Shown here: piece by piece, positions 1 through 64,000 of the stretch
How positions within the stretch are numbered: position 1 is the first letter of the stretch
Layout of the letters: every line of letters begins with the position of its first letter
DNA from: Anaerolineae bacterium
GTDB taxonomy: Bacteria > Chloroflexota > Anaerolineae > Caldilineales > Caldilineaceae
Reading direction: 5' to 3'
DNA: 64,000 bases
Assembly (NCBI GenBank): GCA_030432295.1
Contig: JAUIHI010000016.1
Coordinates: 62,001 to 126,000, forward strand
Program-made: the position numbers and the translations under genes
Notes under the pieces: generated by a model
What the model was told of the DNA's origin: nothing
The model's input: the letters and a program-made list of their open reading frames with translations, nothing else
Database searches by the model: none

Positions 1-300
1 GCTGATGGGCGGGGGGATCACCTGCACATCCCGGCGGCCCCGGCGCACATCGTCCACGCCGGATTGCAGACGATCCAGCGGCGTGAGGGTACGCTTGAGT
101 ACCCAACTATTCACCGCAAAACTGATCAGCCAGCCGGTCAAAGCAAAGAAGGCGATCAGTTCGTAGTGGAGGTCCTCCGGGTAGCTGAGTACGTGCCAGA
201 CGGTAATGACTGTGCCCGCGACCGCACCCACCGCCACCAGCAGTGAGTTCGCAAGGAGAATCTTCTGGGATAAGGGTATACGCCACAGCCGGTCAGTCAT
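1..300 (-). CDS. Sensor histidine kinase, N-terminal fragment (cut by window edge)
   Basis: The reading frame opens with ATG at 300 on the minus strand and runs off the left edge without a stop; 100 codons are visible. It begins MTDRLWRIPLSQKILL and has two hydrophobic segments, about residues 15-38 and 51-71. These are followed by a charged stretch (LKRTLTPLDRLQSGVDD) that looks like the start of a HAMP linker. Two close membrane helices followed directly by HAMP is the layout of small two-component sensor kinases with almost no extracellular domain. The kinase core lies outside the window, so the kinase assignment is an inference from the N-terminus; a methyl-accepting protein is the main alternative. 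Confidence 0.6.
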   Translation of the reverse strand, partial: MTDRLWRIPLSQKILLANSLLVAVGAVAGTVITVWHVLSYPEDLHYELIAFFALTGWLISFAVNSWVLKRTLTPLDRLQSGVDDVRRGRRDVQVIPPPIS

Positions 301-428
301 TGTTCTGCCTCCACTGCTAATCCTATCCGAATGTGCCGCGTCCGTCCTCCCCCGACTGACCAGTAGCTGTTCTACCCTGCCGACGAGCTTTGACGCAAAG
401 GGCGGCCTGCCAGATAATAGAGTGAGCG

Positions 429-485
429 GTGAACAGTTATCAGTGGATTCGGGACGACTGACACTGGTCACTGATAACTGTTCAC
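429..485. repeat. 17-bp perfect inverted repeat
   Basis: GTGAACAGTTATCAGTG at 429-445 is the exact reverse complement of 469-485, with a 23-base spacer. It is followed at about 512-553 by a lone tandem run of the ATATCCA/ATATCCAAT heptamer family seen elsewhere in the window. It lies between the divergent sensor kinase and the peptidase, so it is not a simple shared terminator. Confidence 0.8.
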
Positions 486-569
486 TTCAAAAGCCCGACC
501 GACACACCCAACGAAATATCCAATATCCAATATCCAATATCTACTATCCAATACCCTCCGGAGAACCCT

Positions 570-1643
570 ATGCCCCGTGCCCGCGATCTCGGCGTTCCCT
601 TTCCTGGCGAGACTGGCCCGCTCAATGCCATCACCGATGTGGCAGGTGTCTGCGTCGGACATACAACACTGATTGAAGGCGCTGATGTGCGTACCGGCGT
701 CACCGCCATCCTGCCCCGGGGAGCGGTCCACGCGCCGGTCTTTGCAGGCTATCACTCGCTCAACGGCAATGGCGAAATGACCGGCACGATTTGGGTGGAA
801 GAATCGGGCTTTCTGGAAGGACCGGTGATGATCACCAACACCCACAGCGTCGGCGTTGTGCGAGATGCGGTCATCGCCTGGACCGTCGAACGCAAACTCT
901 ACCACCCGATTCAGGGGGATGTCTTCTGGAGCCTGCCGGTGGTGGGGGAGACCTACGACGGCACGCTCAACGACGTCAACGGCTTCCACGTCGCACCGGC
1001 CCACGTTTTCGCCGCGCTGGACGCCGCGTCTACGGGTCCGGTGGCCGAGGGCAATGTGGGCGGCGGAACCGGGATGATCTGCCACGGCTTCAAAGGGGGC
1101 ATCGGCACAGCCTCCCGGCGGTTGACAGCGGAGGAGGGCGGCTATACCGTCGGTGTGCTAGTCCAGGCCAACTACGGCGCCCGCCGCCATCTGACGATTG
1201 CCGGTGTCCCGCTGGGGGAGGAAATCCCCGATCTGCTGCCGGAGATTCACAACGGGCCACCGCCGATGGGCGCGGGATCGATTATCGCAGTCGTGGCGAC
1301 GGATGCGCCTCTGCTGCCCCACCAACTCAAACGGATCGCCCAGCGGGCGGGATTGGGCATTGCCCGTTTGGGTGGAATGGGGGCCAACACATCGGGCGAC
1401 ATTTTTCTGGCCTTTTCCACAGCCAATCCCGGCGGCTGGCAGCGGGCCGAGGTGGCCCAGGTCGATCTGCTGCCCAACGACCGCATCACCCCTCTCTTCG
1501 AGGCGACGGTCTTCGCCACCGAAGAGGCGATTGTCAACGCAATGATAGCCGCCCGGACAATGACCGGGCGCAACGGCAATACTGTCCACGCCATCCCCCA
1601 CGACCGGCTGCAAGCCGCACTCAGAAAGTACAACCGGTTATGA
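570..1643 (+). CDS. P1 family (DmpA-type) aminopeptidase
   Basis: The 357-residue protein belongs to the DmpA/ornithine-acetyltransferase-fold Ntn hydrolases (peptidase family S58). These cleave N-terminal residues from small peptides or beta-peptides after cutting their own chain once. The expected self-cleavage point is visible as Gly236-Ser237 in GAGSIIAVVATDAPLLP, so Ser237 would be the nucleophile of the beta subunit. Asn201 in the QANYG segment matches the oxyanion asparagine, and GANTSGDIFLAF (about 271-282) is another family block. Length is normal for the family. No signal peptide is seen, so it is probably cytoplasmic. The stop overlaps the next gene's ATG (ATGA), so the two are likely cotranscribed and translationally coupled. 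Substrate is unknown. Confidence 0.9.
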   Translation: MPRARDLGVPFPGETGPLNAITDVAGVCVGHTTLIEGADVRTGVTAILPRGAVHAPVFAGYHSLNGNGEMTGTIWVEESGFLEGPVMITNTHSVGVVRDAVIAWTVERKLYHPIQGDVFWSLPVVGETYDGTLNDVNGFHVAPAHVFAALDAASTGPVAEGNVGGGTGMICHGFKGGIGTASRRLTAEEGGYTVGVLVQANYGARRHLTIAGVPLGEEIPDLLPEIHNGPPPMGAGSIIAVVATDAPLLPHQLKRIAQRAGLGIARLGGMGANTSGDIFLAFSTANPGGWQRAEVAQVDLLPNDRITPLFEATVFATEEAIVNAMIAARTMTGRNGNTVHAIPHDRLQAALRKYNRL

Positions 1644-2191
1644 CTTCTATCATTCACAGCGAACGTCTGGACCTGATTCTGATGACGCCGGATTTTTTCA
1701 CTGCCTGCCTGCGCCACGACAACGCCGAAGCGGAGCGGATTCTCGGCGTCCCGCCCCACCCGGAGCTTTTCCTGCGGGAAGACCTGCTGGTGCGGCGGCT
1801 GGCCCAGTGCTACGAAGAACCGGGCTACGCGCCCTGGACGCTGCGCGCGATTGTCCTGCGCGAGACAGGCGAAATGGTGGGTCACATCGGTTTTCACACC
1901 GAGCCAAACCCGGACTATCTGGCCGAGATCGCGCCCCACGCGCTGGAGTTTGGCTATACTGTCTATACAGACTTCCGTCGCCGGGGCATCGCTGCGGAGG
2001 CGTGCCGGGCGTTGATGGACTGGGCCGCCCAGCAGCCGGGGGTAGAGCGTTTTGTGCTGTCCATCGGTCCAGAGAACGCGCCCTCCCTTGGGTTGGCCGA
2101 AAAGCTCGGCTTTGTGCGCATCAGCGAATGGGTGGATGAGGTGGATGGCGTCGAATGGGTGTTCGAGCGGGTTGTTGTCCCATTTCGCTGA
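1640..2191 (+). CDS. GNAT family N-acetyltransferase (RimJ/RimL-like)
   Basis: The 183-residue protein starts MTSIIHSERLDLILMTPDFF. It carries the GNAT fold core: ETGEMVGHIGFH (beta strand 4 region), then FGYTVYTDFRRRGIAAEACRAL, the acetyl-CoA pyrophosphate-binding R/Q-x-x-G-x-G/A motif, then NAPSLGLAEKLGFVRI near the end. This layout is typical of the Acetyltransf_3 (RimJ/RimL-like) subgroup, which acetylates protein N-termini or small amines. The start ATG overlaps the stop of the upstream peptidase by four bases, which fixes the start and argues for a two-gene operon. A perfect hairpin follows nine bases after the stop. The substrate cannot be predicted. Confidence 0.85.
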   Translation: MTSIIHSERLDLILMTPDFFTACLRHDNAEAERILGVPPHPELFLREDLLVRRLAQCYEEPGYAPWTLRAIVLRETGEMVGHIGFHTEPNPDYLAEIAPHALEFGYTVYTDFRRRGIAAEACRALMDWAAQQPGVERFVLSIGPENAPSLGLAEKLGFVRISEWVDEVDGVEWVFERVVVPFR

Positions 2192-2199
2192 GATGGATA

Positions 2200-2231
2200 G
2201 TGTACGGGCACGATTTATCGTGCCCGTACAC
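2200..2231. terminator. Bidirectional hairpin between convergent genes
   Basis: Arms 2200-2214 (GTGTACGGGCACGAT) and 2217-2231 are perfectly complementary around two bases. It sits between the ends of the GNAT gene (2191) and the minus-strand epimerase (2249). There is no long T tract, so termination in either direction is inferred. Confidence 0.6.
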
Positions 2232-2248
2232 ACGCCGGGGGCATTGGC

Positions 2249-3235
2249 TCAGGCAAGCGCGGCGTCGATCATCCGTTTGATGTCGAACTGGGGTGCGTAA
2301 CCCAGGGTGTTGCGGCCAGCGGAGAGATCAAACTCGTAGAATGTGGGCGTGGCTTCGGCCAGCCGCACATCAATGAAAGGCAACCCCAGCTTTTCGGCCA
2401 GATAGGGCACGGCCACGTCCCAGGTGAAGGGTTCCGGCGCGGCCAGTTGGAAGGTGCCGCCGACGGCCTGGGGTTTGCCAAGCGCGGCGGGGAAGCCAGC
2501 CACAATATCGTCGGCGTAGGCAATGTGCTTTTTGTAGGCCCGCCCGTTTTCGTCCCGCGCGACAATCAGCGTTTTCGGATTGTCGGCAAGCGCTGCCTGC
2601 AATTGGGCATAGACCGCTTTAGCCGCGGGGCTGGTCTTATTCGCATAGGCTTTGGCGTAGTGGGAGGCGTAGAACTGGGGCCAGTTCAGAATTTCCGCCC
2701 CGCCCAGGGTCATGGCAAAGCGGAAGATTGTCACGGGCAGTCCATTGCTGCGCAGATAGCCCCGGCAGAGGTCCTCGCCCAGCAGCTTTGTCAGCGCGTA
2801 CATCCCGCCCGGCTCCAGGGGGAATTCGTCTTCCCGGATCGGCTCTGGGATACCACCGGGCAGATATTTGCTGTAGAGGGCGTCGCTGCTGGCGAAGAAG
2901 AAGTGGCGCAGGGTCGCTGCGTTGGCCAGCGCGGCCTCCAGCATATAAAATGTGCCTTTGACATTGATTTCCATATAGTCGTCGTTTGTGAACGGCCCGC
3001 CTGCCTGGAAGGCCGCGCCCAGATGGCAGACCGCTTCCATCCCGGTCACGGCGCGGTTCACGTCGTCCGCATTGGTCAGCGAGCCTTCGATCAGTTCGAT
3101 GGGCAGACCGGCCAGCCGCTCGACCGTCGGGTCGTGGGGCCAGACCAGCCCGCGCACGTCGTGGCCGTCTGCCACCAATTTGTGGGCCAACTGGGAACCG
3201 ATCCGTCCGGTAATGCCTGTGATGAGGGTTTTCAT
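2249..3235 (-). CDS. NAD-dependent epimerase/dehydratase family protein
   Basis: The 328-residue extended short-chain dehydrogenase starts MKTLITGITGRIGSQLAHKL. The first residues form the Rossmann nucleotide site (TGITGRIG). A Ser/Tyr-x-x-x-Lys catalytic block is visible as SSDALYSKY (about 145) and YALTKLLGEDL (about 174). An in-frame upstream extension exists, but it is encoded by repeat-like intergenic sequence, so ATG at 3235 is preferred. Members act on nucleotide sugars or on small hydroxy/keto acids such as uronates; the sequence does not tell which. It faces the deacylase gene divergently and converges on the peptidase-GNAT pair. Given the sugar-acid type neighbours, a role in uronate or aldose oxidation is possible but unproven. 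Confidence 0.85.
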   Translation of the reverse strand: MKTLITGITGRIGSQLAHKLVADGHDVRGLVWPHDPTVERLAGLPIELIEGSLTNADDVNRAVTGMEAVCHLGAAFQAGGPFTNDDYMEINVKGTFYMLEAALANAATLRHFFFASSDALYSKYLPGGIPEPIREDEFPLEPGGMYALTKLLGEDLCRGYLRSNGLPVTIFRFAMTLGGAEILNWPQFYASHYAKAYANKTSPAAKAVYAQLQAALADNPKTLIVARDENGRAYKKHIAYADDIVAGFPAALGKPQAVGGTFQLAAPEPFTWDVAVPYLAEKLGLPFIDVRLAEATPTFYEFDLSAGRNTLGYAPQFDIKRMIDAALA

Positions 3236-3418
3236 TGTTTTGCTCCGTGTTGCGTGCTGCGTAGGTAGTAAGGTATGAAGCTGGTAAGAGACAGAATTGT
3301 AGTACGAAAATTTGCGTTCATCACTACACAAAAACAGCAGAGTGTGCCGGTATTGTCACTGCTTACGCAATACGCAGTACGCAATACAGACCGCTCTGCC
3401 ACACCAATAGGATACACT

Positions 3419-3934
3419 ATGCCATCCACTCCCCCCGTCTCGCTCGCTCTCACCGCTCTCCACATCCCCCACCGGGTCTTCACCCATCCGGGGCCGGTCT
3501 CTTCCCTGGAACAGGCCGCCGCGGAACGGGGACAGACCCCGGAGCAGGTGGTGCGCAGCCTGCTCTTTCGGCTGGAAGAGGGGCGCTATGTGATGGTGCT
3601 GGCCGCGGGTCCCGCGCAGATTTCCTGGGCAGCCCTGCGCGCCCATCTGGGCGTCTCGCGCCTGACGACCGCGGACCGGGACGAAGTGCAAAAAGTCACC
3701 GGCTATGCCATCGGCGCGGTGGGACCCTTTGGCCTGCTGACCCCCGAATCCGGGCCTATGCCTGTGCTGGTGGATGTCAGTGTGGCCGAGCAGACGGAAG
3801 TCTCGATTGGCTCTGGTGTGCGCGGGACGACGGTCATTCTCTCCACGGCCGATCTGTTGGCCGGGCTGGGGGATGCGGTCGTCGTTTCCCTGCGCAAAGA
3901 TGAGTCTACTTCAAAAAGGTCTGCCAGCCACTGA
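3419..3934 (+). CDS. YbaK/EbsC-type aminoacyl-tRNA deacylase
   Basis: The 171-residue protein starts MPSTPPVSLALTALHIPHRVF. It has the YbaK/ProX fold hallmarks: an early EQAAAERGQTPEQVVRSLLFR segment and the IGAVGPFGLLTPES loop near residue 100, corresponding to the conserved G-x-P-P-F-G substrate loop. The family hydrolyses misacylated tRNA such as Cys-tRNA(Pro) or Ala-tRNA(Pro) as a trans-editing factor in the cytosol. Length is about normal, with a short Ser/Lys-rich tail. An upstream in-frame extension from 3275 is repeat-derived and lacks family similarity, so the ATG at 3419 is used. No operon partner is evident. Confidence 0.8.
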   Translation: MPSTPPVSLALTALHIPHRVFTHPGPVSSLEQAAAERGQTPEQVVRSLLFRLEEGRYVMVLAAGPAQISWAALRAHLGVSRLTTADRDEVQKVTGYAIGAVGPFGLLTPESGPMPVLVDVSVAEQTEVSIGSGVRGTTVILSTADLLAGLGDAVVVSLRKDESTSKRSASH

Positions 3935-3994
3935 TGAACACTGATAAACGCTGATATTTCTCCTGTAAATCTCTGTGCCCTTTGTGTTCTTTGT

Positions 3995-4024
3995 GGTTCA
4001 AATGGCTTTTTGCAGTAGACTCAA
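3995..4024. repeat. Solo end of the 85-bp palindromic element
   Basis: GGCTTTTTGCAGTAGACTC here matches the right end of the palindromic element at 7163-7252 (GGTTTTTGCAGTAGACTC). The interior is absent, so this looks like a decayed or partial copy. The preceding bases (3933-3990) carry CTGATAAACGCTGAT and CCCTTTGTGTTCTTTGTGG units of two other oligomer repeat families. Confidence 0.5.
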
Positions 4025-4069
4025 AGATGGTACTCCGAATCAGAAAGATTGACAACTCTGGAGAAAGCT

Positions 4070-5830
4070 ATGGACACCCTTACACGCCCCAATGTGGTTT
4101 TCGTTCTGACCGACGATCAGGGCTACGGCGATCTGGCCTGCCACGGCAATCCGGTGTTGCGTACGCCCCATCTGGACAGGCTCCACAGCGAAAGCGTGCG
4201 CCTGACCAACTATCACGTGGGGCCGACCTGCGCGCCCACCCGGGCCGGGCTGCTCACCGGCCACTACGCCAACAGCACCGGCGTCTGGCATACGATTGGA
4301 GGCCGCTCGCTCCTGCGCCAGGACGAAATCAGTCTGGCCGACTTCTTCAGCCGGGCGGGCTACGTCACCGGCATCTTTGGCAAGTGGCATCTGGGCGACA
4401 ACTTCCCCTACCGACCCCAGGACCGGGGCTTTGACGAAGTGCTGGTCCACGGCGGCGGCGGTGTGGGGCAGACGCCGGATTACTGGGGCAACGACTATTT
4501 CGACGACAGCTACTGGGACGGTGATCGTTGGGTTGCCCAGGAAGGCTACTGCACGGATGTCTGGTTTCGCCACGGGCTGGACTTCATCGAGCGCAACCGG
4601 GAACGCCCCTTCCTCTGCTACATTCCCACCAACGCGCCCCACAGCCCCCATCTGGTCCACCCCCGCTATTCCGCGCCCTATCGGGACAACACCCCCCACG
4701 CGGACCGGGCCAACTACTACGGGATGGTCAGTTGTATCGACGAAAATGTGGGGGTGCTGCGGGCCAAACTGGCCGAGTGGGGGCTGGCTGAGAATACGAT
4801 TCTGATCTTTATGACCGACAACGGCTCCGGCGGTGGGGTGGAGGTGGACGAACGGCACTTTGTCACCAGCGGCTTCAACGCGGGGATGCGGGGCAAAAAG
4901 AATTCGGAGTACGACGGTGGCCACCGCACCCCCTGCTTTGTCCACTGGCCCGCGGGCGGGCTGACGGGTGGGCGGGATGTGGAACGCATCAGCGCCAATG
5001 TGGACATTCTGCCCACCCTTCTCGACCTCTGCGCTGTGGACGACCCGACCGCCTACGACTTCGACGGCCAATCCCTAGCCCCGCTGCTGGCCGGCGAGAC
5101 CCCCGGCTGGCCGGATCGGGCGCTGGTGACCGATTCCCAGCGGCTGGCCTATCCGCTCAAATGGCGCAAGAGCGCGGTGATGACCGACCGCTGGCGGCTG
5201 GTGAATGGCGCAGAACTCTACGATATGGCCGCCGATCCGGGGCAGACGCGGGATGTGGCGGCGGAGCATCCCGCGGTGGTGGCGGAACTGCGCCTGGCCT
5301 ACGAGCGCTGGTGGGAGCGGGTGTCGGTCCAGTTCGACAGCGAAATCCCCATCCCCATCGGTGGGAAAGGCGCGCGGACGCTACGCCTGAACAGCCACGA
5401 CTGGCGCAACGACGAGTGCGAAACCGCCTGGCATCAGGCCGATGTGCGGGCCGGTCTGCGCTGCAACGGCTATTGGGAGGTGGAGATCGCAGAGGCTGGC
5501 CGCTACACATTTGAGTTGCGGCGTTGGCCTGTGGAAGAAGACCGGGCGATTGACGAGGCCATCCCCGGCGCGCCAGTTCCGTTGGGAGAATTGACGGTAG
5601 GGAGCGGCTGGGGTGGGGGTGTCGCTATCCCCGTGCAGCGGGCCGCCATCGCCATCGCCGGTCAGCGGACCGAGCAGCCGGTAGCAGAGGAGATGGCGGG
5701 CGCGGTGTTCACACTGGAACTGCATGCGGGTCCGGCCCATCTGCAAAGCTGGTTCCACACAGACGCGGGCGACGATCTGGGCGCCTATTACGTCTATATT
5801 CGCCAGGACGCGGCAAGCTCTTCGTTGTAA
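4070..5830 (+). CDS. Sulfatase (arylsulfatase A-like, FGly-dependent)
   Basis: The 586-residue protein from ATG 4070 has GGAG eight bases upstream; a TTG start at 4049 would add seven residues and is less likely. It is an alkaline-phosphatase-fold sulfatase. RPNVVFVLTDDQGYGD near the N-terminus supplies the first metal-binding Asp pair. The Cys-x-Pro-x-Arg motif CAPTRAGLLTG starts at Cys54, the residue normally converted to formylglycine for sulfate-ester hydrolysis. GKWHLGD (about 112) and FMTDNGSGGG (about 247) are further metal/substrate blocks. No signal peptide is obvious, which is unusual because many family members are exported. The C-terminal 130 residues are beta-rich and less conserved. 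Adjacent lyase and dehydrogenase genes suggest catabolism of sulfated sugars, but this is inference. Confidence 0.9.
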   Translation: MDTLTRPNVVFVLTDDQGYGDLACHGNPVLRTPHLDRLHSESVRLTNYHVGPTCAPTRAGLLTGHYANSTGVWHTIGGRSLLRQDEISLADFFSRAGYVTGIFGKWHLGDNFPYRPQDRGFDEVLVHGGGGVGQTPDYWGNDYFDDSYWDGDRWVAQEGYCTDVWFRHGLDFIERNRERPFLCYIPTNAPHSPHLVHPRYSAPYRDNTPHADRANYYGMVSCIDENVGVLRAKLAEWGLAENTILIFMTDNGSGGGVEVDERHFVTSGFNAGMRGKKNSEYDGGHRTPCFVHWPAGGLTGGRDVERISANVDILPTLLDLCAVDDPTAYDFDGQSLAPLLAGETPGWPDRALVTDSQRLAYPLKWRKSAVMTDRWRLVNGAELYDMAADPGQTRDVAAEHPAVVAELRLAYERWWERVSVQFDSEIPIPIGGKGARTLRLNSHDWRNDECETAWHQADVRAGLRCNGYWEVEIAEAGRYTFELRRWPVEEDRAIDEAIPGAPVPLGELTVGSGWGGGVAIPVQRAAIAIAGQRTEQPVAEEMAGAVFTLELHAGPAHLQSWFHTDAGDDLGAYYVYIRQDAASSSL

Positions 5831-5871
5831 CCCGCACTGTTAGTGCGGGCTGACGCAAGCTAACAGCTTGC
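5831..5871 (+). terminator. Two tandem small hairpins after the sulfatase gene
   Basis: CCCGCACT/AGTGCGGG (5831-5849) is followed by GCAAGCT/AGCTTGC (5855-5871), starting one base after the sulfatase stop. There is no T tract. They could end transcription or be a repetitive element of the paired-hairpin type. Confidence 0.45.
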
Positions 5872-5989
5872 GATACGTGGCTATTTTTGGAGCGACGAAC
5901 GGCGATTTGCGCCCTTGCATCTTTGCGTCTTTGGGTTGAAAATAGACGGGCCGATATTCTTCCCCCAATCTCTCGAAAGGTCCCAACCC

Positions 5990-6898
5990 ATGCACTTCCA
6001 TCTGTCCGGCCTGATTCCTGCCACTTTCACCCCCCTGAACACCGACGGCAGTCTGAATTTAGGGCTGATTGAACCGATGGTGGACTTTCTCATCAGCCAA
6101 AAGCTCACCGGTCTGTACGTCTGCGGCAGCACAGGCGAGGGTGTCTCCCTTAGCACAGCCGAACGCAAAACTGTGGCCGCGGCCTTTGTCAAGGCTACCC
6201 GGGGCCGGGTTCCGGTTATCTTGCAGGTGGGCCACACCAGTCTGGTCGAGGCCCAGGAGTTGGCCGCCCACGCCCAGGAAATCGGCGCGGACGCCATCTC
6301 CGCGGTGCCCCCCTTCTACTTCAAGCCGCCCACATTGGAAGCCAATGTGCGCTGTATGGCCCAGATTGCCGGGGCCGCGCCGGACCTGCCCTTCTACTAC
6401 TACCACATCCCCCAGATGACCGGCGTGCAGGTGGATGTGGCCAGTCTGCTGGCCGCGGGTGGACGGGTGATCCCCAATCTGGTCGGGGCCAAATACAGCA
6501 TCCACGACGTATACAATGTCCAGGCCGCGGCGGAACTGGAGAACGGGCGCTTCAATCTGCTCTTTGGTTCGGATGAGATGCTGCTCAGCGGTCTCTGTGC
6601 TGGTGCGCAGGGCGCAGTGGGCACAACCTACAACTTTGCCGCGCCGGTCTTCAACCGAATTGTGGACGCCTTTACCGCCAACGACATCGCCACCGCCCAG
6701 ATGCACCAGGGGCAGATGGTGCAGATGATCCGGTTGATTGCTGGTCACGGCGGCCTGCCCGCCTTCAAAGCGGTGATGAAATTCCTGGGCTTCGACTGCG
6801 GGCCGATGCGTCTGCCTTTGCAGTCATTGACGCCGCAAAAGGAAGAAGAACTCAAAGCCGACCTGACCCGACTCGGATTTTTCGGTTGGATTGCATAG
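5990..6898 (+). CDS. Dihydrodipicolinate synthase/N-acetylneuraminate lyase family aldolase
   Basis: The 302-residue class I aldolase starts MHFHLSGLIPATFTPL. Family marks are the pyruvate-binding GSTGEG loop (46-51), the FYYYHIPQMTG segment holding the catalytic tyrosine (137/138), and the Schiff-base lysine in VGAKYS (Lys168). The tyrosine context YYHIPxMTG and G-A-K-Y-S resemble N-acetylneuraminate lyase more than DapA, which usually has GIKE. The likely reaction is reversible cleavage of a 2-keto-3-deoxy or sialic-type acid to pyruvate plus an aldehyde. An in-frame upstream extension to 5915 is repeat sequence and was not used. The sulfatase upstream, the Ldh2 and PLP enzymes downstream, and a sialidase-like gene at 25863 fit acidic-sugar catabolism. 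Confidence 0.85.
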   Translation: MHFHLSGLIPATFTPLNTDGSLNLGLIEPMVDFLISQKLTGLYVCGSTGEGVSLSTAERKTVAAAFVKATRGRVPVILQVGHTSLVEAQELAAHAQEIGADAISAVPPFYFKPPTLEANVRCMAQIAGAAPDLPFYYYHIPQMTGVQVDVASLLAAGGRVIPNLVGAKYSIHDVYNVQAAAELENGRFNLLFGSDEMLLSGLCAGAQGAVGTTYNFAAPVFNRIVDAFTANDIATAQMHQGQMVQMIRLIAGHGGLPAFKAVMKFLGFDCGPMRLPLQSLTPQKEEELKADLTRLGFFGWIA

Positions 6899-6905
6899 GG
6901 GAATA

Positions 6906-6976
6906 GGACGCTGATTTACGCAGATAGACGCTGATTTTTTCTCTGGATCAGCGTCTATCTGCGTAAATCAGCGTCC
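6906..6976. repeat. 30-bp perfect inverted repeat of the ACGCTGATTTACGCAGATA family
   Basis: Arm 6906-6935 is exactly complementary to 6947-6976 with an 11-base loop. The arm itself is made of repeated GACGCTGAT/ACGCAGATA units. Related copies are at 11446-11515 and 47864-47930, with fragments at about 3940 and 40795-40850. Confidence 0.9.
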
Positions 6977-7022
6977 CAAAAAGGACTCCACTGCAAAAAG
7001 GCTAAAAACTGTAGTAGTCAAG

Positions 7023-7149
7023 AAGATGGTGGAAGTTTCAACGCAAAGACGCAAAGGAGCAGAGACGCAAAGAAATCGCTTTTCTCTCTGTGCCTTTGCC
7101 TCTTTGCCTCTTTGCATCTTTGCGTTAAGAAATAGCCATTCCACCATCC
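7023..7149. repeat. GACGCAAAG oligomer palindrome
   Basis: The left side has AACGCAAAGACGCAAAGGAG and the right side has CTCTTTGCATCTTTGCGTT. Outer flanks GATGGTGGA (7023-7031) and TCCACCATC close the structure. A related palindrome of CACAAAGACAC units is at 58528-58606, and a lone arm is at about 5910-5930. Confidence 0.85.
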
Positions 7150-7162
7150 CGTTGACCAGTAC

Positions 7163-7252
7163 AAAAAAGGCTAAAAACCGAGTTTTTGAGACCGAATCAC
7201 TCCTGGAAATCCGGGCGAACTGCACAAAAAACTCGGTTTTTGCAGTAGACTC
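7163..7252. repeat. 85-bp palindromic (MITE-like) element, copy 1
   Basis: Its ends carry AAAAACCGAGTTTTT and AAAAACTCGGTTTTT, which are reverse complements. The core holds a conserved stretch around CCTGGAAATCCGGGCGA. Copy 2 at 56586-56672 is in the opposite orientation and differs at only about three positions over roughly 84 aligned bases. No coding capacity is seen. Its right end lies 15 bases before the dehydrogenase start. Confidence 0.85.
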
Positions 7253-7267
7253 GAAAAGGAGAAGCAA

Positions 7268-8344
7268 ATGGCGGAATCGTTGGAGAGCGGGCGGCGCGTG
7301 CCTGTGGATGAGTTGCTGGCACTGGTGGCCGATGTCTTTGCGCGCTGTGGGATGAGCGACGCCGACGCCAACCTGCTGGCCGATTCCCTCGTCTATGCGG
7401 ATCTGAGCGGCATCCACTCCCACGGGGTGCTGCGTGTGCCGGAGTATATCGTCAAGCTGACGACCGGCGGCGTGAACCCCGCGGGCCGTCCGTCTGTGGT
7501 GCGGGATGTGGGCGCGTGTCTTGTGGTGGACGGCGGCAATTCCATGGGCCAGATCGGTATGGACTTCGCCACCAAAGAGGTCATCGAGCGGGCGCAGGTC
7601 CACGGCATCGCGGCGGCGGGTATCCGGGGCAGCAACCACAGCGGCGCGATGGCCTACTACGCGTCCCAGGCCGTGGCCCACGGGATGATCGGCATTGCCA
7701 CGACGAACGCCCTGCCCACAATGGCCCCCTGGGGTGGGGCCGAACGGATTCTGGGCATCAACCCCCTGGGCATCGCTATCCCCGCGGGGGAGGAGCGCCC
7801 GATTGTCTTCGACGCGGCCTTCAGCGGCTCCTCCCACGGCAAAATCCGCATCTATCAACAGAATGGGTGGACGCTTCCCGAAGGCTGGGCGCTGGATAGC
7901 GAAGGCCGTCCCACTACCGATCCCGCCGCGGCCATCGACGGGCTGCTGATGCCCATCGGCGGCTTCAAAGGCACGGCTTTGGCCCTAATTATGGGCGTGC
8001 TCTCGTCGATGCTCTCCGGCGCGGCCTTCGGCACAGAACTGGGCGATATGGAGATAGGTCCCCGGCCCGGCCAGGACGGCCATTTTGTCGCGGCCATCCG
8101 GGTGGAAGCCTTTGAGGATTTGGACGTTTTCAAAAGCCGGGTGGATGGGGCCATTCGCCAGATTCACGACTGCCGACCCGCGGCTGGTGTGGAGCGCATC
8201 TACGCGCCCGGCGAGTTGGAGTTTCTGCGCCAGGAGGCGTACCGGGCGCAGGGCATTCCGCTGAACGCCGTGACCCTGGCCGATCTGGGCAAAGCCGCGG
8301 CGGGTGTGGGGAGTAGCGTCGAGGGCTATGGCTGGCTGGTTTGA
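7268..8344 (+). CDS. Ldh2/MDH2 family NAD(P)-dependent oxidoreductase
   Basis: The 358-residue protein starts MAESLESGRRVPVDELLALV with AAGGAG upstream. It belongs to the malate/L-lactate/ureidoglycolate dehydrogenase family, which has its own non-Rossmann NAD fold. The active-site HSHG (His50-Ser-His52-Gly), SGAMAYYASQAV and NPLGIAIPAGEERPIVFD blocks are in family order, and length is typical. These enzymes reduce 2-keto acids or keto-imines (for example 2,3-diketogulonate, delta-1-piperideine-2-carboxylate) in the cytosol. It lies between an aldolase and a SelA-like PLP enzyme, which suggests handling of a 2-keto acid in the same pathway. Substrate cannot be fixed from sequence. Confidence 0.88.
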   Translation: MAESLESGRRVPVDELLALVADVFARCGMSDADANLLADSLVYADLSGIHSHGVLRVPEYIVKLTTGGVNPAGRPSVVRDVGACLVVDGGNSMGQIGMDFATKEVIERAQVHGIAAAGIRGSNHSGAMAYYASQAVAHGMIGIATTNALPTMAPWGGAERILGINPLGIAIPAGEERPIVFDAAFSGSSHGKIRIYQQNGWTLPEGWALDSEGRPTTDPAAAIDGLLMPIGGFKGTALALIMGVLSSMLSGAAFGTELGDMEIGPRPGQDGHFVAAIRVEAFEDLDVFKSRVDGAIRQIHDCRPAAGVERIYAPGELEFLRQEAYRAQGIPLNAVTLADLGKAAAGVGSSVEGYGWLV

Positions 8345-8394
8345 CTGGCTCTTGGCTTCGCCCCGCATCCGGCATACGCTTCCACCCCCGCACT

Positions 8395-8423
8395 TTGCCC
8401 CATCCCCTCGAAACGAGTACAAT
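8395..8423 (+). promoter_or_regulatory. Candidate sigma-70-type promoter TTGCCC-N17-TACAAT
   Basis: TTGCCC at 8395-8400, a 17-base spacer and TACAAT at 8418-8423. The same pair with the same spacing occurs at 10331-10359 before the hydroxyacid dehydrogenase gene, which supports both. It would give a leader of about 170 bases for the PLP enzyme gene. Confidence 0.45.
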
Positions 8424-8596
8424 GGCTCCAGGCCCGCAGCGGAGACGGGTTGGACACGGACACCTCCTTTCTTGGTTTTGCTCATCTCTCTCGTCCACCT
8501 CCGCGCTTGTCTCCGCCGAGGGCCATTCTGCCCACTCCTCTACTCCCCAAGCAACGCCATCGCTGCACCATCTCTTTCACCACAAGGAGCACATTC

Positions 8597-10186
8597 GTGG
8601 AAGCCAACGATCCGCTGGAAAATTTGTCCGTTCTCCGCTATCTGAAAAACGCCGACGCCGACGCCGAAGCCGATGCTTCAGGCGACGACCGCAGCATCTA
8701 TCGGGCCATCGGCGTGGAGCCGATCATCAACTGCCGGGGCACTTTTACGATCATCGGTGGCTCGGTTGAGCGACCGGAAACACTGGCCGCCTACAAAGAA
8801 GCCTCCCGCCATTTTGTCCAGTACGACGAACTGGCCGAGGGGGTGGGGCGACGGCTGGCCGAAGTCACCGGCGCCGAGTGGGGAATGGTCTCCGACGGCT
8901 GCGCGGCCGGGCTGAAGCACGTGACCGCGGCCTGTGTCACCGGCGGCAACCCGGAAAAGCTCATCCGCATCCCCGACCTGACCGGCTTCGAGAAGACCCA
9001 AGTCATCGTTCCCGGCTACGCCCGCAACGCCTATGACCACGCCCTGCGCAACATCGGCGTGGAACTGGTGACGGTGGAGAGCCTGGCAGAACTGATCGCG
9101 GCCATCAATTCCAAGACGGCGCTGATCTATACAGTCACAGGCTGGCGGGCAGAACGGGGCAACGCCCTTTCGCTGGAAGCGATTGTGGCCGCGGCCCGGC
9201 CCGCGGGTGTGCCTGTGCTGGTGGACGCGGCTGCCGAAAACCTCACCATTCCCTGCGTCCATCTGGAGGCGGGCGCGGATGTGGTGGTCTACAGTGGTGG
9301 CAAGGCCATCTGCGGTCCCCAGGGCGCGGGGCTGGTGCTGGGCCGCAAGGATATTCTGATGGCCGCTTGGCAGGCCAGCGCGCCCCATCACGGCCCTGGC
9401 CGGGACAACAAAGTGGGCCGGGAGGAGATGCTGGGGCTGGTGGCCGCGGTAGAAGCCTGGACGCTCCGGGACCACGACGCGGAGTGGCAGGTCTGGCTGG
9501 ATCGACTGACGCTCATCGCCCAGCGGGCCGAGCAGGTGGCCGGGGTGGAGACGGCAGTCGAGCAGCCCACCGGTCTCAACAACCGCGCGCCCACACTTGT
9601 GATTAGCTGGGACCCCGCGACCCTCCACATCACCGGCGAGGAGGTGGCCGAGGATTTCGCCCGCAGTAAGCCCCGCATCGCTGTCGGAAACGGGGACAGC
9701 GCAGACCGGGCCGCCATCCGCATCACCCCCAGCCAGATGCAGCCCGGCAACGCGGAGGTAGTGGCCGAGCGCATCCACCGCATTCTCAGCGAAGTTCGCA
9801 ACCCCCAGCCCTCCCAAATGGAACCGGCAACAGTGGACATCAGCGGCCACTGGGCGCTGACGATGGAATACTTCACCAGCACCAGCCAGCACCAGCTCTA
9901 TCTTCAGCAGGAGGGCAATTGGATCAGCGGAACCCACCACAGCGAATTTTCCCGGCAGGAGATCGCCGGGACAGTGGAGGGGGAGCGGGTCAAACTGCGC
10001 AGCCAGGCCAGCCTGCCGGGGGATAACATTCCCTTCCTCTTCTCTGGTCAGGTGGAGGGCGACAGCATTTCCGGCTCTGTCTTTCTGGGCGAGTACTTAA
10101 CCGCACGTTTCACCGCCAAACGGGCGGTCTACTCCGGCGTGCGCAAACCGGTGTCCATTCCCGGTGGGCCGCCGTTGGCAACGTAG
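8597..10186 (+). CDS. SelA-like PLP-dependent enzyme with extra C-terminal beta domain
   Basis: GTG at 8597 has AAGGAG six bases upstream; the longer in-frame extension is Pro-rich and unlike the family. The 529-residue protein has the SelA/D-glucosaminate-6-phosphate ammonia-lyase-like aminotransferase fold. The cofactor aspartate is in VLVDAAAE (Asp210) and the Schiff-base lysine in VVVYSGGKAICGPQGAG (Lys236). Residues 18-30 are an Ala/Asp-rich low-complexity stretch. Family proteins usually end near residue 400. Here about 110 further residues (from VDISGHWALTMEYF) form a beta-rich domain with repeated G-x-W-x-L/G-x-I-x-G pattern, absent from SelA itself. A selenocysteine role is unlikely; deamination or elimination on an amino-sugar acid fits the neighbours better. 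Confidence 0.8.
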   Translation: MEANDPLENLSVLRYLKNADADAEADASGDDRSIYRAIGVEPIINCRGTFTIIGGSVERPETLAAYKEASRHFVQYDELAEGVGRRLAEVTGAEWGMVSDGCAAGLKHVTAACVTGGNPEKLIRIPDLTGFEKTQVIVPGYARNAYDHALRNIGVELVTVESLAELIAAINSKTALIYTVTGWRAERGNALSLEAIVAAARPAGVPVLVDAAAENLTIPCVHLEAGADVVVYSGGKAICGPQGAGLVLGRKDILMAAWQASAPHHGPGRDNKVGREEMLGLVAAVEAWTLRDHDAEWQVWLDRLTLIAQRAEQVAGVETAVEQPTGLNNRAPTLVISWDPATLHITGEEVAEDFARSKPRIAVGNGDSADRAAIRITPSQMQPGNAEVVAERIHRILSEVRNPQPSQMEPATVDISGHWALTMEYFTSTSQHQLYLQQEGNWISGTHHSEFSRQEIAGTVEGERVKLRSQASLPGDNIPFLFSGQVEGDSISGSVFLGEYLTARFTAKRAVYSGVRKPVSIPGGPPLAT

Positions 10187-10221
10187 ACGAAGGGATATCC
10201 GCAACCGGGGCCGTATGCCAT

Positions 10222-10280
10222 GACCGCCCGGCTAAAGACGCCGGGCTATCGAGCGACGCCCCCTAAAGGGGGCTTACGTC
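10222..10280 (+). repeat. Paired-hairpin element (CCGGCTAAAGACGCCGG ... GACGCCCCCTAAAGGGGGC)
   Basis: Two adjacent stem-loops are joined by GCTATCGAGCGACGCC. Copies with the same linker are at 44275-44340 (same strand) and 44360-44413 (reverse strand). It occupies the space after the PLP enzyme gene and may act as a terminator, but the shared linker marks it as a dispersed repeat. Confidence 0.7.
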
Positions 10281-10330
10281 GTCGAACGTTCCGCAACTGG
10301 ACCCGGAATGGTCGTCATCTCCCCCTCGCC

Positions 10331-10359
10331 TTGCCCCTTTGCTGGGGAATCGGTACAAT
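10331..10359 (+). promoter_or_regulatory. Candidate promoter TTGCCC-N17-TACAAT
   Basis: TTGCCC at 10331-10336 and TACAAT at 10354-10359 with a 17-base spacer, about 59 bases before the next start codon. It is identical in both hexamers and spacing to the site at 8395-8423. Confidence 0.5.
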
Positions 10360-10417
10360 AGCGCCCAGAATGACCGCATAATCTCATCATCCCATAATTT
10401 CACCCCAGGAAAATCAA

Positions 10418-11392
10418 ATGAAACTGACCCACGTCTGGTACGAAATTCCAATGCTCACCGATGCGCCTTCCCTGCTGCCTGCGGATGTGGTGCAACTGAA
10501 ACCCATCCCCGGCCAGCTGCCGTTGGAAAGCGCGCAGGCGGCCCAAGTCATCTTCGCCGGGGCGACTATCCCTTATACTGGCGAAGTCTTCGACAGTCTG
10601 CCCAACCTGCGGATGATTGTGCGCACGGGCATCGGTGTCGACAATGTGGACGCCAACGCGGCTGCGGAGCGGGGCGTCGTCTTCTGCAACACCCCGGACG
10701 GCCCCACCGAATCCACCGCCGAGCACGCGGTGGCCCTGCTGATGGCTATGGCCAAGCGGGTCATCCCCGGCCACGTGGGCATGGCTGCCGGTGGCTGGCC
10801 CCCCCGCAGCGCGCTGATGGGCACGGAGATTCAGGGCAAAACGCTGGGGTTGGTCGGGCTGGGACGGATTGGCCGTCGGGTGGCGCAGATTTGCGGCGCA
10901 GGGCTGGGGATGCGGGTCGTCGGTTCGGACCCTTTCGTCGCCGCCGAGGCCGCGGCCCAGATGGGCGTGGAACTGCTCAGCCAGGACGAGGTGATCGCCC
11001 AGGCCGACTTTCTCAGCCTCCACGCGCCCAGCATCCCCGCCACCTACCGGATGATCAACCGGGAGTCCATCGCCCGTATGAAGACCGGGGCCTATCTGAT
11101 CAATGTGGCCCGCGGCCCGCTGGTAGATATGGACGCTGTGATCGAGGCCCTGGACAGCGGTAAGCTGGCCGGTGCGGGGTTGGATGTCTTCGACGAGGAG
11201 CCGCCCGTGGCCGACTACCCCATCCGCTTTCATCCCAAAGCCGTGCTCACCCCCCACAGCGCTTCCACCACCGGCGATGGCCGGGCACGCATCGAGCGCA
11301 TGGCCGTGGCCCGGGTGCTGGAATTCTTCAACGGGGAGCGCCCGAAGGATGTGGTCAATCCGCAGGTCTATGAGGTTGGGCTGCGGGGGTAG
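10418..11392 (+). CDS. D-isomer-specific 2-hydroxyacid dehydrogenase (SerA/GhrB-like)
   Basis: The 324-residue protein starts MKLTHVWYEIPMLTDAPSLL. It has the substrate domain, then the NAD-binding motif GLVGLGRIGRRVA (about 145-157), then the catalytic Arg-Glu-His set in INVARGPLVD (Arg232), DVFDEEPP (Glu260/261) and LTPHSA (His280). The SerA regulatory ACT domain is absent, so it is more likely a glyoxylate/hydroxypyruvate or other 2-keto-acid reductase than biosynthetic 3-phosphoglycerate dehydrogenase. It closes the plus-strand catabolic stretch, has its own candidate promoter and is followed by palindromic repeats. Substrate is unknown. Confidence 0.88.
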   Translation: MKLTHVWYEIPMLTDAPSLLPADVVQLKPIPGQLPLESAQAAQVIFAGATIPYTGEVFDSLPNLRMIVRTGIGVDNVDANAAAERGVVFCNTPDGPTESTAEHAVALLMAMAKRVIPGHVGMAAGGWPPRSALMGTEIQGKTLGLVGLGRIGRRVAQICGAGLGMRVVGSDPFVAAEAAAQMGVELLSQDEVIAQADFLSLHAPSIPATYRMINRESIARMKTGAYLINVARGPLVDMDAVIEALDSGKLAGAGLDVFDEEPPVADYPIRFHPKAVLTPHSASTTGDGRARIERMAVARVLEFFNGERPKDVVNPQVYEVGLRG

Positions 11393-11445
11393 CGGCTGGA
11401 AAGTTGTGGAAATTTGTAGTGAACAGACTGATGACAAAAAATACT

Positions 11446-11515
11446 GGACGCAGATAAACGCTGAAAACGCAGATTTTTTCTCTGAATCAGCGTCTATCCG
11501 CGTGAATCAGCGTCC
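11446..11515. repeat. Imperfect palindrome, ACGCAGATAAACGCTGA family
   Basis: GGACGCAGATAAACGCTGAA on the left faces AATCAGCGTCTATCCGCGTG and CAGCGTCC on the right. It is related to the perfect repeat at 6906-6976 and to 47864-47930. Confidence 0.8.
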
Positions 11516-11581
11516 CATTTTCTATTTCACCATCTTTCTGATCAGTACAAAAGTTGTGAAAATTCATTCGGCGCTTGCTGC

Positions 11582-11632
11582 GTGAAATGAAAGAGGTGAG
11601 ATCGTTCAACGATCTCACCTCTTTCATTTCAC
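11582..11632. terminator. 25-bp perfect hairpin between convergent genes
   Basis: Arm 11582-11606 is exactly complementary to 11608-11632 around a single base; the stem contains AGAGGTGAGATCGTT. It lies between the ends of the 2-hydroxyacid dehydrogenase and the radical SAM gene and could stop transcription from both sides. Confidence 0.6.
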
Positions 11633-11695
11633 ACGGAATTCTTCGACAAAGGGGGAGGAAAAGTATCTCCTGGCATACACTGCCTTCCCCTTTCG

Positions 11696-13804
<2,109 letters not shown>

Positions 13805-13968
13805 GGAAAATCATTCCTTCTATCGGTAGGGCAGTGGGGGGATGAGATGCGGGGAATGATCAGCATATCCCCATTCATCCACTCGTCCACAACCATTGAT
13901 GGCTTCACGTATCGTACGGGCCTGGTCATTATAACACCATTCGACTTGCCTGCCTGAATCGGCCAGAT

Positions 13969-13997
13969 TTGACATTCTGACCAGTCGAGGCTATACT
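13969..13997 (+). promoter_or_regulatory. Promoter of the tRNA-Glu gene
   Basis: TTGACA at 13969-13974, a 17-base spacer and TATACT at 13992-13997, ending 31 bases before the tRNA. This is an almost consensus housekeeping promoter. Confidence 0.8.
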
Positions 13998-14028
13998 TAC
14001 CCCCTGTCCTGCGCGTAGTATTTGTTGT

Positions 14029-14104
14029 GCCCCGTTCGTCTAGTGGCCCAGGACACGGCCCTCTCAAGGCTGAAACACCGGTTCGAGTCCGGTACGGGGT
14101 ACCA
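14029..14104 (+). tRNA. tRNA-Glu (CTC anticodon)
   Basis: The 76-base gene folds into a full cloverleaf. The acceptor stem pairs GCCCCGT with ACGGGGT, the anticodon stem-loop is CGGCC-CTCTCAA-GGCTG with anticodon CTC, and the T arm is CCGG-TTCGAGT-CCGG. The 3' CCA is encoded (14102-14104). CTC reads GAG glutamate codons. A near-consensus promoter precedes it and a strong hairpin with T tract follows it. Confidence 0.95.
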
Positions 14105-14106
14105 CT

Positions 14107-14147
14107 AAAAATGCCGTCGAGACGATTCGTCTCGACGGCATTTTTTT
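14107..14147. terminator. Strong bidirectional terminator
   Basis: AAAAATGCCGTCGAGACGA at 14107-14125 is complementary to 14127-14145, followed by T residues. It ends tRNA-Glu transcription and, read from the other side, the minus-strand operon ending at 14171. Confidence 0.85.
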
Positions 14148-14170
14148 GTCTTTTGCCTTCCCCTTTAGCC

Positions 14171-16036
14171 TTATCCAAACAGCTTCCCATCCTCCGAGCG
14201 CATATAGAGCACAGGCAAGGCCCACCAGGGCGCGGCCAGACCGACTGCGTTCTGCACGGATTTGCGCGCCTCCACCACCGCGACGTCCACCGGCCAGCGG
14301 TCAGCCAGGGCGCGGTAGAAACCACCCGCAAAGGCAATGGCCGCGCTGTCGGGCACATCGGCCTGCATCCCCAGGGCTGCGGGCAGGCTGCTGCGTACCA
14401 GCGCGTGGGCCACACCCCCCGCGCCCCTTCCTGTCTGGCAGGCGTTGAAAAGACCGAAGCGGATGTTCAGCCCGTCGAACAAAATCGACAATTCTTCTGT
14501 GTTGACCCAATCGGCTTCCACAACCCCGCCCCGATCTCTGGCAAAGGCCAGCGTGCCCAGCCGGGTCGTCTCGTCGTATTCGCCGTGGCCCACAAAGTGG
14601 AGCAGATGGGGCTGCACCCGGCGCAGACGATCCTGCAACCCATCCCGGCTGACGGCTGTGCCTTCCAGCCAATGCAGTTGCACTCGACCTGTGGCCTGCA
14701 ACTCGCCCAGCGCATCTTCCAAACTGGCCCGCTCCCGATTGCTCTCCAGCGGCTCCAGCCCGATTTCAGCGGACGGTCCCAGCACCACCAGCAGACGCAG
14801 GGGACCGTTCACCCGCAGCGCGTCGGTCTTTCGTTCGGCGTTGACGTAGCGTACCAGCGGCGTTTGCAGACGCAGACCGGGCCGTCGTTCGCCGATTTTG
14901 GCCGCCTCCCAGGGGATGGCCGCGGCCTCTTCGTCGCGTAAAAAGAGACGCAGCCGCAGCCCTTCCCCCGCGTTCTGCGCGGTAGCCAGGGCCGCGGCCC
15001 AGCGTTCGGCCACCCGCCCCGGCAGCAGGCGATAGCCGATCTCCTCGTCGATGCCCGCCAGCGAATCGATACCGTCCAGCCGGGGCGTGGGACCCTCCAA
15101 CCGGGCCACGGCCTCTTCGCTCTCCCCTTCGCTGGAGCGCAACACCCGGGCTTCGATCCACCCCCCCGCGCTGGCAAGCTCCAAGTCGAAGTTGCGGTAG
15201 TTTTTGAAGGGGGATTGGGCTTGCGACGGTGCGGGCCTGACAATTGGTAACGTCGCTACGGGCGTGCCTACCAGTTCCAGCCGCTCGGCCAGGGCTTGGA
15301 CAACGGCCAGGGGCGACGCGTCCAGAATTGTGATATTGCGATCTCGCCAGATATCGGCATCCCCAACGGGCAGGGGAGCGGCGGGCGCGGCGTAGGCCAT
15401 GGGCGCAAAGCGGCCCAGATTGCGCAGGACGTCGCGCCAGAGAAAGAGAAAGTCCGGGCTGGCGAAGTCGAAGCCGAGAAAGAGGGTTGTGCCGCGTAGC
15501 GCGTTTTCCACCATCCGGGTCACGTCCCGTTTGTTCGAGGCCTTATCGTAGAGATCGTCTTCGCTGAGGGTGAGGCTTTGGGGTTGGCGCAGATCGCCGT
15601 AGATTTTGACCAGCACAGGCTGATCACGGCGCAAGAGACCGGCGTCGAAATCGGTGACGACCGGCTGGACTGGTCGCCCAGCCTGCTGGAAGGCCCTTTC
15701 CAAGAAACTGTCAAAGCGGGTGGTGATAAACGTTTCCACCGGTAGACGGGCCAAGAGGTTGTCAAAGGGTTGGGGCGATTGGGTGCTTTCCAGACGGTCT
15801 TTGAGGAATTGGACCACATCCCGCGTGCGCTGGCGACCGGCCCGCTGGACCACAGATGATAACGCCAGCGGCGCATCGCTCGCCACAGACTGCCCAAAAC
15901 GGGCGGCCAGCCCTTTAGCCAGCTCCTCCTGGCTGGGTACGCCGGTTGTCTCCGCGGGCAGGTCGCTGCCGACAAAGAGTGTCAGCCGCCCGCGCTGGGC
16001 TTCGTCGAGCAGAAGATTTAAGGTCGTCTCATCCAT
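14171..16036 (-). CDS. SIR2-like domain fused to a CHAT caspase-like protease
   Basis: The 621-residue protein starts MDETTLNLLLDEAQRGRLTL. Residues 1-250 form a SIR2-like domain (TLFVGSDLP, FITTRFDSFLE, LVKIYGDLRQPQS, LFLGFDFASPDF). The usual catalytic Asn of TTNxD is Arg107 and the usual His of K-x-HG is Tyr146, so NAD hydrolysis is not expected. Residues about 290-420 are the beta-rich region often preceding CHAT domains. The CHAT protease follows, with its dyad visible as His484 (HFVGHGEYD) and Cys533 (FNACQTGRG). It is the last gene of a five-gene operon, starting two bases after the previous stop. It has no signal peptide, so it should act in the cytoplasm, probably as a proteolytic effector. 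Substrate is unknown. Confidence 0.87.
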   Translation of the reverse strand: MDETTLNLLLDEAQRGRLTLFVGSDLPAETTGVPSQEELAKGLAARFGQSVASDAPLALSSVVQRAGRQRTRDVVQFLKDRLESTQSPQPFDNLLARLPVETFITTRFDSFLERAFQQAGRPVQPVVTDFDAGLLRRDQPVLVKIYGDLRQPQSLTLSEDDLYDKASNKRDVTRMVENALRGTTLFLGFDFASPDFLFLWRDVLRNLGRFAPMAYAAPAAPLPVGDADIWRDRNITILDASPLAVVQALAERLELVGTPVATLPIVRPAPSQAQSPFKNYRNFDLELASAGGWIEARVLRSSEGESEEAVARLEGPTPRLDGIDSLAGIDEEIGYRLLPGRVAERWAAALATAQNAGEGLRLRLFLRDEEAAAIPWEAAKIGERRPGLRLQTPLVRYVNAERKTDALRVNGPLRLLVVLGPSAEIGLEPLESNRERASLEDALGELQATGRVQLHWLEGTAVSRDGLQDRLRRVQPHLLHFVGHGEYDETTRLGTLAFARDRGGVVEADWVNTEELSILFDGLNIRFGLFNACQTGRGAGGVAHALVRSSLPAALGMQADVPDSAAIAFAGGFYRALADRWPVDVAVVEARKSVQNAVGLAAPWWALPVLYMRSEDGKLFG

Positions 16037-16038
16037 TT

Positions 16039-18129
16039 TCAACACTCCACTTGCATTGTAATGGTTCGTTTTTGCCCGGCGGCATACCACAACTCAAAAA
16101 TCACAAATGTCTCCCCGGCCCGACAGGATCGGCCCAAGCCGATCTGTTTGGAGCCGTTCTGCCCCACAATCAGCGTCAGTGGTGTGGTGGCAAACCTATC
16201 CGTCTGGGCCACAGTGCCGGTGAGGAAACAGTTGGATGTCCAGCCTATCTCCACCAGATCGTCGCCGATCTTGCGCACACTGAGTTTGATCTCGGCCTGA
16301 GTTGCACAGGCGGGCGCGGGCGGCAGCAGAGGCGGAACCCAAAGCTCCTGACCTGTATAGATGACATCCGCCGAAATCAGACAGTTGACCTGGACAATCT
16401 GGGCGACTGTCGTGCCTCTGGCCCGCGCAATATCGGCCAGCCGTTCCCCGGACACGACTGGATAGGCTATCCATCCGGTCGGTTGGGAGAGGAAGCACGG
16501 CGTCGGGGTAAATGTGGGCGTTGCGCTGGGCGTTAGGGTCGGTGTGGCGGTCGTCGAAACTGTTGGCGTTGGGGTTGCCGTGGCTGAATTGGTGGGCGGA
16601 TACTCGTTGGGTATGTTCCTGGGACCGAAGGAATTTGTCGGCGTGGGCGTGGGTGTGACCGAACCCCCAGGAGTCGAAGATGCAGTTGGTGAAGTTGTCG
16701 GCGTTGGGGTGCTGGTTGCCGAACGCGCTGGCGTTGGAGTAGATGTGGCCGAGTCTGCCACTGTCGGTGTCGCTGTCGCTGTCGCTATACCACTCGTCAA
16801 CGGGAGGGGCCAACGGGGCAGGCCAGGGGAGTCATCCGCATTGGGCGGCGTCAGGCTGAAGCCGAGGAAACAGCCGGGGTTCAGTTCCAGGACTGCGTAG
16901 TGAAAGGGTTCCTGGTAGGGTTCTGTGGCCTGCAAGCGCATATCCGTGCGCAGGCTGAGCAGCTGATCGTCCAACTCATCCCAGCCCAGCGGAATATCCT
17001 CGTTGTTGGGGTTGTAGGCGGTCAAGCTGATGTCGCTCTGACCGGTTTTCAACACCTGCACGTCCAGGGCGCGCACCCGATAGGGCATCCCCCGAAAATC
17101 AAAGCGGATGAACCCCTGCTGCATATAGACATCCAGAATGCCGTCGCCGTTGCAATCCCGCAGTTCGTAGGGGCGGTCTGGGTCGTCCGGGTGCAACTCC
17201 AGAATCACATCGTCCAGCACCACCGCCAGCGGGGTTCGGCCACTGCTGGTGACTGTCTCGGTATATGTGCCGATGGAGCGGGTATCGGTGATCACATCGG
17301 CCTGGGGCCAGAGAATATCGCCGATCTCCCGTGTGACTGTTCCGTTGCGGGCGTCATTCAGCCAGCCGTCCACAGGCAGATAGCGGATGGGAATCCCCGG
17401 TCCGCCGATGGGCGCTATCCAGTAGGCGACACCCGTAGGCGCGTATTTTTCAATGCTGTTGGCGGCGACTGTCAGGTCGTTAGCGGCCCCGTCCAGTCCG
17501 ATCACCCACTCCAGGGGTGTATTGTGTTCCTTGACCAGCAGCCATTCTGTGCCCGTAGCGGTGATGCGGGCAAACTCCGAATCGATCTCCACCCGGTGTC
17601 CCAGCCGCTCTTCGGTCTGGGCCAGATTGTTGACAAATGTGCCGCCGCTCTGGGCCAGCACGGCCAGGGCAGACTGCTCCGAAATCGCCAACTCCTGCAC
17701 TTGCAGCGCTCCCACCCGCAATACTTCCACAGTGAGAAAGTCGGCAAAACGCAGAATCGCCCGGCCTCGTTCATCCACATTCAACCCATCCCCAACCAGC
17801 AATTGGGTGCTTGCTGGCGCGCTCAACTCCTCCGGGTCTTCCGCTTTGCGCCGCAAGGAAACTCTGTCCCGATCGGCGTCGGCCTGAGCAAAGGAGATTT
17901 CGGGAGATGGGGTTAGGGTGGCGTTTATACTGCTGGTCGCCGCGGCAGTGGCAGGTGGAACCGGGCTGGCAGGAGCCGAATCGTCCGGAGGGCGCAGAAG
18001 AAATGTGCTGCCAACTACCACCATAAACACCACTGCACCCGCCAGCCATACCCAGGCGGAGACCTTTCCCGTGAGCCGAGTCAGAAACCTCTGCAACTGA
18101 TTCGGCTCCGGACCGCCATTGTAGCCCAT
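16039..18129 (-). CDS. Membrane-anchored FecR-like protein with C-terminal LysM
   Basis: The 696-residue protein has one N-terminal membrane helix (VWLAGAVVFMVVVGSTFLL, about 27-45) after a short charged tail, so most of it should be outside the membrane. A FecR-like beta domain follows (about 75-215; LLVGDGLNVDERGRAILRFADF and FARITATGTEWLLVKE). A second shared module has a Ca-loop-like DCNGDGILDV and ends with NPGCFLGFSLTPP. A long Thr/Pro/Ser linker (about 445-540) leads to a LysM domain (about 555-602; GERLADIARARGTTVAQIVQ) that would bind peptidoglycan or other GlcNAc polymers, and a last beta domain of about 90 residues. It is paralogous to the next two upstream genes. The start is one base after the preceding stop. 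Confidence 0.8.
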   Translation of the reverse strand: MGYNGGPEPNQLQRFLTRLTGKVSAWVWLAGAVVFMVVVGSTFLLRPPDDSAPASPVPPATAAATSSINATLTPSPEISFAQADADRDRVSLRRKAEDPEELSAPASTQLLVGDGLNVDERGRAILRFADFLTVEVLRVGALQVQELAISEQSALAVLAQSGGTFVNNLAQTEERLGHRVEIDSEFARITATGTEWLLVKEHNTPLEWVIGLDGAANDLTVAANSIEKYAPTGVAYWIAPIGGPGIPIRYLPVDGWLNDARNGTVTREIGDILWPQADVITDTRSIGTYTETVTSSGRTPLAVVLDDVILELHPDDPDRPYELRDCNGDGILDVYMQQGFIRFDFRGMPYRVRALDVQVLKTGQSDISLTAYNPNNEDIPLGWDELDDQLLSLRTDMRLQATEPYQEPFHYAVLELNPGCFLGFSLTPPNADDSPGLPRWPLPLTSGIATATATPTVADSATSTPTPARSATSTPTPTTSPTASSTPGGSVTPTPTPTNSFGPRNIPNEYPPTNSATATPTPTVSTTATPTLTPSATPTFTPTPCFLSQPTGWIAYPVVSGERLADIARARGTTVAQIVQVNCLISADVIYTGQELWVPPLLPPAPACATQAEIKLSVRKIGDDLVEIGWTSNCFLTGTVAQTDRFATTPLTLIVGQNGSKQIGLGRSCRAGETFVIFELWYAAGQKRTITMQVEC
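16505..16790. repeat. Degenerate GTCGGCGTT/GTGGGCGTG tandem repeats coding a Thr/Pro linker
   Basis: Imperfect 6-9 base units encode the low-complexity Thr/Pro/Ser/Ala linker of the LysM protein on the minus strand and produce spurious Val/Gly frames on the plus strand. A similar tract is at 20185-20600 in the SH3b paralog. Confidence 0.7.
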
Positions 18130-18130
18130 T

Positions 18131-20098
18131 CTAACGCCCTTCCAGTGTCAGCGTGCCCCACGTCGTTGGGTTCGCCCACTCCCGTTTGGGCGCGGCAGAG
18201 ATCATACACTCCTGCACATTCGTGCCCGGTGTGTCGTTATCGCTGACACTGACAGCCACGCCCAGTCGCAGCCCAGCCACAGGCTTCAGCCCCAGCACAT
18301 CCCAGGGGATGGCCGCTTCCAGAAAGTAGCCAGCATCAAAGGCGACGGCGGCCACGGGCGCATCCAACTGCCGGGAACGGGCGCGGCCCGGTCCCAAATC
18401 CCAGAAGGCGATGGCCGGTTTGTCCCCCGGCTCTTCGATGCCCACCCGGAAGTCGATCTGCTTGTCGTCTTCGTTGGTTGTGGTCGTGTTGGCGTCCCCG
18501 TCCAGGTCCAAATCCAGGGATAGCTGGGGGGAGTCGGACTGAAAGAAGTTCAGGTCGCCACCCGTATACCCGACAAAGCCATCGTCTGCCACGAGAAATG
18601 CCACGTACAGGTAGTCGTCGTCGTAGGCGAAGAGCGCCTGGCTGGCCAGGTCTGCCAGTTGACGCAGGTAGGTCGGGCTGCGCAGGCTGTAGGGATAGCG
18701 CTGGGCGCAGTTCTGATCGTAGACGATCGTGTCGAAGGTGGTCCAGGTGGTCTGGGTCTGGCGGGCGACGAGCTGCCAATCTTCCGAATTGCCGTCGATT
18801 TTGACCGTCGCCCCCGGCGCTTGCATCTCGGCGCCGGTGCGGGGAATGGCGGTGGGCACAGGCGTTGGACGGGTATAGACCGGTGTGGGTGTGGGTGTGG
18901 GCGTTGGCGATTTGGGCGGCCACGCGTCCACCGCAGCCACGGGACGGCTGCGGTCATTTTCCTCGCCGGGTGGGGTCAGGCTGAAGCCGAGGAAACAGCC
19001 TTCGGAGATGGCGATATTCGCGTAGTGATAGGGCTGTTCCGAGCGCAGAGAGACGATCTGGCCCTGGCCGGGCAGAATCTCAAAGCTCTGGCGGGTGATG
19101 GGCTGCACAGCCGGATCGTAGACTGTCACCGAACCAGCGGCCCCTGTCTGCGTTCCCGCCATCACCGTCACATCCAGCCCCCGCACCCGACTCAGCAGGT
19201 TGCGGAAGTCCAGACGGATGATGCCATTTTGCACAAAGAGATCGTTGAATCCATCTCCATTGCAATCTGTCGGTGTGTAGCCTGCCCGGCCAAAGGCGCT
19301 CTCTTCTTCCGCAGAGACAGATACGCCGCCCATATCCATTGTCATCCCCGGTTGCAGGGTAGCGGTCATCACGTCTGTGCGCATCCGGGCGTCGGCGTGG
19401 GGCCAGAGAACCTCGCCAATCTCCTCCACCGATTCCCCCTGTTCCACCGCGGCCAGCCAGGCGTTCACCGCGGGCACGTCGTAGCTCACCCCCGCGCTGG
19501 GCACACCCACCGGCGCAATCCAGCGGGCCATTCCGCTCTCCATCGGCTTAATTGTGGGGTCGCTGCGGCTGGGATCGTTCTTGGCCTGCACAGTCAAGTC
19601 ATCCGCGCCCGCGTCCACGCCAAAGAGCCATTCCAGGGGTGAATTGGCCTCCCTCACCACCATAAAACGGGTTCCTGTGGCGGTGATAATCGCAAAGTCA
19701 CTCTCCACTGTCACCCGCCGGGCAACGTCCCCTGCGCCCGGCTCCAGTTCATTGACAAACGCGCCGCCGCTCTGCCCAAAGACAGCCAGAGCCGAACGAT
19801 CTGCAAGGGCTAATTGTTGCACTTGCAGATCACCCGCACGCAACACCTCCACCGTCAGGAAGTCGGAGAAGCGCAGGAGCGCGCGCCCGCCCTCGTCCAC
19901 CTGCACCCCATCGCCCGTTTGCAGTTGAGCCGTATCGGGCGGGCGCAGAGGCTGGCTGCTGCCAGAAAGCTGCACAGTCACATTCGTCCTGTCGGCGTCG
20001 GCCTGGACAAAGGCGGGTGGGACAGATTTTTCGTTGCCCCGGCACGCGGCTACAAAGAGTAGGACAAAGAGCAGGGCAATTTTCCAGTGATTGGACAT
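18131..20098 (-). CDS. FecR-like lipoprotein with C-terminal CBM9-like domain
   Basis: The 655-residue protein starts MSNHWKIALLFVLLFVAACRG, a lipoprotein signal peptide with lipobox FVAAC (Cys19). After it comes the FecR-like domain shared with its two neighbours ([45 protein letters not shown]), then the DCNGDGFNDLF module ending in EGCFLGFSLTPP. A short Pro/Thr linker follows. Residues about 429-655 resemble the CBM9/DOMON-like fold (KIDGNSEDWQL, FAYDDDYLYVAFLVADDGFV, ending WGTLTLEGR), found in extracellular xylan or sugar-binding proteins. It is therefore a surface lipoprotein likely binding a glycan. It is the third gene of the operon. No catalytic residues are recognised. Confidence 0.8.
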   Translation of the reverse strand: MSNHWKIALLFVLLFVAACRGNEKSVPPAFVQADADRTNVTVQLSGSSQPLRPPDTAQLQTGDGVQVDEGGRALLRFSDFLTVEVLRAGDLQVQQLALADRSALAVFGQSGGAFVNELEPGAGDVARRVTVESDFAIITATGTRFMVVREANSPLEWLFGVDAGADDLTVQAKNDPSRSDPTIKPMESGMARWIAPVGVPSAGVSYDVPAVNAWLAAVEQGESVEEIGEVLWPHADARMRTDVMTATLQPGMTMDMGGVSVSAEEESAFGRAGYTPTDCNGDGFNDLFVQNGIIRLDFRNLLSRVRGLDVTVMAGTQTGAAGSVTVYDPAVQPITRQSFEILPGQGQIVSLRSEQPYHYANIAISEGCFLGFSLTPPGEENDRSRPVAAVDAWPPKSPTPTPTPTPVYTRPTPVPTAIPRTGAEMQAPGATVKIDGNSEDWQLVARQTQTTWTTFDTIVYDQNCAQRYPYSLRSPTYLRQLADLASQALFAYDDDYLYVAFLVADDGFVGYTGGDLNFFQSDSPQLSLDLDLDGDANTTTTNEDDKQIDFRVGIEEPGDKPAIAFWDLGPGRARSRQLDAPVAAVAFDAGYFLEAAIPWDVLGLKPVAGLRLGVAVSVSDNDTPGTNVQECMISAAPKREWANPTTWGTLTLEGR

Positions 20099-20165
20099 AG
20101 CAACGAATCCTTTGGACGGCGTTTCTGCCCGCCCGGCAAATATCAGTGTGCCCGGCCAACCCCCA

Positions 20166-22481
20166 TCAGGGCGCCGTAGACACAGTGGGTGTAGCAGTTG
20201 CGGTAGCCACAGGGGCCAGTGTGGCGGTTGTGGTGGGTGTGGCCTGTGGCTGGGGTGTTTCGGTCGATGTAGCGGTGGGCATCGGCGTATCTGTTGGCAC
20301 GGGTGTAGAGGTGGATGTCCCAGTGGGTATCGGTGTATTTGTTGGTATCTGGGTGCTTGTGGGCAAAGGCGTCTCTGTGGGTGTCTCCGTGGGTGTCTCT
20401 GTCGGCAGCACCGTTGGCGTCCCAGTGGGCACCGGCGTTGTGGTAGCCGTCGGCGTGTCTGGAGGCAGAGGCGTCTCTGTGGATGTGGTTGTTGCTGTGG
20501 GCACGCCTGCGGGCGTCGCTGTATCCGTCGGTGTGTTCGCCGGTGTGGGCGTATCTGCCACTGTCGGTTTGCTCGTCGGCGTTGGGATGGGCGAATCTTT
20601 AGGGTTCAGATGCCAGTAGAAGACCCGCTCCGCGCTCTCCGGGCTGAGCAGGCGCACTTCGCCCAGAGGCATGCGTTGCACAACCGCTACCGACCAGCTA
20701 TAGCGCTGATCCCAGGACATATCCCGGCTGTTAAGATAGCCGGGGACCACAAGGCTGTTCTCTTTGGTCAGATGGACATCGGTCCACAGGGAATCGACAG
20801 CGGGTGAAAAACGGACGGTGACCCGGTAGTATTCGTCGTCCCTCAGGGCCGGGTCTATGCCCAGGGAACGCAGAAGCGATTGGGCCAAACCCGGCCCCCG
20901 TCCGCGTGTGGCCAGGGGCGCAGACGACCAACTCAATTCGACGGACGAATTGGCATCAAAGTTTTCTCCGTCAGCCGGGGAGAGCAGGCGGGGCGTCTCC
21001 CAAGCGCGGGTCACGGGCGTGGGGCTGGGCGTGGTGGGCTGTGGCAGAGGCGCGCCTCCACTGGTTGGCGTGGGCGTGGGTGGCGCGACCAGAGGCACAA
21101 GACCGCTGACCGGCGCAGCACAGACCACAAATTGAGGGTTGGCACTGATCCACCCCTCGCTGCCGTCGTCGGTTGTGCGCACCCGAATCCAGCCGCCGCT
21201 GGCTGTGCGGCCCAGGGGGATCAACTCATCCCCCCGACGCAGCAGGCGAATGGGCGGGGCAAATACTGTGTCTGGCCCCCGGCGCAGATTCAGCCCGGCC
21301 GCGCTGACAATGCAGCGGGGATCGGGGATGGCTGGTCGGGGCGCGCCGGGTGTGCCATCCACTTCCGGCGGGGTCAGGCTGATGCCCAAAAAGCAGCCTT
21401 CGGCCATAGACAACTCCGCATAGTGGTAGGGCTGCTCGCCCAGGCTGGCCTGGGAGCGCACACTGAGAATCGAATCGTTGGCCCGCCGGACAATTGTGGC
21501 CGGATGGGCCAAGGCTTCGTAGGCGGGGTTGAAGACCCGCAATTCATCGCTGGAGGTCAGCCCGGCCACAGTTAAATCCACTGCGCGCACCCGGCCCACC
21601 CCGGCCCGCAGGTCAAAGAGCAGCTTGCCGTTCGTCATAGCGATGTCGGGGATGCCGTCCGCGTTACAATCCCTCTGCTCATAGACTGCCGGGCCGTTGT
21701 CGCTCTCCTCGGCCAGAGTAACGGGGATGCCACCCATTTCAATCGTTCCTCCGGCCACAATCTCGCCGCTGGCTTCCCCAGTGTGGAGCAGCACATCCGC
21801 CGGATTCCACAGCACATCCCCCACTTCGCCCTGGGGTGTGCCGGCGCGCAGCGCGGCCAGCCAGCCATTTACCCGCTCCGGTTCGATGGATAGCTGCTGG
21901 GAGGGCGGACCGATGGGGGCCATCCAATAGGCTGTGCCGGTGGTGGCTGTGCGGGTCACGCCGTCGGCGGTGACGGTCAGATCGTCGGCCCCGGCCTCAA
22001 GGGTCCAGAGCCATTCCAGGGGGGTATTGAGTTCCCGCACGAGCAGAAAGCGGGTTCCGGTGGCGGTGATGGTGGCGAAGTCGGATTGGATTTCCAGTCG
22101 GCGGGCCGCGCCATTAGCGCCGGGTTGGAGTTCATTGGCAAAGGTCCCCGCGCTCTGGCGGAAGGCGACGAGGGGCGCCTGTTCGTCCGGGGCAAGCTCC
22201 TGGATTTCCAGATCGCCCTGGCGCAGAATCTCGACGGTGACCAGATCCGAGAAGCGCAGAATGGCGTAGCCCCCTTCGTCCACACGCAGGCTGTCGCCCA
22301 CCCACAATTGGGTGGGCTGGCCGGGGAGCAGGGGGTTCTCCTCGTCATCGATGCGCGAAAAGACATTGGCCCGGCGGGCGTCGGCCTCGGCAAAGCCCTG
22401 GCTATTGGTTTGGCTATCGCCGCCACAGGCTGACAGGAGCAGCCCATAGCAAAGTGTCAGAGTCAAAAGGCGAATTTTCAT
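20166..22481 (-). CDS. FecR-like lipoprotein with SH3b domain and Thr/Pro tail
   Basis: The 771-residue protein starts [20 protein letters not shown], a lipoprotein signal peptide with lipobox LLSAC (Cys19). It has the FecR-like domain ([45 protein letters not shown]) and the [10 protein letters not shown] module ending [13 protein letters not shown] bacterial SH3 domain spans about 387-455 ([13 protein letters not shown] to GWISANPQF), a fold that often binds peptidoglycan cross-bridges. A further beta domain (about 490-620) follows, and the last 140 residues are almost only Thr, Pro, Ser and Ala. The start codon overlaps the stop of the STAND gene by four bases (ATGA). The tail ends without an anchor motif. 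Confidence 0.82.
20185..20600. repeat. Degenerate GTGGGCGTNTCTGT tandem tract coding the Thr/Pro tail
   Basis: Irregular units around GTGGGTGTC/GTCGGTGTG cover about 400 bases and encode the C-terminal Thr/Pro/Ser tail of the SH3b lipoprotein. Such tracts are prone to length change. Confidence 0.7.
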
Positions 22482-25400
22482 AGTTCGGAATCACTTTTTA
22501 TATTATTTTGTATTTCTTCGCTGGGGTTCAAACCCCAGAAAAAACCCGCGCCTGCGACCAGCCCCATCACAATCAACCACCAAAAGACCGCGTTGTAGAC
22601 CAGCGAGAGCGCACCCAATAGGACAAAGGCTGCCACACCGGCCAGCATCGCCAGCAGCAGACGCAGGGGCCGGGGGGGCCGGGCTTTGGGCCACGGGACG
22701 ATCGCGCCCGCGGCCAGAAATGCCCCCAGCAGCAGGCCAGCCGCCAGTGTCTTCCAAATGAGCAGCTTGCCGGGCATCACAATCGCAAAGAGCAGCCAGC
22801 CCAACGACATAGCAAGTGCACCGATGCCGATCTGCACAAGGCTGTTGCGTCTGCTCTCCGCGCTGTCCGGCAGGTAGAGCGCAAGTGCACCCCCGAAGGC
22901 GATGGCCCCCGCGGCCAGCGCCCCGATCAGCCCCATAATGGGGATGCCTACGCTGATGCTGAAGAGCATTGTCTGGAAGTTTTGCAGCAGATTCGCCAAT
23001 GTAAAACCGTCGGCGATGAGACTGTTCAGACCGAAGAAGAGACCGATTCCCAGCCCCAATCCGGCAAAACCGCCCTGCACCCCCCGAATGGTCAGGCGCA
23101 AAATTGTTTCGGAATTGCGTTGCCAGCGGGCCAGCCAGACTTTGCGCTGGATAATCGCGCGTCGGTCGGGGGGCAGGAGTGGATCGCTGGCTGGGGCCAG
23201 ATCGCGCAGGGTGACGAGTGCCTGGCGGGCGATGGCGTCGGTGGCCGGTTGATTCAGCCCCGCGGCTATCGCGTCTACCCCAGGCGCGGCTGTTTCGGAT
23301 GTGCTTACCTGCCCGGCCAGCGCGGTGACAGCCGCTTCCCGCACTGCCGGTTCCGGGTCTGTCAGGGCCAGCCGTCCCAGCCGCTGGCTGCTCTCTGCAT
23401 CGGGAAAATGGGCCAGTTGGCTGGCGGCCTGTGCCCGCGCCCGCTCGTCCGGGTGTTCGAGCAGGGCCAGCAGAATCTGCCGCTGTTCATCCGGGGCCAG
23501 GGCGTCTTGCCAGTCGGCCACAGAGACGCGATAGGTGACGGCAGAGGCGTAGAGCAGAGCCGCCTGCACAGGCGTCACCCGCAGTTGGCTCTTGCGCTGG
23601 GAGGCCAGACGCAGATCGTCGGCGGGGAGCAGCCGTGCCCGTTTGGTCCACTCCGGCGCGGCCTGGCGCAGAATCTCCCGCGCCTTTTGCCCGGCCCAGA
23701 AATCGTCTCCCAGCCAGGAGACCACCCGGGGAATGAGGGAGTCGTGGCTCAGTTCAAACTCCTGGCCCGATTGTTCGTCGGCCTCGACGCCCGGCGCGCT
23801 GGGCCGGGTGATGCGCCGCACCAGGGACCGTTCCACCAGCACAGAGAGGATGGCCTGGGTTTCGTCCGGCGGCGTTTCCACAAAGAGGGCCAGCTCGGAA
23901 AGGGCCAGGCGCAATTTTACGCCGCTGCTGCTGACCAGCGCGCCCAACAGGTTGCGGGCCGCTGGCTGCTGGGTCGGCTCCAGAGACTGCACGGTTTCGG
24001 TCAGGTAGTCGCCCAGCAGGGATGTAGTGTTGCCCAGGGATTCAAAGAGCGCCAGTGTGATTTGCTGGGGCGGATTGGGGTTGCGGCTGATGGTTTCCCG
24101 ATAGAGGCGCTCGCAATTGATCTGCAATTGGGCCGGGCCAATCCCGCCAGCACCAGATTCAGGATCGCTCAGGTCCAGTAGCAGACGCTGGACCAGGGCA
24201 GGCTCCCAGCCGATGCCGTAGAGCGCGGCGGGCTGTTCGATGGCCTCCCGCGCGGCTTCCCGGCCCAGCCGTTCCAGACGGTAGCGCACATTGAGCACAT
24301 TGGGCAGGATGGCTTCCAGGGGTTGCAGGCGGCCCAGCGCGTCCTCGCGGATGGCGATAACAAAGCGCAGATTCAGGCTGCGGTCGCCCAGAAAGCCCTG
24401 CAACAGCCCCAGCGCCGCGGCCCGTTCCTCGTCGGTGTAGATGAGAAAGAACTGCTCGGCCTGGTCGATCACCAGCACCACCGGGCCGTCCAATGCCCGC
24501 TGGACCTCCCGCACCAGCCCGGTGAGATCGCCGCTGCTATTCGGATTGATACCGGCGCGCCGGGCCGCGGCCCCCAGGCTGATGCGCAGATTTTCTACAA
24601 TCGGCTTGCCCGGCTCGGAATGTGCCACGGCCAGCAGTCCCCGCTGGGCAGCCACCCGCTGGCTCAATCCGGCCTGCAACAGGCTGCTTTTGCCCACGCC
24701 GCTCTCGCCGTAGAGGATTGTCAGCCGGTTGGCCAGCACCCGGTTGGCAAGCTGCATACTCTCCTGATTGCGCCCGAAAAAGATGGCCGCATCGTTCTCG
24801 CTGTAGGCCTGCAATCCTTTGTAGGGCTGGGGCGGCAGGCTGGGGGTGGGGGCCGGGGTGCGGCTCTGAGTTGGGGAGGAGACGGCGGTGCTGGCGTTCT
24901 TGACCGCCTGGGCCAGTTCTTCCAGAAAGGGGATGGCGTCGTGAAAGGCGATCTCCACATTCTGGTTCTTCCAATAGCGCTGGCCCACGTCGTCCATTCC
25001 TTCGCTGGCCTGGGGCACAATTGCATAGGCCGTGCGCCGGTAGACGCTCAGGTTGCGGGTGACCTGATTGAAGAAGCGTTTGAAATGGGCGCTGTTGAGG
25101 TCGTAGCCCAGGAAAATGAGGGTTTTGGTGGCAAAGAAGGACCGCACCACATCGCTGAGGGTGGGCAGATTGCTGATGAAGGCGTCCACGTCGTCTTCGG
25201 TGATGACCAGACTGTCGGGCTGGGCGATGTCCCCCTGAATTTTGATGACAGTGACTTTGGACTCGTCGAAGAAGGGTACGTCGGTGTCCCGGACAATCAG
25301 CACATAGGGTTTCTCAAATTGGGTGAGGGCGGTCTCCAGCACCTGGTCGAAACGGGTGGTGATCAGTTTGGTGGTGGGCAGTACCGCATCGGCGATGAGC

Positions 25401-25672
25401 TGGTGGATGGGGCTTGGCCCGACTTGCAGGCGGGCCAGTTCTTCGCGCAGGGCCAGTATGAGGGCGGAGCGGCCCTGCAACACTTCGTAATCCCGTGCCA
25501 CCGCGGGCAGGCTGCGGTCTGTCCGCTGGTAGTTGATGCGAGCAGCCAGGGCCTCGGCGATCTGTTCCACCATAGAGGCAGCGTTGCCTTCGCTGCCCAA
25601 TTGGGAACCGACGAAAAGGATCGCGTTGTCTTTGAGAATTAGCTCGGCCAGTTCGGTGATCAGTGACGACAT
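22478..25672 (-). CDS. SIR2-like / nSTAND NTPase / HEAT / multi-TM protein
   Basis: The 1064-residue protein starts [20 protein letters not shown]; a 26-residue upstream extension is possible but lies over the promoter region. Residues 1-255 are a SIR2-like domain that aligns without gaps over the first 150 residues to the CHAT protein of the same operon, with Arg107 and Gln146 at the expected catalytic Asn and His. [19 protein letters not shown] (about 283-301) is the nSTAND1 entry. Walker A is GESGVGKS (322-329) and Walker [12 protein letters not shown] (398-408). HEAT-like repeats lie at about 770-850. About six membrane helices fill the C-terminal 190 residues. It should be an ATP-driven switch tethered to the membrane, and it is the first operon gene. 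Its function is inferred from domains only. Confidence 0.87.
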
Positions 25673-25708
25673 AGGCTTCTCTGGAAAAGGTTTTACAATT
25701 GCGATTCG

Positions 25709-25743
25709 TTGACAGTATATGTCAAAATGAGAGGTAGCGTCAA
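25709..25743 (-). promoter_or_regulatory. Promoter with overlapping palindromic operator for the STAND/FecR/CHAT operon
   Basis: On the minus strand, TTGACG (25743-25738), an 18-base spacer and TATACT (25719-25714) form a good promoter about 42 bases before the start codon. The interrupted palindrome TTGACAGTATATGTCAA (25709-25725) overlaps the -10 box and likely start point, the usual place for a repressor site. No regulator gene sits next to it. The operator role is inference. Confidence 0.5.
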
Positions 25744-25862
25744 CGAACACAAACTGAACTGAAAATCACACGACCGCCGAATGGATTCCGCGCCTGTTGT
25801 AGGAGACCCATTTCAACGGGTTGGATGGCGTGGCCGGTGCACACAAACGAACGGAGAATTTG

Positions 25863-26825
25863 ATGGAGATTACTACTTCCGAACACATCTTTGCCGAGGA
25901 CCGCCCTTTTCTCTCCTGCCACGCCTCGTCTCTGGTGGAGCTGGCGGATGGCGGCTTTCTGGTGGTCTGGTTTGGTGGAACCCGGGAGAGCGCAGACGAT
26001 GTAGCCATCTGGTCGGCCCGTCGAGGCCCGGCGGGTGGCTGGTCCGCGCCCCGGCTGGTGGCAAAGGTGGAAGCATCCGCGCATTGGAATCCGGTGATCT
26101 TCCGGGCTGATTCATCCGATGGCCGGGTATATCTCTGGTTCAAAGTCGGGCCAAAGATTCCCACCTGGCGGACCTATGCGGCTGTCTCCGAAGACGGGGG
26201 GGAGACGTGGAGCGCTCCCGTCGAGTTGGTCCCCGGCGACGAGGGGGGGCGGGGGCCGGTGAAGAACAAACCGATTCTGCTCGCGAACGGCGCGTGGCTG
26301 GCCGGGGCATCTTTGGAAACCGCGACGGCGTGGGATGTCTTTGCGGACCGCAGCGAAGATGGGGGCGTCACCTGGCAGGCTACGCCGCTGATTCCTTTTG
26401 ACCACAGCCGTTGTACTGGCAAAGGGGTGATCCAGCCCACTCTCTGGGAATCCGCGCCGGGGCAGGTGCATATGCTCCTGCGCAGCACAGGCGGACGGAT
26501 CTACCGCAGCGATTCGGCGGATGGCGGGCGCACCTGGAGCGAGATTGTCCCTACGAATCTGCCCAACAACAACAGCGGGCTGGATGTGGCCCGGCTGGCC
26601 GACGGGCGGCTGGCGCTGATCTGCAATCCTGTAGCGGACCGGGAACGCACGCCTCTCTCTATCCTCTTTTCCCGTAACAACGGACTGACCTGGCCGGAAC
26701 GGATCGATCTGGAAACCGAGCCGGGCGAGTATTCCTATCCGGCCATCATCCCCGCAGCCGACGGCGGGCTGGCCGTCACCTACACCTGGCGGCGGGAGCG
26801 GATCGTCTGGGCGAAGATCGCCTAG
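25863..26825 (+). CDS. Sialidase-like BNR-repeat protein
   Basis: The 320-residue protein starts MEITTSEHIFAEDRPFLSCH with GGAG upstream; a longer frame from 25821 is possible. Four Asp boxes are visible (SEDGGETW, SEDGGVTW, SADGGRTW and the looser SRNNGLTW), spaced as in a six-bladed propeller. WFGGTRES near residue 39 and the late TYTWRRERIVW fit the arginine sites of the neuraminidase-like fold. The family includes exo-alpha-sialidases and unsaturated or other glycan hydrolases/lyases. No signal peptide is seen, so it would act inside the cell on imported fragments. Its stop overlaps the antiporter gene's stop on the other strand (CTAG). A functional link with the aldolase at 5990 is possible but the genes are 19 kb apart. 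Confidence 0.8.
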   Translation: MEITTSEHIFAEDRPFLSCHASSLVELADGGFLVVWFGGTRESADDVAIWSARRGPAGGWSAPRLVAKVEASAHWNPVIFRADSSDGRVYLWFKVGPKIPTWRTYAAVSEDGGETWSAPVELVPGDEGGRGPVKNKPILLANGAWLAGASLETATAWDVFADRSEDGGVTWQATPLIPFDHSRCTGKGVIQPTLWESAPGQVHMLLRSTGGRIYRSDSADGGRTWSEIVPTNLPNNNSGLDVARLADGRLALICNPVADRERTPLSILFSRNNGLTWPERIDLETEPGEYSYPAIIPAADGGLAVTYTWRRERIVWAKIA

Positions 26826-28756
26826 CGCTGCTCCTCGAAGCGCAGACTCAACTGCTCCAAGCTCTCTTCGGAGCCGACGACTGTCACCCGATCCCCTTTG
26901 TGCAGGCGGGTGTAGCCGTGGGAGCGGATGGTGTGCCCGCCCCGGCTGACGGCCAGCACCAGCATATCAATAGGCAGGAAGAGGTCCCGGATGGCCCGCC
27001 CGTGCAGGTCCGAATTCTCCATTTCCAGGTCCACCACATCCTGCCCTTCGGCCATCCCCATCACCAGTGATGTGGCCACCGGCGACCGCACGAAATGTTC
27101 CAGCAGACCGATGATGGCCGTGTCGGGGTCCACAATCAGCGCGCCCAGTTCGTGGAAGCGCTCGAAGTTGTCCCGATCGTGCAGGCGTGTGACCAGCCGG
27201 TCTGTGCCGAAATGTTCATAGGCCAACTCGCATACCCGATAGTTCTCCTCATCCGAAAGCAGGGTAATAATCGCTTCGGCCTTGTCCGCGTCCAGAGTGC
27301 GCAGGGTTTCCAGACTCAGGTCCGGGATGGGTATGATCTGCACATCGGCCATATCGGGGATGCCGTGTTTGGCAGCACTGCGTGAGGCTACCCGCACATT
27401 CCAGCCGTGGCTGGCCAACTGCCGAGCCAAGGCAAATGCCTGATCCTCCAGGCCGAAGATTAGTGCATCCCGGCTACCGTCGAAGTCCGGTGTTGTGCCC
27501 CGGGGATGGGCTTCGCCCACCAGATGGATGACGTATTTGAAGAGCATCGGCCCGATGACTTCGTTGAGCACAATCACCGAAATAATCAGTGTGGCAAATG
27601 CCTGGCCCCATTCGGGGAAGGTCACGGCGACAGTCTGGGCCAGCCCCAGCCCTACCCCGGCCTGGGTGATGAAGGCCAGCCAGCGCACCCGGTTGTGGAA
27701 CATCGGCTCGCCAGCCGCCGCACCGCCGATGAACGAGCCGATGAAGATGGAAACTACCCGCACGCCAAAGATGGCCAGGGCAATGGGCCAGGTGGAGGCC
27801 AGCACATCCAACTGCAAGGACGCACCGGTCACAGTGAAGAAGACGATATAGACGGGCAGCGCGTTCAGGTGGAGGATGTCGCTGAATTCGTGGCTGGAAT
27901 GTTTTTTGTTGTTGGTCACCACAAAGCCTGCAATCATACAGATGAGCAGTGGTTCCAACAGAAATTCAAAAGGCAGATAGTCGTGGCTATAGTGGCGCGT
28001 CTCTTCTGCCAACAGAAAAACCCCGAAGCCTATCAACAAAAAGAGAGGGAACTTGACGACGGGGAGTTCCCAATTCAGGATCAGACGGATAATCCAGGCC
28101 AGCCCCAGACCCAACAGAACCGAAGCGGTCAACTCCGCCAGGAGCAGAAGGAGAAATGTGGGGCTGAAGGATACATTTGTGAGCAGCGCGTCGGCAATCG
28201 ACGAGTTGACAGCAAAAATCGTGATTACGACAGCGTCCATAATCACTGTCACGCCCAGGACAGTCTGGGTAAAGCGCCCTTTGGCCCGCAGTTCGTTGAT
28301 GACGGCGATCGCGCCCGATGGGGAGCGGGCAATCAGAATCGCGCCGGCAAGAATTGCCACGGCCAAACGGCTGGCAAAATTCATCTCCTGCATAAAAGGC
28401 AGGAAATCGGCCAGGAGGAGCAGGGCCAGGGTTCCCAATGTGAGGGTGATGATGACCAACCCGCCGGTGATCAGACCGATGCTGCGCAGGCGATGGCGCA
28501 CCTCTTCCCAGTTCAGTTCGCTGCCCGCGGCAAAGGCGATGAAAGCCAGCGCGACTTCTTCCAGAAAAATGAGATGTTCGGCGGCATCCACCGAAAGCAG
28601 TTTCAGCACATACGGCCCGGCGATGATACCCGTAAAGAGGAAGCCGCTGATCAGAGGCAGCCCCAAGCGTCGAAAAAAGTTTCCGATCTCTTTGGAGGCC
28701 AGCGCGATCACCAGAAAACTGAAGAGAATGGGGACAAGCAGCAGCGTTTCGTTCAT
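26822..28756 (-). CDS. CPA2-type cation/proton antiporter with TrkA-N and TrkA-C domains
   Basis: The 644-residue protein starts MNETLLLVPILFSFLVIALA and has about 12-13 membrane helices (1-405) of the Na+/H+ exchanger (KefB/YbaL-like) family. These include RRLGLPLISGFLFTGIIAGP and the ARSPSGAIAVINELRAKG segment. A cytoplasmic RCK/TrkA-N region follows (about 428-540, DALIFGLEDQAFALARQL) and a TrkA-C domain closes it (about 555-640, ending HKGDRVTVVGSEESLEQL). The nucleotide loop reads FGLEDQAF rather than G-x-G-x-x-G, so NAD(H) binding may be altered. Role: potassium or sodium/proton exchange and pH or osmotic control. The next gene, an MFS transporter, ends ten bases upstream, so the two are probably cotranscribed. 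Confidence 0.87.
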   Translation of the reverse strand: MNETLLLVPILFSFLVIALASKEIGNFFRRLGLPLISGFLFTGIIAGPYVLKLLSVDAAEHLIFLEEVALAFIAFAAGSELNWEEVRHRLRSIGLITGGLVIITLTLGTLALLLLADFLPFMQEMNFASRLAVAILAGAILIARSPSGAIAVINELRAKGRFTQTVLGVTVIMDAVVITIFAVNSSIADALLTNVSFSPTFLLLLLAELTASVLLGLGLAWIIRLILNWELPVVKFPLFLLIGFGVFLLAEETRHYSHDYLPFEFLLEPLLICMIAGFVVTNNKKHSSHEFSDILHLNALPVYIVFFTVTGASLQLDVLASTWPIALAIFGVRVVSIFIGSFIGGAAAGEPMFHNRVRWLAFITQAGVGLGLAQTVAVTFPEWGQAFATLIISVIVLNEVIGPMLFKYVIHLVGEAHPRGTTPDFDGSRDALIFGLEDQAFALARQLASHGWNVRVASRSAAKHGIPDMADVQIIPIPDLSLETLRTLDADKAEAIITLLSDEENYRVCELAYEHFGTDRLVTRLHDRDNFERFHELGALIVDPDTAIIGLLEHFVRSPVATSLVMGMAEGQDVVDLEMENSDLHGRAIRDLFLPIDMLVLAVSRGGHTIRSHGYTRLHKGDRVTVVGSEESLEQLSLRFEEQR

Positions 28757-28766
28757 GCAAATTACC

Positions 28767-30137
28767 TTATGAAATGCTCTTCTGGCTGGGATCGAAGAGT
28801 TGACCGGCGCGAGGCTCGGCTACACCCCAGCGCATGGCGACGAACGCAGCCACAGCCAGAAACGCGCCTACGGCAAAGAGGGATTGATAGCCAAACCAGG
28901 CCAGCGCGCCACCAACCAGCGGGGCCAGGGCGGAGCCGACGCCCATTGTGGTGTTGGAGATGCCCACATAGGACGGGCGGTGTTCGGGCCGGGCGAACTC
29001 CAGGGGGATGAGGATGCCGGAGACAACCCGCGTGCCCGCGGCCACCCCCAGCACAGCAAAGACGACAAAAAACCAGACCGGGCCAGGGGCCAGCCAGGCC
29101 AGGCCAAAGCTGACGATCAGGCCCAGATAGCCCAGTTCCAGAGAGAGCTTGTGGCCCCAGCGATCGGCCACAAAACCGGCCAGCAGATTGCCCGCGGTCT
29201 GGCCCAGAAGCATAGCCGCGGTGAAATAGGCCACAGTGCCGTCGCTCACCGCCCACATACGCACCGCGGAAACAGTCAGAAAGCCCTCGCCCATCGCGGC
29301 AAAACTGGAGAGAATCCGGGCGATCAGAAAGCGACGGAAGTTGTGGTCGCCCCGCACAATCGCCAGCATCTTGCGCCGGGATTGGCCCTGCTGCCGGACC
29401 GGCGGCGGCGTCTGTTCGTCCCGCCCCGCGGGTTCACGGGTCAGGGCCAGGAAGCCCCAACTGATGAAGACGGCCACCGCGGCCACGAGGAAAATGTAGA
29501 CAAAGTTGGTGGGATAGGGGAAGCGGTCCAGCATCCAGCCGCTGACAAACGCGCCGAGGGTCCCCAGTCCCGTGCCGATAAAAGATGTGACACCGAAGAA
29601 GCGCCCCCGCCGGTCCACGGGAAAGCAGCGGGCCAGCATACTCGACCAGGCCGGTGCAATCAGCCCCGCGCCAAAGCCGTGCCAGGCGTAGGCGACGAAG
29701 AAAATCACCAACGCCAGCAGGGGGCTGCGCAGACTGAGCAGCGCGGCCACCGGCAGCAGTATCATAGGGAAGCGCTCGGTGAAGAAGCCCAGATTGATCA
29801 CCACCGGCTTCATGCGGGGGATACGTTCGGTGATCCCCGCGGCGAAGAGTTGGGGCAGAAACCAGCTTGACTGGGCCAGGACCGCCAGCAGGGCGATGGG
29901 CACAGGGCTGTCGGAGAGTTTGCTGACAAAGAGAGGCAGAATTGTAGTCGACGAGACAAAGCTCAGACCGAACCAGAAGAAGACCCCGTCCAACAGATTG
30001 ACGGTGTAGTTCCAGGCGTAGTGTTCATCCCGCTCTGCGTCCAACTGCGCGTCTGTGCGCGATGGCAGGGGATTGTCCATCCGTAGCAGCCAGCGCGCGG
30101 CTGCACGTCCCCGGCCTACGACCAAATTGTTCGACAT
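28767..30137 (-). CDS. MFS transporter
   Basis: The 456-residue protein starts [20 protein letters not shown]. Twelve membrane helices can be traced. The loop [15 protein letters not shown] and the basic loop between helices 6 and 7 ([20 protein letters not shown]) divide the two six-helix halves of the major facilitator superfamily. The N-terminal 55 residues are an extra cytoplasmic tail. [16 protein letters not shown] in the second half matches the conserved loop 8-9 motif. Substrate cannot be assigned; efflux and sugar uptake are both possible. It lies directly upstream of the antiporter (10-base gap), so an operon is likely. An AAGGA precedes the ATG. Confidence 0.85.
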
Positions 30138-30239
30138 ACAGGGGGATTCCTTCGAGTCAGTTTGCGATGTAACCCAAAGGAAATTTTACCACAAAGAACT
30201 GAAGACGCGAAGGAGAGCGGATTATCAGAGTATACGAAA

Positions 30240-30308
30240 TGGGCAGCAGACGGCGGAGCGCTGACAGGCGGTCAGCCGTCCGCCGTCTGCCATCTGCCGT
30301 CTGCGAGC
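30240..30308. repeat. GTCTGCCGTC-type oligomer palindrome
   Basis: GGCAGCAGACGGCGGAGCGC faces GCCGTCCGCCGTCTGCC and ATCTGCCGTCTGCGAG. It is the same family as 40690-40790 and 45020-45090, and as the in-gene copy at 46032-46052. Confidence 0.8.
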
Positions 30309-30310
30309 GT

Positions 30311-31588
30311 CTACCAGTAACGCATGGCATCGGTAAAGAGTGCCGTCAAATCTTCCCGTCCCGCGGGGCGGGGGGAGAGTTTCGTCACCCGGTGCTGGGG
30401 CAGCGTGCCCTCTACCAGAGCGGGGATGTCGGCTTCTGTAAAGCCGATGGCGCTGAGTCCATTGGGCACGCCGGTCTGTTTCATCAGATCGATAATGGCC
30501 GCGGAGAGGACATCGCCTGCTTCCTCCTCGCGCACACTGTAGATGTTCACCCCCATCAGTTGTGCGCCGAGCAGATGGCGTCTCGGGTTGGCCGGGGCGG
30601 TGAAGCGGAAGACAGCCGGTGCGTTGAGGATGACCGACATCCCGTGGGGGATAATCGGGTGGTCGGTGGGGTAGCCGGGCGGGTTGTAGCCCCGCACCAT
30701 TCCCGACACCGGATAGGACATCCCGTGGGGCAGATGGACCCCCGCGTTGCCAAAGCCGATGCCTGCATAGGCCGAGGCCAGGAGCATTTTGCTGCGGGCC
30801 TCGTCGTCCTCCGGGTCGTGGATGGCCTGCACAATGTTGGCTGCCACCATCTGCACCGCTTTGCTGGACCAGATGTCGCTGATGGGGTTGGCCCCCTGAT
30901 AGGCCGGGCGCAGTTCGGGTCGGTCCGCGGCGGGACGGTGGTTGTAGGGGATGGCGGTCAGGGATTCCAGGGCGTGGCTGAGTACATCCAGCCCGCTGCT
31001 AGCCGCCACCATTTTGGGCAGAGTGCGGGTGTTGTCCGGGTCCAGAATGCCCAGGACGGGACGCAATGCCCGGTGGGCGATGCCCGTCTTGGCGTGCATT
31101 TGCGTGTAGTCGAAGATGGCGACGCCGGTGGTTTCGCTGCCCGTGCCCGCGGTGGTGGGGATGGCGATCAGCGGTTTAAGCGGGCCAGGGATGACTTCGC
31201 CCCGGCCAATCGGCGGGTTGACATAGGCCAGCAGGTCAGCGGGCCAGGTGGCGTAGAGGTTGGCGGCTTTGGCCGTATCCATCACCGATCCGCCGCCCAC
31301 CGCCACATAGCCGTCGAAGTTGCCTTCCGTGGCAAAGGCGATGGCGTGGGCAAAGGAGATGTCCGTCGGCTCCACCCGCACCTGATCGTAGAGCACCGCA
31401 TCGATCCCCGCGGCACGCAGGCTGGACAGAACCACAGCCACACTCTCCCCCGTCGCCAGCCGCGGGTCCGTGACGACGAGTACCCGTTTTGCGCCCAGCT
31501 TCGCCATATCGTAGCCTACTTCCCGGGTCACGCCAGGGCCGTATTTGATGCTGCTGGTGTCCATTGTAAAGGCGGTTTCGTTGGGCAT
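30311..31588 (-). CDS. Iron-containing alcohol dehydrogenase (hydroxyacid-oxoacid transhydrogenase-like)
   Basis: The 425-residue protein starts MPNETAFTMDTSSIKYGPGV after TAGGAG. It is a group III metal alcohol dehydrogenase. The NAD-binding GGGSVMDTAKA is at about 97-107 and TTAGTGSETT at about 145-154. Iron ligands lie in SGLDVLSHALES, LPHGMSYPV and HGMSVILNAPAVF. The extended N-terminus, the YNPPGYPTDHPIIPHGMSV block and overall length resemble ADHFE1-type hydroxyacid-oxoacid transhydrogenases, which oxidise 4-hydroxybutyrate using 2-oxoglutarate, more than butanol dehydrogenases. That finer call is moderate. It is cytosolic, a single gene flanked by palindromes. Confidence 0.87.
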   Translation of the reverse strand: MPNETAFTMDTSSIKYGPGVTREVGYDMAKLGAKRVLVVTDPRLATGESVAVVLSSLRAAGIDAVLYDQVRVEPTDISFAHAIAFATEGNFDGYVAVGGGSVMDTAKAANLYATWPADLLAYVNPPIGRGEVIPGPLKPLIAIPTTAGTGSETTGVAIFDYTQMHAKTGIAHRALRPVLGILDPDNTRTLPKMVAASSGLDVLSHALESLTAIPYNHRPAADRPELRPAYQGANPISDIWSSKAVQMVAANIVQAIHDPEDDEARSKMLLASAYAGIGFGNAGVHLPHGMSYPVSGMVRGYNPPGYPTDHPIIPHGMSVILNAPAVFRFTAPANPRRHLLGAQLMGVNIYSVREEEAGDVLSAAIIDLMKQTGVPNGLSAIGFTEADIPALVEGTLPQHRVTKLSPRPAGREDLTALFTDAMRYW

Positions 31589-31642
31589 TGGTGTCTCCTA
31601 TAGGCCAGGCAGGGGTTGGACATTCTGTTGTCATCTATGGTA

Positions 31643-31678
31643 ACACAAAAGCCGGTGTGATCACACCGGCTTTTGTGT
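31643..31678. terminator. 36-bp perfect palindromic terminator
   Basis: ACACAAAAGCCGGTGTGA (31643-31660) is directly followed by its exact reverse complement (31661-31678). The G/C-rich stem is flanked by A and T runs on both sides. It lies just beyond the stop of the minus-strand secreted-protein gene (31706) and would end that transcript. Confidence 0.8.
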
Positions 31679-31705
31679 ATACTCTTTACTTGCCTGACGA
31701 ATTTA

Positions 31706-34225
31706 CTACCTGTTCACGGCGGGTAGGTAGAGGTTGTTGCTGCCACCGACCCGGAAGTTGAAGCTGGTGTTGTTGCCATCGTTGGTTGGCTGTGTTTCGG
31801 AGTAGCTCCAGTCGTAGGGCACACCCTCGGCGTCGATTGTGAAATCCGAAGCATCTTTGCCGGATAGACCAATCTCGAAGACTGCGGTGAAGGATTCGTT
31901 CATCTCCAACAGACCGTCTTCGCCCAACTGTTCGGGCAGCACAGAGACCGTCGCGCCCAGGCCTCCAGCGCCGCCGTCGGCATTCAGCACTTTGTTGCCG
32001 CCGGCCAGATTGTTCACAGTGAAGTTCAGGTCACTGAGGACAATCCGGGTCACATTGGCGAAGGTCGCTTCCAGCCGATAGACACCGGCCGGTGCATCGG
32101 TCTTGGGCGTCGGATCGTAGGTGGCTGTGGTGCCCAGCAGTTTGAGCCGGTGGTTGACCGACGGGTTTTGCAGCACATCATCGATGTAGAGGGCTGGGTC
32201 CAGCAGACCGTCCCAGGCCCCAAAGTCGATGAAGGCGGAGGTTGCGCCAGCCGGCACATCGACCCCCTGGGCGAACTCTTCCACATCCCCGTCCGGCCAG
32301 ATCAGCGTCATAAAGACGTCGAACGCCTGGCCCTGCGCGCCGGTGTCATCGAAATAGACCTGTTCCAGGTCCCGGTCCATATTCAAAAGGACCGACTCGC
32401 CTGCATCCAGAATCACATTGCTGACTTCGAAGATGACGCTGGGATCGTTTTCGTTGACCGGGTCGTAGGCCAGATAGATGGTCGGCGCTGTGATGGTCTC
32501 GGTAGCTTTGAAGTCGATGTAATTGCCGTTGGGGCTGACCGCAATCTCCAGAAATTCGTCGGGGTCGAGCTGAATGTCGTCCAGCCCCATCGCGTAGCCA
32601 TCGCCGGTCATCGTCAACCCCCCATCGGCTATGGCATCAATCGTCTTGCCGCTGATATATACCCAGTAGATGGCGTCCGGCGCGGCCAGGAAGGGCACTT
32701 CGATGATCGGCGGCACATCTTTGTTCAGCCCGCCTTTGAAGTAATTCACCGTAGCATTGGGGATTTCGTTGATGAAAGTCTCGGTGTCAAAGGCGAAACC
32801 CGTGGACTGCTCCGCCTCATTGGCGACCAGAAAGGCCCCTTCGCCCGCATATTCAAAGCGAATCGTACCGCTGATCTGGCCCGTAGCCGTCATGACCTGA
32901 CCTGTTCCCGCAGTTTCATCGGGGCAAAAGGGGCAGGTAAAATATTGGCCCGCGGGCAGGTCCCGGGCGTTCAGCTTGACCAACTCCAGATTCCCCGTCG
33001 TCGCCGTACCTTCGTAGACCGTTGCTGTTTCGCCGGGGGTGGAGGCTGTTACATAGCGCCAGGTGTTGGCCGCCATATTGACAGTGATGTATTGGCGCTG
33101 TTTGGGGAAGTTGTTGTCATAGACCAGAATGCGCGACTCGTTGGCGTTGACGGTCTCCACCCCATAGGCTGTGATGGCATGGCCGTCTTTGAATTCGTTG
33201 TTCGGCCCTTCCAGACGATAAATGCCGAGTGTATAGGCGATGGGGGTGGCCTGGTTGAAGTCTGCGGTCAACTGTTGGACCGCAGCCACGGGAGCCATCC
33301 GCTTGGTTTCGTTCCAAACTTCGTCCAGCCCCTGGCGGATAAAGTAGGAGGCAATGTAGTTCTCAATCGACTGTTGAGGGAAGTTCAGGTCAATTGTGGT
33401 TGAGGCCCCAGATTGAAAATCAGCCGGAGAACCCATGCCCTTGAATTCGTCCCAATTGAAAAGGCGCAGACTGGTGACAGCCATTCCCTCGCAGTGTCCA
33501 CCGTTCATACCCGCGATCTGGCCTTCCATCCACTTGCGGGCCGGACCGCTCAGCACACAGGTGGCCGCGGTCGTGCCCGACTTACAGGCGGACTTGCCAA
33601 ACAGGGCAAACATATCGGCTGTGCCCAGATCGTCGCTGGAGACCCGGGGGGCTTCGTTGGTGAAATTTTCAAACTGGAATCCATCAACTGTGACATCAAA
33701 AGGAGTGCCATTGACATCTTTGTAGACGGCTACCAGCGTACCAGCTGCCTCCACTGTCGTTCCCACCGCTGTCTCTGCCGATCGGCCATACGACTCGGTA
33801 CCGATCGTAAAATTCTCAATTTCAATGTTCTTGCTTTCAATCACCGTGCCAATGGCGACGCCACTATCCACTTTGACAACCAGTGTGAACTTATGGGTGG
33901 CATTGCCCGCCAGAGAGGCCAGATTGAAGGCGACCCCATTTTCACCTGCGAAGAGTGTACCCCCGCTCACATAAGTCGTGTGGATCGGGAGCGGATTCCA
34001 GACTGTAATCGCTGTGATGGGCTGACTGGTGAAATTCTTCAATGTCAGTTCATAGGTGATGTTGCCCCCAGCCAGGACGTAGCTCGGTCCACTGGGTGTC
34101 AAAGTGATGGTTTCCCCTTCGGCAAAGGCAGTCGGGGCAGACGTAGGCCACAGAAAACCGCTGAACAGCAGGGCCACGAGTGCGAGCACACGGCTGTACT
34201 GCACAACGCTGGAACGATAAGACAT
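31706..34225 (-). CDS. Large secreted protein with DUF11-like domain, possible papain-like site and YLPAV C-terminus
   Basis: The 839-residue protein starts MSYRSSVVQYSRVLALVALL after a strong GGAGG and has a Sec signal peptide likely cut after TAFA (35). Residues about 37-135 are an Ig-like DUF11-type domain (GGNITYELTLKNFTSQPITA). The next 260 residues contain GGHCEGMAV (Cys245), KDGHAITAYGV (His349) and LVYDNNFP (Asp370/Asn371). The order Cys, His, Asn/Asp and spacing are those of papain-like or C39-like cysteine peptidases, but I recognise no named family. The rest is beta-rich, with a CARDB-like stretch (about 490-830). The chain ends NNLYLPAVNR, resembling a C-terminal tail common in secreted Chloroflexota proteins. 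Function is unknown. Confidence 0.7.
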   Translation of the reverse strand: MSYRSSVVQYSRVLALVALLFSGFLWPTSAPTAFAEGETITLTPSGPSYVLAGGNITYELTLKNFTSQPITAITVWNPLPIHTTYVSGGTLFAGENGVAFNLASLAGNATHKFTLVVKVDSGVAIGTVIESKNIEIENFTIGTESYGRSAETAVGTTVEAAGTLVAVYKDVNGTPFDVTVDGFQFENFTNEAPRVSSDDLGTADMFALFGKSACKSGTTAATCVLSGPARKWMEGQIAGMNGGHCEGMAVTSLRLFNWDEFKGMGSPADFQSGASTTIDLNFPQQSIENYIASYFIRQGLDEVWNETKRMAPVAAVQQLTADFNQATPIAYTLGIYRLEGPNNEFKDGHAITAYGVETVNANESRILVYDNNFPKQRQYITVNMAANTWRYVTASTPGETATVYEGTATTGNLELVKLNARDLPAGQYFTCPFCPDETAGTGQVMTATGQISGTIRFEYAGEGAFLVANEAEQSTGFAFDTETFINEIPNATVNYFKGGLNKDVPPIIEVPFLAAPDAIYWVYISGKTIDAIADGGLTMTGDGYAMGLDDIQLDPDEFLEIAVSPNGNYIDFKATETITAPTIYLAYDPVNENDPSVIFEVSNVILDAGESVLLNMDRDLEQVYFDDTGAQGQAFDVFMTLIWPDGDVEEFAQGVDVPAGATSAFIDFGAWDGLLDPALYIDDVLQNPSVNHRLKLLGTTATYDPTPKTDAPAGVYRLEATFANVTRIVLSDLNFTVNNLAGGNKVLNADGGAGGLGATVSVLPEQLGEDGLLEMNESFTAVFEIGLSGKDASDFTIDAEGVPYDWSYSETQPTNDGNNTSFNFRVGGSNNLYLPAVNR

Positions 34226-34319
34226 ACTTCCTCCAAAATTCGTGTACGAGAATGATAATCGGAACGGGTCGCGATAAATCCTGCAATTTGTGAATACACT
34301 TTTTTTGTTGGTGAACGTT

Positions 34320-34544
34320 CTAAATTTCCTCCTTTACCCCATCTGACGGTATCATCTGGTGCTGTGCTTCGAGTAAATCCGCGCGCAATGCAGCCAGCAG
34401 TTCGTCCACATCGGTGAATCCACGCCGTTGACCCGTAGCTGGTATTTCCAGAATGCAGCGTACAACCACTGCCTGGGCAAGGGTGCTATACTCAGCTTGT
34501 GTGCGGACAATCAGCGTGCAATACGCCACCGGGTTGGATTCCAT
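34320..34544 (-). CDS. Small hypothetical protein
   Basis: From ATG 34544 the product is 74 residues (MESNPVAYCTLIVRTQAEYS...). A longer form from 34583 would run into the direct repeats before the divergent regulator gene. The pattern of a short beta strand (CTLIVRT), a middle strand (VVVRCILEIPATGQRRGF) and a final helix (TDVDELLAALRADLLEAQ) resembles small stand-alone proteins common near SARP/LuxR-type regulators in this phylum, but I cannot name the family. It is divergently transcribed from the SARP-WD40 gene and may be controlled by the same intergenic repeats. Confidence 0.5.
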   Translation of the reverse strand: MESNPVAYCTLIVRTQAEYSTLAQAVVVRCILEIPATGQRRGFTDVDELLAALRADLLEAQHQMIPSDGVKEEI

Positions 34545-34565
34545 GCCCCGTAGCATAGCTGTCGA

Positions 34566-34598
34566 ACGCCAATCAAACGCCAATCAGACGCCAAAGGT
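34566..34598. promoter_or_regulatory. Three 11-bp direct repeats, candidate SARP binding site
   Basis: ACGCCAATCAA (34566-34576), ACGCCAATCAG (34577-34587) and ACGCCAAAGGT (34588-34598) lie in tandem with an exact 11-bp period between two divergent genes, ending eight bases before the SARP gene ATG. SARP-family regulators are known to bind direct repeats with 11-bp spacing. Autoregulation is inferred. Confidence 0.55.
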
Positions 34599-34606
34599 GA
34601 TCTGTA

Positions 34607-37600
34607 ATGACCAAAATTCTGCGCTTGACTCTGCTCGGTTCGCCCCAAGTGTTGTTGGGCGACCAGCCGGTTACGGCCTTTGCCACCTACAAAGCCCAGG
34701 CACTGCTCTTCTATCTGGCCGTCAGCGGTCAGCCCCACAGCCGGGATTCCCTGGCAACGCTGCTCTGGGAGGGGATGACCGACGCCCAGGCCAAAAAGAA
34801 CCTGCGCACCGTCCTGCCCGATCTGCGCACTCTGCTGGGCGATCACTTGCAGATCGACCGCCAGACGGTAGCGTTCCGGACCGCCAGCCCCTATTGGCTG
34901 GATGTGGAATCTCTGCGCGGCGCGCTGACACCCGGCCAGCCATCTGTGGACAGGGCAACCCGCCAGGCCGCGGTCGATCTCTACCGGGGGGACTTTCTGG
35001 CCGGGTTTCACATCCAAAACGCCCCCGCCTTTGACTCTTGGGTATTGGAACAGCGGGAGCAGTTGCATCTGCTGGTGGTGACAGCCCTCGGTCGGCTGGT
35101 CACCGACTATAGCCAGGCCGACGAATATTCGGCATCCCTGGCCGCCAACCGCCGCTTGCTGGCAATGGAGCCGTGGTCCGAGCCGGTCCACCGCCAGCAG
35201 ATGTCTCTGCTGGCCCAGACCGGCGAGAGGGCCGCGGCTCTGGCCCAATATGAAAGTTGCCGACGCATTCTCCAGGCCGAGTTTGGGGTGGAACCCCTGG
35301 CCGAAACGACTACACTCTACGAGCAGATTCGGGCCGGGGAGATCGGTCGTCAGTCGTCTCCCAGCCACGAACCGCCAACGGCTGTAATCGGCCAGCGCCA
35401 ACCGGTCCGTGCCACACTCGAACATAACCTTCCCCAGCCAACCAGACTGCACGGACGCCAGGACGAATTGGCCCGTCTGCAGCAGTGGATTGTGGCAGAT
35501 GGCTGCCGTCTGGTGGGTATCTTTGGCATAGGCGGTCAGGGCAAAAGCGCGCTGGCTGCCACCTTTGTGCGCACATTGGCCGAAAGTCTGCCCAAGCGAT
35601 GCGGTGGCATTGAGCAGATCATCTGGACCTCTCTGCTCAACGCACCGCCCCTGGCCGAGGTCTTGCAGGAATGGCTCTACCAGCTTTCAGACCAGCAGGT
35701 GATCGGACAGCCAGCCAGTCTGGATCAGCAGTTGACTCAACTGCTCGACTTTTTGCGCGCCCGGCGTACATTGCTGGTGCTGGACAATCTGGAAAGTATC
35801 CTCCACGGCGACGAACGCAGCGGCTATTACCGCCCCGGCTACGAAGTCTACGGCCAGCTTCTGCGCCGTCTGGCCGAGAGTCAGCACGCCAGTTGCCTGC
35901 TCATCACCAGCCGGGAATGGCCCCGAGAGATGCTTCGCCTGGAGGAGGAGAGACCCAGCGTGCGCTCGCTTGCCCTGGCCGGTCTCTGCGCAGATGCGGG
36001 GCAGCGGATGATGACCCATCGGGGCGTGATCGGTGACGCCGCCAGTCTCGCCGCATTTGTCCAGCACTATTCGGGCAACCCCCTGGCCCTCAACCTGGCC
36101 GCGGAGACTGTGCGGGACTTTTTTGACGGCAACATCTCGGCCTTTTTGCAGGCCGACACGCTAATTTTCGATGACATCCGGGATGTGCTGGACCAGCAAT
36201 TCATCCGTCTGACGCCTTTGGAGCGGGAGATATTGGGCTGGTTGGCGGTCGTGCGCGAACCCATCCCCTATGCGTCTCTCTCCGGTCTGCTGGCCCAGCC
36301 GCCAGCCCCCCGCGCGGTGATGGAAGCCATGCGCTCTCTGCAACGCCGCTCACTGCTGGAAAAATTTGACGACGCCTTTGGGCTGCAAAATGTGGTGTTG
36401 GAATATACCACCGCCTGGCTGGCCGATGGCATCCTCCGGGAATTGCTGGGCGACACACCAGTCCCCTTTGGATTCCTGAACCGCTACGCGCTGATTTTGG
36501 CCCAGAGCAAAGAGTATGTGCGGGCCAGCCAGCGCCGCCTGCTCTTGCAGCCTGTGGCCGAGGGGCTGATTGCTCAACGGGGCAGGCAGGCCGCGGTGGT
36601 TCTGTTGCGAGCATTTCTGAACCGTCTGCGCGACTGCTCTCCCCTGCCCGGCTATGCCGGAGCCAATCTGCTCCACCTGCTCCTGGCCCTGGAGATAGAC
36701 CTGTCTGGCTACGACTTTTCCCATCTCTTTCTGCGCCAACTCTATCTGCGCGGGGTCAGCCTGCCCGGCACCAATTTCGCCCACGCCGAAATCATCGACA
36801 GCGCCTTCACCGAACCGTTTGGCCTGGTCTACAGCGTTGTCTTTAGCCTGGACGGGCGCTATCTGGCCGCGGGCACTGGGGAGGGGGCGGTCTACATTTG
36901 GCGCACCGCCGATCAGCAGTTGGTGCAGGTGATCCAGGCCCACAGCCAGAGCATCAGCGAAGTGGCTTTTGGCGAACGGGTCACGGCCACCGGCGAGCGC
37001 CAATCTGTGCTGGTCAGCGTTGGCGAAGATAAGGACATCGGTCTTTCTCTGTTGACTCCCGACGGCGTATTGGAGCGCTTTACCTGTCTGCACCACGACG
37101 AGCAGCCCAGTATGCTGGCGGTGGGCATCAGCCCGAACGGTTGTCAGGCGACCGGCGTGGGCGAAGATGGCCAGATTTTCGTCTGGGAGATGGCCGCCGT
37201 TCAGGCGCCCCGTCTCCTCCACCGGGTGGTGACCCATCCCACCCGTCTGCGTCTGGTGGCTTTTGACGCCGATGGCAAAACTGTCGCGGTGGGCAATCGG
37301 GATGGGCGGGTGGCACTCTGCCAATTGGCAACCGGGGAAACCAGCCTTGCCCTGACTGTGCCGACAGATTCGCTTGTGGCGTTGGCGCTGGATGGGGAAG
37401 GGCAGCGGTTGGCGACAGGTGAAAATGGGGGGAAGATATCTCTGTGGAGCCTGCCCGCGGGAGAATTGCTGGGGATGACAGAGGCAGAGCCGGGCGTTGT
37501 CGATGCGTTAGCCTTCAGCCCTGATGGGCGCTTCCTGACCAGCAGCCACGGGGATCGGGCTGTGCGGGTCTGGGCGGTTGAGGACAACCGGGTGGTTGAA

Positions 37601-38935
37601 GACAACCGAGCCGTTCCAGAACAGTCTGGCCCGCGACTGCTCCATACCCTTCTGGGACACAGCCACGTAGTCTGGTCGGTGGTCTTTGCGCCCCAGAGCG
37701 CTGGCAACCGGGAGCGTCTGCTCGTTGCCAGCAGCAGCAGTGACCAGACTGTGCGGGTCTGGGATGCAGAGACCGGCCATTCGCTCTATACTTTGCGCGG
37801 CCAGCCCCGTGCCTTGGGTTCTCTGGCGATTGCCCCCCTGCCCAATGACTCGCAGGAATCAGCCATCGCGCAGAGACTCTCTGCTCGATGGCTCCTAGCC
37901 GCGGTCGGCTACGATCAATTGGTGCATCTGTGGCAGGGCGAGGGTCGGGAGGCGGAGGCGACGCGCCGGACCCTGCGCGGGCAGAGCTGCCCCCTTTACA
38001 CCGTTGCCATCAGCCCGGACAGCCGCGCCCTGGCCTCTGCTGGTCGCGATCGGTCGATTGATCTCTGGGATGTTGCCAGCGGAGAGTTGCGGCAAAGCTT
38101 GCAAGGCCACACCAATAGCATCACCTGTCTCGCCTTTCATCCGGCGGGGGAACTGATGGCCAGCGGCAGCACAGATGGAACAGTGCGCCTGTGGGCGATG
38201 CACCCAACCGAGCGCAGCCACGCTGAGAGAAAAGACGCAGCTTTGGCAAGCCAACCGGTGGCCGTATTGGAAGCCAATTCTCGCTATGTCTACGACATCG
38301 CCTTTCATCCAGAGGGGCACACCCTGGCGGCTGTGGGTGCAGACCCGCAGCTGCGCCTGTGGGATATGACCCAATCCCCGCCTGTGGAAAGGGCGGAAGC
38401 GCTCAAAAGTGTGAGCGAGGCAGGCGAGCAGGACATCTTCTGTGTGGCCTTTAGCCCGGATGGGAGCAAACTGGCCTGTGGCGGAAACGCGCTGATCCAT
38501 CTCTGGCAGGGAGATGCCCCTCCGCTCGTTCTGCGCCAGCATACGGCCTGGATATTCTCCCTGGCCTTTTCGCCCGACGGCACACTGCTTGCCAGCAGCG
38601 GCGCGGACGCGACGGTCTGCCTGTGGGATGCAGAGAGTGGCCGCCTCCGCTCTGTGCTGCGCGGCCACAAGGAGACGATCTACAAAGCGGGCTTTACACC
38701 TGATGGGCAGTTTGTCGTGAGTTGTAGCTTCGACGGCACAGTCAAATTCTGGGATGTGGCGACGGAGGATTGTGTCAACAGCCTGGCTGTGGAAGGGCCT
38801 TATGCGGGGATGCGGATCGATGGGACAAGCGGGATTACCCAGGCCCAGCGGCGGGCGCTGAGGGCATTGGGCGCGGTAGAGGAGGGGGAGCCGGATTACT
38901 CAAATGGGTACGATTCCCCTTTGGATTCTGGGTAG
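34607..38935 (+). CDS. SARP/BTAD-NTPase-WD40 regulator
   Basis: The 1442-residue protein starts MTKILRLTLLGSPQVLLGDQ. Residues 1-95 are an OmpR-like winged helix in SARP style, and 96-245 are a bacterial transcriptional activator domain (BTAD, helical repeats). An NB-ARC/NACHT-type NTPase follows with Walker A GIGGQGKS (about 306-313), LLVLDNLES (Walker B, about 390) and a GNPLALNLAAETV plant-R-like block (about 490). About 13 WD40 repeats fill residues 740-1420, recognisable by endings such as VRVWDAETG, IDLWDVASG, VCLWDAESG and VKFWDVATE, enough for two propellers. The likely role is a STAND transcriptional activator that opens after ligand binding on the propellers. Target genes are unknown. 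A short EDNR(V/A)V duplication occurs near residue 990. Confidence 0.9.
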   Translation: MTKILRLTLLGSPQVLLGDQPVTAFATYKAQALLFYLAVSGQPHSRDSLATLLWEGMTDAQAKKNLRTVLPDLRTLLGDHLQIDRQTVAFRTASPYWLDVESLRGALTPGQPSVDRATRQAAVDLYRGDFLAGFHIQNAPAFDSWVLEQREQLHLLVVTALGRLVTDYSQADEYSASLAANRRLLAMEPWSEPVHRQQMSLLAQTGERAAALAQYESCRRILQAEFGVEPLAETTTLYEQIRAGEIGRQSSPSHEPPTAVIGQRQPVRATLEHNLPQPTRLHGRQDELARLQQWIVADGCRLVGIFGIGGQGKSALAATFVRTLAESLPKRCGGIEQIIWTSLLNAPPLAEVLQEWLYQLSDQQVIGQPASLDQQLTQLLDFLRARRTLLVLDNLESILHGDERSGYYRPGYEVYGQLLRRLAESQHASCLLITSREWPREMLRLEEERPSVRSLALAGLCADAGQRMMTHRGVIGDAASLAAFVQHYSGNPLALNLAAETVRDFFDGNISAFLQADTLIFDDIRDVLDQQFIRLTPLEREILGWLAVVREPIPYASLSGLLAQPPAPRAVMEAMRSLQRRSLLEKFDDAFGLQNVVLEYTTAWLADGILRELLGDTPVPFGFLNRYALILAQSKEYVRASQRRLLLQPVAEGLIAQRGRQAAVVLLRAFLNRLRDCSPLPGYAGANLLHLLLALEIDLSGYDFSHLFLRQLYLRGVSLPGTNFAHAEIIDSAFTEPFGLVYSVVFSLDGRYLAAGTGEGAVYIWRTADQQLVQVIQAHSQSISEVAFGERVTATGERQSVLVSVGEDKDIGLSLLTPDGVLERFTCLHHDEQPSMLAVGISPNGCQATGVGEDGQIFVWEMAAVQAPRLLHRVVTHPTRLRLVAFDADGKTVAVGNRDGRVALCQLATGETSLALTVPTDSLVALALDGEGQRLATGENGGKISLWSLPAGELLGMTEAEPGVVDALAFSPDGRFLTSSHGDRAVRVWAVEDNRVVEDNRAVPEQSGPRLLHTLLGHSHVVWSVVFAPQSAGNRERLLVASSSSDQTVRVWDAETGHSLYTLRGQPRALGSLAIAPLPNDSQESAIAQRLSARWLLAAVGYDQLVHLWQGEGREAEATRRTLRGQSCPLYTVAISPDSRALASAGRDRSIDLWDVASGELRQSLQGHTNSITCLAFHPAGELMASGSTDGTVRLWAMHPTERSHAERKDAALASQPVAVLEANSRYVYDIAFHPEGHTLAAVGADPQLRLWDMTQSPPVERAEALKSVSEAGEQDIFCVAFSPDGSKLACGGNALIHLWQGDAPPLVLRQHTAWIFSLAFSPDGTLLASSGADATVCLWDAESGRLRSVLRGHKETIYKAGFTPDGQFVVSCSFDGTVKFWDVATEDCVNSLAVEGPYAGMRIDGTSGITQAQRRALRALGAVEEGEPDYSNGYDSPLDSG

Positions 38936-39054
38936 CTGTTCAGCCAGACAGTCAAAGTCCCCGGCACTTCACGCACAACAACGGTGTAAGTGTGAGGTAC
39001 CGACTCGCTTCAAAAGAAAGTGCCGGGGACTTTTGGGCAGAGGCTGAACAGCTA
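38933..39054. repeat. 122-bp long inverted repeat joining two convergent genes
   Basis: TAGCTGTTCAGCC (38933-38945) and GGCTGAACAGCTA (39042-39054) form the ends. Inside, AAAGTCCCCGGCACTT and AAGTGCCGGGGACTTT form a second pair. The TAG at each end is the stop codon of the gene on that side. It may act as a terminator or be a MITE-like insertion. Confidence 0.85.
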
Positions 39055-39699
39055 CGGTTTCTGGAAAAGGGTGACATCTTTGCCTACAAAAAGCGGCACT
39101 GTCCCCCACTCACCCGCCAGCCACGTAAAGGTATCCCGCGAGAAAAAGCAGATGTGGGTGTCGTCGTTTTTGTAATGCCACCTGGCAAAGGCGGCCCGGT
39201 CGATCACCAGCTTGGACATAATCCCCAGATAGCCGCCTGGCTTTACACATCCCCACATCTGCTTCAGTGACACGCGGGGGCTGCGCAGATGCTCGACAAC
39301 TTCTGTGGCTGTCACAAAGTCGTATTCCTCCGCCAACACCGAGCGATCTGGGGCGTAGAAGGGATCGTAGATCGCCATCGGATAGCCCAATTCCTCGAAC
39401 ATTACAGAAAGTGTGGGGCCAGGGCCGCTGCCAAAGTCCAGCCCGCGGCTGGCTGGAGAGAGCCGTTTGTGCAGGGGACGAGACATCCGCGACAGGAATC
39501 GGCGGTATCCCGCATCGTCTGGCCCGTTTTGGTGCAGATCGTAGACGGCCTTTTCCTCTGCCACAGAAAGAAATGCATCCGGCAATACAAATACTAGACC
39601 GCAGTGTTGGCACTGGTAATAGGCCCGACGGCGGTCCTGGTGATACGGTTTTGCACCGGAACTGCACAGAGGGCAGTGGATCGTCCTGCCAAAAGTCAT
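39052..39699 (-). CDS. Class I SAM-dependent methyltransferase with N-terminal zinc ribbon
   Basis: The 215-residue protein starts MTFGRTIHCPLCSSGAKPYH. Two Cys pairs (CPLC at 9-12, CQHC at about 30-33) make a small zinc ribbon. The SAM-binding motif I is LDFGSGPGPTLSVMFEE (about 87-103), followed by DFVTATEVVEHLRSP, the Methyltransf_11/23-type motif, and KPGGYLGIMSKL. Zinc-ribbon methyltransferases of this kind occur in sugar or lipid modification and ubiquinone-like pathways; the substrate here is not clear. The universal stress gene upstream starts a separate unit. The stop codon lies in the long inverted repeat shared with the convergent regulator gene. Confidence 0.82.
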   Translation of the reverse strand: MTFGRTIHCPLCSSGAKPYHQDRRRAYYQCQHCGLVFVLPDAFLSVAEEKAVYDLHQNGPDDAGYRRFLSRMSRPLHKRLSPASRGLDFGSGPGPTLSVMFEELGYPMAIYDPFYAPDRSVLAEEYDFVTATEVVEHLRSPRVSLKQMWGCVKPGGYLGIMSKLVIDRAAFARWHYKNDDTHICFFSRDTFTWLAGEWGTVPLFVGKDVTLFQKP

Positions 39700-39742
39700 A
39701 TTTTATCCGCGCTCATCAGTGCTTATCAGTGGCTATTTTGAG

Positions 39743-40624
39743 TCAGCGGAAGAGCAGCACCGGAATCGGGCAGGAGCGCAGCATACTGCTGGTGGTGCTG
39801 CCGATGATGAGCGTGCGGATGTGGGAATGGCCGTAGGCCCCCATCACCAGCAGGTCCATATCGTTGGATTGGACATAGGCGGAGATAGTCTCGTCGGCCT
39901 TGCCCTGTTGCAACGCTGTCTGCACAGAGAAACCGGCCTGGCGCAACTGTTCGGCGGCCTGGGCGAGGCTACGCCGGTTCTCATCGTTGTCCGTGCCGAT
40001 TCTGAGCAGATGACATTCCAGCCCGGCCAGAAGGGGGCTGGTTGCCACAAACTCCAAAGCTTTGCGGGTGCTGGAGCCGCCGTCGTAGGCGATGATAAAA
40101 CGCTCGATGGGCTGAAAGGCGCGGGAGGTGATCAGCACCGGGTGGTGCGCGGCCCGCACCACCCGCTCCAGATTGGAGCCGAGATGCATGCTGGCGAAAT
40201 CTGCGTGTTCGCCCCGTTTGCCCAACACACTCAGTTGGGTGGAGGCTTCCAACTCGCCGAGGGTCTCCACCAGAGAACCCCGCCGGTGCAGGGTGGAGAC
40301 CGCGCCGACGCCTGCCTCGGCCAGTGCCTCTTTGGCGTGCTCCAGAATCAGCTTGCCCTTTTGCTGGTCCAACTTGCCCCGGGCCTCGTCCATTTGGGTC
40401 AGCTTTTCCAGCAGAGAGCTTTTGGCCCCCAGCCCAATCGCACCGCTCAAATCGGTGGGCGCGGCGTACTCCGAGCCGGGGGGCTGGATGTGCAACGCCC
40501 GCACCGGCACTTCCAGACGCCGGGCTGCCCAGGCTGCGTGGGCCAATACGCTGTCCGTATAGACCGAGCCATCCACACAGGCCAGGACGGCGTTGTTGGT
40601 GGTTGTACTTTGTGTATCTGTCAT
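39743..40624 (-). CDS. Tandem universal stress protein
   Basis: From ATG 40624 the protein has 293 residues (MTDTQSTTTNNAVLACVDGS...). The frame extends 36 codons further upstream, but that part is repeat sequence. Two UspA domains are present. The first begins AVLACVDGSVYTDSVLAHAA and the second RFIIAYDGGSSTRKALEFVA. The second ends DLLVMGAYGHSHIRTLIIGSTTSSML, the G-x2-G-x9-G-S/T ATP-binding signature; the first domain ends less canonically (LSVLGKRGEHADFASMHLGSNLERVV). Double-Usp proteins sense or bind ATP in the cytosol under stress. The gene follows a SulP transporter on the same strand at about 240 bases; Usp and SulP genes often occur together. Confidence 0.9.
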   Translation of the reverse strand: MTDTQSTTTNNAVLACVDGSVYTDSVLAHAAWAARRLEVPVRALHIQPPGSEYAAPTDLSGAIGLGAKSSLLEKLTQMDEARGKLDQQKGKLILEHAKEALAEAGVGAVSTLHRRGSLVETLGELEASTQLSVLGKRGEHADFASMHLGSNLERVVRAAHHPVLITSRAFQPIERFIIAYDGGSSTRKALEFVATSPLLAGLECHLLRIGTDNDENRRSLAQAAEQLRQAGFSVQTALQQGKADETISAYVQSNDMDLLVMGAYGHSHIRTLIIGSTTSSMLRSCPIPVLLFR

Positions 40625-40689
40625 AAGAAACCCCAATCCAAAAAGCTCTTTGAGCCACTGATAAACACGGATAAAAACGGATGTCTCAC

Positions 40690-40790
40690 TATTGGTAGAC
40701 GGCGGACCGCTGACCGCTCCCTGTTTCTTCACCGGCGGCTGTCGGTCGTTGGCGGTCTGCCGTCGGTGGTCTGCGGTCTACAGACAATTG
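40690..40790. repeat. GGTCTGCCGTC oligomer repeats
   Basis: Units such as TAGACGGCGGACCGCTGACC on the left face GGTCTGCGGTCTA on the right, around a spacer containing TTCTTCACCGG. Same family as 30240-30308 and 45020-45090. It is followed by TCATCTGCGTGTATCAGCGTCC of the CTGATT family. Confidence 0.75.
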
Positions 40791-40861
40791 ATAGATGCTG
40801 ATTCAGAAAATAAATCCGCGTTCATCTGCGTGTATCAGCGTCCCCTCTTTTTCCATCCCAC

Positions 40862-42343
40862 TCAATGTTCCAGCATCAGTTCCAGCGCGTCGGGTTTGTC
40901 GTAGGTGGCGAGCCGGTCCACAATCGTCGTGCTGGCTTCGTTCATCCCCACCAGTTCCACATCTGTCCCTTCCCGGCGGAATTTGAGCACCACTTTGTCC
41001 AGCGCGCCGACACCGGTCAGGTCCCAGAAGTGGGCCTGGCTTACGTCGATCACCACCCGCTCGATCACTTCCTTGAAGTCAAAGCCAGCCGCAAACTGGT
41101 CGGCAGAGGCAAAGAAGACCTGTCCGTAGACCTGATAGGTGCGCTCTTCGCCATCGGCAGAAAGCGTCGATTCCACCGCCAGCAGCCGGGAGACTTTGCG
41201 GGCAAAGAAGAGGGCACTCAGCAGCACGCCCACGCCCACGCCCTGGGCCAGATTGTGGGTAAAGACTACCACCACAACCGTTGCAATCATCACAAAGCTG
41301 GAGCTCTTGGGGTGGACGGTCAGGTTTTTGAGGGACGACCAGCTAAATGTACCGATAGAAACCATAATCATCACCGCCACCAGCGCGGCCATGGGAATCT
41401 GGCGCACCAGATCGCCGAGCACCAGAATCAGAAAGAGCAGGAAACCACCGGCCCAGAGGGTGGAGAGCCGTCCCCGCCCGCCGGATTTGACGTTGATGAC
41501 CGACTGGCCGATCATCGCACAGCCCGCCATTCCGCCAAAGAAGCCGGAGACGATATTGGCGATGCCCTGGCCCGTACACTCCTGATTTTTGGCGCTGGTG
41601 GTGTCGGTCAGGTCGTCCACAATCACCGATGTCATCAGAGATTCGAGCAGCCCCACCACCGCCAGTGTAGCCGAATAGGGGAGGATAATCAACAGAGTTT
41701 CCAAATTCAACGGAATATTGGGCAGCAGAAAGAGGGGGAATGCACTGGGCAGTTCGCCCATATCGCCGACTGTGCGGATGTCCAGCCCCATAAAAATGCT
41801 GAAGGCAGTCAGGACAACAATCGCAATCAGCGGCGAGGGCACGGCTTTAGTGACGTAGGGGAAGAGGTAGATAATCGCCAGCCCTGCGGCCACCATCGCA
41901 TAGACTACCCAACTGGCGTTGTCGAATTCGGGCAATTGGGCCATAAATATAAGAATCGCCAGCGCGTTGACAAAGCCGGTGGTCACCGAGCGGGAGACAA
42001 AACGCAGCAGGCTGCCCAATCTTAATGTGCCTGCCAGAATTTGCAGCACACCAGTCAGAATTGTGGCAGCCAGCAGATACTCCAGGCCGTGATTCTTGAC
42101 CAGCGAGACCATCACCAGGGCCATTGCGCCTGTGGCCGCGGAGATCATCCCCGGCCTGCCGCCCACAAAGGCGATGACGACGGCGATGCAGAAGGATGCG
42201 TAGAGACCCACTTTGGGGTCTACCCCGGCAATAATCGAAAAGGCGATGGCTTCGGGGATGAGGGCAAGAGCGACGACAGTTCCCGCGAGCAGATCGCCGC
42301 GGATATTACCAAACCACTGGGCTTGCAGACGCGAAACAGACAT
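40862..42343 (-). CDS. SulP family anion transporter with STAS domain
   Basis: The 493-residue protein starts [20 protein letters not shown]. It has the SulP transport core: [31 protein letters not shown] (helices 1-2 region), then [36 protein letters not shown], a conserved block of the family, with about 11-12 helices up to residue 385. A shortened cytoplasmic STAS domain (about 400-493) follows. Family members carry sulfate or bicarbonate with Na+ or H+. The helix block with [12 protein letters not shown] resembles the BicA-like/MFS-SulP bacterial branch, so bicarbonate is possible. It is upstream of the universal stress protein gene on the same strand. Confidence 0.88.
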
Positions 42344-42587
42344 TGACTTTCCTGACGTTATTTTGTGATTCTAGCCGACGGATGCTGACAAACCCAATGA
42401 CTTTACCACAGGTCAGGCGGATCGGCGGCATTTTGGGGATGGGGGAGGGAGTGGGGGGGGCGTAGTTTGGGTGAATCTCTGGGCAACTGACGGGGTACGG
42501 GGCGCAGTGGGCGTGAGGCTAAACGGCTCAGTAGGCAACGCCCAGCTTGTACGGTAAAGCTAATTGCCAGAAATTGGTCAAAGAAAG

Positions 42588-43499
42588 TTACTCTTGCATT
42601 AATTCATTGTCTAATAATTCGCTGACCTGTTCAGGTTCATCATTTCGTTCGATTGCATTCTCTGATACTAATGACTGACTGGCCCATTTTTCGCATATGA
42701 ATTGAAAAAAAACGTCGATAGGGGTTGAACCACAAACCGGTGCGAGTTCCTGTCCTGCCTTGGTGAGTAGCACTAATCCAACCTCCAATTCGTTATTGTC
42801 ATCTTTTGGCAAGATCAATTCTACGGGCTTGCCATAGTAGAATACATTGAAGATCTTCGGAAGTCTCAATCGCTTAAAGCCGGCAATTTGATTGAACTGG
42901 ATCAAGCCGAGGCTTTCCAAATGGCTAAGAGAGCCAAAGTTGATTCCATTACTGTTATAGATTTCATCTTGAGAGTCAAAAATCAAGGGAGTGACGCTTC
43001 CAATCATCCAGCAGAAACCACATAGCTGTCGGAATAATTCCGCATCACTCTTGTCCAAGTCCGCCATCAAATTGACGGTTTTTCTTGAGAATGTGCCAGG
43101 AGCATTTGCCTCGCCAGCTAAGATACTTGACCAAAGCCGCTGCATATCGTCGTCGGACGTAATCCGGCACTTGTCAAAAAAATTCGTAATCCAATCATCA
43201 TCAACATTTTCGGGCCTCGACTTGTCTTCGAGTAATGGCAGGGCTTGCCGAGTGATGCCTTCAATGTTGGATTGTTTTTTCGCCTCTTCATCAAGAAACC
43301 GATGCATTGCGCGCCTGTGCAGATCGGTAATCTGAATTTGTGATTCAGCGCTGATTTTATTGGCCTCCGCCTCGGCCTTTGCAATGCGGATGATCTGGTA
43401 AGGTTGAAATATACCGCCAACAGCATCGGATATTTTCTCAATCAGCACAGTGGCTGGCTTCGATAACTCCCCAACATTGATCAGTGAATTATTGCTCAT
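42588..43499 (-). CDS. DUF2806-like protein in a low-GC patch
   Basis: The 303-residue protein starts MSNNSLINVGELSKPATVLI after AGGGA; a GTG four codons earlier is less likely. The N-terminus (PATVLIEKISDAVGGIFQPYQIIRIAKAEAEANKI, shown in part) and the helical body with DDWITNFFDKCR and MQRLWSSILAGEA match proteins annotated DUF2806, whose function is unknown. No membrane helices or enzymatic motif are seen. Base composition differs sharply: 42601-42660 has 22 G+C of 60, while neighbouring genes are around 60 percent. That suggests recent acquisition. DUF2806 proteins are often seen in mobile or defence-type settings, but no other such gene is next to it here. Confidence 0.7.
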   Translation of the reverse strand: MSNNSLINVGELSKPATVLIEKISDAVGGIFQPYQIIRIAKAEAEANKISAESQIQITDLHRRAMHRFLDEEAKKQSNIEGITRQALPLLEDKSRPENVDDDWITNFFDKCRITSDDDMQRLWSSILAGEANAPGTFSRKTVNLMADLDKSDAELFRQLCGFCWMIGSVTPLIFDSQDEIYNSNGINFGSLSHLESLGLIQFNQIAGFKRLRLPKIFNVFYYGKPVELILPKDDNNELEVGLVLLTKAGQELAPVCGSTPIDVFFQFICEKWASQSLVSENAIERNDEPEQVSELLDNELMQE

Positions 43500-43866
43500 G
43501 CGTCCCTGCACTCGTTAAATATGCGGATTAATTCGACATGTCTGCCCAGGTGGGGTTCTAGTTCTAGAAACCGTACCGAATCCAGAGTTTGAATACCGAC
43601 ACTGCGGAAATCTTACATCCAATATAGCCTCCCATTCCGTCGATTGTCAAATCTATGGAACTCGAACATAAAACGAAAGACGGGGATATCATCGACCATA
43701 ACCTTCGGTGAACGCAACACCCGCCCTTTCCCATCTCATCATCCCACTAAAATATCGACCGACTTCCCCTCCATCGCAGACAAAAATAGCCGCTCCAACT
43801 CATCCCTCGCGGGCATACTGGGCGCGGCCAGGGGGTGGGGGTTCCCGGAATCAGCGCGGCAAAATA
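43500..43866. other. 367-bp stretch without a credible gene
   Basis: The composition is low-GC near the DUF2806 gene and rises to the right. Short frames exist on both strands but lack recognisable features and overlap nothing conserved that I can see. It contains the upstream region of the DUF2806 gene; GTTCTAGTTCTAGAAAC at 43555-43571 includes a TTCTAG/CTAGAA palindrome. Confidence 0.6.
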
Positions 43867-44148
43867 TCACGCAGGTTCCGGCAAACCAACCGATATCACA
43901 TATTCGGTGAAAAGATTCCGTCGCGACTTAGCCCGTTTTGCCGTATCGATCAACTCCCGAACCGTCGCGATCAGTTCGTCCACCGTATCCGGCGTATAGG
44001 AAACCTCCCCGTCCAGCGGATTCACCCAGGCGTACACATTCGACACTTGCACCGATATGCCGTCTTCCGCGTATTCAAATGTCACAGCTTTCCACTCTTT
44101 GGGCGTCTGTTTCTCGTCCCCACAAGTCGGAATCGGTTTGTCGTTCAT
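43867..44148 (-). CDS. Small hypothetical protein
   Basis: The 93-residue product starts MNDKPIPTCGDEKQTPKEWK. It is acidic, with two or three beta strands (AVTFEYAEDGISVQVSNVYAWVN) and a helical end (TVDELIATVRELIDTAKRAKSRR). It contains no membrane helix, signal peptide or motif I can name. It could be a small regulatory or toxin-antitoxin-like partner, but no partner gene overlaps it. Codon use looks like that of the main chromosome. The neighbouring spaces are occupied by hairpin repeats. Confidence 0.5.
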   Translation of the reverse strand: MNDKPIPTCGDEKQTPKEWKAVTFEYAEDGISVQVSNVYAWVNPLDGEVSYTPDTVDELIATVRELIDTAKRAKSRRNLFTEYVISVGLPEPA

Positions 44149-44274
44149 TGCTTTATCTCAAACCCTCACCCGTCCATATGACTTGGCACGCCGATCATAT
44201 ACCGCTTTTTGGTCACAGTCAACGCTGAAATAGCGACAGGGTGCATTTCATTTTTTGGGCAAAATGAGCGATTG

Positions 44275-44340
44275 CCATGACCGCACCGGGCTAAAAACCC
44301 GGAGCTATCGAGCCACGCCGGATAAATCCGGCTACAAATC
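44275..44340 (+). repeat. Paired-hairpin element, copy 2
   Basis: CCGGGCTAAAAACCCGG and GCCGGATAAATCCGGC stems are joined by AGCTATCGAGCCAC. It shares the GCCATGACCGC lead and the linker with copy 1 at 10222-10280. Confidence 0.7.
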
Positions 44341-44359
44341 GGGCGATATTCGGTGATTC

Positions 44360-44413
44360 AAGCCCCCTTCAGGGGGCGTCACTCGGTAGCCCGGCGTCTT
44401 TAGGGCGGCACGG
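44360..44413 (-). repeat. Paired-hairpin element, copy 3 (reverse)
   Basis: Read on the minus strand it gives CCTAAAGACGCCGGGCTACC then GACGCCCCCTGAAGGGGGCTT, nearly identical to copy 1 at 10222-10280. Confidence 0.75.
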
Positions 44414-44456
44414 ACGATTCCAACTCACCCTAAAATTTGCACCCCAGCGACATCTT

Positions 44457-44993
44457 TCAAACCCCAGCCAGCAACGACAGAATCCGCCCCACAGCCCCAG
44501 CCGGATCGGCAACCGTATTGTCGATCTTCACCTCATTCTGCACCGGGGAGCGCTCAATGAGGCCCCGATTCCACGCAAGCGCACTGGCGAAGTCCCGATA
44601 GCCGCTGTCCCGCTCCGGGATGAGCACCCGGCGCTTCAGTTCGGCGTCGTCTGCCACGACGAGGGTGGCGATCACAAAGTTGTCGTGGCGAAAGTGGACG
44701 GGAATCTCCTGCACCCGAAAGTCCCGCAGATCGGTCACAATCACCGGCCTGAAGCCGTGGCGAAAATAGTTGCGGATGACGTAGAGCAGATTCTCAAAGG
44801 CCATACTCTCTTCCCGCGGGCTGGCATTCGACCAACTGTTGTCCAGATGAAACTCGCGCAGATAGCCAAAATCGACGTATGCGCCGCCCAGTTCCGCGTG
44901 CAGCAGCCGGGCAATCGTCGTCTTGCCGCTCCCCGGCGCACCCGCCACCACCAGCAGATCGGTCATGGGCTTCTTCGTTTTGTCAGTTGTCAT
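44457..44993 (-). CDS. P-loop AAA/kinase-like protein
   Basis: From ATG 44993 the protein has 178 residues (MTTDKTKKPMTDLLVVAGAP...); an internal ATG at 44966 is an equally good start. Walker A is VVAGAPGSGKTTIARLL. A further conserved-looking patch is RPVIVTDLRDFRVQEIPVHF (about 96-115), where VIVTDLRD may be the Walker B equivalent. The size and single-domain layout match AAA_33/shikimate-kinase-like proteins that phosphorylate small molecules or nucleosides. The LIDs are short. Substrate is unknown. It follows sbcC on the same strand, separated only by a palindromic repeat; longer upstream frames are translated repeat and were not used. Confidence 0.72.
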   Translation of the reverse strand: MTTDKTKKPMTDLLVVAGAPGSGKTTIARLLHAELGGAYVDFGYLREFHLDNSWSNASPREESMAFENLLYVIRNYFRHGFRPVIVTDLRDFRVQEIPVHFRHDNFVIATLVVADDAELKRRVLIPERDSGYRDFASALAWNRGLIERSPVQNEVKIDNTVADPAGAVGRILSLLAGV

Positions 44994-45019
44994 CCAATTC
45001 CGCACCTTTTGCTCTTCGA

Positions 45020-45092
45020 CAACGACGACGGACCGCAGACGGCAGACCGCCACTCGCCGTCAGCGGTCTGTCGTCTGCGGTCCGCCGTCAGT
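45020..45092. repeat. GGTCTGCGGTC palindrome overlapping the sbcC stop
   Basis: GACGGACCGCAGACGGCAGA on the left faces GCGGTCTGTCGTCTGCGG on the right with few mismatches. The right arm codes the last residues of SbcC (GGPQTTDR) and its TGA stop (45062-45060). Confidence 0.85.
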
Positions 45093-47795
45093 CCCCACCA
45101 CCACACTCAGCCCGTTGACCTTCTGCACCCGCACCAGATTTTGGGTGGCCTGCTCGAAGGTGTCGTCGTGGCTGATCACAAACAACTGACGGAAGCCCTC
45201 GATGCCCAAAATCTGCCGGGCCAGACTCTCCCGCCTGGCCTCGTCCAGATTGCTGGTCGGCTCGTCGAAGAAGGCGACCTGAATGTCGCTCATCTCCCGC
45301 AGCAGGGCCAGGCGCACGGAAAGGGCCGCGCTCATCTGCTCGCCGCCGGAAAGCTGGGCAAACTGGCGATCCCGCCCGTCCACCTCCAGCACAATCCCAT
45401 ACTCCGCGTCCCAGCGCAGATGGCGGGTGTGATCCTGCATTATCTCGCTGAACAACTGGCCCGCGCCGTAGCTGATCTGCTGGACAAGCGCTTTCGTCAC
45501 ATACGGCCCGGCCTCGCGCAGAATCCGGCGCAGGGATTCGAGCAGATCGGCCTGTTCCTGCAAGCGCGCGCTGGCGGCCTGGGCCTCGTCCAACTCTACC
45601 TGCCGCCGGGCGAGTTCGGCCATCTCCTCGGCAATCTGACTGGCCTGGCGTTCCCGCTCGGCCAGTTGCCCCTCCAGCCCACCGGCCCGGTTGCGCAGGG
45701 TCTGCTCCTCGGCCGCGGTGGACTGGTAGACTGTCTCGTCAAAGTCCGCCTCCTGGGCCGCCAAAGTTTTCGTCGATTCGTCCAGCCGTTCCTGGGACGC
45801 GGCCAGCAGCGTCTCGCCGTCGGCGGCCTCCTGCTGGCGAGCGGGCAGAGCCGCCGCGGCCTGTTCGTTGCGCCGGAAGAGATCGTCCGCGCTGCGGTTT
45901 TGGGCGATGGCCGCTGCCACCCGCTCTTGTGCCTCATCCAATCCTGCGAAGACGTCCATTTGGCTTTGCAGCGCGTCGGCTTTGGCTTTGCCCTCGGACA
46001 AAATTTTCTGCTGTCCAGCCAATGCGCGCTCGGTCTGCGGTCTGCGGTCTGCGCTCTTTGCGGCAAAGTCCCGCTGCTGGCGGGGATTGCCCAGCACCGC
46101 TAATTGTCCGCGCAGCCTCTCGGCCTCCTCCGGCGCGGCGGCCAGTTGGCCTTGCTTCTCTTGCGCGTCGGCCAGGGCATTGACCAGCGCCGCCACCCGG
46201 GACTGGGCAGCGTCCAACTCGTCGGGCCTGGGCAGACGACGCAGGGCTGTCTGCTGGCTCTTTGCGTCGCTCTGGGCCTGGCGCAGGGCCTTCTCCAACC
46301 CGCCTATTTCGGCCTGGGCAGCCTTGCGTTCCTTTTCCAGTTGGTTGAGCCGCTGGCTGTTGCGGGCCAACAATTCCTTGCGCCGTTCTTCGCTCAGGGG
46401 CTCCTCGCAGACCGGGCAGAGCGCGCCGTCGGCCTGTTGCAGACCGGTGATCTGTTTGCGTAGCCCTTCGCTCTCGGCCTGCTGCCGGGCCAACTGATTC
46501 TGCTGGCTGGCAATGTCCGCCTGACGGGCGCTGATAGCCGCTTCGGCGTCGGCCACAGCCTTTTCCAACTGCGCGGCCTGGGCCAATCGGGTCTGAAGCT
46601 CCTGCACCTGATTTTCCGCCTGGGCCACTTCCTGTTGGGTCTGCTCAGAGAGCCGCCGGGCATCGGCCAGGCGCGCTGTCTGCTGTTCGGCCTGGCGCAG
46701 GGCTTCTTCCAGCCGGGTCTGCTCGGCCACGGCTTCGGCCAGACTGGCGACAGTCGCCTCGGCCTGGGCAATCTCATCCAGGCTGGCCTGCTGGCGGGCC
46801 AATTCGGCCTGGGCCAGGGAAAGCTGCTTGTCCAGGGCAGAGAGTTGATCCCGCACTTTTTGGCGGCTGCGGGTCTGGGCATCCAAGCGTTCTTTTTCTG
46901 TTTGGGCTTCTTGGAAAGCCAGATGACCGGCCCGGTTGTCCTCCACCGCGGCCTGGGCCTGCTCGGCTTCGGCCAACCGGCGGCGGGCGCTCTCGGCCTG
47001 GCGCTGGTTGACCGCCACCTGCTGCCGGGCCTGCTCGACAGCCGCGCGCAGGGTCACCAGCGCGGCCCGTTGCGCCTCCAATCCGCTCCGCTTCTCCTGG
47101 GCCGCAGCCAAATCTTTGCGGGTACGGGCCAGTTCCGTTTTGCCAGCGGCGATCTCTTTTTCCAGTTGCACGGCCTGTGCTTGCAGATGGGGCAGCCGTT
47201 CCAGCCGGGCAGACAGCCCGCTGATGGTGACGGCCAGTTCGTTCTGGCGCTGGCCCAGCAGTCGCCCCGGTTCGCGCAGATTTTCGTAGGCTTTGCGGTA
47301 CTCCTCGACGCGCAGGAGAGGGTCGAAGATGCCCTTGCGGGAGGCGGGCGTGCCCAGGAAAGCCGCGGTCAGTGTGCCCTGGGGGACGCCCACTGCGTTG
47401 GTGAAGAGGTCGCCCAGATTGGCGGTCGGCTCTGCGCCCAGGTGCTCGCGTAGAAAAATGAGTACGTCCGCCTTGCCCTCGCAGACCTTCTGGTCCAGGG
47501 CCGGGTCGAAAATGCTGTGGCTGCTGCTGCTCCCACAGCGGCGGATGGCCTGGTATTCCCGTTCGTCTACGCTGCTGATGAAAGTGACGGTGACAATCGC
47601 TGTCTTGGCCCCTTCCCGCACAAAATCGGACTGGCTGTAGGGCAGGTGGTCAAAGAGGGCAAAGCCGATGGCCTCCAGAATTGTGCTTTTGCCCGCGCCG
47701 TTGTGGCCGACAATCGCGTTGGTTCCCGCCGCGAATTCGATCAGCCCGTCGGCGTAGCTTTTGACATTTTCCAGTTTCAGCGAACGAATGTGCAT
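45060..47795 (-). CDS. sbcC: SbcC/Rad50-type exonuclease ATPase subunit
   Basis: The 911-residue protein starts MHIRSLKLENVKSYADGLIE. Walker A is IVGHNGAGKSTILEA (about 30-45). The middle is a long Gln/Glu/Ala-rich coiled coil interrupted by the zinc hook CPVC (about 455-458). The ABC signature LSGGEQMSAALSVRLALL and Walker B VAFFDEPTSNLDEARR lie near the end, as expected for SMC-like proteins. With SbcD it forms the MRN-like nuclease that opens hairpins and double-strand breaks. Two repeat insertions are visible: three GGTCTGC heptamers code residues about 582-588 (within ADRRPQTE), and the final residues and stop come from a palindrome. It lies downstream of sbcD, 175 bases away. Confidence 0.93.
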   Translation of the reverse strand: MHIRSLKLENVKSYADGLIEFAAGTNAIVGHNGAGKSTILEAIGFALFDHLPYSQSDFVREGAKTAIVTVTFISSVDEREYQAIRRCGSSSSHSIFDPALDQKVCEGKADVLIFLREHLGAEPTANLGDLFTNAVGVPQGTLTAAFLGTPASRKGIFDPLLRVEEYRKAYENLREPGRLLGQRQNELAVTISGLSARLERLPHLQAQAVQLEKEIAAGKTELARTRKDLAAAQEKRSGLEAQRAALVTLRAAVEQARQQVAVNQRQAESARRRLAEAEQAQAAVEDNRAGHLAFQEAQTEKERLDAQTRSRQKVRDQLSALDKQLSLAQAELARQQASLDEIAQAEATVASLAEAVAEQTRLEEALRQAEQQTARLADARRLSEQTQQEVAQAENQVQELQTRLAQAAQLEKAVADAEAAISARQADIASQQNQLARQQAESEGLRKQITGLQQADGALCPVCEEPLSEERRKELLARNSQRLNQLEKERKAAQAEIGGLEKALRQAQSDAKSQQTALRRLPRPDELDAAQSRVAALVNALADAQEKQGQLAAAPEEAERLRGQLAVLGNPRQQRDFAAKSADRRPQTERALAGQQKILSEGKAKADALQSQMDVFAGLDEAQERVAAAIAQNRSADDLFRRNEQAAAALPARQQEAADGETLLAASQERLDESTKTLAAQEADFDETVYQSTAAEEQTLRNRAGGLEGQLAERERQASQIAEEMAELARRQVELDEAQAASARLQEQADLLESLRRILREAGPYVTKALVQQISYGAGQLFSEIMQDHTRHLRWDAEYGIVLEVDGRDRQFAQLSGGEQMSAALSVRLALLREMSDIQVAFFDEPTSNLDEARRESLARQILGIEGFRQLFVISHDDTFEQATQNLVRVQKVNGLSVVVGTDGGPQTTDR
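46032..46052. repeat. Three tandem GGTCTGC heptamers inside sbcC
   Basis: Exact copies at 46032-46038, 46039-46045 and 46046-46052; 21 bases keep the frame. They belong to the same family as the palindrome at the end of the gene. Confidence 0.85.
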
Positions 47796-47805
47796 AGGAT
47801 TTTTC

Positions 47806-47985
47806 TCGAAGAATGGAACGCTGATGACGCGGATTGGGCAGATGAATACGGATTTTTTGGACGCAGATAAACGCTGAAAACGCAGATTTTTCCTTTTGAT
47901 CAGCGTTTATCCGCGTGAATCTGCGCCCTGTTTTCAGGCAGAAAATCCGCGCCCATCCGCCCAATCCGCGTTATCCGCGTTCTAT
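47806..47985. repeat. Nested oligomer palindrome between sbcD and sbcC
   Basis: Outer arms carry GACGCGGATTGGGCAGATG (left) and CATCCGCCCAATCCGCGTTA (right). The inner arms carry GGACGCAGATAAACGCTGAA (left) and GATCAGCGTTTATCCGCGTG (right). The outer right arm includes the sbcD stop codon. It fills the whole space between the two genes. Confidence 0.85.
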
Positions 47986-49284
47986 CGATTCTGCCCCTGG
48001 CGCGGCGTTCGCCAGTTCGTCCAGGATGGCTTCGGGGGCCGCGCCGGTGAGGGCCATCTGTTTGAGGGAGAGAGCCAGTCGGGTCCAGCCTTCCCGCTGA
48101 CCGGCGAAGCGGGCGTCCCGGCCCAGGAGGTCGCCGATGATCTGCTGCTCCAGTTCCCGGCGGTTGAGCTGGGCGTCGGCGGCCACAGCAAATTCCGTGG
48201 GCTGGGTGGCGTTCTTGACAAAGGCGAGGAGGGGCGAAAAGTGTTCGACGAGCAATTCCTGGTAGCGCTCCAGTTCCAGCCCGGCCCGGTCGAAGGCCAG
48301 CACGCCGTGCAGCCGTAACTCTGCCACCGGTGGGGTGGCGTTGCGGCGTCTGGTCGAGCGGTCTCTGGCTTCCCGTTCCACATACTCCTGGCAGGCGCTG
48401 TAGAGCGCGTCTGGGCTGGTGCAGGCGTCCACTTTGAAGGAGAGACGCACGAAATCCCGGCGGGGATTGGCACACAGCTTGACCGAATGGAAACCCCCAC
48501 CCCAGCCCTCCCCCGCTTCAGGGGAGGGAGCAGATGTGTCCACATCCACCAGATAGTAGCCCCGCTCCGGCCAGGCCGCTTCGGTCATCGAGCAGGTCTC
48601 CGGGCTGCCGGGGTTGTATATCCAGCCGTCGAAGTCAAAGGGTTTGTGGACGTGGCCTAGGGCCAAATAGTCCACGTGGGGGCGCAGGGGGGCCAGTTCC
48701 CGGTGGGTCAGACCGCCCGCTTCCCCAGCCAGCACCCCTTCGATGCCCGTATGGGCGATGAAGATCGTATACTCGACGCCAGATTTGTCTGCTTCGTCCA
48801 GTGCGCCGCCGATATTCGCCACCGCGCTGGCTGTGCTGCTGCCGTAGTAGCGCAGGCCGTAGACCCGCAGCCCCGGTTTTACGTCGATATATGCGCCGTT
48901 GCGTCGGGTGTAGGGTTCCAGCAGGGGTTTGCCCTCTTCAAAAGTCGTGTCGAGGAGAATGAGCAGTTCCCGCTCGGCCAGAAAGCGCATCCAGCCGATG
49001 GACTCGTTGAAGTAGGCCAGTTCGTGGTTGCCCTCCACGGCCAGACAGGGAATGCCCGCCCGTTGCAGCTTTTCCAGTCCGCGCATGGCGTGGCTGAGGG
49101 TCAGGGCGTCGATGGAGCGCTTCTGAAAGAGGTCGCCGGCCAGCACGACGAAATCGACCTTCTCCTCCACGGCCACATCCATCACCGCATAGAAGGCTTT
49201 GCTGAAATCGTTGAAACGTTCGTTACGTCCGTATTGCCGATAGCCCAGATGGCAGTCGGCCAGGTGCAGGAAGCGTGCGCGCAC
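47971..49284 (-). CDS. sbcD: SbcD/Mre11-type exonuclease subunit
   Basis: The 437-residue protein starts at GTG 49284 with GGAG upstream (MRARFLHLADCHLGYRQYGR). Metallophosphoesterase motifs are in order: FLHLADCHLG (D-x-H), VVLAGDLFQ (GD), VEGNHEL (GNH), FIAHTGIE and YLALGHVHKP (GHxH). The C-terminal half carries the capping and SbcC-binding regions. Mn-dependent nuclease acting with SbcC on hairpins and DNA ends. Length is normal. The last codons and the stop (TAA at 47973-47971) fall in a GCGGATAACGCGGATT-type repeat, so the native C-terminus may have been altered. It comes first in a sbcD-sbcC unit. Confidence 0.92.
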   Translation of the reverse strand: MRARFLHLADCHLGYRQYGRNERFNDFSKAFYAVMDVAVEEKVDFVVLAGDLFQKRSIDALTLSHAMRGLEKLQRAGIPCLAVEGNHELAYFNESIGWMRFLAERELLILLDTTFEEGKPLLEPYTRRNGAYIDVKPGLRVYGLRYYGSSTASAVANIGGALDEADKSGVEYTIFIAHTGIEGVLAGEAGGLTHRELAPLRPHVDYLALGHVHKPFDFDGWIYNPGSPETCSMTEAAWPERGYYLVDVDTSAPSPEAGEGWGGGFHSVKLCANPRRDFVRLSFKVDACTSPDALYSACQEYVEREARDRSTRRRNATPPVAELRLHGVLAFDRAGLELERYQELLVEHFSPLLAFVKNATQPTEFAVAADAQLNRRELEQQIIGDLLGRDARFAGQREGWTRLALSLKQMALTGAAPEAILDELANAAPGAESIERG

Positions 49285-49330
49285 GGGGTGCTCCGATGAT
49301 TGGTGGGGCGGTGGTTGACGCGGGGTATCG

Positions 49331-49401
49331 GGTATTGGGTATTAGATATTGGGTAGTGATGTGTACACCGCTTCACAGCCCAATATCTAATACCCAATAC
49401 C
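49331..49401. repeat. 23-bp perfect inverted repeat of GGGTATT heptamers
   Basis: Arm 49331-49353 (GGTATTGGGTATTAGATATT plus GGG) is the exact complement of 49379-49401. It lies between the holin-family gene and sbcD. Confidence 0.9.
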
Positions 49402-49412
49402 CATCACCTATC

Positions 49413-49781
49413 TCAGTCGTCGTCTTCCGATACAAAGATACTCAGCAGTGTGCTGACAATACTGATGACAATTCCGCCGAGCAGGGCATCCCAAAAGCGG
49501 TCAATCGTCAGCACGCCGCTGGAAACCCAGGCGGTGAGTTGGAGCATTGCGGCGTTGACGATAAATGTGAAGAGGCCCAGTGTGAGAATGTAGGCCGGGC
49601 AGGTCACCAATTGCACAATCGGTTTGATCAGTGCGTTGATCAGGCCAAAGATGAGGGCCACCAGCAGCAGACTGGTAACTGCTACCTCTGGTCCTTCGCC
49701 CAGCCGGATGCCGGGAACGACCTGGGCCGCCACCCACAGCGCGGCGGCGTTGATTATAAGACGTAAAATCAGCTTGGACAT
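49413..49781 (-). CDS. Phage holin family (YvlD/DUF-type) membrane protein
   Basis: From ATG 49781, placed six bases after AGGAG, the protein has 122 residues (MSKLILRLIINAAALWVAAQ). Four membrane helices can be placed at about 4-24, 34-56, 63-86 and 97-117. The segment INALIKPIVQLVTCPAYILTLGLFTFIVNAAML (given in part) is the diagnostic block of the small PF04020-type membrane family, called phage holin-like by database habit although most members are chromosomal and of unknown function. It ends in an acidic SEDDD tail. It is an isolated gene between heptamer repeats. A lysis role is unlikely as no endolysin is nearby. Confidence 0.8.
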   Translation of the reverse strand: MSKLILRLIINAAALWVAAQVVPGIRLGEGPEVAVTSLLLVALIFGLINALIKPIVQLVTCPAYILTLGLFTFIVNAAMLQLTAWVSSGVLTIDRFWDALLGGIVISIVSTLLSIFVSEDDD

Positions 49782-49801
49782 AAGCATCTCCTGGCAGGTA
49801 T

Positions 49802-49968
49802 GAGAGATTGGGTATTGGGTATTTCGTGGGGGCGATTGAGGGGCGATACAAAGTCAGCAGTGGGTTCATAGGGATAAGCCCAGGGTTTTGGCATCACTCA
49901 CCCACGACACAGAAATGCCCCACCAATTCCCTGGCGGAATATCCAATATCGACTACTCAATACCCACT
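49802..49968. repeat. GGGTATT-family arms around a spacer
   Basis: AGAGATTGGGTATTGGGTAT at 49802-49821 and ATATCCAATATCGACTACTC plus AATACCCAC at about 49940-49968 are distant arms of the heptamer family, with about 120 bases between them. The space holds no gene. Confidence 0.65.
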
Positions 49969-50977
49969 AAATTTTTCGCCGTAGAGTCAAAAGAGTAGTC
50001 CGGGCCTGAAAGCCGAACTCTTCCAGGGTGGAACGGGCCTGGGTGTGGGATGTGCCCAGGGAAGTGACAACGGGCCAGATGGGATATTCCTGCAGGGTGG
50101 CCAACGCCCAGAGAATCAGCTTTCGCTCGTAGCGTTCCTGGGCTTCCGGGCGCACCCAGAGTTGCAGGGAGTGTTCGCCCTGCCAGCGCCGTGCGTACAG
50201 CTGCACAGCCGCCTCGAAGCGTCCGGTGAAGTCGCGCAGGGCCATGCGGTATACCCGATCCCGACCGACCAGACGGCTGAACCATTCGCCAATGCCCTGC
50301 TCAATCGGTACGTCAAAATCGATCCGGCGGATGGCCCGCCACCACTGGGATTCCGCGTTCTGTTCGCTGTTGGCCAGGTCATAGAGAAGGGTGCTATCCG
50401 CGGCCGAGAAAGGCGCGAGGCCGGGCAGAACGGGTTGTCCGCTGAGTTTGGGCGGGCGCTTGGCGTACATCTCCACCGAGCCGCCCATCTCCTCAAAGCG
50501 CATCCGGCTGTAGAGACCCCGGGCAATCGCGTTCTGTTCCCGCACTTGCAGCACAGCCCAGGAACCGCCCATATCCCCGATGTAGGCCAGGGCCGTCTCC
50601 ATCAAACTGCGGCTGATGCCACGCCCCCGGTATTTGGGGTCCACAGCCACATTGGCAATCTGCCAGCGTCCGCTGCCACTGGCCGCCCGCTGCACAGTCA
50701 CATTGCCCACCAGCTTGCCATCTTCGATCCAGACAAAGCCGTTGAAAACGTCCTGGAACTCGCCTGTGCTGCGGGAGAGCAGACGCACCAGTCCGCTCAT
50801 GTGACCCATAATCCGCAGCTCACGCAGGGCCGCCTCGCCCTGGACATCCAACTCGTCGGCGAAGGCGTCCGCGATCAGCCGGGCCACGCCACGCAGGTCC
50901 CGGCCCAGGTCAAAGGGACGTACCCCCCGCTCGATTCTCTGGTTGGCCGGATTGGCCAGGACGTGCATGGCTGCCAT
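49967..50977 (-). CDS. GNAT family acetyltransferase with extra C-terminal domain
   Basis: From ATG 50977 the protein has 336 residues (MAAMHVLANPANQRIERGVR). The GNAT domain is at about 20-175. WQIANVAVDPKYRGRGISRSLMETAL is the acetyl-CoA motif, and VLQVREQNAIARGLYSRMRFEEMGG is the final strand-helix. About 160 further residues (VLPGLAPFSAADSTLLYD onward, ending LEEFGFQARTTLLTLRRKI) look like a second, degenerate GNAT-like lobe, as in the two-lobe subfamily. The substrate is not predictable. It starts upstream of a long palindrome that separates it from grpE, so it probably has its own promoter. The frame extension to 51043 crosses repeat sequence and was not used. Confidence 0.8.
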   Translation of the reverse strand: MAAMHVLANPANQRIERGVRPFDLGRDLRGVARLIADAFADELDVQGEAALRELRIMGHMSGLVRLLSRSTGEFQDVFNGFVWIEDGKLVGNVTVQRAASGSGRWQIANVAVDPKYRGRGISRSLMETALAYIGDMGGSWAVLQVREQNAIARGLYSRMRFEEMGGSVEMYAKRPPKLSGQPVLPGLAPFSAADSTLLYDLANSEQNAESQWWRAIRRIDFDVPIEQGIGEWFSRLVGRDRVYRMALRDFTGRFEAAVQLYARRWQGEHSLQLWVRPEAQERYERKLILWALATLQEYPIWPVVTSLGTSHTQARSTLEEFGFQARTTLLTLRRKI

Positions 50978-51010
50978 CGTTATTTCTGCCTTATCAGAAG
51001 AGTTGAAATT

Positions 51011-51080
51011 TTGTATACACGGATAGAAAGGAACACGGATCAATCTGGAAATCCGTGTTCTTTTCTATCCGTGTATACAA
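51011..51080. repeat. 30-bp inverted repeat (one mismatch) between grpE and the GNAT gene
   Basis: 51011-51040 (TTGTATACACGGATAGAAAG plus GAACACGGAT) pairs with 51051-51080 except at one base; loop CAATCTGGAA. It starts right after the grpE stop and can act as its terminator. ACACGGATA units recur at about 54478-54500. Confidence 0.9.
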
Positions 51081-51082
51081 AT

Positions 51083-51730
51083 CTATTGAGCCACCCGCAC
51101 CAGCGCGGGGCGCAACACCCGATCCTTGAGGACATAGCCCGTGCGCAGGGTGGCAATGATATGGCCGCTCTCCACTTCTTCGCTGGGTTCGTTGGTCACA
51201 GCTTCGTGGCGGGCCGGGTCAAAGGGGCCGTCGTGTTCGATGGCCTTCACGCCTTCTTCGTTGAGAAGTCCGGTCAATTTGTCGTGAATCCGCTTGAATC
51301 CATCCACCCAGGCCGTCTCCTCCTGGGTCAGGGTGTCGGGGAGGTTCTGAAAGGCCAGGCTGAAATCGTCCTGTACAGGCAGAAGCGCGGTCAACAAGCG
51401 CTGGGTGGCCCGCTCCAGACCCTCCTGGAGCAGTCGTTCCTGGCGCTTGCGGGTATTCTGAAACTCGGCAGCCGTGCGCTGCATCCGGTCCACAGCGTCG
51501 TTGGCCCGGGCGCGAGCCTCGGCCAATTCACTTTCCAGCCGGGCAATTGTCTCCTCGGCGGTTTCGATGACAACCTCGGCCTCCTCGGCAGCGTTCGCAT
51601 CCACCACTTCGCCGTCGGATACCTCTGCTACATTTCCATCCCCGTTCAGATGGGGTGCTTCGCTCTCGGCGGCAGCCACTGTTTCTTCCACGGCTGCGCC
51701 CTCTTCGTTGATCAGTTCTTCGTTCATCAT
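51083..51730 (-). CDS. grpE: Nucleotide exchange factor GrpE
   Basis: The 215-residue protein starts MMNEELINEEGAAVEETVAA; the second Met is an equally possible start. An acidic disordered N-terminus (1-55) leads to a long helix (ETIARLESELAEARARANDAVDRMQR region, about 58-110) and then the GrpE head. The head has GVKAIEHDGPFDPARHEAV and GYVLKDRVLRPALVRVA, the family signature. It releases ADP from DnaK in the heat-shock folding cycle. It lies 31 bases after hrcA in the same operon, which is under a CIRCE-controlled promoter. dnaK and dnaJ are not in this window. Confidence 0.95.
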   Translation of the reverse strand: MMNEELINEEGAAVEETVAAAESEAPHLNGDGNVAEVSDGEVVDANAAEEAEVVIETAEETIARLESELAEARARANDAVDRMQRTAAEFQNTRKRQERLLQEGLERATQRLLTALLPVQDDFSLAFQNLPDTLTQEETAWVDGFKRIHDKLTGLLNEEGVKAIEHDGPFDPARHEAVTNEPSEEVESGHIIATLRTGYVLKDRVLRPALVRVAQ

Positions 51731-51761
51731 TTCGTCTTTTTGCTCGTCTATTTGAAAAAAA

Positions 51762-52796
51762 TCACTGACTTCCGTAATACTGATGCATCAGATCGCTCAT
51801 CAGCGCGGCCACATAGCGCACCGCCCCGATTGTCCGGCCATAGGGCATTCGCAAGGGGCCGACCACACCGATGATGCCGGTGACCTGATTCTCGATGCCG
51901 TATTGGGTCAGGACCAGACTGATGTCCTGTAAATCCACAAAACGCCCTTCCCCGGCGATGAGCACCTGCACGTCGTCGATCTCCACCAACTCGCTCAGAA
52001 TCTCTTCCAGGACAGAGCGCTGCTCCATCACTTTGACCACTCGGCGCACATTCTCGCCCTCGGCAAACTCCGGCGCTTCCAGAATCTGGGCCAGCCCGTC
52101 CCGATAAATGCGCTCGCCCACCGCGCCGTCCAGCCGCTTCATCATATCCACCAGCAGCACGGCCACGTCCTGGGCCAGGGGGGAGAGCAACTCCATCCGG
52201 GTGGCAATGCGGGTCACGTCGGACCCGGCGAAATGCTCGTTGAGTTCGTTGCTGGTCTGGCTCAATTCGTCCTGGGTGACAGGGCCATCCAGCGAGACGA
52301 TCTGTTGCTTGACCGCGCCTTCTTCCAACACCAGCACCAGCAGCACAACCGCATCCCGAATTCCGATCAGCTCCAAATGTTTGATGCGGCTATGCACAGC
52401 CCGGGGTGTCGTGGCCAGGGCCGCGCCGTGGGACGCCTGGGAGAGGACCGCCGTACTCAGCCGCAGCCACTGGTCGATCTCCCGGCGGGACTGGTGAAAC
52501 TGATGCTGGATCATCCGCCTTTCGCTGCTGGGCAGTTCGATATTTGGGACCAGATGGCGGACAAAATAGCGGTAGCCCGCGTCGGTAGGAACCCGGCCCG
52601 CGCTGGTGTGGGGATGGGTCAACAGACCTTCCCGTTCTAAGGCAGCCATATCGTTGCGGATAGTGGCCGGGCTGACGCCCAGATTGTACTTGTCCGCGAT
52701 GGACTGGCTGGCCACGGGCTGGGCCGTATCCACATATTCTTGTACGACAATGCGCAGCAAATCTTTGCGCCTGTCGCTTACCGGATCGATGGACAT
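51762..52796 (-). CDS. hrcA: Heat-inducible transcription repressor HrcA
   Basis: From ATG 52796 the protein has 344 residues (MSIDPVSDRRKDLLRIVVQE). The winged-helix domain is at 1-80 with SPATIRNDMAALEREGLLTHPHTSAGRVPTD, nearly invariant in HrcA. The GAF-like dimer region follows (about 100-320), ending in the VVGPLRMPYGRTIGAVRYVA signature. It represses heat-shock genes by binding CIRCE; GroEL keeps it active. A CIRCE site lies just upstream of its own start, so the hrcA-grpE operon is self-regulated. A GTG five codons earlier overlaps the CIRCE element and is less likely. Confidence 0.95.
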   Translation of the reverse strand: MSIDPVSDRRKDLLRIVVQEYVDTAQPVASQSIADKYNLGVSPATIRNDMAALEREGLLTHPHTSAGRVPTDAGYRYFVRHLVPNIELPSSERRMIQHQFHQSRREIDQWLRLSTAVLSQASHGAALATTPRAVHSRIKHLELIGIRDAVVLLVLVLEEGAVKQQIVSLDGPVTQDELSQTSNELNEHFAGSDVTRIATRMELLSPLAQDVAVLLVDMMKRLDGAVGERIYRDGLAQILEAPEFAEGENVRRVVKVMEQRSVLEEILSELVEIDDVQVLIAGEGRFVDLQDISLVLTQYGIENQVTGIIGVVGPLRMPYGRTIGAVRYVAALMSDLMHQYYGSQ

Positions 52797-52811
52797 GGAT
52801 TTATCCCACAA

Positions 52812-52838
52812 CTGGCACTCAACCGTTGCGAGTGCTAA
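52812..52838 (-). promoter_or_regulatory. CIRCE operator
   Basis: On the minus strand TTAGCACTC (52838-52830), a nine-base spacer and GAGTGCCAG (52820-52812). The left half is a perfect match to the CIRCE consensus; the right half differs in its last two to three bases. It lies between the promoter and the hrcA start. Confidence 0.93.
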
Positions 52839-52854
52839 CCAAAGGCTTCAACGC

Positions 52855-52883
52855 ATCATAGCACCCAGGCCACCTCCTGTCAA
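52855..52883 (-). promoter_or_regulatory. Promoter of hrcA-grpE
   Basis: TTGACA (52883-52878), a 17-base spacer and TATGAT (52860-52855) on the minus strand. The predicted start point near 52848 puts CIRCE in the transcribed leader. Confidence 0.85.
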
Positions 52884-52946
52884 AGGAAAAGTGAGGGGTG
52901 AGTTGGGAATGGGACGGAGCTATCGCTCCTCGCCCCTGGCAACCCG

Positions 52947-54401
52947 TTAATACGCATTATCACTGCTGTTGGCAATCGTCTGTACAATCGTGCGCAGGAT
53001 AATTTTGATGTCCAGGGTCAGGGACCAATTCTCGATGTACCAGAGATCGTATTTGGTGCGCTCGGCGATGGATGTGTCTCCCCGCAGCCCGTTGACCTGT
53101 GCCCAGCCGGTCATGCCGGCCTTCTCCCGGTGGCGGTCCATATAGCGGGGAATGCGCTGGCGAAACTGCTCTACGTAAATGGGCCGTTCAGGTCGCGGGC
53201 CGACCAGACTCATATCGCCGATCAGCACATTGAAAAGCTGGGGCAGTTCGTCGATATTGAAACGGCGCAGAAATGTGCCCAGTTTTGTGCGCCGGGGATC
53301 ATCTTCCTGGGTCCATCCTGGCCCCTGATTCTCCGCATCCTGGCGCATGGAGCGAAATTTGACGATGCGGAAGGGCCGGGCGTCCAGTCCCATCCGCTCC
53401 TGGGAATAGAAGACCGCTCCGGGGCTGTCCAGTTTGATCAGCAGCGCGATAAAGAGCATAAATGGGCTGATCAGAACCAGCCCGATGCTGCTGAGCAGCA
53501 CATCCATTCCCCGTTTCAGGGTCAGTCGCCAGCCTTGCAGGGCCACATCCCGGATGGTGAGCAGGGGCAGGCCGCCCAGATCGCCGATGGTGACTTCGCT
53601 GGCCATAATCTGGAAAACATCAGGAAAGACCCGGATGCCGACCTTTTCCCGCTCGCACAGGCTGATGATGCCCACAATTTCCTGGTGGCTGCTTTCGGGC
53701 AGACCGATGATCACCTCGTCCACCGCGTATTCGTCGATAATGCGGGGGATGTCGGCAATCGCTCCGATCACCGGTACATTGATCACCGAACGGCGGTTGC
53801 TGTTGTCGATGATGCCCACTACCTGAAAGCCCAGTTTCGGATTGGTGATGATCTTCTGCAGGATCATCTGTCCTACTTCCCCCGCGCCCACCAGCAGCAC
53901 CCGGTCATCTCCCACGCCCCGGGCCTGCGCCCGCCACTGCACCCGTGCGTGGACCAGACGGCCAATCGTCAGCAGCCCCGTAGCCAACAGCCAGGCCACA
54001 CCGACAAACATTCGATGATAGCTGAAATCCCGCCAGATCAGCGAGGTGATGGCAATGGCGAGCAGAAAGCTGAGGATTGTCAGGGTGGCAATGCGGTAGG
54101 ACTCGTCCAGATGGGCAATGGGCCGACGGCGCTGGTACATGCGCTGGGTAAAAAAGGAGAGCAGCAACAGGCCGTTGGAAAAGGCGGGCAAAGGCCAGAA
54201 TTCGGAGAAGGGGCCGATCAGAATATTGGGGTCGTTGCTGATGAATTGATAGGCGAACCAGAAGCCAATCCAGACGCTGGCAATGTCCACTGTCATCAGC
54301 GCCATCATAAAGAGCAGTTGGGGACGCTTCAGCAGCCCCGGACGTTGTGCCCGGCGCACTCGATACTCTTCGATTGGACTCGTCGTTAAGCCCTGTTGCA
54401 T
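52947..54401 (-). CDS. Undecaprenyl-phosphate glucose phosphotransferase (WcaJ-like)
   Basis: The 484-residue protein starts [20 protein letters not shown]. Four or five N-terminal membrane helices (about 30-155) are followed by a CoA-binding-like Rossmann domain (about 165-270, [18 protein letters not shown]). Next are one membrane segment and the bacterial sugar transferase domain (about 290-484) with [51 protein letters not shown] and VGPRPERP. It transfers a hexose-1-phosphate to undecaprenyl phosphate, the first membrane step of exopolysaccharide or capsule synthesis. The next gene on the strand is a family 2 glycosyltransferase, which supports this role. No other polysaccharide genes are visible. 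Confidence 0.92.
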
Positions 54402-54539
54402 AGGTAGTCTTTTCGAGTGGCTACAACCGCGCAGCCAGAACCAAAGAAGGATTTGTAAACACTAACCTGAGAATAGGAACACGGATAAAATCTGTGACAA
54501 TCTGTGCCATCTGTGGATGATACTCATCTCAGGAGCACT

Positions 54540-55523
54540 TCATCGGTTTGGTAGTAGCGTCTGCCAGATGCGCCCGGCTACATCGACCCCGCCGAAGAGA
54601 GCGATTCCGGTCAGCACTACTTTGTCCAGCAGCCAGGGCGTCTCGGCCCGATAGTGCTTGCGATAGAAAATCCACATAGCCTCGTAGAAGGCCAGCCGGG
54701 CCTTGCGGCTGCGCTTGCTGGCCGCTTCCTTCACGTGGGTCACCGAGACCTGGCCGTTGTACCAGACCTCCCAGCCCCGGTCTTTCACCCGCTTGGCCCA
54801 GTCCAAATCCTCGCCATACATAAAATAGGCTTCATCCAGCAGGCCCACCTGGGCAATCGCTGTGGCCCGCACCTGCATATACGCCCCTACCACCGAATCC
54901 ACCGGATGGACCGCGTCTTCGGGCAGATATTCCAGATTGTAGGCGTTGAAGACTTTGCTGCGGGGGAAGAGTCGGCTCAGCCCCGCCATCCGATAGAAGC
55001 TGACCAGCGGCGTGGGAAAGCTGCGCCGACAGGCCCGATCCAGCGAGCCATCCGGGCGGCGCAGACGGGGACCGGCCATGCCCACCTGGGGTCGCTCGTC
55101 CATAAAGGCGATCATCCGGGCCAGGGCATCCGGCGGCAGTTGCGTGTCCGGGTTGAGAAGCAGCACATAGCGAGGCAGGGCCGCCGGGGATATCCCACTC
55201 TCTCCAAAGCCCAACTGGCGCATAGCCCGATTGTTGCCTGCGCTGTAGCCCCGGTTCTCTTTGCAGTCGATCAGCCCGGCCTGGGGGAAGCGCTCGGCCA
55301 CCATCTGGCTGCTGCGGTCCTGGCTGGCATTGTCCACCACACAGAGGGAGAAGCAGAAATCGCCCTCGGAAGCGTAGACTGATTCCAGACAGGCGGCCAG
55401 CAGATCCCGGGTGTTGTAGTTGAGAATGACAATCGCCAGGTCTAACCCGTCATCGGGAAGACTGGCCTCGTCTGCCACACTTTGCACCCACTGCTGCCAG
55501 GGGATTGCCCGCGCTACGCTCAT
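54540..55523 (-). CDS. Family 2 glycosyltransferase (rhamnosyltransferase-like)
   Basis: From ATG 55523 the protein has 327 residues (MSVARAIPWQQWVQSVADEA). The GT-A fold is clear: LAIVILNYNTRDLLAACLESVY, VVDNASQDRSSQMV (nucleotide-binding D-N-x-S), RGYSAGNNRAM and YVLLLNPDTQLPPDAL, where NPD is the DxD equivalent. GAYMQVRATAIAQVGLLDEAYFMYGEDLDWAKR contains the E-D-x-D catalytic block. A membrane-proximal tail (about 290-315) closes it. It adds a deoxyhexose or hexose to a lipid-linked sugar, and fits the sugar transferase gene downstream. The start was chosen after a repeat-free AAGGCAGAGACA leader; the longer frame is possible. Confidence 0.9.
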   Translation of the reverse strand: MSVARAIPWQQWVQSVADEASLPDDGLDLAIVILNYNTRDLLAACLESVYASEGDFCFSLCVVDNASQDRSSQMVAERFPQAGLIDCKENRGYSAGNNRAMRQLGFGESGISPAALPRYVLLLNPDTQLPPDALARMIAFMDERPQVGMAGPRLRRPDGSLDRACRRSFPTPLVSFYRMAGLSRLFPRSKVFNAYNLEYLPEDAVHPVDSVVGAYMQVRATAIAQVGLLDEAYFMYGEDLDWAKRVKDRGWEVWYNGQVSVTHVKEAASKRSRKARLAFYEAMWIFYRKHYRAETPWLLDKVVLTGIALFGGVDVAGRIWQTLLPNR

Positions 55524-55595
55524 TGTCTCTGCCTTGCACCCCACGACAAACACGCCAAACACTGGCAGGATTGTAGCACGCTCCGAACGATACGG

Positions 55596-56507
55596 TCAAA
55601 GTGAATCGGGAATTCCTCTGTCAATCGCACGACGGAGCGCCATCTCCACCACCCGATCTGCGCCCAATCCGGGCAAGCCCAGGGCGTGGGCCGCCGCGGC
55701 CAGCAGCGCCTCCTGGGGAAGCAGGCCGATCAGTTCGCTGCGGTCGATCTCCACGCCCAGCAGTCGGGCTTCGGCTGCGATGCGGGCCACCACCGCGTGG
55801 GGCGGGGTGATGTGAAAATCGACTAGATTCATACTCACCTGGGCCTGGCCGTCCACCAGCAATCCCAGGGCCTTGACCGCGGGCAGACCGCCGCTGCTCT
55901 CCCGGATGGTGCGGGCGATGCGTTTGGCGATTGTCACGTCGCTGCTCTTCAAAAAGAGATTGAAGGCGATGAGAAAGGGCCGCGCCCCCACAATCACCGC
56001 GCCGGCAGGACCGACGCGAGCCGGGCCACAGTCGGGCTGGCGCTGGGGCAGGTGAATCTCCTCCACCAGACGCTCGTACTCTCCGGCCCGCACATCGGCC
56101 AGGTTGCGCCGTTTGGGACGGGTGGCCGCGGCTTCGTAGAAGTAGACGGGTAGCCCCAGTTCGTCGCCGATGCGTTCTCCCAACCGCCGGGCCAGCACCA
56201 CACACTCCTCCAGTGTCACGCCTTCCAGCGGAACCAGCGGGACCACATCCGTCGCGCCCAGCCGGGGATGAACCCCCCGCTGCTGGCCCAGGTCGATGCG
56301 CTCCGCAGCCACAGCCACAGCCTGGAAGAGTCCGGTCAGCACAGCTTCCGGTTCGCCCGCCACCGTCAACACCGAGCGGTTGTGGTCCCAGTCGCTGGTG
56401 CGGTGGAGCAGATGGACACCCGGTTGTTGGATGGCAGCGGCGATAGCGTCCACCACATCCATCCGCTGGCCCTCAGAAAAATTGGGTACTGCTTCAATGA
56501 TTTGCAT
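55596..56507 (-). CDS. ftcD: Glutamate formimidoyltransferase
   Basis: The 303-residue protein starts MQIIEAVPNFSEGQRMDVVD. SEGQ near the N-terminus, DWDHNRSVLTVAG (about 39-51) and GVHPRLGATDVVPLVPL (His80 equivalent to the catalytic His82) are family blocks. VYFYEAAATRPKRRNLADVRAGEYE and KALGLLVDGQAQVSMNLVDFHITPPH complete the N- and C-terminal halves of the formiminotransferase domain. It moves the formimino group from formiminoglutamate to tetrahydrofolate in histidine breakdown. The cyclodeaminase half found in animals is absent, as in many bacteria. No hut genes are nearby. Confidence 0.92.
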   Translation of the reverse strand: MQIIEAVPNFSEGQRMDVVDAIAAAIQQPGVHLLHRTSDWDHNRSVLTVAGEPEAVLTGLFQAVAVAAERIDLGQQRGVHPRLGATDVVPLVPLEGVTLEECVVLARRLGERIGDELGLPVYFYEAAATRPKRRNLADVRAGEYERLVEEIHLPQRQPDCGPARVGPAGAVIVGARPFLIAFNLFLKSSDVTIAKRIARTIRESSGGLPAVKALGLLVDGQAQVSMNLVDFHITPPHAVVARIAAEARLLGVEIDRSELIGLLPQEALLAAAAHALGLPGLGADRVVEMALRRAIDRGIPDSL

Positions 56508-56509
56508 AG

Positions 56510-56720
56510 GTTATTGGGTTGGGGGATTGGATAGTAAATATTGGATATTTGGCAGTGGAGATTGGGCTCATTTGGGAAGCGATCTGAGTTTACTGCAAAA
56601 ACCGAGTTTTTTGTGCAGATCGCCCGGATTTCCAGGAGTGATTCGATCTCAAAAACTCGGTTTTTAGCCTTTCTGCAGTGGAGCCGATCTGGAACTAGAA
56701 ATATCCAATACCCAATGATC
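56510..56720. repeat. GGGTATT-family arms with an 85-bp element nested inside
   Basis: TTATTGGGTTGGGGGATTGG and ATATTGGATATT on the left face ATATCCAATACCCAATGA on the right. Copy 2 of the 85-bp element sits between them, so one repeat appears to have inserted into another. Confidence 0.75.
56586..56672. repeat. 85-bp palindromic (MITE-like) element, copy 2
   Basis: Reverse-orientation copy of 7163-7252, with about three differences over 84 bases. The ends AAAAACCGAGTTTTT and AAAAACTCGGTTTTT are intact. Confidence 0.88.
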
Positions 56721-56727
56721 TACTCGC

Positions 56728-57573
56728 TTATTCCCTCTCCCCGGCCAACAGCCACTTGACCAGCATCAGCACCAGAAACGCGGAGGCGATCAGAATCACC
56801 GACAGGGCTAGGGCCACGTCCAGGTCCATCTCAAAGCCCAGATAGATGGCCAGGGGCATTGTCTGGGTGCGTCCGGGGAAGTTGCCAGCAAAGAGAATCG
56901 TCGCGCCAAAATCGCCCAACGCCCGGGACCAGGACATCACCAGCCCACTGAGCAGGGACATGCGCACCAGAGGCAGAGTAATAAAGCGGAAGACCTGCCA
57001 CTGGCTGGCCCCATCCAGGCTGGCGGCCTGTTCCAGTTCGCTTTCGATACTGGCAAAAGCACCCGCGGCCGCCCGTACATAAAAGGGACTGGCGATGAAT
57101 AGCTGGGCCAGTACTACTGCCACCGCAGTAAACGCAATTTCGATGCCCAACAGTTCCAGTGGTGCGCCCAACCAGCCCCGCCGCCCAAAGGCCATCAGCA
57201 GCCCCAGACCGGCCACCGCGGGGGGCAGCACAGTGGGCAGATCGATGAGGGTGTCCACCACCCGGCGCAGGGGAAAGTCGTAGCGGGCCAGCAGATAGGC
57301 CACAGGCGTGCCCAGCAGAACGATCAGAAAGGCACTGATTGTCGTCGTCTCCAGACTCAGGCGGATGGCCTGCAACGCCACCGGATCGGCCAGGTGAACC
57401 CACAACTGGCTTAGGTCCGCCCGCCAGAGGAGCGCGGCCAGGGGCAAAAGCAGAAAAGCCAGCAGGGGCAGGGCCATTCCACGCCAGATTTCCAGAGATG
57501 GGCGCAAGGCCACCGGTCTCCGATTTTGGGCAGAATGGCTGTTGGCGGAACGGAAAAAGGGCGTTGACTTCAT
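56728..57573 (-). CDS. modB: Molybdate ABC transporter permease ModB
   Basis: The 281-residue protein starts MKSTPFFRSANSHSAQNRRP. Six membrane helices can be placed from about residue 33 on. The permease EAA loop is EQAASLDGASQWQVFRFITLPL (about 183-204, given in full only as 20-residue blocks here) and RALGDFGATILFAGNFPGRT is the ModB/CysT motif. The 30-residue N-terminal tail is longer than usual. It forms the membrane pore of the molybdate or tungstate importer. Its start overlaps the modA stop by four bases. The ATP-binding subunit ModC is not found next to it; the following gene downstream is ftcD on the same strand with repeats between. Confidence 0.92.
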   Translation of the reverse strand: MKSTPFFRSANSHSAQNRRPVALRPSLEIWRGMALPLLAFLLLPLAALLWRADLSQLWVHLADPVALQAIRLSLETTTISAFLIVLLGTPVAYLLARYDFPLRRVVDTLIDLPTVLPPAVAGLGLLMAFGRRGWLGAPLELLGIEIAFTAVAVVLAQLFIASPFYVRAAAGAFASIESELEQAASLDGASQWQVFRFITLPLVRMSLLSGLVMSWSRALGDFGATILFAGNFPGRTQTMPLAIYLGFEMDLDVALALSVILIASAFLVLMLVKWLLAGERE

Positions 57574-58388
57574 TCAGGGGTAGCCGAGGCACAATCGGTA
57601 GAGAAGCCAGCCGCTGACAGCAGACCTTTTCCTTCCGAGGAGAGCAGGAAACTGAAAAATTCCCGGGTCATCTCCGGCGCGATGGCATCCCGCAGGGGCG
57701 CAACCTGATAATAGGCAAGCTGGTTGAGTTGGGTGGGGATGTCGATTACGGCCACATCTGCCACTGCCTGAGCATCGGTGGCATAGACGATCCCGGCGTC
57801 GGCCTCGCCCAGCCGCACTTTGCTCAGCACAGCCCGCACGCTCTGCTCGTAGGAGACTACATTGGCCAGCACCCCGGCCCGAAACGGCTCGCCGTAGGCT
57901 GGGTCTGCCGCGGCTGCGTCCAGAAAGGCCAGGGCATACGCACCCACAGGAACCGCATCCGCGCCGATGACCAGTTTCACACCGGGCGTGGCCAGATCGG
58001 ACAGCGCTGCCACTCTGTCACCGCTGGCAACGACGACCAGCCGGCTGCAGGCAAAGAGGGCGACGCTGGCCGGGTCCACCCGTCCCGCGGCCACTGCCGC
58101 GTCCATCTGGCGTTGGTCCGCGCTGGCAAAGAGAGAAGCCGGCGCGCCCTCGGCCAACTGGCTTGCCAACTGCTGGGAACCGGCAAAGTTGAAGGTCACA
58201 GCCGCCTGGGGATTGGTTGCTGTAAAAGCAGTGCCAATCTCAGCGAAAACGTCAGTGAGAGAGGCCGCGGCAAAGACCACAACCTCCTGGGTGGGCGGCT
58301 TGCTGGAACTTCCATCTGCTGGCGCAAGGCAGCCAGCGCAAAGAAGCGCCAGACAGAAGAGACAGATGGAAAGGGAACGATACTTCAC
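57570..58388 (-). CDS. modA: Molybdate-binding lipoprotein ModA
   Basis: The 272-residue protein starts at GTG 58388 (MKYRSLSICLFCLALLCAGC). The signal peptide ends in lipobox LCAGC (Cys20), so it is a lipid-anchored binding protein. VVVFAAASLTDVFAEIG is the ModA N-terminal motif with the oxyanion-binding Ala-Ser; FNFAGSQQLASQLAEGAPASLFASAD is the second binding block. RLGEADAGIVYATDA and the later TREFFSFLLSSEGKGLL complete the fold. It captures molybdate or tungstate at the cell surface and passes it to ModB, encoded by the overlapping next gene. Confidence 0.93.
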   Translation of the reverse strand: MKYRSLSICLFCLALLCAGCLAPADGSSSKPPTQEVVVFAAASLTDVFAEIGTAFTATNPQAAVTFNFAGSQQLASQLAEGAPASLFASADQRQMDAAVAAGRVDPASVALFACSRLVVVASGDRVAALSDLATPGVKLVIGADAVPVGAYALAFLDAAAADPAYGEPFRAGVLANVVSYEQSVRAVLSKVRLGEADAGIVYATDAQAVADVAVIDIPTQLNQLAYYQVAPLRDAIAPEMTREFFSFLLSSEGKGLLSAAGFSTDCASATPE

Positions 58389-58527
58389 AGAATATCCAAT
58401 CGTTCAAAGGAATTCCAGAAGCTCGACTTTTTCTGAAAAGTCGGACTTCTGACGCACGGTCAAATTCGACTATAACAACGCGCCTGTAGCCTGTCAAATT
58501 TGGCTGAAACCACCGAATGGCGAGAGA

Positions 58528-58606
58528 CAAACCACAAAGACACAAAAGCACAAAGAAGAAAAGATCTGTTTTTCTTTGTGTCCTTGTGCCTTTGTGGTAG
58601 ATATTC
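58528..58606. repeat. CACAAAGACAC oligomer palindrome
   Basis: ACCACAAAGACACAAAAGCA plus CAAAGAA on the left pairs with TTCTTTGTG and CCTTGTGCCTTTGTGGT on the right. It is related to the GACGCAAAG family at 7023-7149. It fills the divergent space between modA and the FemAB-like gene. Confidence 0.85.
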
Positions 58607-58676
58607 CCAGAATCCCGCCTCGGATGGTATGATCCCTGCAACGATTATTCCCCATTGCGAAAGAGTTTTGCCTGTG

Positions 58677-60917
58677 ATGTCCGAAACCCCCTACTCTCCT
58701 GCCCAGAACTGGGATGCTTTTGTCGAGAGCCATCCCCACGCCGTCTTTTTGCAGCTATCGGCCTGGGGACAATTGAAGAGCGCGTTCGAGTGGTCCAGCC
58801 AGAAGGTGACGCTGGCCGACGGCGGAGGCTATATTCGGGCGGGTGCGCTCCTGCTTTTTCGGCGCATCGCGGGTCTAGCCTTCGCTTACGTCCCCCGCGG
58901 TCCGCTGACCGACTGGGATGACGAGGCGACTACCCGTGCCCTGCTGGAACGGATCGATGCCGCCGCCCGTCAGCGGGGCGCGGCCTTTGTCAAAGTTGAA
59001 CCCTCCCTGCTCGACACACCGGCCAACCGCGCTCTGCTCACCAGCTACGGCTTGCGTCCCAGCCCCCAGACTGTGCAGCCCCGCAGCACAATTGCCCTGG
59101 ATATCTCCGGCAGCGAAGACGAGATTCTGGCCCAGATGAAGAGCAAATGGCGCTATAACATCCGTCTGGCCGAGCGCAAGGAAGTGGCTGTGCGGGCCGG
59201 GGCAGCGGACGACCTGCGCCACTTTCAGGCGTTGATGGAGACCACCGGGGATCGGGACGGCTTCGCAGTGCATAGCTTTGACTACTACCGCCAAGCCTTC
59301 GATCTGCTGGTCCCACGGCACGGCGTCTATCTCTACGCCGAATATGGCGGGCAGGTGCTGGCGTCGATTGTCGTGCTCCACTGTGGGCCGATGGCCTGGT
59401 ATGTGTGGGGCGCGAGCAGCGACGCCGAGCGCAACCGGATGCCCAACCACGCGCTCCAATGGGCGGCCATCCGCTGGGCCAAAGAGCGGGGCGCAACCCG
59501 CTACGATTTCTGGGGTATTCCCGACGAAATCGGCCAGGTGGCGGTGGGGATGGCCGACGGCGCACCCGTCCCCGCGGAGGCGATGCCGGTGGATGTGGCC
59601 GCCTTCCCCGCGGGCGATCTGTGGGGCGTCTTTCGCTTCAAACAGGGCTTCGGCGGGGAGGTGGAGCGCACAGTCGGCGCGTGGGATCGACCCCTGAGCA
59701 GTCCGCTCTACCAGCTATACACAGGCGGCGTGGCTCTGCGTGCCGCCCATGCCGCGGGTCAATCGCCCCAGCAGATTGCCGTAGAAACTGCTCGCTCACT
59801 TTTGCCCCAACGCCCGACGGATTCGCCAAATTTTTCTGGCCTGCAAACTGTAGAATCTCCCGACAGGTGGCGAAGCCTTCTGGCCGACCTGCCCGATCCC
59901 CACGTGCTGCAAAGCTGGGAGTGGGGCAGCCTGAAAGCCCAGACCGGCTGGCAAGCAAAACGATTTGTCCTGCCCGGCTCGGATGCTAAACCAGAGGCTG
60001 CCTTTCAATACCTGTGGCGGCAGCCTGTGCCCCGCCTGTCTCTGAACGTAGGCTACGTGCCCAAAGGCCCGGTGCTGGATTGGGGCGACGAAGTGGCCGT
60101 GGCCCGCGCGCTGGCCGCAGTGGAGGCAACAGCCCGGCGCACAGGCTCACTCTTTGTCAAAATAGACCCAGACGTGGACGAGACCAGTCTGGCCGGTCGC
60201 CGGGTGTTGGCATTGCTGCGGGCGCGGGGCTGGCGTTTCAGCCCGGAGCAGATTCAGTTCAAGAATACAGGGATCACCCGGCTGGAATTGTCCGAAGATG
60301 AGTTGCTGGAATCGTTCAAAAGCAAGTGGCGCTACAATGTGCGGCTGGCCGAACGACGGGGACTGGTCGTGCGTCAGGGCAGCGAAGCGGAGCTCTCCGC
60401 CTTTTACGCGCTCTACACCGAGACCAGCCAGCGGGACGGCTTTGCCATCCGCCCCTTCGCCTACTACGCCGACGTCTGGCGCACCTATCTGGCCGCGCAG
60501 ACAGTCCCAGAGAACCCGGCGGGCGGAGCGCTGCTCCTGGCCGAACACCCGGAAGACGACGCACCGGTGGCGGGTATTTTCCTGCTGCGCTATGGCAGCC
60601 GGGCCTGGTATTTCTACGGGGCCAGCGGGGAGAATCGGCGGCGGGATATGCCCAACTACCTGCTCCAGTGGGAGGGGATGCGGTGGGCGCGGGCGCAGGG
60701 CTGTACAGTCTACGATTGGTGGGGCGCACCCACCGCGCCGGACGACCCGGAGGATGGCTTGCAGGGGGTTTGGCGCTTCAAAGAGGGCTTTGGGGCCGAG
60801 TTGCGTCAACAGATCGGCGCCTGGGATTGGTCACCCACACCGCTTCTCTGGCGGCTCTATCAGCGGGCTATGCCCCTGCTGTTGGATGTGATGCGGCGGC
60901 GGGCCGCCGAAGAATAG
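58677..60917 (+). CDS. Double-length FemAB-like peptidyl transferase
   Basis: From ATG 58677 the protein has 746 residues (MSETPYSPAQNWDAFVESHP); the frame is open further upstream but crosses repeats. It consists of two homologous halves, about 1-375 and 390-746, each the length of a whole FemX/BTRN-type protein (two GNAT lobes). Equivalent blocks are KSKWRYNIRLAERKEVAVR and KSKWRYNVRLAERRGLVVR, DGFAVHSFDYYRQ and DGFAIRPFAYYAD, and YDFWGIPDE and YDWWGAPTA. Fem proteins add amino acids from aminoacyl-tRNA to the lipid II peptide. A natural tandem fusion suggests two additions or a regulatory half. Both halves keep the main motif, so neither looks dead. Confidence 0.85.
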   Translation: MSETPYSPAQNWDAFVESHPHAVFLQLSAWGQLKSAFEWSSQKVTLADGGGYIRAGALLLFRRIAGLAFAYVPRGPLTDWDDEATTRALLERIDAAARQRGAAFVKVEPSLLDTPANRALLTSYGLRPSPQTVQPRSTIALDISGSEDEILAQMKSKWRYNIRLAERKEVAVRAGAADDLRHFQALMETTGDRDGFAVHSFDYYRQAFDLLVPRHGVYLYAEYGGQVLASIVVLHCGPMAWYVWGASSDAERNRMPNHALQWAAIRWAKERGATRYDFWGIPDEIGQVAVGMADGAPVPAEAMPVDVAAFPAGDLWGVFRFKQGFGGEVERTVGAWDRPLSSPLYQLYTGGVALRAAHAAGQSPQQIAVETARSLLPQRPTDSPNFSGLQTVESPDRWRSLLADLPDPHVLQSWEWGSLKAQTGWQAKRFVLPGSDAKPEAAFQYLWRQPVPRLSLNVGYVPKGPVLDWGDEVAVARALAAVEATARRTGSLFVKIDPDVDETSLAGRRVLALLRARGWRFSPEQIQFKNTGITRLELSEDELLESFKSKWRYNVRLAERRGLVVRQGSEAELSAFYALYTETSQRDGFAIRPFAYYADVWRTYLAAQTVPENPAGGALLLAEHPEDDAPVAGIFLLRYGSRAWYFYGASGENRRRDMPNYLLQWEGMRWARAQGCTVYDWWGAPTAPDDPEDGLQGVWRFKEGFGAELRQQIGAWDWSPTPLLWRLYQRAMPLLLDVMRRRAAEE

Positions 60918-60930
60918 ACCTTTACCGGCA

Positions 60931-60966
60931 AAACCCTTCCGTCTCCTTAGGGGCGCGGAAGGGTTT
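60931..60966. terminator. Hairpin between convergent genes
   Basis: AAACCCTTCCG (60931-60941) pairs with CGGAAGGGTTT (60956-60966) around 14 bases. It lies between the ends of the FemAB-like gene (60917) and the UDP-glucose pyrophosphorylase gene (60988) and can act both ways. Confidence 0.75.
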
Positions 60967-60987
60967 CGTACACAAGATTATTTGCTT

Positions 60988-62442
60988 CTACCCAGAGAGA
61001 ACAGTGCCATCCTCAATCCACAGAGGACTGTCACTTCGATTCTCCACTGTGACATCCCCGTTCACTACCACCCCTTCGCCAAAATAGACGTCTCCCTGAA
61101 CCGTCAGGGAACGGCACTGCACCAGAGAGGGCGCGCCGTGGGGAAAGCGCTCGGTCATATCGTGGATCAGCCCGTAATATTTGTCCTCCAGCGTCACCAG
61201 CGGATCTCCGGCTGGGGCCTCGCCGCTGTGTCGCCGGGGGTCCAGGCGCACCCGGAAATTGTCGATCAGTACATAGGCATCGGACCAGAGCGCCAGCAGA
61301 TCGTTGCACTTTTTGACGGGACGGAAGCGGTTGCGGGGCACGGACAGGGCCTGTGAACCTTCAAATAGGGAGATGGCCAGACCCATCGCGGTTTCCAGTT
61401 GGTAGACGGGCAGAGAATCGGGTAGGGTTGGGTCCACGGGTTTGCCATTGCGGATCAGGGGCAGGGGCAGTACGCCCTCTCGTTTTTGCAGTTCTGCGTG
61501 CAGGGTGGGCAGGTGTATCCATAGATTGTTGGTGTTGAAATAGCCAAAGCGCTGGATGTCCTGAAACTCATCTATCTCTTCCGGCGGACACTGGGCAATC
61601 TCGCGCAGGAGCAGACGGCCATCCGGCGCTTTGGCCAGATGGCCGCCTTTGCGGTCGCCAGCCGTGCGCTCAGTCACCTCCATCAAAAAGGGAAGCTGCT
61701 CTGCCGCCACGTAGCCCAGAATGGCTGTGTCGACAATCGCGCCCAGATTGTCTGCATTGCTGATAAAGGCATATTCATAACCCTCGCCCAGGAGCGCCTG
61801 CAATGTGCCGCTGGTATGCAGGGCCAGATAGATGTCGCCGTGGCCCGGTGGACACCACTCCTTTTCCGGGTCATCGGGCCAAACGACAGGCGCCAAATTG
61901 TCCTGGCGGATTTTGGGCACTTTGTGCTGCAGAAAGTCCAGGGGCAGGGGTTGGGGCAGTGTTGGATAGGCAGTCAGGGCTGCCAACGATTCCTCGCGGG
62001 TGCTGAAACTGTTCATCAGCAGCAGGGGGATACGGACCTGATGCTGGGCGCGCAGGGCCAGAATTTGCTGGGCGATAATGTCCAGAAAGGTCAAGCCATC
62101 TTTGACGGGGAGCAGGGATTTGGGACCGGCCATACCCATCGATGTGCCCAATCCGCCGTTGAGTTTGATCACCACCAGCTTGTCCAGAGCAGTCTCGCCT
62201 TGCTGCTGATAGTCATCCAAATCCGCGGCCTGGGGCAGGTCTTGCACAGGCAGAGCTTGGTCCCGATAGATGAAACCGGTGGCCCCTTCCCGCAACTGAT
62301 GATAGTAGAATCGGAAGCTCTTGATCAGGCTGGGGGGCAAACCCTCTGCGGACATTTTGGCCGCGAAAGGGGCAAACTCGGTGGATATATCGTTCGATTT
62401 GCCGGAGACTGTTTGGGCAGAAGGCATTAATGTCGTTGGCAT
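60988..62442 (-). CDS. UTP-glucose-1-phosphate uridylyltransferase (eukaryote-type UGPase fold)
   Basis: The 484-residue protein starts MPTTLMPSAQTVSGKSNDIS. The family block VVIKLNGGLGTSMGMAGPKS (about 145-165; LNGGLGTSMG binds UTP) and SLLPVKDGLTFLDI are clear. GHGDIYLALHTSG and FISNADNLGAIVD follow, and the C-terminal left-handed beta-helix part carries the last 90 residues (LTVQGDVYFGEGVVVNGDVTV). This is the UDPGP family of eukaryotes and some bacteria, not GalU. It makes UDP-glucose for polysaccharide and glycolipid synthesis, fitting the sugar transferase gene at 52947. It converges on the FemAB-like gene. Confidence 0.93.
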   Translation of the reverse strand: MPTTLMPSAQTVSGKSNDISTEFAPFAAKMSAEGLPPSLIKSFRFYYHQLREGATGFIYRDQALPVQDLPQAADLDDYQQQGETALDKLVVIKLNGGLGTSMGMAGPKSLLPVKDGLTFLDIIAQQILALRAQHQVRIPLLLMNSFSTREESLAALTAYPTLPQPLPLDFLQHKVPKIRQDNLAPVVWPDDPEKEWCPPGHGDIYLALHTSGTLQALLGEGYEYAFISNADNLGAIVDTAILGYVAAEQLPFLMEVTERTAGDRKGGHLAKAPDGRLLLREIAQCPPEEIDEFQDIQRFGYFNTNNLWIHLPTLHAELQKREGVLPLPLIRNGKPVDPTLPDSLPVYQLETAMGLAISLFEGSQALSVPRNRFRPVKKCNDLLALWSDAYVLIDNFRVRLDPRRHSGEAPAGDPLVTLEDKYYGLIHDMTERFPHGAPSLVQCRSLTVQGDVYFGEGVVVNGDVTVENRSDSPLWIEDGTVLSG

Positions 62443-62691
62443 AACGCTGTGTCCTCATTGACGAGCATTTGCATATAGACTTTCTGTAATTGCGTGATTT
62501 TCGTGACTGATCTTTTGGCTACAATCTGTAACAATGGGATGGCAATCGGATTTCATCATCCCGTGCTTTTGTCAAGACAGAATAGATTATCGCATTCGCA
62601 CAGAAACACCAAATTCGTATTTTGGACACTTTTTGAGATAGGCCCGTTTTCATGAACATATCTTCGCCACGACAAAGATTGTAGAGTTGGT

Positions 62692-64000
62692 ATGAAATTT
62701 CAATTCCCGCCCGAAGTTGTGCTGTCCAGCATTGCATTTGTAGCTTGCCTTTTGATCAGCCTGTATGCTATTCAGCGACGCCAGTTCCCGATTGGTCGCT
62801 GGCTTGTATACATTGTGATGACCGCCGCTTTCTGGTTGTTCACCAGCACATTGGAACTGGCATCAGTCACCCCGGAAGCCAAAATCTTCTGGGTCAAAAT
62901 GCAGTATCTACCAATTGGGTTTCTCCCGGTATTCTGGTTTCTGCTGGCCCTGGAATACACGGGGAGGGGCCGTTTCTTTCTTTCCCATTGGAAGTGGTTG
63001 TTCATCGAGCCGCTGCTGCTACTGGGCATGGCCTGGACTAATGAATGGCATCAACTGGTCTGGAGCGCCGTTGTGCCCAATCAATTCAACAGCTTCGTCT
63101 ATGCAGATTTTATCAAAGGGCCAGCCTTCTGGGTCAATGTGGCCTATGCCTATCTATTGCTGGCCGCGGGAACCTGGCTATTCATTCGCTTTTCGCTGCG
63201 GGCCGCCCAGCTTTTTCGATGGCAGACGGCCCTGCTGGTGGCGGCGGCCATCATTCCCTGGCTGGGCAACGCTCTCTATCTGACCGATCTGTTGCCGACG
63301 CCCTTTCTCGATCTCACACCGATCGCTTTTGGTCTCAGCACCATCTTTCTGGTGATCGGTCTGGCCCATTACCAACTGGTGGCACTCGCCCCGGTGGACC
63401 CGATTGCCATTCTGGACAGTATGCACGACGGCGTGATTGTACTCGATCAGGTGGAGCGCATTAGATCGTTGAATACACAGGCCGCCGCCCTAATCGGCAT
63501 AGAAAGCTCTGCCGGCGTTGGCTGTTCGGTGAGCGACCTGCTGCCGGGGCTGCCGGTTCGAGTGGAGAATCTCCCAATCCAGCATAGACTCGCGGACCAG
63601 ACGATTCTGGAAGTGCGGGCAGTGCCCTTGCAGGCGGCCCAGGGCAAGACGGGCGGGCGTGTACTGATCCTGCGGGACATCACCGAACAGGAACAGGGCG
63701 TGGAGAATCTGCGCCGCAGCCAGGCCAAAAACCAGGCACTTCTGGAGGCGATTCCGGACCAGATGTTCCTGCTGGATCAACACGGCGTCTACCTCGAATT
63801 CAAAGCGGCCTGGAACGAAGACCTACCTGCGCCAGCGGACGAACTTCTGGGCCAGAACATCAGCGATATCTACCCACCCGCTATCGCCGACGAAATGCTC
63901 GCCACCCTCTCGCTGGCGCTGGAAACCGGCGAACTACAAAAGTTTTCCTATGCTTTAGAGATGAACGGGACCGCCCGCCATTACGACAGCCGTTTTGTGG
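62692..64000 (+). CDS. 7TM-PAS sensor protein (N-terminal part, cut by window edge)
   Basis: The frame opens at ATG 62692 (MKFQFPPEVVLSSIAFVACL) and runs past the right edge without a stop; 436 codons are visible. Residues 1-225 hold seven membrane helices of the HisKA_7TM type, with WVKMQYLPIGFLPVFWFLLALEYTGR and the loop W-S-A-V-V-P-N near helix 4 as in that family. PVDPIAILDSMHDGVIVLD opens a PAS domain at about 227, and LLEAIPDQMFLLDQHGVYLE opens a second at about 350. Such proteins are sensor histidine kinases or diguanylate cyclases. The output domain lies outside the window, so the type is open. Confidence 0.8.
   Translation, partial: MKFQFPPEVVLSSIAFVACLLISLYAIQRRQFPIGRWLVYIVMTAAFWLFTSTLELASVTPEAKIFWVKMQYLPIGFLPVFWFLLALEYTGRGRFFLSHWKWLFIEPLLLLGMAWTNEWHQLVWSAVVPNQFNSFVYADFIKGPAFWVNVAYAYLLLAAGTWLFIRFSLRAAQLFRWQTALLVAAAIIPWLGNALYLTDLLPTPFLDLTPIAFGLSTIFLVIGLAHYQLVALAPVDPIAILDSMHDGVIVLDQVERIRSLNTQAAALIGIESSAGVGCSVSDLLPGLPVRVENLPIQHRLADQTILEVRAVPLQAAQGKTGGRVLILRDITEQEQGVENLRRSQAKNQALLEAIPDQMFLLDQHGVYLEFKAAWNEDLPAPADELLGQNISDIYPPAIADEMLATLSLALETGELQKFSYALEMNGTARHYDSRFV

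Follow-up and report, generated by a model that had tools for sequence, protein, structure and literature searches.

The afsS gene of Streptomyces coelicolor encodes a small protein. It is separate from the gene of its regulator AfsR, a large SARP with an NTPase part (structures 8hvr and 8k60), and its promoter is the target; in the afs box, two direct repeats of 11 bp immediately precede the −10 (PMC10936776). The rule given in the same source is that SARPs use direct repeats 11 or 22 bp apart, with 8 bp between the 3′ one and the −10. In a second described system, the operator of pimM in Streptomyces natalensis, the SARP-LAL protein PimR has three heptameric direct repeats with 4-bp spacers at its target promoter; the consensus is CGGCAAG and the target is a PAS-LuxR regulator gene within an antibiotic cluster (PMC5930380). 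Among the literature matches listed, which covered few subscription papers and no bioRxiv preprints, we found no report of SARP boxes in Chloroflexota, or of the small protein described below.

The window analysed here, a 64-kb stretch of DNA from a member of the Chloroflexota, contains three exact copies of ACGCCAA (34566-34572, 34577-34583 and 34588-34594) with a period of exactly 11 bp. From 34562 to 34594 the plus strand reads TCGAACGCCAA / TCAAACGCCAA / TCAGACGCCAA, and the stretch common to all three copies is the 7 bases ACGCCAA and nothing longer. The repeats lie between the ATG of a SARP gene (34607, plus strand) and the likely ATG of a divergent small gene (34544, minus strand), as the original prediction had it; the start that it gave, 34566, is correct, but the site ends at 34594, 4 bp short of the predicted 34598. 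The exact ACGCCAA pair is unique to this site in the window, where it is seen as two overlapping matches, and pairs with up to 2 mismatches occur four times against a mean of 0.72, a number reached by none of 100 shuffles. The genome-wide search proposed with the prediction gave a single occurrence of the triple with up to 3 mismatches in the 6.7-Mb genome (none for the reversed control pattern) and the exact pair at this site only. Heptamer pairs with up to 2 mismatches numbered 63 in the genome, compared to 43 for the reversed control; among these, 18 further loci were inspected and a NANNNT at the 8-bp place was found in one. We do not claim a second genomic target for this SARP.

It is on the minus strand that the repeats take on the layout of a SARP-type activator site. 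Here they read as three exact TTGGCGT heptamers (34594-34588, 34583-34577 and 34572-34566; the box as a whole 34566-34594) with the 4-bp spacers CTGA and TTGA, followed by the 8 bp TCGACAGC (34558-34565), the hexamer TATGCT (34552-34557), ACGGGGC (34545-34551) and the ATG. Both parts of the SARP rule are thus found: the site has three direct repeats, where two would suffice, at 11 bp, one of the two distances allowed, and exactly 8 bp separate the last heptamer from TATGCT, a putative −10 recognized as a sequence match rather than as a mapped promoter. The same spacing and a TANNNT hexamer recur in the homologs. The window has one instance of exact heptamers followed by 8 bp and TANNNT, compared to an average of 0.02 for 100 first-order Markov shuffles. 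This orientation means that the site most likely serves the promoter of the divergent small gene: the box faces the small gene and not the SARP gene, the ATG of which begins 12 bp beyond its other end. With only 7 nt between the −10 and the ATG (6 or 7 nt in the orthologs), the mRNA of the small gene should be leaderless. The heptamer itself differs from the AfsR repeat, CGTT(T/C)ATCGNN (PMC10972967). The PimR operator resembles the box in its three heptamers but is described in PMC5930380 as not overlapping the −35 box, unlike the place that we propose for the present site.

The regulator (34607-38935, plus strand) is a protein of 1442 amino acids with an AfsR-like DNA-binding domain, a BTAD, an NB-ARC and WD40 repeats. 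The BTAD characteristic of the SARP family is recognized by PF03704 (E 7e-23, residues 104-242) and the central NTPase found in large SARPs by PF00931 (NB-ARC, 30.5 bits with a cut-off of 23.5, residues 285-394). The C-terminal half, where large SARPs of the AfsR kind have a TPR domain, contains WD40 repeats instead (PF00400, E 2.4e-86, among the best 25 of 51 families), and the NCBIfam AfsR equivalog reaches only 37.6 of 1430 bits. Residues 1-106 match no Pfam domain. The AlphaFold model of residues 1-260 (pLDDT 91.6) nevertheless aligns nearly end to end with AfsR (8k60, 8hvr) and EmbR (2ff4, 2fez); six chains were its only PDB matches at E <= 0.001, all of them AfsR or EmbR, with the AfsR chains on top. 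The model thus predicts the OmpR-type N-terminal DNA-binding domain expected of a SARP. In a sequence profile search (alignment A4) the best match was an engineered TPR protein, reached through many weak repeats, and AfsR came next over positions 4-244. According to PMC10936776, AfsR contacts the DNA backbone through W74, R87 and R94 and the bases through T88 and R92. In a HMMER alignment, a mapping of our own, the three backbone contacts stand opposite W54, R67 and R74 of the regulator. All ten sequences of A4 have these three residues; in a second set, 2 of 34 sequences have N or Q in place of the last. The base contacts fall on variable positions. The neighbouring protein with a predicted SARP fold, together with the 11-bp period and the 8 bp to the −10, agrees with the original view of a SARP-type site. 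A reading of the regulator as part of a defence system was dropped, since PADLOC returned nothing beyond HEAT-ARM_XIII over residues 853-1119, which belong to the WD40 part. A term search for BTAD, SARP and AfsR in the main text of PMC7159879 gave no mention.

The small divergent gene (34320-34544, minus strand) encodes 74 amino acids. Its open reading frame as called mechanically begins at a TTG at 34583, within the repeats, and the ATG at 34544 was taken as the likely start. The protein has no family match in Pfam or NCBIfam. Its AlphaFold model has a beta-beta-beta-alpha fold (pLDDT 81) with no Foldseek match at E <= 0.001; VIA-align gave no Z >= 5 either, an absence without weight because this list re-examines Foldseek matches only. 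By analogy with AfsR/AfsS the protein could be a downstream effector, and it could also be a feedback partner of its SARP. After a gap of 94 bp follows, on the same strand, a gene for a protein of 839 residues (31706-34225), which begins with a signal-like sequence and matches DUF11. Compared with the AfsR system, then, the target in the window is divergent, is of another family and is followed by a secreted-protein gene, and its relatives are found in Chloroflexota.

The small protein has relatives with 73 to 46% identity at six loci in five other genomes (G001, G005, G010, G017 and two loci in G016), and three weaker matches beyond these. Upstream of the six orthologs the layout is kept while the letters change: heptamers such as TTGGCGT, TTTGCGT or CTAGCGT and similar are followed by 8 bp and a TANNNT. 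The distance from the −10 to the ATG is 6 nt, except in the window and the relative nearest to it, where it is 7 nt. By eye, the next gene on the same strand also starts with a signal-like sequence at all six loci, and in three (L088, L090 and L093) it resembles the 839-residue protein. A search for related loci returned 11, among them Thermoflexales, Anaerolineae and Chloroflexi records; one with 58 bp upstream (L097) was set aside, and six of the ten testable loci are those of the close orthologs. The strict box, defined with an [A/G]CG core, was detected automatically in 8 of the ten, and by eye with lower heptamer identity in the other two (L089 and L092). A BTAD gene is divergent in 9; in the remaining locus (L096) it was looked for and none was found. 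Among the weaker matches, L099 and L091 both have a box, L038 shows by eye three TTCACG copies, 8 bp and TAAGCT, and L035 has no box by eye.

These orthologs bear on whether the repeats might simply be coding sequence, or a chance repetition. The frame of the small gene is indeed open through the repeats (the ORF from the TTG at 34583), and in orthologs such as L088 and L090 it is open into or through the box. Yet the box does not stand in one and the same frame to the ATG across orthologs, while the heptamer period and the 8-bp spacing are kept. Since a distance of 6 instead of 7 nt to the ATG shifts the frame and leaves the spacing to the −10 untouched, the constraint on the box is one acting on DNA, as judged from these alignments, and coding of the site in orthologs, which had been named as the observation that would overturn the prediction, does not hold. 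The shuffle means (0.02 in the window; 0.39 and 0.08 for the two locus sets below) likewise speak against chance, and we consider either explanation highly improbable.

A wider view was obtained from BTAD genes, of which there are 27 matches in the own genome and 3, 6 and 6 in three other genomes. A scan of the 700 bp upstream of the 27 for a period of 11 and a gap of 8, with the core left free, gave 7 hits, where 200 shuffled sets averaged 0.39 and other periods from 8 to 15 gave 0 to 3. Six of the 7 (at 5 loci) face away from the regulator gene and one, at L012, faces toward it. The strict box faces away from the regulator at 7 of the 27 loci, or 10 with a looser −10, a count that is partly circular because the [A/G]CG core was first read from these same loci. 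The related-loci, class-set and box-density counts are less circular, with at least two loci shared between the related-loci and class sets. The GCG core of the window is the rarer form. The 15 BTAD loci of the three other genomes contributed one box, facing away, at a locus shared with the class set.

Other arrangements were noticed in the own genome. At L063 (C18) there are two boxes facing the same way, +219 and +488 from the SARP start of L025 and thus 269 bp apart; both have the heptamers TTCACGA/TTCACGC 8 bp before a TANNNT, and only the second precedes a small gene, with 6 nt to the ATG. At seven loci the regulator is, by eye, divergent from a secreted-looking protein with no small gene between; L014 and L021 have the strict box, L008, L018 and L026 the looser one, and L022 and L028 none.

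The prediction had held that the site controls both genes. The geometry bears this out for the divergent small gene. For the regulator one may suppose that the box is mainly autoregulatory, with the SARP, bound 12 bp ahead of its start codon, either activating its own gene or repressing it as a road-block. A possible promoter of the SARP gene, GGTGCTATACT, is located on the far side of the box from the SARP ATG, which would place bound SARP within the leader of its own mRNA, and the hit at L012 does face the regulator gene. Against this, the strict geometry is never directed toward the regulator gene, at any of the 27 own-genome loci or in the 83 upstream regions of the class set, one own-genome box (L025) is 488 bp from the regulator start, and just 2 of six orthologs retain the upstream promoter candidate as a −10. 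A mainly autoregulatory role is therefore unlikely in our view, and some autocontrol of the SARP through the box is possible. The candidate promoter, a weak extended −10 (34482-34492, plus strand), lies inside the coding sequence of the small gene, where it overlaps the codons Glu-Tyr-Ser. It resembles, by eye, motifs upstream of several BTAD paralogs; three of the six orthologs have TGTACT as the hexamer, and a fourth has CGTATT. In view of the codon overlap and its poor conservation as a −10, we do not claim it as the SARP promoter.

Of 150 genomes of the class, 83 have a match to a profile of the small protein. With this profile a class set of 85 loci was chosen from a larger number of existing matches: 28 of the 30 loci returned (the own genome and G017 were omitted as already used) and 57 of the listed matches, taken in order of rank. 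The set retains five matches with in-frame stops, and 83 of its loci have at least 60 bp upstream. The strict box occurs on the strand of the small gene in 32 of these 83 upstream regions and on the other strand in none, with a shuffle mean of 0.08; with the gap kept at 8, periods of 9, 10, 12 and 13 gave no forward hit and one reverse hit (period 9). At period 11, gaps of 9, 10 and 11 gave 8, 3 and 1 loci. With the core left free, period 11 and gap 8 were found at 39 loci forward and 3 reverse (shuffle mean 0.35), but gaps of 8, 9 and 10 then behave alike (39, 40 and 35 loci). The 8-bp preference in the class set thus needs anchoring by the [A/G]CG core, since the heptamer frame is free without it; for the window, the 7 bases common to the three copies define the frame. 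The box is by no means universal: the strict form is absent within 350 bp at 51 of the 83 small genes, and a relaxed form requiring CG only at 45. This CG-only scan gave hits at 38 loci, compared to 4 on the other strand and a shuffle mean of 3.4. In all 38 the CG of the downstream heptamer is preceded by A, and in 36 the −10 starts with T; positions six and seven of the gap are T in 24 and G in 23, respectively. Strict boxes are about 108 times denser upstream of the small genes (1 per 944 strand-bases) than elsewhere in the loci (1 per 101,908), where all 7 are on the small-gene strand.

The gene order also recurs in the class set. At 62 of the 85 loci a BTAD gene lies within 2.5 kb in divergent orientation, and at one it is co-directional; at the other 22 it was not found in these positions, eight of them having less than 700 bp upstream. 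Downstream, 77 loci have enough sequence and 63 of these have a next gene on the same strand, which appears signal-peptide- or membrane-like in 44 of the 63, compared to 13 of 39 window ORFs, by a crude hydrophobicity rule. L145 and L158 each have a second box with matching heptamers downstream of the small gene, at +367 and +204, respectively, counted from the start of the small-gene match; it lies near or ahead of the next gene, as though the secreted-protein gene had a SARP promoter of its own.

The 5′ triplets of the heptamers vary between loci, and it might be expected that the regulators vary with them. Similarity of the recognition helices did not correlate significantly with that of the box triplets (Mantel r 0.08, p 0.12, with 26 of 34 pairs kept), and we do not claim such a co-variation; for the whole DNA-binding domain the values were r 0.11 and p 0.048. 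Since helix similarity does not track the triplets, each regulator is paired with its own box on the ground that the two are neighbours. This leaves some room for another OmpR-family protein as the one that binds the repeats in place of the adjacent SARP, for example a PhoP-type response regulator using 11-bp direct repeats. Indeed, PhoP also recognizes the AfsR repeats of the afsS promoter (PMC10972967), and the lack of a clearly detected co-variation would be compatible with a binder of this kind. It would not account for the divergent BTAD gene at 62 loci, however, and a single global factor would hardly be expected to use heptamers with triplets that change from locus to locus. The 8-bp spacing is moreover that stated for SARPs. 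Overall we find binding by such a factor quite improbable, even more so than a mainly autoregulatory box.

We therefore favour, with a probability of roughly 85%, a model in which the box is a SARP-type activator site through which the adjacent SARP activates the leaderless small gene and probably also the secreted-protein gene behind it. What the model builds on comes from the analysis itself: the geometry and orientation of the box, their conservation, the predicted SARP fold and the order of regulator, small gene and next gene in relatives. Binding and activation themselves, the transcription start, read-through into the secreted-protein gene and the nature of a signal are what we infer from it. 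In this model, the adjacent gene would supply two or three SARP monomers that bind side by side on the minus-strand TTGGCGT heptamers, where they would occupy the place of the −35 element and bring RNA polymerase to the −10 TATGCT. Transcription of the 74-residue gene would begin at its ATG or immediately beside it, giving a leaderless mRNA, and would probably continue into the gene for the 839-residue secreted protein. The timing of regulator binding is presumably set by the NB-ARC and WD40 parts.

The lasting finding, as we see it, is the recurring module of SARP, box, small protein and secreted protein, that is, a Chloroflexota SARP module with predicted private operators and an undescribed small family. 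More tentatively, and at somewhat less than even odds, this may be a class-wide Chloroflexota module in which paralogous SARP/NTPase sensors each have a private operator, of rigid geometry with the [A/G]CG core and a varied 5′ triplet, and control divergent operons of a small protein and a secreted surface protein, the small protein being a feedback partner of the SARP or a helper of the secreted protein. If true, nature would here have provided a series of activator-operator pairs that work in parallel and are insulated from one another. Boxes that combine one core with varied triplets would be well suited to the study of SARP site choice, and a small family that is without a Pfam or NCBIfam model, yet present in more than half of the class genomes, travels with SARPs. 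The promoter rule from Streptomyces, 11-bp repeats and 8 bp to the −10, appears valid in another phylum, and it gives a direct route to assigning targets to the BTAD genes of Chloroflexota, several to many per genome, for which we found no target report.
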